Origin: a virus
IMG/VR virus record: IMGVR_UViG_3300006753_000064
Coordinates: 1 to 25,265 of that record
Strand: one strand, 5' to 3'
DNA: 25,265 bases
In this document: positions 1 to 25,265 of the stretch, one piece after another
Position numbering within the stretch: the stretch's first letter is position 1
How the letters are laid out: each line of letters opens with the position of its first letter
Translations under genes and position numbers: made by a program
The notes under the pieces: model-generated
Seen by the model: only the letters and a program-made list of their open reading frames with translations
What the model was told of the DNA's origin: nothing
The model's database searches: none

Positions 1-2
1 TC

Positions 3-1088
3 CTTCAAAAAGATGCTGCTGGTACAATGGCAGAGGCAATGGTTATTAGTGAAGATGGCAATGTCGGTATTGGGGAAACTGCCCCAGATTCAGCCTTGCA
101 TATTAAAGACTCTGATGTTACATCTGGTAGGGCAGATTCTTCACTACATGTTCAATGTACTGAATCACCAGCAGATATTGGTGATGTATTAGTTTGGTTA
201 GATTGGTCAGCAGATGCAGCAGTTAACGAATTGGCAAGGTGGATATCTATCCACGATTCAGGTGGAGAAATTGGATATTTAACAAGTTCAGATGGGGCAG
301 GTGGAGATATAAATGTAGATTTTACTCAGCCTTCAGATATTAGGTGGAAAAAGGATATTGTAGATACATCTCTTGAAGGTTTGAATATAATAAATAATGT
401 AAAAGTGCGAGATTTTAAGTGGAACTCCGAAAGAGAAAATAAGGAAGATAAACAAGTTATAGGTGGATTCGTAGCTGATGAATTGTACGAAGTCTATCCT
501 CATGCTACATCTGGAACTCCAGGGGCTATGAAGACTAAAGTTACTCCAGCAGTTGAAGCTGTTAATGGTTCGGAAGGAGTGGAAGCTAAAGATGCAGTAT
601 TAGATGAAGAGGGAAATATAATTGAAGAAGCTGTTGCAGCTGTAGCAGCTGTAGAAGCTGTAGAAGCACAGGAGGAAATTACGGAAGAAGTGATAGATGC
701 AATGGGTGTAACTCAAGGTAATTTAATCTCTGTTCTCGTAAAAGCAGTTCAAGAATTATCAGCCAAGGTTGATGCTTTAGAAGGTACTTTATCAGAAGCT
801 CCTGCTGAAGAGCCGGAAGAGGTAGTTGAAGATACTGTAGAAGATGCACCAGTTGAAGAAGCATCTGAAGAGGAAGTTGTAGAATCCGATAATGATGAGT
901 CAGCTGAAGAGGAAACTGAAGCAGTAGAAGAATCAGCAGAGGAAACAGGATACCCTGATGGAGATCCATCAATGGTATGGAAAAAGGATGAATTAAAAGC
1001 ATATATGGATGCCAATGAGATTGCTTATAATGCAGGTGATACTAAGCAAGACCTCTTGGATAAGATAGTTGCGGATGGTGGAGAATAA
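3..1088 (+). CDS. Tail fibre/spike C-terminal part with S74 self-cleaving chaperone and C-terminal HeH-like domain (5' end outside window)
   Basis: The reading frame stays open to the left edge, so the gene is cut by the window; the ATG at 27 is probably internal, because the residues before it (LQKDAAGT) continue a typical fibre motif ending in VISEDGNVGIG. Residues numbered from that ATG: about 1-100 are fibre shaft; 103-111 read SDIRWKKDI, the hallmark of the peptidase S74 intramolecular chaperone (endosialidase CIMCD family), where the chain is expected to cut itself just before Ser103 after trimerisation. The chaperone continues through IGGFVADELYEVYP and ends in the coil LISVLVKAVQELSAKVDALE near 235-255. 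An Ala/Val/Glu-rich insertion lies inside the chaperone, and a strongly acidic Glu-rich linker follows it. The last 35 residues (WKKDELKAYMDANEIAYN, then TKQDLLDKI) resemble HeH/LEM/SAP-type helix-extended-helix domains of phage proteins. Family knowledge: S74 fibres bind host surface sugars or receptors. The Ser and domain order are seen; the HeH call is by eye. Confidence 0.85.
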   Translation, partial: LQKDAAGTMAEAMVISEDGNVGIGETAPDSALHIKDSDVTSGRADSSLHVQCTESPADIGDVLVWLDWSADAAVNELARWISIHDSGGEIGYLTSSDGAGGDINVDFTQPSDIRWKKDIVDTSLEGLNIINNVKVRDFKWNSERENKEDKQVIGGFVADELYEVYPHATSGTPGAMKTKVTPAVEAVNGSEGVEAKDAVLDEEGNIIEEAVAAVAAVEAVEAQEEITEEVIDAMGVTQGNLISVLVKAVQELSAKVDALEGTLSEAPAEEPEEVVEDTVEDAPVEEASEEEVVESDNDESAEEETEAVEESAEETGYPDGDPSMVWKKDELKAYMDANEIAYNAGDTKQDLLDKIVADGGE

Positions 1089-1089
1089 T

Positions 1090-1239
1090 ATGTTAGATAC
1101 ACTTCGTACAGAAACTATTGGAGTTAGTGGTTGGTGGCTATCTATAAGTGGATGGTTACCAGAATTAGTAAGCTTAAGTGTGGGAATCGCCACACTAGTG
1201 TACCTTATTATTAAAATAGGGAAAGAGCTAAAAAAATAG
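1090..1239 (+). CDS. Small holin-like membrane protein (49 aa)
   Basis: An ORF of 49 codons begins one base after the stop of the fibre gene. It has a polar N-terminus, a Trp-rich stretch (GWWLSISGWLPEL), one clear hydrophobic helix of about 17 residues (LVSLSVGIATLVYLII) and a short basic tail (KIGKELKK). Short length, one transmembrane segment, charged C-terminus and a place right after tail-fibre genes match small phage holins such as the T7 gp17.5 type, which permeabilise the inner membrane at lysis. No endolysin is seen next to it in this window, so the lysis role is an inference from architecture and position. It could instead be another small inner-membrane protein. Confidence 0.6.
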   Translation: MLDTLRTETIGVSGWWLSISGWLPELVSLSVGIATLVYLIIKIGKELKK

Positions 1240-1248
1240 GGAGAAAGT

Positions 1249-2028
1249 ATGCCTAAATCTGATAAAGGGGTGGTGAAGCGAATAATAGTAACACCTGACA
1301 AGCACTTCCCTTTACACGATCAGCATGCAATCAATTGTCTAAAGAAAACAATTGAAATAGTTAGACCAGATGCATATGTTGATTTAGGTGATGTAGGTGA
1401 GTTTCATTCATTTAGTGCGTGGAAGTTTAAACGCAAGAAGAAGCCACCTTTAGAATATTTAATTGATGATTTCACAAAGGATGTGAAAAATGTTAATAGT
1501 GGAATGGATATGATAGATGAGTCTTTAGATAAAGCAGGGTGTAAGGAGCTTTATATTACTGAAGGCAATCATGACAACTGGCTTAATAGGTCTGTTGAAA
1601 TGTATCCATACCTACCCCAGTTCAAATTTGCCAATGCTGTAAAGTTAAAAGAAAGAGGGTATACGTACTACCCATTCGGTAAACCCCTTAAATTAGGGAA
1701 ACTTTACTTCTATCATGGTCATCAATATGGTGGCCAGTATCATACTGCAAATCATCTTCGGAAGATGGGATGCAATGTAATGTACGGGCATTGGCATGAT
1801 TTACAACACATGACAGCTACACATATGGATGGACCTAAAGCTGCATGGTCAATAGGATGCTTAAAGGATATGAAGCCTGAAGCAAATAGTTGGTTGGATA
1901 ATAGGAATATAAACTGGGCACATGCTTTTGCCATAGTAGACTTTTTTAAAAAAGGTCTATTTACAGTACACATAATACAGATAATTAATGGCAAGACCTC
2001 ATTGTGGGGTGAATTAATAGAAGGCTAA
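1249..2028 (+). CDS. Calcineurin-like metallophosphoesterase
   Basis: The 259-residue product carries the metal-binding motifs of the metallophosphoesterase fold in the right order: DKH (Asp17, His19), GDVGE (Gly47-Asp48), GNHD (106-109), HGH (156-158) and GHWH (180-183). These residues normally hold two divalent metals that hydrolyse a phosphomonoester or phosphodiester. The substrate cannot be read from the sequence; phage members are often listed simply as phosphoesterases. No signal peptide is seen, so it should act in the cytoplasm. A good Shine-Dalgarno (GGGAGA) lies 6-7 bases before the ATG, and the gene starts nine bases after the holin-like gene. It sits between two tiny membrane-protein genes in what looks like a lysis/late accessory stretch. 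Fold assignment is secure; substrate and role are unknown. Confidence 0.88.
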   Translation: MPKSDKGVVKRIIVTPDKHFPLHDQHAINCLKKTIEIVRPDAYVDLGDVGEFHSFSAWKFKRKKKPPLEYLIDDFTKDVKNVNSGMDMIDESLDKAGCKELYITEGNHDNWLNRSVEMYPYLPQFKFANAVKLKERGYTYYPFGKPLKLGKLYFYHGHQYGGQYHTANHLRKMGCNVMYGHWHDLQHMTATHMDGPKAAWSIGCLKDMKPEANSWLDNRNINWAHAFAIVDFFKKGLFTVHIIQIINGKTSLWGELIEG

Positions 2029-2049
2029 ACTAAATAAAGGGAGATATAA

Positions 2050-2193
2050 ATGAGTTTCTTATCAAATTACTGGGAATTTGTTGTAATTGGATTCTTGGTT
2101 ATAGATAAAATCGTTGCACTTAGTCCATCTAAAATGGATGACTTACTATGGACTACGTTGAAGAAGATGCTAAAAAAAGCTGCTGGAAAATAG
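2050..2193 (+). CDS. Small single-helix membrane protein (47 aa)
   Basis: A 47-codon ORF with a Shine-Dalgarno (AAGGGAGA) 6 bases before its ATG. The N-terminus SFLSNYWEFVVIGFLVIDKIVA is one short hydrophobic helix, followed by SPSKMDDLLW and a Lys-rich amphipathic end (LKKMLKKAAGK). It is too short for a domain assignment. Its place near the holin-like gene and phosphoesterase suggests a membrane or lysis-related accessory role, for example a second holin or antiholin, but nothing in the sequence proves that. The ribosome site, clean stop and lack of any other use of this stretch support that it is a real gene. Confidence 0.6.
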   Translation: MSFLSNYWEFVVIGFLVIDKIVALSPSKMDDLLWTTLKKMLKKAAGK

Positions 2194-2226
2194 ATAGTGT
2201 TCTATGGTACAATAATTAACTACATT

Positions 2227-2311
2227 TGGGAGAGGACGTATATGACTCCTCCTTGTTACGCTAGGCTCACATGCTCAGACGGTTCGCTTACTGTTATGTA
2301 CTCCTCTCCCA
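2227..2311 (+). promoter_or_regulatory. Long bulged hairpin in a GC-richer gap, sequestering a Shine-Dalgarno and ATG
   Basis: Bases 2227-2236 (TGGGAGAGGA) pair fully with 2302-2311 (TCCTCTCCCA). After one bulged C (2237), bases 2238-2246 pair with 2293-2301 with two G-U pairs, giving a 19-bp stem with a 46-base apical loop. The stretch is visibly richer in G and C than its surroundings. The left arm contains a strong Shine-Dalgarno and the ATG at 2242. A shorter alternative pairing exists between GAGGA (2233-2237 region) and TCCTC just after the ATG. There is no U-tract after the right arm, so it is not a typical terminator. Possible roles: translational control of the tail gene downstream, an RNase III processing site, or a structured phage RNA. 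Pairing is seen; role is inferred. Confidence 0.55.
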
Positions 2312-2334
2312 GAAAGTTAGAAAAAGATGCCTAA
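2242..2334 (+). CDS. Possible 30-aa leader ORF coupled to the tail gene
   Basis: The ATG at 2242 lies five bases after a strong Shine-Dalgarno (GGGAGAGGA) and opens a 30-codon frame (begins MTPPCYARLTCSDG, ends RKLEKDA). Its TAA overlaps the start of the next gene as ATGCCTAA. The next gene has almost no Shine-Dalgarno of its own (GTTAGAAAAAG), so re-initiation from this ORF would explain how it is translated. Against it: the codons differ from the AT-rich usage of the neighbours, and start and Shine-Dalgarno are buried in the 19-bp stem, so the ORF may be accidental within a structured RNA. The peptide has two Cys and no recognised domain. Confidence 0.4.
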   Translation: MTPPCYARLTCSDGSLTVMYSSPRKLEKDA

Positions 2335-4765
2335 GCAGATTTATAAGATAGTTCAGTTTCATGGAGGTTTGAATAATAATTCAGATCCTAGAGATATAGC
2401 TGATAGTGAGCTTTCTGCTGCTACTGATATAATGGTAGATGAGCTGGGTAAGATTAGGCTGATGGGTGGTACTGCAGCACAAGGTGCTGCTGCTAGAACA
2501 AATGCTATAACTCCAGGTTATGGATTGTTTCAATTTAGTCATGATAGGATTGATGGACATACAGCAGGTTCTGGAGTTGAAACTGGTGCTGATTATCTAG
2601 TATTTTCTGATTCTGATACTACTGGAGTTGTTTCTATCTACAGTGGAGAAGACACTACTTGGGGAAATCCTATAACTGGATTAACTGATAATACTTCTGG
2701 TACTGGACAAAGAAAAGATGTGTTTTATAGTGTAGATGGGGCTTTAAGGGTATGTGATGCTGAGTTTAGAAATGATAATAATGTGAAGTGGTATGGATAT
2801 ATAAAAAGAACACATTTTGAGGGACTCACACCTGGTGGAGCTGCCGATGATTATAATAGTTGGGTTAGTAAGGATCAGTCAATAGCTGCTCCAACAAGAG
2901 GTTTATATTTTGGTCATACTGAACTTGTTCTTACTGGTCTAGACGGTGCTGGAGGTTCAGATGTAGATACTTTTATATGTACAGAAGCTACTGCATTTGA
3001 TGGTATGTCTACTGAATTGAATAGAGGAGATTACATTGCTGTTAATACAACTGGAACTGGCGATGGTAAGGCTAGAATAATTACTTCACGAGCAAGTGAT
3101 TCTACCATAGAAACAGATACTCTTGGTTCTGGTGACTATGTTAGTGATATAGTTATTATTGCACCATCTGCAGGTAAAGGATTTAATATATATCTTGCAG
3201 AGACTGGTACTTCTACATTAGGAAGTGGATGGACAGTAGGGGATTATGAAGTTGGAACAACCTTTATTTATGATAATAATCAGGAATCTTTGGTTTTTGA
3301 AAATGCTGGTTCAGATAATTCAAGTATTGCTGCCTCCGAAAGAATATTGGCTATCGGAGTATGTGCAACGTCTCCATATGATCCAAGAATTACAGGAGGT
3401 CGTGTTTATATAAGAATTTATGGGACAACTGATCCCTGGCAGTTTGTTGCAGAGATAAGCCTAAAATATGGTGTTAAAACAAGTATTGATGGCAGCTGGG
3501 ATCCATGGGTTATTGCCGGAACTGGTAATGCTCATGATTTAACTTCTACTGGATCAGGAGCTGCTGCTAGTAATGCTTATCTTATGAATGTAAACCCAAA
3601 ATATGGTTTTTCAAATTCACTACTTTTTAGTCCTAATGTAGAAACATATGAATCATTAAATGGATTCCCTCAAGATTTGGCTACTCTAGATGCTAGGTAT
3701 AAAACTGCAGTTGTTGCTAATAGAAAGACATATATAGGTAATGTTAAAACTACTAATGAAGATGGAGAGGAAGTGGTATTAGGTGATGCTATGCTTAAAT
3801 CTCCTGTTAATAAGTTTGATACATTTCCTATAACTAGAATAATTGAAGCTTCTATTAGAGATGGTGATGAGATAATTAAATTAGAAGAATATGCAGATAG
3901 AATATTACAGTTTAAAAAGAATAAGATGCATTTAATTAATATATCTCAAGAGGTAGAGTTCTTAGAAGATACATTTTTACATAAGGGAGTATCACATCCT
4001 GCTGCTACTTGTAAGACTGATTTTGGTATAGCATGGGTAAATAAACTTGGATGCTATCTGTATGATGGACAGAAGGTAACTAATTTACTTGAGAAGGAGG
4101 GTAGGCAGATAATAAAAGAGAGTGAATGGGATACATTTACTACTAATGAACCTATGATTGGATATATCCCAAAGAAAAGACAGCTTCTTATTGTAGATGA
4201 TAATAGTATTACTGGTACTGGTAAGACATTTTTATATGATTTGGTAACACGATCTTGGGTTAAAGGAGCTGATACTACTATAACAAGTCAAGCTTTAACA
4301 AATTTTGTTGTAGATTGGAATGGTGATCTAGCATATGTTCATACTAGTAATACTGGTACTGTAGTTAAATGGGATGATGCTAGTGATATTCAAGCATCTG
4401 GTCATGTTCAAATATATACAAAAGATATAGATTTTGGACAACCTGGACAGAAAAAGACAGTATATAAAGTATATATAACATATAAAAGTAATGGAGCTAC
4501 TAATATAAGAGTTCAGTATGATGATGATGGAGGTGATTTCTCTAGTCCGAAAAATTTTTCTTCTTCTTCTGTTCTTTTTGATAGTAATCTGGAATTAGAA
4601 GATACTTCTGGAGAATGGGGTGTAGCTGAATTAGTACCAGATACTCCTTCACAGTCTAGTAATATAAAATCATTTCGGTTACGTTTTTGGAATAATGGAA
4701 ATACACCAGCTGACTTTGAAATTAATGATATATCAATAGTTTATAGATTAAAAGGTGTAAGATAA
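2327..4765 (+). CDS. Large tail protein, possible tail hub/DNA-stabilisation protein
   Basis: An 812-residue soluble, beta-rich, Gly/Thr/Asp-rich protein with no signal peptide. Its N-terminus (VQFHGGLNNNSDPRDIAD, then SELSAATDIMVDELGKIRLM) follows the pattern F-x-GG-[IL]-N ... P ... A-x-[ND]-x-x-[VI]-D ... G-x-[IL] that opens many short-tailed phage tail hub or packaged-DNA stabilisation proteins (P22 gp10-like, and podovirus tail tube B types). The middle has repeated blade-like segments (for example IGYIPKKRQLLIVDDNS, FLYDLVTRSWVKG), consistent with a beta-propeller. The last 130 residues look like a beta-sandwich (TVYKVYITYKSNGATNIRV ... SFRLRFWNNG). It lies directly upstream of a fibre-like gene, with three bases between them. 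Virion tail role is fairly safe; the exact protein is not. Translation probably depends on coupling to the 30-codon ORF. Confidence 0.6.
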   Translation: MPKQIYKIVQFHGGLNNNSDPRDIADSELSAATDIMVDELGKIRLMGGTAAQGAAARTNAITPGYGLFQFSHDRIDGHTAGSGVETGADYLVFSDSDTTGVVSIYSGEDTTWGNPITGLTDNTSGTGQRKDVFYSVDGALRVCDAEFRNDNNVKWYGYIKRTHFEGLTPGGAADDYNSWVSKDQSIAAPTRGLYFGHTELVLTGLDGAGGSDVDTFICTEATAFDGMSTELNRGDYIAVNTTGTGDGKARIITSRASDSTIETDTLGSGDYVSDIVIIAPSAGKGFNIYLAETGTSTLGSGWTVGDYEVGTTFIYDNNQESLVFENAGSDNSSIAASERILAIGVCATSPYDPRITGGRVYIRIYGTTDPWQFVAEISLKYGVKTSIDGSWDPWVIAGTGNAHDLTSTGSGAAASNAYLMNVNPKYGFSNSLLFSPNVETYESLNGFPQDLATLDARYKTAVVANRKTYIGNVKTTNEDGEEVVLGDAMLKSPVNKFDTFPITRIIEASIRDGDEIIKLEEYADRILQFKKNKMHLINISQEVEFLEDTFLHKGVSHPAATCKTDFGIAWVNKLGCYLYDGQKVTNLLEKEGRQIIKESEWDTFTTNEPMIGYIPKKRQLLIVDDNSITGTGKTFLYDLVTRSWVKGADTTITSQALTNFVVDWNGDLAYVHTSNTGTVVKWDDASDIQASGHVQIYTKDIDFGQPGQKKTVYKVYITYKSNGATNIRVQYDDDGGDFSSPKNFSSSSVLFDSNLELEDTSGEWGVAELVPDTPSQSSNIKSFRLRFWNNGNTPADFEINDISIVYRLKGVR

Positions 4766-4768
4766 AAT

Positions 4769-6025
4769 ATGCCAATGACAAGACAAGAGAGAATTGCTGT
4801 ACATAAGAAGCAGGAGAGATTGCAAGTTAAGGATGGTTTTCCTGCTGCTTCTGAATTGAAAGAAGGTGTGCCTATACTTAGATCTACATCTGAAGGTCTA
4901 GTAGAATATGTAAGGCATAATGGTATAGCGTATAAGAAAGAATTTACAAGAGTTGATGAAGGAGTATCTACTGAGTTTCAGTTAATGTCTAGTGGTAGTG
5001 GTAATTTAGTATCTGGAGCTAGTATAAATATTGAGGCTGGTGATGATATTAATATTGTAGCAGGAGGCGATACTACAATACATAAAATTATTACTTCCAT
5101 AGATGCTGACACATATACAGCTCTCTCTATTGATCTTGATAAAACAGGGGCAAGTACAACTACTAATACCATAAATGGCTTATTGATTGATATGGATAAT
5201 ACGACTGCTACTTCTGGTTATAATATAATGAATGGAATTAAATGCACTCCAACTTTAACCCATGCTGCTGATGCTGGTATATCTTTTTTAAATGGCTTTA
5301 TATTAACCTGTACAGGAAATAATGCAGGAAGTTCCCATGCAAGTATTAATACAGGAATGAGGTTAGAAACAACTGGGGCTGACCAGAATAATGGCATTCT
5401 TATGGTGAATGATGATACTGGAAAAGCTTATGATTTAAGAATTGGAAGTTCGGGAGACACGCCATTCGGCAGTCCAGCAGATTATTTTCAAATCTTAACT
5501 GTAGCTGCTGGTGCTACTACAATGTCTACTGTAGATGATGATGGAGCTGCTGCTCATTTAACTATTGTTGCTGATGGTCATGTTGAGTTTGATGGATGTG
5601 GGGTAGGGTTTGATAAAGAAACTGCAGCATTCGGTACATCACCTATAGATAGCGATGCAAATGACTCAACAGATGTTGATTTCAGGCTAGGCAATAAGTA
5701 TGAGTTAACATTGACTGATGATATATCAGGTCTTAGTGAATTTATCAATCTTATATTTCCAGCTACTTCTGGTAACTTTATATTAGTATTAATACAAGGT
5801 GTAGCAGATTGTACAGTTGCAAGTGCAGGATGGATAGCATATCAATCTGATGGTAGTACTAAGGCTCTGAATAACGCAGGTAATGACCAAGCAGACGGAA
5901 GAGTTAGATGGGCAGGTGGTTCTGCTCCAACACTTTCAACAGCACAATATGATGTAGACATAATTTCTTTCTATTGGGATGCTGATAATGAGACAGCTTT
6001 TGCAGTAGCAAGTTTGGATTTTTAA
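4769..6025 (+). CDS. Tail fibre-like protein
   Basis: A 418-residue protein. The N-terminus (MTRQERIAVHKKQERLQVKD, then GFPAASELKEGVPILRSTSEGLVEYV) is a short adaptor of a kind that probably docks onto the tail. It is followed by a long Asn/Thr/Gly-rich beta-solenoid-like stretch (SINIEAGDDINIVAGGDTT and similar). The C-terminal domain, about residues 300-418, has the pattern FxLxLxQG ... VRWAGGSAPTLST ... YDVDIISFYWD ... ASLDF, which is common at the end of phage fibre proteins and usually forms a trimeric jelly-roll head. The Shine-Dalgarno is weak; the start was chosen at the first ATG after the previous stop, though a second ATG at 4775 is also possible. Likely job: receptor binding or a tail appendage. 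Confidence 0.7.
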   Translation: MPMTRQERIAVHKKQERLQVKDGFPAASELKEGVPILRSTSEGLVEYVRHNGIAYKKEFTRVDEGVSTEFQLMSSGSGNLVSGASINIEAGDDINIVAGGDTTIHKIITSIDADTYTALSIDLDKTGASTTTNTINGLLIDMDNTTATSGYNIMNGIKCTPTLTHAADAGISFLNGFILTCTGNNAGSSHASINTGMRLETTGADQNNGILMVNDDTGKAYDLRIGSSGDTPFGSPADYFQILTVAAGATTMSTVDDDGAAAHLTIVADGHVEFDGCGVGFDKETAAFGTSPIDSDANDSTDVDFRLGNKYELTLTDDISGLSEFINLIFPATSGNFILVLIQGVADCTVASAGWIAYQSDGSTKALNNAGNDQADGRVRWAGGSAPTLSTAQYDVDIISFYWDADNETAFAVASLDF

Positions 6026-6026
6026 T

Positions 6027-6575
6027 ATGGAACTACAAGAATGGATAGATGGAGTATTTGAAGAGACTGAAATAGATTATACAATAGCTGGTAAGAATAT
6101 ATTATATAAAGAAGAAACGGAATATTTGAAGAAAGGTGTAAAACTATTATGTGATAAGCTCCATCCTAAGTCAGTATTAGAATTTGGCTTTGGTAAGGGA
6201 TGGACTGCTACAGAGTTTCAAGAACAAGGTGTTAAGCGTCATATAATACTTGAACCAAATAAAGAGAACTATCAGATGGCATTAGAATGGAAAGATAAAT
6301 ATGATTCAGATATAGAGATACTAAATATCTTTAGTTGGGATTATGATAGTGATGAGAAGTTTGATTTAGTTTATGATGATAGATTTTATCTCAAGAACGA
6401 AAAACATTATAAGCATATGGATAAGATATTACCACTAAGACAATGGTATGCAAGTAATGCCCTTCAGGATAATGATAAAGAAAAGGCTGACTACCCTATA
6501 TTCTTTCAGGTAGATGGTATTAATTATGTTCAATCTTTATCTAAATATGGAGAATATAAACCGTGGCAACAATGA
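6027..6575 (+). CDS. Class I SAM-dependent methyltransferase, GAMT/RMT2-like
   Basis: The 182-residue product has the glycine-rich motif I of Rossmann-fold methyltransferases, VLEFGFGKG (residues 50-58), followed by an acidic residue at the end of strand 2 (HIILEPNKE, Glu76) that would hold the ribose of S-adenosylmethionine, and a later FDLVYDDRFYL (112 onward). The run E-x-GFG-x-G, then an acidic strand, a Trp after the third strand (FSWDY) and FD-x-[VI]-x-YD resembles the guanidinoacetate methyltransferase/arginine methyltransferase 2 branch, where the YD stretch lies near the acceptor site. The substrate here is unknown; a small molecule or a protein arginine-type amine would fit that branch. 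It starts one base after the fibre-like gene and overlaps the next gene, so it is co-expressed with virion proteins, an unusual place for a methyltransferase. Confidence 0.65.
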   Translation: MELQEWIDGVFEETEIDYTIAGKNILYKEETEYLKKGVKLLCDKLHPKSVLEFGFGKGWTATEFQEQGVKRHIILEPNKENYQMALEWKDKYDSDIEILNIFSWDYDSDEKFDLVYDDRFYLKNEKHYKHMDKILPLRQWYASNALQDNDKEKADYPIFFQVDGINYVQSLSKYGEYKPWQQ

Positions 6576-7093
6576 TACTATTACCTGGTGGGGAAAATAA
6601 TGTTAGTGTTCATTGGGAGTATGTTGGTGTAGGAATAAGTAATGTTTGGGAGGCTCTTACAACTGACAATAGTATAAGTTCTTATGCTAAGTGTGACGAT
6701 TTGGGTGAATCATTTCAAATAGATTTTGCCAATCCATCTGTTGCAGAAGGTGATATAGACACAATTGATTCTGTTCGATTTCTAAGTAGTGGTAAGTCTG
6801 CTCATAGGTCAAATGTTACCAGATGTTCTTTCAAATATTATGTACCATCTGGAAATGCAGACCAAAATGCAATTTATCCAGCTCATCGTACTGACTTTAC
6901 TACAATAAATGGGACTCCAAGAACTACAAGTGATGGTAGTAGTGCTGCTTGGACATATGCTAATTTGGAAGATTTACAGATGAGATGCACTCTGGCTTCA
7001 ACTGTTGAAGCATATCTATCATATTTTGCAGTTGAAGTAACATATACAGAAGCAGTAACAGCTAATGCAACATTTTTTGGAGCAAACTTTTGA
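6563..7093 (+). CDS. Small structural protein, beta-rich (tail-associated, unknown)
   Basis: A 176-residue protein starting MATMILLPGGENNVSVHWEYV and rich in beta-strand patterns (FQIDFANPS, VRFLSSGKSA, AYLSYFAVEVTYTEA). It looks like a jelly-roll/beta-sandwich virion protein of the kind encoded beside tail fibres. I chose the GTG at 6563 because GGAGA lies about ten bases before it and because MAT-x-x-LLP is a natural beginning for this kind of protein. An ATG at 6572, overlapping the upstream stop as ATGA, is the alternative and would remove three residues. It overlaps the methyltransferase gene by 13 bases. No enzyme motif is visible. Confidence 0.6.
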   Translation: MATMILLPGGENNVSVHWEYVGVGISNVWEALTTDNSISSYAKCDDLGESFQIDFANPSVAEGDIDTIDSVRFLSSGKSAHRSNVTRCSFKYYVPSGNADQNAIYPAHRTDFTTINGTPRTTSDGSSAAWTYANLEDLQMRCTLASTVEAYLSYFAVEVTYTEAVTANATFFGANF

Positions 7094-7120
7094 TGAAAAA
7101 AATTAAAGAAGGATAATATT

Positions 7121-7861
7121 ATGGCAGAACCAAGTGCAAGAGCAAGATTAGGTCAAGTAAGAAGAAATATAATAAAGCGTAAACAGAAAGTTAATATAGT
7201 TAGCGGTTTAGCTGAAGATATTGGAGCTATTGGAGCTTTTGTAGGTGGTAAATTAAAAGAATCTAAAACTGCTTGGGATGAATATGAAACTGGTTATAAA
7301 CAAAAGTTTTCTGATCAAGAATATACTCCAGAAAAGAGAGGATGGTTTTCTAAGCCTAAGGGTGAAGTAACTGTTGGCGATCAAATATATCAAAGAGAAG
7401 ATATTCAGAAGTTAGGTTCATTTTATCAAAGTGATATTGGTAAAGCACTTGGTGATAGAAGTGCTACTTTTACGGAAAAAATGGTTCCAGGAAAGCCAGT
7501 TGAAGCTGGAAGTACAAGCCCTCCAAGTTTAGAAACCGTATCGACTAAGCAGACACTTCAGACTCCTGCCGAACTTCCTAGGTCAATGACTAATATGCAG
7601 CCTAGGCGTCAGCAGACGGGTGGCTACTCTCAATACGAAGGTCAAAGAATAGAACCTCTTGAAATGAATCAGAGTTTAGGTCAAAAGGTAGCTAGTGGAT
7701 TTAAAAGTTTTACGCAAGGCTTCGGAGGTGAAAAATGGGAAGAATGGAAAAAACAAGTTAATTTTAGATCTCCTTGGGAGAGAAATCTTTGGAATTCACA
7801 GATAGAGAATAATAAAAATAGATTAGGTACATCACAGACACCAGAAGAAGAATATTATTAA
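7121..7861 (+). CDS. Unknown virion-region protein (246 aa)
   Basis: I do not recognise this family. The N-terminus is basic (ARARLGQVRRNIIKRKQK) and is followed by a short Gly/Ala-rich amphipathic stretch (GLAEDIGAIGAFVGGKL). The middle is low in structure and rich in Pro, Thr and Gln (about residues 120-190), and the end is Trp-rich and charged (GGEKWEEWKKQVNFRSPWER). A good Shine-Dalgarno (GAAGGA) lies 8 bases before the ATG. The stop overlaps the next start as TAATG. Position between tail-fibre genes and the ejection-protein series suggests a minor virion or tail protein. Confidence 0.55.
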   Translation: MAEPSARARLGQVRRNIIKRKQKVNIVSGLAEDIGAIGAFVGGKLKESKTAWDEYETGYKQKFSDQEYTPEKRGWFSKPKGEVTVGDQIYQREDIQKLGSFYQSDIGKALGDRSATFTEKMVPGKPVEAGSTSPPSLETVSTKQTLQTPAELPRSMTNMQPRRQQTGGYSQYEGQRIEPLEMNQSLGQKVASGFKSFTQGFGGEKWEEWKKQVNFRSPWERNLWNSQIENNKNRLGTSQTPEEEYY

Positions 7862-8445
7862 TGGATAGAGACTATGCTAAATTCCAGTTTGACTTCTGGA
7901 CGCAGACATTGGGTCTAGAACACACTTTCTCCTTTGATGAGATGTATGACCTAACTTTGAGAAAAAGGGAGGAGAAACGTCAATTAGAGCTGTCTAAAGA
8001 GGATTTTAGACGAGGGATTATGCAAGTACAAGAGAATTTAGAGAATCATCCTGATAGTTTAACTGGAGAAGCTTTACAGAAAGCTAATCCATTAAAGCAT
8101 TCATTTGCAGATGGATGCTATATAAGGGAGATATTTAATCCTAAGGGAGAATTGTTGGTAACTAAGATACATAAGGTATCACATCCATTCTTCTTACTTA
8201 AAGGTGATATGACTATACTTATGGAAGATGGTATTAAACGTATTAGAGCCCCTCATTATGGCATAACACCAGCAGGAACTAAGCGTATTATATATTGTCA
8301 TGAAGATTGTGTGTTTGTTACTGTGCATGCTACTAAGCTAACAGATATAGATAAAATAGAAGAAGAAGTGATCTCTAAAGATTTTGATGAATTTGATAAG
8401 GAAGAGCTAGACAGATTTAAGAAGAGAGTGGAGGTGTCGTTATGA
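7861..8445 (+). CDS. Cupin-fold protein (194 aa)
   Basis: The N-terminal third is helical (FQFDFWTQTLGLEHTFSFDE, then a charged helix). Residues about 85-155 have the order of a small cupin barrel: IREIFNPKGELLVTKIH, then SHPFFLLKGDMTILMEDG, APHYGITPAGTKRIIYCHED and CVFVTVHATKL. His residues at the usual cupin positions (IHKVSHPFF, PAGTKR, VHAT) could bind a metal, but the full metal-ligand set is not clearly present, so it may be structural rather than enzymatic. The last 40 residues are an acidic/basic helix. It is joined to both neighbours by overlaps (TAATG upstream, ATGA downstream), so it is translated with the ejection-protein genes. Confidence 0.6.
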   Translation: MDRDYAKFQFDFWTQTLGLEHTFSFDEMYDLTLRKREEKRQLELSKEDFRRGIMQVQENLENHPDSLTGEALQKANPLKHSFADGCYIREIFNPKGELLVTKIHKVSHPFFLLKGDMTILMEDGIKRIRAPHYGITPAGTKRIIYCHEDCVFVTVHATKLTDIDKIEEEVISKDFDEFDKEELDRFKKRVEVSL

Positions 8446-9020
8446 GTTATGTAGTAATAGGATCTGCAGCATTAACTATTGGTGGTAAATTATTTGGAGG
8501 CTTTAGTGCAGGTTCCAAAAAAAATAAGGCTAATATTCAAGCAGGTAAAGATGCAGCATATGATATTTGGCAAGATCAATTGGGTTTATTAGGAGATGTA
8601 AGGACACAAGCTGTTTCTGGTGCTACTCAACAAGCAGAACTTGGATTTGCTGGTGCTGAAAGTCAGTATGCTGGCGGAGTAAGAGATGTAACGATGGGAA
8701 CTCGAACTGGAACACGAGATATTAGAGAGTCTAGTGAGGCTGCTATTTCTCAATCTGGTTTAGCTACATCAGGAACTATTGAACAGAAAGTTAAAACACA
8801 GACAGCTGATTTAATGGGAAAATATAAAAGTGATATGACGAAATTATTTGAGTCGAGAGATCTTGCATCAAAACAAAGAGATCTTACGATTTCAACTGCA
8901 AAAGAAGAGGCTGATCTTGCATATAGAAGTGGGGAAATGTCAGCAGAAGAAGCATATCAAGATACATTAACAGGACTAGAAGCTGAACCAGATACATTTT
9001 TAGAAGGTTTGTTTTCATAA
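8442..9020 (+). CDS. Internal virion/ejection protein, T7 gp14-like in architecture
   Basis: A 192-residue protein that opens with a hydrophobic Gly/Ala-rich segment (VVIGSAALTIGGKLFGGFSAG), followed by a long helical, Ala/Gln/Thr-rich region (GKDAAYDIWQDQLGLLGD, TQQAELGFAGAESQYAGG) and a charged coil. This shape, a membrane-active N-terminus plus a helical body encoded just before two larger helical virion proteins, is that of the smallest ejection protein in T7-like phages (gp14), which forms the outer-membrane part of the DNA-ejection channel. There is no sequence identity that I can assert; the call rests on composition and gene order. It overlaps the cupin gene by four bases. Confidence 0.5.
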   Translation: MSYVVIGSAALTIGGKLFGGFSAGSKKNKANIQAGKDAAYDIWQDQLGLLGDVRTQAVSGATQQAELGFAGAESQYAGGVRDVTMGTRTGTRDIRESSEAAISQSGLATSGTIEQKVKTQTADLMGKYKSDMTKLFESRDLASKQRDLTISTAKEEADLAYRSGEMSAEEAYQDTLTGLEAEPDTFLEGLFS

Positions 9021-9029
9021 GGGGAAATT

Positions 9030-10571
9030 ATGGCAACAGGTATATCAGGAATATTACAGATAATACAACAGCAACAAGCAGCTGAAGAGAGAAAAGAAGC
9101 TAGGCAGCAGAATTTAGCTTTAACTCTTCTTAGTATGGAGATGAGGGAAGCTGAGAGTGCCAGAAGTGTTCTTCTTAAGGAATATTATAATAAAAGGGAT
9201 GAAGTAGCAAAGACTGAAGAGATGTTTGATAAGTATAGTGCTGCAGATCCTGATTATAAATCTCCAGATGGTATGGATATGATCAAGATAGTAGACGAAC
9301 AGAATAAAATTGATATGGGAGCTGTTGTTCAAAATCTTGATTCTTTAACTACTTATGAAAATAAGTTAGAGGCATCATTGTTTGAGTTAGAGTCCCAGGG
9401 GCAGAAGTTACAAGAACTACAGTCTACTATAAATCCAAATACTGGTAGACCATTTTGGGGAGTGAATAAAATTTTACAACCTTTTGAGTATAGACAATTA
9501 AAAGAATATGCATTAACTCCAGTTGAGGAAGGTGGCCTAGGGTGGCCTACTACAGCAGGTGCGGATGTTGAATACTATAAGACTGATGCTTCTACAAGAG
9601 AAATTCAGTCCTTTCAATTCACAGAGAAACTGAAAAAGGATACAAAGGTTGGAGCTGAGGGAACTTATGCTATATTACAAGCTATGTATACTCCAGGTGA
9701 AGGTGAGAATACTGATGATTTGGTAGACAAACTTACTTATGAAGATGTAGCAACTGGAAAGGATATAGAGCCTTCTGAGGAAGTTGTATCTGCTATACAG
9801 AGTATGGCTGCACAAAGTTATGATTATGATGATTTCTTAACTAATCTAAATGCTTACCCAGCATCAGGTGGTGGTGATTTAATTAGAGCAGAGTTACTTA
9901 ATAATCCCAATACAGCACAGTTATTTAGTAATCTAAAGACTGGTGCTGATTTGATTAGGACTTTAGATGATGAGCTTGCTGGTATTAATCAGCCAGATGA
10001 CGTTACAGATTTTGATAGATTTGTAGCTGATATTTCAGGAGTTACAAATGAAGAAGCTTTATTTGGTCTTTATGATGAAGCAATAGCTGGTAGAGATCCA
10101 GCATTACATGATAAGTTTTTTGATGTAGTAGAGGCACAGCTTGGTGGAATAGATGCAGGTAAGGCATATATGAAATATAAGGGTTTTTATGATCCACCAG
10201 ATGATCCGCCAGATGATCCATCAAAAGTAACAAGTGAACTAGAAACTAGTATAGAAGATTTATCTGAAAAACTAAACCTTTTATGGGAATCAGGCTTTCA
10301 TGGTACAGAGGCATATGAGAATATTAGTGATAGTTTGAAGGTTTTAAATCAAGAACTTAGGCAAAAACAAACTTATGAAAATTATGTTGAAGAATTGAAT
10401 AGAAAATTATCACAAGGAATAATGACTGAAGAGGAGCTATCTGAGCTTTCTTCTCTTGTCGATATAAGTGTGGAGGATTTAAAAGCAGCAATGGAAAAAA
10501 GACATCAACGAGAAATAACTAGAGCTCCATCTCCCCGTAGAGCTTTTTATGAAGCAGGGTTACAAGAATAA
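9030..10571 (+). CDS. Helical internal virion protein, T7 gp15-like in position
   Basis: A 513-residue protein. Residues 1-130 are a long charged helix/coiled coil (ISGILQIIQQQQAAEERKEA, then RKEARQQNLALTLLSMEMRE). The middle is acidic and mixed, and a Pro/Asp repeat (DPPDDPPDDP, from residue 388) acts as a linker made from near-identical 12-base units. The last 110 residues are another Glu/Leu-rich coil. There is a usable Shine-Dalgarno (AAGGGGAAA) 4-5 bases before the ATG. The stop overlaps the start of the giant gene as TAATG. Its place between a gp14-like and a giant gp16-like protein suggests the middle ejection protein, which would line the channel through the cell envelope. No enzymatic motif is seen. 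Confidence 0.5.
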   Translation: MATGISGILQIIQQQQAAEERKEARQQNLALTLLSMEMREAESARSVLLKEYYNKRDEVAKTEEMFDKYSAADPDYKSPDGMDMIKIVDEQNKIDMGAVVQNLDSLTTYENKLEASLFELESQGQKLQELQSTINPNTGRPFWGVNKILQPFEYRQLKEYALTPVEEGGLGWPTTAGADVEYYKTDASTREIQSFQFTEKLKKDTKVGAEGTYAILQAMYTPGEGENTDDLVDKLTYEDVATGKDIEPSEEVVSAIQSMAAQSYDYDDFLTNLNAYPASGGGDLIRAELLNNPNTAQLFSNLKTGADLIRTLDDELAGINQPDDVTDFDRFVADISGVTNEEALFGLYDEAIAGRDPALHDKFFDVVEAQLGGIDAGKAYMKYKGFYDPPDDPPDDPSKVTSELETSIEDLSEKLNLLWESGFHGTEAYENISDSLKVLNQELRQKQTYENYVEELNRKLSQGIMTEEELSELSSLVDISVEDLKAAMEKRHQREITRAPSPRRAFYEAGLQE

Positions 10572-13500
10572 TGCCATTACCAAAGGAATATTACGATATA
10601 TTAAAGTCAGGAGATAGACCTGTAACTTCTCCCACACAACCCTCTGGAATGTATCCAGATATAACTCCAGATGTACAAGGAGATCAGGATAGTGCTTGGG
10701 CTTCTATTGGAGATTTTATGTGGCAATTTGGTGCTGGTGGTGTATCGGGACTTACTTGGGGAGCTGCTGAATTAGCTGCTCCATCTAAGCCTTGGGAGGA
10801 AATGAGTGGTGCTGAAAAATCAGGATGGATATTAGGTGAGGGTGCTTCACTATTTGCACCTTGGGGGCCATTTGGATTGCTTGGTAAGGGCTCTAGACTA
10901 GCTGCTAAGGGTGCTAATAAGTTTGTTGGTAAGGCAGCACAAGAGGCTGCTGAAACAGGTATAGCAAACTTAACTGTGAAACAAGGTGCGGCTGTAGCTG
11001 CAGCTAAAGCAAAGGGTGTTGATTTTTCAGATGATATAGTACAAGGTTTAAATAAGCTAGCCAAGGATGATTTAGGTGTTAAATGGATTAAAGATTTAAG
11101 TGCTACTGGTACTGCAGCTCTTAATGCTAGTGATAATTTAGCAGCTACTGGTACACGAGCTGTAATGAAATCATTTAAAGATGCTGGTATGGATATAGTA
11201 GAACGAGATGCTGCAAAGATAGCAGGTGAATTTGTTGAGAGTGTAAAGGGTGGTACCTATGTAAATGATGTAGCTGAATGGGTTGCTCGTGGTCTAGCAG
11301 GCCGTATACCTGATACTGCAAAGGGCTTTATGTCTAAATATCTTGGTATGGCAGCACAAGATCTAATGATGATAGGTACACATAGCCTTGTATCTGGTAA
11401 GATTAAAGCTCTTGCTAATGGTGAGGACTTTGATGCAACTGGAGCTTTAAGTCATGCAGGTTTAATGTCGCTTGGCTTCCCACTTATAAGGATGATACCT
11501 GGTGGTGGAGTGGCTAATATATCTACTGGTGTTAAAGCTTACATGGGCAAGTTTAAGAATACTAACTATAAAGCTATTGAAGAAGCACATGGTTCAGATG
11601 TAGTTAAGAATATGCTTAAACTTATGGTACGTGGAGAAAGAAAAGATTTATGGAGTAGGAGTAAGTTGGGTGATGCTTGGTGGAAAGCAGGAGGTAAGAT
11701 ATATAAAAGTGCTGAAGAAATAGAAAGAGCTTTACCTAAAATGAAGATGGCTGATGTTCATACTTTACTTAATAAGATGAATAAGACTGCCAATCAAGAG
11801 CTTTTAAAGAAATGGGGTCCTGGATTTTTATCTGATCTTGGTAGATCAGTACCAAGAATGGGTGTAGGTGTTCTTGCTATGAATCCTTGGATACTTGATA
11901 AGGATGCTTGGGGATCTATGGAAGGTCCTGAATTAGCATCCCATATGTTTATGTCTGCTATAATGACTAAGGGTAGAGGTGCTTGGGGGCATAAAGAACA
12001 GCGTGCATACTTTGCAGACTTTACTCCTTATCATGAAGCTTTGCATTTACTTGGTGTAAATACTGAGAATGTACAAGATGTTCTTAGATTTCATAATGGT
12101 AAGGCTGTATATGAAGGTATGGGTCTTGCCCTTGGTACGCATGAAGTTGGTCAAGAACTTGTAAGTATCTTTGATGGTGAGTTAAAGACTGCTGAATCTA
12201 GACCATCTGGTAGGGATTTTAGTAATCCTGATCATGCTCTAGTTGTAGATCTTGGCAATTTATATAATGTAATAAAGAATCAGGCTGATCCAGATTTTAA
12301 ACCTATTAAGATGGAGAATTTAGATGCTAAAACTTTAAGTAATCTATCTAATAAATTAAAAGGTCTTAAGTTTTCTGATGGTAATACAGTTGATGATATA
12401 GGATATGAGGGTGCTTTAGTTAAACTTACTTCTGATACTAGAGCTCGTGGGATTGAGATATATAAGCAGATGATGGCTTCTCTTGGTAGTGAACTTGGAT
12501 ATGATGTAGCTGTAACTAAAGAAGGCAGGGTTACTGGTAGCTATGTATTATCTAATAAAGAAAATAAACCAATTGATGATGCTAATACTTACAATAGAGT
12601 ATTAGATGCTTTAAGAAATATTAATGAAGCTGACGTCAAGACTGGTATAGATGCTGATGCTCAAAAGCAGAACTATGAAAAGATGGTAAGAGATAGTGGA
12701 CTTACTGAAGAACAATTTAATATAAGAACTCGTGAAATTATTGATGAACATATGGATGTTCTTGGCAGGGAGTACGGTGATAAGAATATCTATAGAGATC
12801 CTGTTAAGGAAAATCCACTGTGGAAGTTTTTCGAGCAGGCTAAAAATGTTGAAGCTGCTGAAAGAGTATACAATATAGCTCAAGGAAAGTTCCCTTCTGG
12901 AGATCCAGCAAAGGATAAGATTCTTACAGAAAATTTAGATACATTATTCAAGTTAACTGATGATAGGTATGCTTCATCTATAGATTCATATAAAAATCTT
13001 ATTAAAGGACTTATTAAAGATCCCCAGACTGATAAAGAGAAAGCTGCTAACGAATCTATAATAGAAAATATTGAAGATCTTCGTCTATTATTTGATTTGA
13101 GGAAACAAGCATTAGGTGGCACTTCTAAAAAAGATGCTAGTGAAAGAGGTATTATAGATGCTGAAGGATTGTCTATAGTACAAAGAAAATGGCAGGATAT
13201 ATATAGAAGTCTTCCTGTCGAGTGGAAGCAAAATTGGGCTGGTCATACTAGAAAATTATATATTGAAAGAATGTATAAAGGACGTGGATTTGATAGAAGG
13301 GCTATCAATTTACTTAGCTTTATGTCTGATAATAATTTAGTATTACCAGGTGAAGGTGGTATTATTAATATGCCATCTAAGGAAGCTGTATTAAAAGAAC
13401 TGCAAGGTAAAGTTTCTAAAACCCAGTTAGCTGAATATGAAAGATCATTGAGTACTATTAGACAGGTACTTGGTGATGATGTAGTTAGGGAAATAGATTG

Positions 13501-16500
13501 GGCCTTTACTGAAAGTGGCAGGAGGCAGCTTGAAGAAGTAGATATGAGTAATTATATTAAGGCTGCAAAGTTACTTGGTAATGAAATGTATTCAGATATG
13601 CTTGTTAATACTCAAGCAACTCTTCAAGAGATTGGCTCTAAATCTGGAGGTATGAGGAGAAGAATACATGAATTACATAATGAAATTACTACTCTTCTTG
13701 ATACATTCGATCCAACTACTAACAAAGCTCCTGTTAAAGATCCAATTGGTGAAATCAATGCTTTAAAAGATAAGCTTATGTCTTTAGAACAAGTAGCTAG
13801 AACTAAAGAAAGTAAGGAGGATCTTGGTGAAGTTATTGTTCAGCTACATACTTTAATTGATTCCATTGATCCGGCTACAAGTAGGTTTAATATTTCTAAA
13901 AAGAGAATCCTTACTGAAGAAGAGCAGTTGACTGGTGATGAATATGGAATACATGATGCTTTAACTCGTCCAATACAAACAACTTTATCTAGGTTATTTG
14001 CTAAAGAGCATGAGTCTATTGATAGATTAAGAGAGCTTGTTGTTAAGTTGGAAAATCTTTCTGCTAGCGGTAGAGCTGGACTTGGTCTTGATAAGTCTGA
14101 TACTATGAGAATCCTAGAAGATCTATCAAGAGAATGGTATGAGACTTATAAGGGAGAAAAGGGTAAAGGTGTTAAGGTATTATCCGAGCTTATCACAGAA
14201 ATAAATGAAAAGGGTTTCTTTGGTGATGCTATTAAATTATTAGAAGGTGTTAATGAGCGTGTTAATCGTGAGGTTATTCTAAATAATGAACATCATCCTC
14301 TCAATGAAGACGGTGTACGTATGTCTGAATCACTTGAAAAGGGATATAAAACACATGAGCATCATCGTACTCCTATTGAGATAGCAAAAGATTATGGTCT
14401 TGTAGATAAGGATGGCAAGATAGACCAAGGCTTTAAGAAAGCTGTATCTCAGAATCCGTATAGAGCTTTAGCTGATAATGTACGTGAGAAGATATTTGCT
14501 CAAGATCCTGCAAAGAAAACTATATCCCAAAAGGAGGCTGAGTGGAGAAGGTTTAGAGAGAAGGATGCTGTTGAGCTTTTAACTAACATTCTAAATTCCC
14601 AGCCCATTAATAGGGTGAAGATACTTGGCATTACAAAGGCTGGTGAAAAGCGTGGCATTCTTGAGTTTAATAATAATGCTCCACATATACAACATCCCAA
14701 TACTAAGTACTTTAATGATAAAGGTTATAAAGTTCACTGGATAGATGATACAATTAGTATTGATATCGGTGATGGTAGACTTAGGAATGCAAGCATCAGT
14801 ACTTTTGAGAGTCCAGATCAGATTCAGAAGTTTTTAAATGAAGCTTTACGTACCGACAAAATTACACAAGAGATACTTGATGGCTTCCAATCTATAGATC
14901 CAGGTTTAGGTCAGAGAGATATAAGAAAGATTTTAAAGAATCCTACTGATTATGTATTCTATTTAAGATTATCTCCCATGGATAAAATGATGTTTATAGG
15001 TACTGAAAAGAATCTTAAAGTTATGGATACAGAGTTTGAAGCTTGGTATAATAAAGCTTTAAGTAGATATTCTGGTAAAGAACGTGACGTCTTTGAACAA
15101 ATGTTTGGGCATTTAAGGACTGCTTCTAATAGCTCACGTCATATGGTAGAACTTAAAATGCTTTTACCTTATATTGAACATACTGGTAGAAGAAGTTCTC
15201 TTAACGAAATGATTGCAGAATATGCTGGAGATGCAAGACCTCAGACTCTTGCTAAGATAGAAGCTAATATGTTTAAGCGTGGATTCTTATTTGATGGTGG
15301 CACTACTCAGCCTATGAGATATGAAGTATTAGATTGGATGAAAAATCATCATCCTAATACAGAAATTAAAGAAGAGGCTAATCGTGTTTTACAGAATGGT
15401 GGATTTGTTACAGGCTTAATTGCTGATAAAGCAGCAGAAGGAGATAAATCCCACCCATTAAATATAGAAAATGTAGAAATGGGACAGCTTCAGATTATAG
15501 GTAATCAAGCATCTGGTTTAGTTAAAGAAATAGCTCTAGCACAACAAAGGTCTTTAGATGGTATGCCTAGTTTAATGGCTTCTTTACTTGATGGTGGTAA
15601 GTTTGCATCTGAAAGAGTGGCGAAACTTGTTATGGCTCAAAAAGGTATGCTTGATACAGATTTTACTAATAGTCCTAATGGAGCTAAGACAATTATATTC
15701 GCTACAGGTGCTAATCAAATGGGTGGTAAGGGTTATTTGATATATCATCCAGAGATAGCAGCACACATGCCTGATGGTGTAGATATATTACTTGGAGAAA
15801 CATCTGCTAAAACTTATGATGGTATAGCTATAAATGGTTCTAAGCTTTCAGCTTATGATATATCTGGAGCTGGTCCTGAATGGCAGAGTTCAATAAGAAA
15901 TATGGGTAATGGCAATAAAATGTTACTACCTATTGAAAGTCTTGGTGTATCATTTACATCTAAGACTGAGACTGGTGTTACTATATCTCCTTCTATTTTT
16001 GACTTTCAATCTCCAAAAGCAATAGATAAAGCTGTTGCGTGGATGGGATTTGAGGCTAAGTTAAAACAAATTGGTATACAATGGAACTCAGTTCATAGAG
16101 ATGGTGCTAAACTATCTGAATGGTTATATGAAATAGGGCAGTCTGAAGGCAATCCATTAGATAAGGGTGATATGGGACTTACTAAGTTACTATTTAGTTA
16201 TGGTGCTATGCCTAATGCTCCTTATGTACAAAAGGCTCTTAGGAGATTACTCCGCAGTTCAAACTATAAGCATCTTGGTAAAGTATCTAACCAGAAAGGT
16301 GGTGAAGATAATTTCATTATACCTAATATTAAAGGTGACTTGTCTGTTCCTTTGTATGCAGAATTACATGTAACAGGATATAGATTTGATCCAACAACAG
16401 GTAAAGATATACGTGGACCCGGAGAGCAAATAGATAGAGCTGCTGTAACTTATGGTGGCATAGGTCTCAATAGAAATACTGCTAAAAGACAGTTGGGTAA

Positions 16501-19477
16501 TGGAATTGGATCTAATCTTGAAGGTGAGAGATTTATATTTAGAGATGGTAATGGTGTAGATGTAGTAATTGGTATAGAGAATGGTAAGCCTAAGTTTTAT
16601 AGCACCTTTTATTCTAAGGTTGGTAAAGATATTCAGTATAAAGGTACAGATGCTAGTGGTGCAGATACTTTTCGTGATGCTAACATTAGTATGGAATCTA
16701 CGAGTAAAGCAAAGGCTGAACATCAATTAAAAGATCTTATGGATAAGGTTAAGAAACATGATCTTAATTACTTTGATGTGTTTAGGCTATTAGATGGACA
16801 GACTATAACCAAGGTCAAAAGTGGTGTAGCTACTACATTTAATATACCTGTGGATGCCAATCTAAAGATGCAGTTTGGAGTTATGTCTCACGCTATACCA
16901 GTTATTGGACATGATAAAGTTATATTCCGTGTAGAGAAAATATTAGATAATATGAATGGCCTTGCTGAGGTAAATGTACATGATCTTCGCACTGTAATGC
17001 AGAGAGATAATGATGGTGACCATTTATATACACATACTAGATTGCCTTGGGAAGTATTTAAATCATTCGCTAGTGAAAATGGACGCAAGGATGATTTTAG
17101 AATGTTTCAAGGAAGGGAAGAAGTTCTCAATAGAGATTATATTAATATCTTTGGCATAGGTGAAGGTGGTAAGGCAGGAGAGAATGGAGAACAAGTAGGT
17201 TTCCAAAATTATGCTTCCAAGTTACATAAAGCACAAATGATGATAGGTGAGGTAATAGGTGCAAGAAGTGCTATCTCTTGGTTGAATAGAGTAGGCTTTA
17301 ATATGGAGGGCACTCCTCTTCTTAAGGATATGCTTACTAAAAATAAGATGAGTTCAGATCATTGGAAGACAATGGATAAGTTCTATGATACTATTCAGAA
17401 TGCTATAGATATTCATGGTGGTATTCATGAAGCTTTACAAACTAGAAATAAATTAAAAGACTTCTTATTCTTTGGCCATAAGGAGCAGTATGCAGAGCCT
17501 ACTGGTGATCCAGTATTTGATAAGCATAATCAACCAGGGCTTGGATTCTTTAACGATAAAACTTTTGGCAAGACAGCATTACAGAAGAAACTATTTTATG
17601 AAATACTTAGGACTCTAAAGAAAGCTAATATGATACAGAATGATACTTGGGATGAAAGAGGTAGTCGTTCTCCTGAACCATTTGAAATTAGAAATGCTTA
17701 TTATGATATAAGAGCTTTCTTTGCTAACCCTAATGCTTATTTAGCTAAGCAGTTATCTAGAGAGATAGGTCGTACGAGTGATGCTGATGGTACAAGATCA
17801 AAGTTGGTATCTGAATATGCAGAGATGTTTTATGGTGATACTTATGATATTAAGAGACGTGATGGAAGAAAGGCTTTATATTTTGATATATTAAAAGGCA
17901 AGCACGATAGTATAATGAAGCAGAAATTTAATTTTAGTAATATTCCTGCTGATGATCCTGTTGCTGCGTTTGATAGGTCTATAGGTGGATATGTAATGAA
18001 AAGATTGCTTGGAACTAATGGATTCTGGGATGCCAATTATGGTGGGTTGGAAAATGGCAATAGAGATATGTATAATAAGGCAGGGTTCTTTGTTAAAAGT
18101 ATTGAAAGTTTTGTAGAGACAGCTCGTATGTTTGGTGATAATCCAGTGGAAGCAGCAGGTGATAGGGCTGCTGGTGCTATGACAATCAGATCATTTGATA
18201 CTGCACCTGTCTCTCCTGAAATAAGGAACTCTTTAAATAATGGTGTACTTAGAGAATTAATACAGAGACAACATAGAAATGTAATGGGAACTCTGGATTA
18301 TTTTAGATCAGAAAGGTTTTCTAATGCTGACAAGGTAGAAAAATTACAGAGAAGGCTTGGTAATTTACAATCTGCTATGGATATAATGGACAATCAGATA
18401 GCTAAGAATATGGTTATTGAAATTGCAGATCCAAGTATTATTACTCCAAAGAAACCTGGAAAGTATCCTTTTAATAGGCTACCAAAGGGCAAGAAGATTG
18501 CCATGTATAGAATTAAAGGTGATGTTAGAGTTCTTAATAAAGATGAAAAGGCTACTCTTTTCAATCATTCAATAGATGCAGAGAAGAACTTAGATTATGG
18601 ACAGCTTGAATTTGTAGGTAATTTTGATAGGAATAGTAAGCCCATATTTACAAGACAGGGCTATACATATCTAATAGATAATAAACCTAAGCAACGTATC
18701 TCTCAAAGTAGTAATGAATCTAGATATTCTATGGCTTTATTTAAAGCTACGTATGGTAATGATATTACTCCAGAGAGATTTATTAAGACAGAGAATGTAT
18801 CTGATTTTAGAGATGATGTTCGTAGACTTAGGGCATCTATTAGTATAGATTATATCAAGACAGTACAGGATGCTTTATCTAGTCGTGTATTAAGCGATGG
18901 TCTTTATTCTTTAGAACAAGTTAAGGAGGGTAGAGCTATAGCTGAATTTGTAGAACGTTGGAGTGATAGTGTCATTGAAAGTAAGGATCCTATGACTGTA
19001 CTTCTTAGATATTTATTACAACCACAAGTTACACCTTCATCATATTATAAAGATGCTCAAGGCCATGAGATGCCTGCTTATAAAACTAATGAACATTTAT
19101 ATAAAACTCTTTTACAATGGGCAGAAAACAATGGGCATCATGATTTTGTAAGGCAATTAGTAAAAGATGTTGAACATTATGCTGCTGGTAAAGATACAGA
19201 AGTAGATATTAGTAGTTATAGTAGGGGTAGCATGGATAGATTTGACTATTCAAAGCTAGGTGAAATGGCTAATCCAGTTAGATCTTTAGTTAAACATCTA
19301 AATGTATTCTTTGCTTCGCCTACGTTAAATGCTAAGTTAGATGGTATTATACCTAAGTCTAGAGGTGAAGTTAAGACAGTTATAGGTAAGGATGGTAAGA
19401 AGATACCAATACGTAGGATGCCTAAGAAGGGAGAGTACTGGAATATCCAGACTGATCAGACAGGTGAAGGTTGTTAA
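10571..19477 (+). CDS. Giant virion protein with a candidate double-psi beta-barrel RNA polymerase module (2968 aa)
   Basis: Residues 1-500 look like an ejection protein: Gly/Ala-rich amphipathic stretches (FMWQFGAGGVSGLTWGAAEL, ASLFAPWGPFGLLGKG) and PRMGVGVLAMNPWIL. Residues 500-1650 are mostly helical. Residues 2146-2155 read DNDGDHLYTH, matching the catalytic loop of RNA polymerase beta' (bacterial DFDGDQMAVH) in the three Asp, the Gly and the His five after the last Asp. Upstream, IPVDANLKMQFG (2092-2103) resembles the opening barrel strand of beta' (VGPxLxLxQCG), and GLAEVNVHDLRTVMQR resembles GKAIQLHPLVCAAYNA. Near 1706-1747, GANQMGGKG (Lys1720), then HMPDGVDILLG and SAK, resembles the beta-subunit barrel (RHGNKG ... 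DMP ... VDIxLN). The helix after 2200 (LHKAQMMIGEVIGARSAISW) could be a bridge-type helix. The beta-like-then-beta' order in one chain is that of YonO and crAss-like phage polymerases. It starts by TAATG coupling. Polymerase assignment is motif-based. Confidence 0.62.
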   Translation: MPLPKEYYDILKSGDRPVTSPTQPSGMYPDITPDVQGDQDSAWASIGDFMWQFGAGGVSGLTWGAAELAAPSKPWEEMSGAEKSGWILGEGASLFAPWGPFGLLGKGSRLAAKGANKFVGKAAQEAAETGIANLTVKQGAAVAAAKAKGVDFSDDIVQGLNKLAKDDLGVKWIKDLSATGTAALNASDNLAATGTRAVMKSFKDAGMDIVERDAAKIAGEFVESVKGGTYVNDVAEWVARGLAGRIPDTAKGFMSKYLGMAAQDLMMIGTHSLVSGKIKALANGEDFDATGALSHAGLMSLGFPLIRMIPGGGVANISTGVKAYMGKFKNTNYKAIEEAHGSDVVKNMLKLMVRGERKDLWSRSKLGDAWWKAGGKIYKSAEEIERALPKMKMADVHTLLNKMNKTANQELLKKWGPGFLSDLGRSVPRMGVGVLAMNPWILDKDAWGSMEGPELASHMFMSAIMTKGRGAWGHKEQRAYFADFTPYHEALHLLGVNTENVQDVLRFHNGKAVYEGMGLALGTHEVGQELVSIFDGELKTAESRPSGRDFSNPDHALVVDLGNLYNVIKNQADPDFKPIKMENLDAKTLSNLSNKLKGLKFSDGNTVDDIGYEGALVKLTSDTRARGIEIYKQMMASLGSELGYDVAVTKEGRVTGSYVLSNKENKPIDDANTYNRVLDALRNINEADVKTGIDADAQKQNYEKMVRDSGLTEEQFNIRTREIIDEHMDVLGREYGDKNIYRDPVKENPLWKFFEQAKNVEAAERVYNIAQGKFPSGDPAKDKILTENLDTLFKLTDDRYASSIDSYKNLIKGLIKDPQTDKEKAANESIIENIEDLRLLFDLRKQALGGTSKKDASERGIIDAEGLSIVQRKWQDIYRSLPVEWKQNWAGHTRKLYIERMYKGRGFDRRAINLLSFMSDNNLVLPGEGGIINMPSKEAVLKELQGKVSKTQLAEYERSLSTIRQVLGDDVVREIDWAFTESGRRQLEEVDMSNYIKAAKLLGNEMYSDMLVNTQATLQEIGSKSGGMRRRIHELHNEITTLLDTFDPTTNKAPVKDPIGEINALKDKLMSLEQVARTKESKEDLGEVIVQLHTLIDSIDPATSRFNISKKRILTEEEQLTGDEYGIHDALTRPIQTTLSRLFAKEHESIDRLRELVVKLENLSASGRAGLGLDKSDTMRILEDLSREWYETYKGEKGKGVKVLSELITEINEKGFFGDAIKLLEGVNERVNREVILNNEHHPLNEDGVRMSESLEKGYKTHEHHRTPIEIAKDYGLVDKDGKIDQGFKKAVSQNPYRALADNVREKIFAQDPAKKTISQKEAEWRRFREKDAVELLTNILNSQPINRVKILGITKAGEKRGILEFNNNAPHIQHPNTKYFNDKGYKVHWIDDTISIDIGDGRLRNASISTFESPDQIQKFLNEALRTDKITQEILDGFQSIDPGLGQRDIRKILKNPTDYVFYLRLSPMDKMMFIGTEKNLKVMDTEFEAWYNKALSRYSGKERDVFEQMFGHLRTASNSSRHMVELKMLLPYIEHTGRRSSLNEMIAEYAGDARPQTLAKIEANMFKRGFLFDGGTTQPMRYEVLDWMKNHHPNTEIKEEANRVLQNGGFVTGLIADKAAEGDKSHPLNIENVEMGQLQIIGNQASGLVKEIALAQQRSLDGMPSLMASLLDGGKFASERVAKLVMAQKGMLDTDFTNSPNGAKTIIFATGANQMGGKGYLIYHPEIAAHMPDGVDILLGETSAKTYDGIAINGSKLSAYDISGAGPEWQSSIRNMGNGNKMLLPIESLGVSFTSKTETGVTISPSIFDFQSPKAIDKAVAWMGFEAKLKQIGIQWNSVHRDGAKLSEWLYEIGQSEGNPLDKGDMGLTKLLFSYGAMPNAPYVQKALRRLLRSSNYKHLGKVSNQKGGEDNFIIPNIKGDLSVPLYAELHVTGYRFDPTTGKDIRGPGEQIDRAAVTYGGIGLNRNTAKRQLGNGIGSNLEGERFIFRDGNGVDVVIGIENGKPKFYSTFYSKVGKDIQYKGTDASGADTFRDANISMESTSKAKAEHQLKDLMDKVKKHDLNYFDVFRLLDGQTITKVKSGVATTFNIPVDANLKMQFGVMSHAIPVIGHDKVIFRVEKILDNMNGLAEVNVHDLRTVMQRDNDGDHLYTHTRLPWEVFKSFASENGRKDDFRMFQGREEVLNRDYINIFGIGEGGKAGENGEQVGFQNYASKLHKAQMMIGEVIGARSAISWLNRVGFNMEGTPLLKDMLTKNKMSSDHWKTMDKFYDTIQNAIDIHGGIHEALQTRNKLKDFLFFGHKEQYAEPTGDPVFDKHNQPGLGFFNDKTFGKTALQKKLFYEILRTLKKANMIQNDTWDERGSRSPEPFEIRNAYYDIRAFFANPNAYLAKQLSREIGRTSDADGTRSKLVSEYAEMFYGDTYDIKRRDGRKALYFDILKGKHDSIMKQKFNFSNIPADDPVAAFDRSIGGYVMKRLLGTNGFWDANYGGLENGNRDMYNKAGFFVKSIESFVETARMFGDNPVEAAGDRAAGAMTIRSFDTAPVSPEIRNSLNNGVLRELIQRQHRNVMGTLDYFRSERFSNADKVEKLQRRLGNLQSAMDIMDNQIAKNMVIEIADPSIITPKKPGKYPFNRLPKGKKIAMYRIKGDVRVLNKDEKATLFNHSIDAEKNLDYGQLEFVGNFDRNSKPIFTRQGYTYLIDNKPKQRISQSSNESRYSMALFKATYGNDITPERFIKTENVSDFRDDVRRLRASISIDYIKTVQDALSSRVLSDGLYSLEQVKEGRAIAEFVERWSDSVIESKDPMTVLLRYLLQPQVTPSSYYKDAQGHEMPAYKTNEHLYKTLLQWAENNGHHDFVRQLVKDVEHYAAGKDTEVDISSYSRGSMDRFDYSKLGEMANPVRSLVKHLNVFFASPTLNAKLDGIIPKSRGEVKTVIGKDGKKIPIRRMPKKGEYWNIQTDQTGEGC

Positions 19478-19579
19478 ATGAAAAATAACGAAAAAGTATT
19501 TCTATATATACTTGATTTTCAACTTTGTTTTAAGAAGTCGCCCCACCCAGCGTATGAAATTTTGAAATCTAATGGCTGA
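19478..19579 (+). CDS. Possible tiny protein (33 aa) in the gap after the giant gene
   Basis: The ATG follows the stop of the giant gene directly (TAAATG), with GAAGG seven bases upstream. The 33-codon frame reads MKNNEKVFLYILDFQLCF and ends HPAYEILKSNG. Its stop overlaps the next tiny ORF as ATGGCTGA. No family is recognised. The overlap pattern favours a gene; the short length and unusual codons do not. Confidence 0.32.
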   Translation: MKNNEKVFLYILDFQLCFKKSPHPAYEILKSNG

Positions 19580-19721
19580 TAAAGTGGATAATAGAGCCTT
19601 TGCAGTTAATATATCATATATAAGGTCAATATGGGAGTGCAAAAGGGGTGCAGGATGCGTTTTATGGACGTTTCTCTGTTTTTCCGACCTTAGGTACCAC
19701 TTGAATATAAAAGGAATTTAA
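19572..19721 (+). CDS. Possible tiny Cys/Trp-containing protein (49 aa)
   Basis: A 49-codon frame starts inside the previous stop (ATGGCTGA) and ends with a TAA that touches the ATG of the next large gene. It begins MADKVDNRAFAVNISYIRSI and contains WECKRGAGCVLWTFLCF, a short Cys-rich hydrophobic stretch. There is no clear Shine-Dalgarno, so it would depend on coupling. A 7-bp inverted repeat (TAAGGTC at 19621, GACCTTA at 19686) lies within it, and the stretch is richer in G and C than the flanking giant genes. It may be coding, a regulatory gap, or the scar of the split between two virion genes. Confidence 0.3.
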   Translation: MADKVDNRAFAVNISYIRSIWECKRGAGCVLWTFLCFSDLRYHLNIKGI

Positions 19722-22352
19722 ATGGGACTATGTAATGTAACTAATAAAACCAAGCAAGAACGTATGAAGGCTATGAGCGATATATACGACTATTGGATTA
19801 CTAAGAAAAATGTAGTGGATAGGTTTAGTTCTAAATCTATTGATGGTAAGCGAGATTATAATAGAGAATCTTCTGTTCATAATCTTAAATGGCTTATAGA
19901 ACAGCGTTTAGAAATGCCTTGGGATTCTGATAGTCCCCTTACTGATGCTCATTATAGAAGAATTAAGGTAGAAATTGATGCTTTTGATAGAGCTTTAGGT
20001 GGGAAGTTTAGTAATTTGGCATGGGTGGTACCAGAAGGAATATCAAAACAAGATCCAACCGCAAGAAAATTCTATCTTGAATTAAATAACATCCTTAATT
20101 ATGAACGTGTTCAGATTAATAAAGTTCTTACATCTAATGGCTTTATTGCTAACCATATGCTTGATGCATATATATCTATACATGGTGGCAAGAAAGACTT
20201 AGCTACTAAAAAACTCAAGGAATTGAGAAAAGAAATGGCTGAGGCAGATCCTAATGAGCACGTACAAGCTGAATTTATTGGTAAGGTAGAAGATTTTGTT
20301 GCCAGTGATAAGGGACGAACTATTAGAGAATTTATTGAGCTTACTCAGATGGATAATGAGACCTTTCAAGAAGCACGTAAGCCTAGTTACAGAAATGAAG
20401 CTGGAGATTTAGTAGAATACAATTCTCATGTATATAAAGCTGTAGAAAAGGCAAGAGATAATTTAAATGATATGAGTGGTGTCTTTACAAATGGTCTTAT
20501 AAATTTACAGAAAATTATTGCATTAAAATATACGAACAGTACAAATATTAAAGAAGCAAGGGCTGGTAGTGATCAGGCAAGAAGGATGATTGATATTATC
20601 GAAGATTCTATTACAGATATAAAAGCTGGTAATAAGAGGGGTGGTTATTTCCCACAAGTACAGTTTGAGACTATAATGCAGATTAAGGATAACTTATCTA
20701 AAGCTATGAATGCTAATAGACTTACCAGGGATTATGCTTTTGCTGATGTAGTAGATAATGTGATTGCTAAGATTGATATTAATAAGATACCAGCACATGC
20801 ACAGAGAAGTAACCCTTTATTAAATAGATATTGGGAAAAAGATCCATTATTTGTTCTAAAAGAATATGGAGATCAAGCAGCTCAGTTTAATAAGATGATA
20901 AAGACTCAGATTACTTATCTGGATGCTTTAAAACATTTACCTAATACTGATGTAGAGTTTCAGAATGGATTAAGAAGGTTTATTGATGAGGAGTATACTG
21001 TATTTACACAAGGTACTACTGGACGTCCTGATTGGGCAAATGGAGCTGTTACACTTCTTAATTCTCTAGCAACAGCAAGAACTATGGGACTTAATATTAC
21101 TGGAGCTGTTAAAAATGCTGCTAGTGCAGTCCATTTTTATAGTAGAGTAGGTATTGGTGCACTTTCATCAGCTCGTAAAGCTATGTCTCATGATAAAGAG
21201 TTTCAGAATATGATGCAGAAGGCTGAACAAGAGGCTGGATTCTTATTTACAGATGTAGCAAAAGAGTTATATACTGAGGGACTTATTAGTAGAAAAGACT
21301 TAGAATCTGGTAAGGTAGATTTTGATCCTCTTACTGGTAAGATTTCTATAGAGGGAACTCCCGTTAGGGATGCTTTGAAAAAAGGAACCAGTTGGACTAT
21401 AGATAAGTTATTGTATTTCCATAGACTTACAGAGAATCATCAGCGTAAGTGGATGTTTAGAACTGCTTTCCATAGAAAATATAGTAAACTTGTAAATGAT
21501 GGGTATGCTCCAGATAAAGCTAAAGCATTCTCTCAGGCATATGCTTTGAAGATGGTTAATAGTTGGGCATATGAATATGCAGCTCATGCTAAATCAAAAA
21601 TTGTACGTGGTGAATGGAGAACTATTGATGAAATTGAAGGTGGAAAGATAGTAAAAAAAGGTTCAGGTGTTGCTGGGGCAGGATCTGAAGTAGCTTTCCA
21701 CTTACTTCATTATCCTATGTCTTTATTTGAAACACATTATGATGCTTTAAAAGGTATACATAAATCTGCACTTGCAAGACAGGGATTAGAATCAGAGGAA
21801 ATACAATATGCTATGAGGTACGCAGGTGTATCACTTGGAGTAGCTTTAGCATCAGCCCTTACTAATATAGATTTTACTAATATTATTGAAAATGAGAGTG
21901 TAGAACGTATTCAGCGTGTTATGGATGACCTTACTCAATTTGACAATCCAGATAAAGGTACATTTGGACTTATGTCTGAATTTACTGGTCCTACTCTTGG
22001 AACATTGAAACATTTAGCTGTAGCTAATGAGATTATAGACATAGATCATAATGATTTAAATAAAATTTTGTTTGGAAATGTAGATTTTGCAGATGATAGT
22101 GATAAACTATCTACTATGTATGCTGCTTATCAATGGTCTACTGTGTGGGGTGTAGGTAAGAATAAGATATGGCCATCACTTAAAGCTGGTAGGGGTAGGG
22201 ATCTTATTACACATTGGTTAAAACTTTATCCCAATCAATATACTAAAGAAGCACATCAATTTATTTTTGGTAAAAAACCTAAGAAAGAGAAGAGGAAAAG
22301 AGAAGCTGGTGTTGAAAGAGCATTAGCAGTTCTTGAAGGTATGCGTAGATAA
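19722..22352 (+). CDS. Large internal virion protein, PLxRFG-type C-terminus (876 aa)
   Basis: A mostly helical 876-residue protein with a good Shine-Dalgarno (AAGGA) before the ATG. The first 350 residues are charged helices; residues about 440-500 contain an Ala/Gly-rich amphipathic stretch (LLNSLATARTMGLNITGAVK, then AASAVHFYSRVGIGALSSAR). Near 658-670, FHLLHYPMSLFE resembles the PLxRFG motif that marks the C-terminal part of giant phage polyproteins (here Pro665, Phe669), followed by a membrane-like segment (YAGVSLGVALASALTNI) and a Lys/Arg-rich tail (GKKPKKEKRKREAG). Giant phage virion proteins often carry such an end, so this gene may be the detached C-terminal part of the preceding protein. 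Likely role: ejected virion protein forming or crossing the envelope channel. It is the last gene of the late block. Confidence 0.6.
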   Translation: MGLCNVTNKTKQERMKAMSDIYDYWITKKNVVDRFSSKSIDGKRDYNRESSVHNLKWLIEQRLEMPWDSDSPLTDAHYRRIKVEIDAFDRALGGKFSNLAWVVPEGISKQDPTARKFYLELNNILNYERVQINKVLTSNGFIANHMLDAYISIHGGKKDLATKKLKELRKEMAEADPNEHVQAEFIGKVEDFVASDKGRTIREFIELTQMDNETFQEARKPSYRNEAGDLVEYNSHVYKAVEKARDNLNDMSGVFTNGLINLQKIIALKYTNSTNIKEARAGSDQARRMIDIIEDSITDIKAGNKRGGYFPQVQFETIMQIKDNLSKAMNANRLTRDYAFADVVDNVIAKIDINKIPAHAQRSNPLLNRYWEKDPLFVLKEYGDQAAQFNKMIKTQITYLDALKHLPNTDVEFQNGLRRFIDEEYTVFTQGTTGRPDWANGAVTLLNSLATARTMGLNITGAVKNAASAVHFYSRVGIGALSSARKAMSHDKEFQNMMQKAEQEAGFLFTDVAKELYTEGLISRKDLESGKVDFDPLTGKISIEGTPVRDALKKGTSWTIDKLLYFHRLTENHQRKWMFRTAFHRKYSKLVNDGYAPDKAKAFSQAYALKMVNSWAYEYAAHAKSKIVRGEWRTIDEIEGGKIVKKGSGVAGAGSEVAFHLLHYPMSLFETHYDALKGIHKSALARQGLESEEIQYAMRYAGVSLGVALASALTNIDFTNIIENESVERIQRVMDDLTQFDNPDKGTFGLMSEFTGPTLGTLKHLAVANEIIDIDHNDLNKILFGNVDFADDSDKLSTMYAAYQWSTVWGVGKNKIWPSLKAGRGRDLITHWLKLYPNQYTKEAHQFIFGKKPKKEKRKREAGVERALAVLEGMRR

Positions 22353-22377
22353 TATGGAGACAATCTATTACCTACGC
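22343..22377 (+). terminator. Hairpin between the converging gene blocks, probable terminator
   Basis: GCGTAGATAAT (22343-22353) pairs with ATTACCTACGC (22367-22377) with one A/C mismatch in eleven positions, around a 13-base loop. On the plus strand it is followed by TTTCCTTCTT, an imperfect U-tract. The left arm includes the last codons of the 876-residue gene. The minus-strand 59-codon gene ends nine bases beyond the right arm, so the hairpin could stop plus-strand transcription and, more weakly, minus-strand transcription. Confidence 0.5.
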
Positions 22378-22385
22378 TTTCCTTC

Positions 22386-22565
22386 TTAACCTCTAAACAA
22401 ACTTCTATTCCGCCCTAAGCCAAGCGTTACTTGTAGAGGCCAAAATATAAGATTAAGTTCAAAGTCTTCATTAAAGCAATATAATTCAATACCAATAGGA
22501 CATATAAAGATACTTAAATAATCTTTATGTATACTACAACCAGCATATTTATTACCAAATTCCAT
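22386..22565 (-). CDS. Small unknown protein (59 aa)
   Basis: On the minus strand an ATG at 22565-22563 overlaps the stop of the nuclease gene as TAATG and has GGAGG eight bases upstream. The 59-codon frame (MEFGNKYAGCSIHKDYLSIF ... NLIFWPLQVTLGLGRNRSLF) looks like a compact beta-strand domain with three Cys; the hydrophobic stretches are too short and too broken for a clear membrane helix. No family is recognised. Strong ribosome site plus coupling make it a likely real gene, the last in the minus-strand operon. Confidence 0.62.
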   Translation of the reverse strand: MEFGNKYAGCSIHKDYLSIFICPIGIELYCFNEDFELNLIFWPLQVTLGLGRNRSLFRG

Positions 22566-22885
22566 TACCTATCCTCCGGCATTGAAGTAATGAATCTTTC
22601 TTCTAACCAATCGTCAAATCTCATGATGATGAGAGTTTCACCTCTATCTTGTTTACATACTACAGCATCTACATGTTCAGTTGGAACTAGAAAAGATGCC
22701 AGTTTCTTCCTACATTTTGCTTGAACCTTGAAATCTTGACCTATGAGGACATCAACTTCTTCATGCATACCGAGGGAAGCTCCATTGCTTCCCCATGCAC
22801 GTTTAGCTGTTTGACTTTTGCCCTTAACTAGGTTTACTATTTCTCGCTCAAACCGGTTCCCTTTGGCTTTGCTTGGACTTGGCAT
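22565..22885 (-). CDS. PDDEXK nuclease, Holliday-junction-resolvase-like (106 aa)
   Basis: The 106-residue product starts KAKGNRFEREIVNLVK, the helix with the first acidic residue (Glu13/Glu15) of Hjc/RecU-like nucleases. It then has WGSNGASLG and HEEVDVLIGQDFKVQAKCRK, giving Asp45 and Gln55-x-Lys57 of the PD-(D/E)xK core. Gln replaces the usual Glu in E-x-K, which is known in some phage members of the superfamily. Length fits a minimal single-domain nuclease. Likely role: trimming branched DNA during replication or packaging, or another endonuclease job. GGAG lies upstream of the ATG; the gene overlaps the coiled-coil gene before it by 38 bases and the 59-codon gene after it by one base. Confidence 0.68.
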   Translation of the reverse strand: MPSPSKAKGNRFEREIVNLVKGKSQTAKRAWGSNGASLGMHEEVDVLIGQDFKVQAKCRKKLASFLVPTEHVDAVVCKQDRGETLIIMRFDDWLEERFITSMPEDR

Positions 22886-23138
22886 TATTCTTTGACTCCT
22901 TTCTTAATTTAGCAGAAAACCTTTTCATAGCAGCATCAGCTTCTGCAGATATCTTTTGAAATCTGCTAGTCTTTGGTTCTCTAAGATTATGGGTAGCTTC
23001 TATAGAATTGCTTTTTAATTGTTTCTCTAGTCTGTCAACAGTATCAAGCAACTCATTATTTTGTTGTGTGAGTGTCTCTATTTTCTCTAGAGCTATCTGG
23101 AAATTGAATTGTTGATAAGTATTAACTTCCTTTTCCAC
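22848..23138 (-). CDS. Coiled-coil protein (96 aa), GTG start
   Basis: The frame opens with GTG at 23138-23136, overlapping the stop of the upstream gene as TAGTG; no in-frame ATG is nearby and GGGA lies just upstream. Residues 10-45 are a clear leucine-containing coiled coil (IALEKIETLTQQNNELLDTV, then DRLEKQLK), followed by a Ser/Lys/Arg-rich, probably unstructured basic tail. No enzymatic motif is present. It sits between a second coiled-coil gene and the nuclease gene in a chain of overlapping genes, so it might bind one of those products. Function unknown. Confidence 0.55.
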   Translation of the reverse strand: MEKEVNTYQQFNFQIALEKIETLTQQNNELLDTVDRLEKQLKSNSIEATHNLREPKTSRFQKISAEADAAMKRFSAKLRKESKNNAKSKQSQREPV

Positions 23139-23713
23139 TAAAGTCCCATTCTAGCAGATACCTGTTGTAGTTTTGTATCTATTGTATTTAGAAAAGTTTC
23201 GAGTGTAGTTATAGAATCTCCAAGAGATTTTGCTTCATCAGATTCAAGTTCACTACTTTTTACAAGTTCTATTTCATTCAATCTATCAGATAATTTAGTT
23301 AACTCAGTACTTATAAAATCAACATCAGACTTTACTTTATCAGCTTCTATTTTATTAGATTCTATATTATCAGAATATTGATCAATAGTTACAAACTTAG
23401 TTTCATCAGCTTCCGTTTCATCAGACTTTGTTTCATTAGATGCTGTTTTTCTTCTACCAAACCATCCTATTTTCTCTTCTTCTTTCTCTTCTTCTTTTTT
23501 TTCTTCAGGATATGGAGTTTCAACTTCTGAATTAAAAACAACAGTGGAACCTATATCTTCAATACTTCCAGTACTGCTTTCAAATCCATTTTCTATTCGT
23601 GATTCAGTACTTTCACTTGCTTCTTGTTCTAAATGTTCTAGCTTCTTATTTAGTTCTAGTCTTTCTATTTTTTCATTTAGTTCTTTGATTTCTTCTAGTA
23701 CTGTTTTAGCCAT
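23138..23713 (-). CDS. Glu/Lys-rich coiled-coil protein (191 aa)
   Basis: Residues 1-35 form a strong coiled coil (LEEIKELNEKIERLELNKKL). The middle is acidic and low complexity (PEEKKEEEKEEEK, then a KIGWFGRRK island and a series of Ser/Glu/Thr/Asp repeats), and the C-terminus is a second coil (DSITTLETFLNTIDTKLQQV). GAGAGGA lies eight bases before the ATG, and the start overlaps the four-cysteine protein by 19 bases. The shape suggests an oligomeric scaffold or adaptor, but no family is recognised. Confidence 0.6.
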   Translation of the reverse strand: MAKTVLEEIKELNEKIERLELNKKLEHLEQEASESTESRIENGFESSTGSIEDIGSTVVFNSEVETPYPEEKKEEEKEEEKIGWFGRRKTASNETKSDETEADETKFVTIDQYSDNIESNKIEADKVKSDVDFISTELTKLSDRLNEIELVKSSELESDEAKSLGDSITTLETFLNTIDTKLQQVSARMGL

Positions 23714-23931
23714 TTTTTAGTCCTCTCTTCTATTATTGTGTTTAGTTTAGTTTTATTCTTCTTACCATGTTCACGTAAAGCACACGCTTTACATACTTCA
23801 ATTTCTTTATAAGGATGTTCAGGGGGAATAGCAAAGTTACCATAGATATATACATGCTGTAACTTATGCGAGCCAGAACACATAGTACACTTGAAATATT
23901 TCCTTGGCAACTTTGCATTTATCCCAAACAT
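23695..23931 (-). CDS. Four-cysteine, probable zinc-ribbon protein (78 aa)
   Basis: The N-terminal half carries two CxxC pairs, Cys15/Cys18 (CTMC) and Cys47/Cys50 (CKAC), 28 residues apart, as expected of a zinc ribbon. The rest is Lys-rich (REHGKKNKTKLNTIIEERTK). Small phage zinc-ribbon proteins often bind nucleic acid or other proteins in early or middle transcription and replication; which applies here is unknown. The ATG follows the upstream stop directly (TAAATG) without a good Shine-Dalgarno, so it relies on coupling. Confidence 0.6.
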   Translation of the reverse strand: MFGINAKLPRKYFKCTMCSGSHKLQHVYIYGNFAIPPEHPYKEIEVCKACALREHGKKNKTKLNTIIEERTKKWLKQY

Positions 23932-24177
23932 TTATAAATTTTCTAACTGAGATATAGGTATTATTCTCAATCTAACATCATTACTTAAGATCTGTACTCT
24001 AAATTGACTAGCAAATTCCTTAGTAATTATATATTTATGAGGGTATACTATATTTCCATGTTCATCTTTATAATCAATACTAACCTTACAGGGGAGTCTA
24101 AACTCTGCTATACCTATAGCTCTCTGTTTAGAGCCTCCATCCCATATGGGTTCTCTAATTGTGTATTCACTTATCAT
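23932..24177 (-). CDS. Small unknown protein (81 aa)
   Basis: The 81-residue product (MISEYTIREPIWDGGSKQRA ... CKVSIDYKDEHGNIVYPHKY ... SNDVRLRIIPISQLENL) is rich in beta-strand patterns and ends in a short strand-like hydrophobic segment. It may be a small beta-barrel, but I do not recognise the family. A very good Shine-Dalgarno (AAGGAG, five bases of spacing) precedes its ATG. It overlaps the leucine-zipper gene by 11 bases. Confidence 0.6.
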   Translation of the reverse strand: MISEYTIREPIWDGGSKQRAIGIAEFRLPCKVSIDYKDEHGNIVYPHKYIITKEFASQFRVQILSNDVRLRIIPISQLENL

Positions 24178-24310
24178 CTTTTCTCCTTAATATTGGAAGA
24201 TAAGAGCGAAGGATCTCCTCAAGAACCCGAACTTTTTTACGGAGTTCGGTGTTCTCAAGGAGAATTCTCTTTAACATTTCTTGAAGTGCCTTTATGCGAC
24301 TGCCCTGCAT
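24167..24310 (-). CDS. Short leucine-zipper protein (47 aa)
   Basis: A 47-codon frame on the minus strand begins inside the end of the DUF932 gene (19-base overlap) and ends 11 bases inside the next gene. The product (MQGSRIKALQEMLKRILLEN, then TELRKKVRVLEEILRSYLPI) is almost entirely one amphipathic helix with Leu/Ile/Val at heptad spacing, a leucine zipper with a basic tail. It fills what would otherwise be a 114-base gap. A second in-frame ATG at codon 12 is possible. Its mRNA contains a strong internal hairpin (24215-24262). Function unknown; dimerisation or partner binding is likely. Confidence 0.6.
   Translation of the reverse strand: MQGSRIKALQEMLKRILLENTELRKKVRVLEEILRSYLPILRRKDDK
24215..24262. 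repeat. Inverted repeat forming a hairpin inside the leucine-zipper gene
   Basis: Left arm 24215-24232 (CTCCTCAAGAACCCGAAC) and right arm 24244-24262 (GTTCGGTGTTCTCAAGGAG) pair as 5 + 5 + 6 base pairs, with two mismatches and one bulge, around an 11-base loop containing TTTTTT on the plus strand. A coding leucine repeat does not by itself produce reverse-complement arms. It may be an RNA-processing or attenuation structure in the minus-strand transcript. Confidence 0.5.
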
Positions 24311-25089
24311 AATCCATCTACAATAGTAGCATTCTGTCCATAACTAGCAACAGTAGGATTCTTTTTATGCCATAGAAGATCAGTAGCAGTATTCAATAAT
24401 GTCCATCCATTATGAGGAGTCTTATTGGTAGGATCAGTATATTTATCCACTATATTACCCCATAATTGTACTGGGATATCTTTTAGATGATTATGTCTAA
24501 TCTTACCTAACTCTTCAGTAGTAACCTTTAAATTACTAAGAGATTTAAGTTTTCCTAAGAATTCATCTATATTAGAAGATCCACCACTTAAACTATTAAT
24601 ATTGGTTACTACTTGCTCTAGATTTTCATGCCAATCTGAGCTAGATGGTTCATGTGTAAATCTATATGTATTGAAATAATTCTTACTCATCATTCCATTT
24701 GTACATATTAATCTATAAAGCATCATAGCAAAGCCAAAAGCTTTCGATCCATCGTAACTGTTCCAAAATTGCATGCCTAAGGCTACATCGTCATTTTGGG
24801 CTACCTCACCACACACATGATCAGATTTCATGGAATAGATATAACTACGGCCGTTAAAGAACGTTTTATCAAATGTAAAGTTTAAATTACATTCATTTGC
24901 TACTTGATTAGCAGCATCTTTTACTTCTTCATTAGATAATAGCATATAGCTATGACCTACTACACCTGCTTCTCTCCATTCAGATAGCTTTTCTCCAGTT
25001 TCTGGATGTTGCATCTGAACTGCATAAGCAGATGATGATATACCATTATAATCTAATGGTACTTTTCTTATTGGTAAATACGGGTTCAT
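24292..25089 (-). CDS. DUF932 phage/plasmid-like protein (265 aa)
   Basis: The 265-residue product has the DUF932 (TIGR03299 phage/plasmid-like) pattern: an early YNGISSSAYAVQ strand region, then DGSKAFGFAMMLYRLICTNG (residues 113-132; the [VI]CxNG signature is the family's best mark), and WTLLNTATDLLWHKK near the end. Length is usual for phage members. The biochemical role of the family is not firmly known; members are common in phage early regions and on plasmids. An excellent Shine-Dalgarno (AAGGAG) lies before the ATG, which overlaps the stop of the upstream 45-codon gene as ATGA. It overlaps the leucine-zipper gene at its end. Confidence 0.75.
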   Translation of the reverse strand: MNPYLPIRKVPLDYNGISSSAYAVQMQHPETGEKLSEWREAGVVGHSYMLLSNEEVKDAANQVANECNLNFTFDKTFFNGRSYIYSMKSDHVCGEVAQNDDVALGMQFWNSYDGSKAFGFAMMLYRLICTNGMMSKNYFNTYRFTHEPSSSDWHENLEQVVTNINSLSGGSSNIDEFLGKLKSLSNLKVTTEELGKIRHNHLKDIPVQLWGNIVDKYTDPTNKTPHNGWTLLNTATDLLWHKKNPTVASYGQNATIVDGLCRAVA

Positions 25090-25223
25090 GGGGTTTCTCC
25101 TTCTTGTTGGTTTAACTTTTCTAACTTTTCATTTATTAATTTAATCTCTTCTAGAATTTTAATCCTAAATTGATTCATACCGTCTCTCCAGTCAGCTTCT
25201 TCGGTGATGCGATCATTAATCAT
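25086..25223 (-). CDS. Small helical protein (45 aa)
   Basis: A 45-codon minus-strand frame (MINDRITEEADWRDGMNQFR, then IKILEEIKLINEKLEKLNQQ) encodes a single charged amphipathic helix, probably a coiled coil. It is coupled at both ends: ATGA overlap with the DUF932 start downstream, and ATGA overlap with the stop of the truncated frame upstream. There is only a weak Shine-Dalgarno (GAGAAAAG). Function unknown. Confidence 0.58.
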   Translation of the reverse strand: MINDRITEEADWRDGMNQFRIKILEEIKLINEKLEKLNQQEGETP

Positions 25224-25264
25224 TTTAACTTTTCTCTGAATATAGCTTTATATCCTCTAAGATC
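25220..25264 (-). CDS. C-terminal end of a gene cut by the window edge
   Basis: The last 14 codons of a minus-strand frame (DLRGYKAIFREKLK) are open to the window edge and end in a TGA overlapping the next ATG as ATGA, the same coupling used by its neighbours. Too little is present to name it; another frame is also open here but lacks the overlap. Confidence 0.4.
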   Translation of the reverse strand, partial: DLRGYKAIFREKLK

Positions 25265-25265
25265 A

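Follow-up and report, generated by a model that had tools for sequence, protein, structure and literature searches.

What does the long hairpin directly in front of the tail gene of this phage do, and is it kept as RNA, as DNA or only as part of a coding sequence? Within the window (the whole stretch of viral DNA analysed here, 25,265 nt), the original prediction had placed a 19-pair, one-bulge hairpin with a 46-base loop at 2227-2311, and it is present as described: the arms 2227-2246 and 2293-2311 form 19 pairs (two of them G.U) with C2237 as the single bulge and a loop of 46 nt (2247-2292), and two extra pairs, 2225-2226 with 2312-2313, lengthen the stem (Table 1). The fold of 2215-2325 has a minimum free energy of -40.4 kcal/mol, with a z of -5.2; 200 dinucleotide shuffles produced nothing equally stable. 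The region was also predicted to be clearly richer in G and C than its surroundings; GC is indeed higher (0.42 in 2200-2349 vs 0.31-0.37 immediately upstream), with a rise that is modest rather than marked. In a census of all fetched loci, chance hairpins of equal arm-pairing score occurred at a few per 780 kb, and the pooled loci held 46 strong hairpins above threshold (many of them copies) vs 37 in shuffled sequence. At such a chance rate the shuffle test is by itself no proof of function, and it is the relatives that supply it. A second long inverted repeat lies at 23822-23925 of the window (arms of 24 and 23 nt, loop of 57 nt, score 32.6).

Table 1. Features of the hairpin region and of the adjoining genes in the window
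Feature	Position	Strand	Remark
Preceding small gene, 47 aa, PHROG 402 (function not assigned by PHROG)	2050..2193	+	Part of the variable upstream gene set
Leader ORF, 45 aa, GTG start, VFYGTIINYIWERTYMTPPCYARLTCSDGSLTVMYSSPRKLEKDA	2197..2334	+	Homologues in ~25 distinct relatives
Hairpin 5' arm	2225..2246	+	Codons I-W-E-R-T-Y-M
Bulged C	2237..2237	+	Equals the 3x2 internal loop in most relatives
ATG proposed earlier as hidden start	2242..2244	+	Internal, unconserved Met codon peculiar to this phage
CTCCTCCTTG block, loop start	2246..2255	+	No variation outside the L050 lineage
Hairpin 3' arm	2293..2313	+	Codons V-M-Y-S-S-P-R
Tail nozzle gene, 812 aa	2327..4765	+	Predicted T7 gp12 / P22 gp10 podovirus fold; start ATG 2327

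The downstream gene had been read as a tail hub, and the structural prediction agrees. An AlphaFold2 model based on 30 relatives (pLDDT 79) was matched by Foldseek to cyanophage A4 (E 4e-20), SU10, Kp9, T7 gp12 (E 3e-12) and P22 gp10 (E 2e-11); the matches are consistent but of low TM-score, as expected of flexible multi-domain chains, and the predicted fold of the 812-aa protein matches that of a podovirus tail nozzle. Homologues of the nozzle gene were gathered from viral contigs, and the genome of one relative contains terminase, portal and tail fibre genes. The genes upstream of the leader ORF differ between relatives, while in those closest by nozzle gene (42-65% identity) the gap before it holds a small ORF that shares its frame with the one originally predicted, for example MAVISTYYFNWERDYTAPPWFSRLACSDGSLTVVYSSPNNLEEEDA in locus L102. 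Elsewhere in the window, a 2968-residue ORF (10571-19477) had no PHROG match.

The hairpin lies within this small ORF. The 30-codon ORF of the original prediction, from ATG 2242 to TAA 2334, does exist and overlaps the 812-aa gene, but it covers no more than the last two thirds of a longer conserved ORF, whose GTG start was assigned by alignment with the ATG of L136, L105 and L118. Its stop overlaps the nozzle start within ATGCCTAA, and both the frame and this overlap are kept in its homologues, with the exception of L068 and L069, which carry a one-base insertion; apart from that base, length differences 3' of the stem are whole codons. None of the 24 distinct cores has a stop in the leader frame, whereas stops interrupt one of the remaining frames in 24/24 and the other in 23/24, which argues for translation of the leader. 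With an alignment of the small protein as query, 32 viral loci were found, and every one of the distinct small ORFs among them stands directly 5' of a nozzle homologue; the hairpin itself occurs once per genome and only at this site (17/17 virus records). The loop varies to the same degree at each codon position, and with a pN/pS of ~0.54 the peptide looks weakly constrained and is probably of secondary importance. PHROGs and Pfam profile searches with the 45-aa protein returned nothing significant (best E 0.038), and the small protein was absent from the bacterial and archaeal genomes searched, and no provirus with it was found.

Comparison of the relatives indicates that the hairpin is a real structured RNA, kept in ~25 differing relatives. 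Most of them share a lower stem of 11 bp, a 3x2 internal loop and an upper stem of 5 bp, and in most the hairpin base ends 19 nt before the nozzle start (16 nt in the window; overall range 16-23 nt). In an alignment of 23 sequences, 92.9% of the stem cells are paired, and sliding the partner by 1-3 columns lowers this to 39-62%. Five pairs are changed on both sides, a number matched by 8 of 500 shuffles, and the covariation score was reached by none of 500; changes on both sides are few within the main type. The proposal of a structured phage RNA beside the tail gene was borne out, and the check suggested with it, compensatory stem changes in relatives, came out in its favour: diverged homologues retain the pairing, and their compensatory changes exceed what chance would give. 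Among the non-Watson-Crick cells, G.U outnumbers A.C by 40 to 3, an excess that places the structure in the sense-strand RNA. Sequence is kept along with pairing, since TGGGAGAGG (2227-2235), CTCCTCCTTG and CTCTCCC (2304-2310) do not vary in 22 of the 24 distinct sequences (the main type); elsewhere the loop is variable.

The other lineage, represented by L050, L068 and L069, carries at the corresponding place an ORF that agrees in frame and has the identical spacing of 28 codons from W to SP/PS (WYGVCTELPTFTTPFVSCGSIIAKYTPS). Its product shares ~25% protein identity with the main type (hhalign P 0.011), and DNA identity is 45-52%. Only 4-6 of the 15 letters of the stem core of L050 and L068 are common with the main type, which is near random, and pairing is nevertheless complete. 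The L050 hairpin also keeps its codon register (the paired positions add up to 84 ahead of the bulge and to 85 beyond it), with the bulge shifted by seven bases relative to the main type. This rewritten stem is the strongest single item pointing to a selected RNA structure.

The specific mechanism first attached to the hairpin fared less well. A Shine-Dalgarno (SD) sequence and start codon were thought to be sequestered in the stem, forming a switch; the supposed start, ATG 2242, is missing from all other lineages, which have TAC ACT, TGT ACT and similar letters there, and the ORF actually starts 45 nt upstream of it, outside the stem, so that the sequestered start is not conserved. Of the two mutually exclusive folds that were envisaged, one component stands: the anti-SD-like block is real and belongs to the invariant sequence of the main type, and it resembles the 3' end of 16S rRNA. 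The alternative fold is no better than chance: in representatives of the main type, 9-31% of the shuffled or recoded sequences reach it.

The leader and its hairpin behave as a cassette. On the nozzle-gene tree, hairpin presence required 8 changes (7-9 in bootstrap trees), and the divergence of the cassettes showed no relation to that of the nozzle genes (Mantel r 0.06, with 333 of 1000 permutations as high). The cassettes of L126 and L136 differ by 4% and those of L105 and L118 by 2%, with nozzle genes more than 2 substitutions per site apart, and near-identical hairpins thus precede very different nozzle proteins. Since neither its divergence nor its presence follows the nozzle tree, the cassette has been exchanged between phages, and its low dS (0.37 vs 1.33) is for this reason no evidence of constraint. 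Some of the codons in the ORF are seldom used by this phage (TCG 1.8%, CTC 2.0% and CCC 7.1% of their amino acids), which fits a foreign origin of the cassette. Many close relatives have no hairpin, and no credible covariance-model match was obtained in them; over evolutionary time it is therefore dispensable. Among isolate phages, neither the region nor the nozzle nor the small protein found a match; the L050 hairpin gave short, weak hits there (E 0.1-0.3), which were set aside.

Other small genes occupy the same site. Another cassette of ~50 aa, MIYRLRHKKRKTVLKPMPSYFGLATTSSSHSRCYFNKQHSMSYQTMTFNA, stands before the nozzle gene in L042 (4275-4470), L043 and L044 (1270-1468), and it is identical in L042 and L044 despite their differing upstream genes, which marks the pre-nozzle site as a place where small genes are exchanged in general. 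In L002, L003, L109 and L129, a shorter ORF ending in ..DYEWV.....W.W...VVYA and its stop overlaps the nozzle start and looks like the leader ORF minus its middle and the hairpin; in L129 the nozzle gene itself (1501-3665) is broken, with 42 in-frame stops, by a frameshift or an assembly error. Neither the L042-type 50-aa ORFs nor these DYEW ORFs contain such a hairpin.

Combined with the above analysis, the reading that we favour, tentatively, is that the element is a cis-acting mRNA hairpin in a translation-coupled leader ORF that tunes nozzle expression. The leader would be translated after the small gene that precedes it and ahead of the nozzle gene, and ribosomes finishing it would re-start at the nozzle start codon, termination-reinitiation being suggested by the overlap of stop and start. 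The hairpin could slow the leader ribosomes and prevent the pre-nozzle stretch from folding otherwise, and could thereby set the amount or timing of nozzle production. Stop and downstream start overlap or adjoin in the relatives, again with the exception of L068/L069; overlapped nozzle starts are usual also in relatives without the hairpin, where other small genes stand. The hairpin base lies at the edge of an initiating ribosome. Several observations speak against tuning: the hairpin leaves the nozzle start uncovered; the predicted openness of the nozzle site is little changed by the 5' arm (mean 0.60 with it vs 0.51 without, with exceptions, and the window goes the opposite way); many close relatives do without the hairpin; and the nozzle SD is poor in the window phage, although that of most hairpin phages is good. 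A more specific version of the favoured reading, possible but doubtful as a joint claim, is that a leader cassette of ~135 nt, RNA first and protein second, is exchanged among podoviruses at one fixed site and tunes nozzle synthesis there, its ORF being kept open mainly so that ribosomes traverse the selected hairpin.

The main rival, which we regard as unlikely, is processing by RNase III or another double-strand-specific enzyme, by which a cut in the operon mRNA would release a nozzle message that has a 5' end of its own, and would protect the upstream part. Processing sites in T7 mRNA have a form like the 11-bp stem, 3x2 internal loop and 5-bp stem described above, so the hairpin shape of most relatives resembles them, and the window helix of 19-21 pairs fits the near-continuous helix of ~20 bp that the enzyme would need. 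The stem letters can be replaced when pairing stays, as in L050. In addition, the mean nozzle SD is better in phages with the hairpin than in those without (-4.96 vs -3.83, p 0.004, relatedness not corrected for), as expected if the nozzle gene starts alone. It is good in most hairpin phages; the poor ribosome site ascribed to the 812-aa gene does hold in this phage, which, against that trend, pairs the strongest hairpin with the weakest nozzle SD. The hairpin moreover sits within a translated frame, and three blocks that are invariant outside L050 exceed what a cutting site needs. The unvarying sequence of the two arms and of the loop block CTCCTCCTTG outside L050, together with a single copy at one site, would suit an operator, where nozzle synthesis is repressed or timed by an RNA-binding protein of the phage or of its host. 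We consider this rather improbable: the L050 stem has almost nothing in common with the main type, the nozzle itself is an unlikely partner because near-identical hairpins precede such different nozzles, and no candidate protein was identified.

Two further explanations would deny the hairpin a role in RNA. It may be a DNA-level element, an inverted repeat serving as a recombination or mobility signal that moves the cassette between phages, in keeping with the patchy distribution, the exchange (eight presence changes and no correlation with the nozzle gene) and the differing upstream genes. This is very unlikely, because neither DNA nor an antisense structure would prefer sense-strand G.U to A.C; the element is always in one copy at the same site, ordinary homologous exchange suffices, and no recombinase is adjacent. 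That the hairpin is a by-product, of a conserved protein or of a GC-richer foreign cassette, without a role of its own, is highly improbable, even though both arms encode amino acids (WER and SP codons), the GC-richer cassette is mobile, and part of the conservation at nucleotide level stems from a recent shared origin. Pairing is lost in almost all synonymous recodings: the native arm pairing was reached by 0-7 of 500 under phage codon usage and by 0-4 of 500 under uniform usage, in every lineage tested including L050, which still pairs with other amino acids and letters. The arm codons are also fixed although others are commoner in this phage (GAG 31%, AGG 21% and CCC 7% of their amino acids). 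Several other candidates were rejected or set aside: an intrinsic terminator (the loop is 46 nt, and AAAGTTAGAAAAAGATG stands 3' of the stem where a U run is absent), a tRNA or tmRNA (no ARAGORN match), an integron attC-like site suggested by UAACU/AGUUA outer pairs (which the relatives do not have), a programmed frameshift into the nozzle gene (no conserved slippery site was seen) and freeing of the nozzle SD from the 3' arm by the hairpin (AGAG/CTCT complementarity occurs in part of the sequences only).

No Rfam 15 family reached the gathering threshold in the window or in four loci with the element (L205, L222, L232 and L068), and comparable elements were not found in the literature (open-licence papers); to our knowledge, the virion operons of DNA phages have so far yielded few structured RNAs. 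The ~25 distinct natural versions, one of them with a rewritten stem, are a ready set for work on the dosage of a ring-forming tail protein, and the element would be a regulatory leader able to travel between phages apart from the gene downstream. With Rfam's phage-associated families it shares a conserved RNA structure in phage genomes, unlike them matching no family. The T7 RNase III hairpins are likewise long, irregular and placed between structural genes, and the internal loop in a stem of ~20 bp recurs in most relatives; the candidate differs in lying within an ORF and in having invariant sequence in arms and loop. Phage operator hairpins, such as the MS2 replicase operator and the T4 RegA and gp32 sites, are also cis hairpins beside a gene start in phage mRNA, whereas here the stem is larger, the main gene start lies outside the hairpin and no binding protein was identified. 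Translation-coupled leader ORFs with RNA switches are known from IncI plasmid repY/repZ and from erm-type leader peptides. As in those systems, a short ORF containing a hairpin has its stop next to or overlapping the main start, and leader translation is expected to affect the main gene. Unlike in them, nothing indicates that the hairpin buries the main start or that there is a conserved stall peptide or a pseudoknot, and the cassette is exchanged in front of a virion gene. Set beside these systems, the element appears to be a new candidate within a familiar class of RNA, the structured leader ORF, and its unusual features are the site before a virion nozzle gene and the cassette-like exchange.
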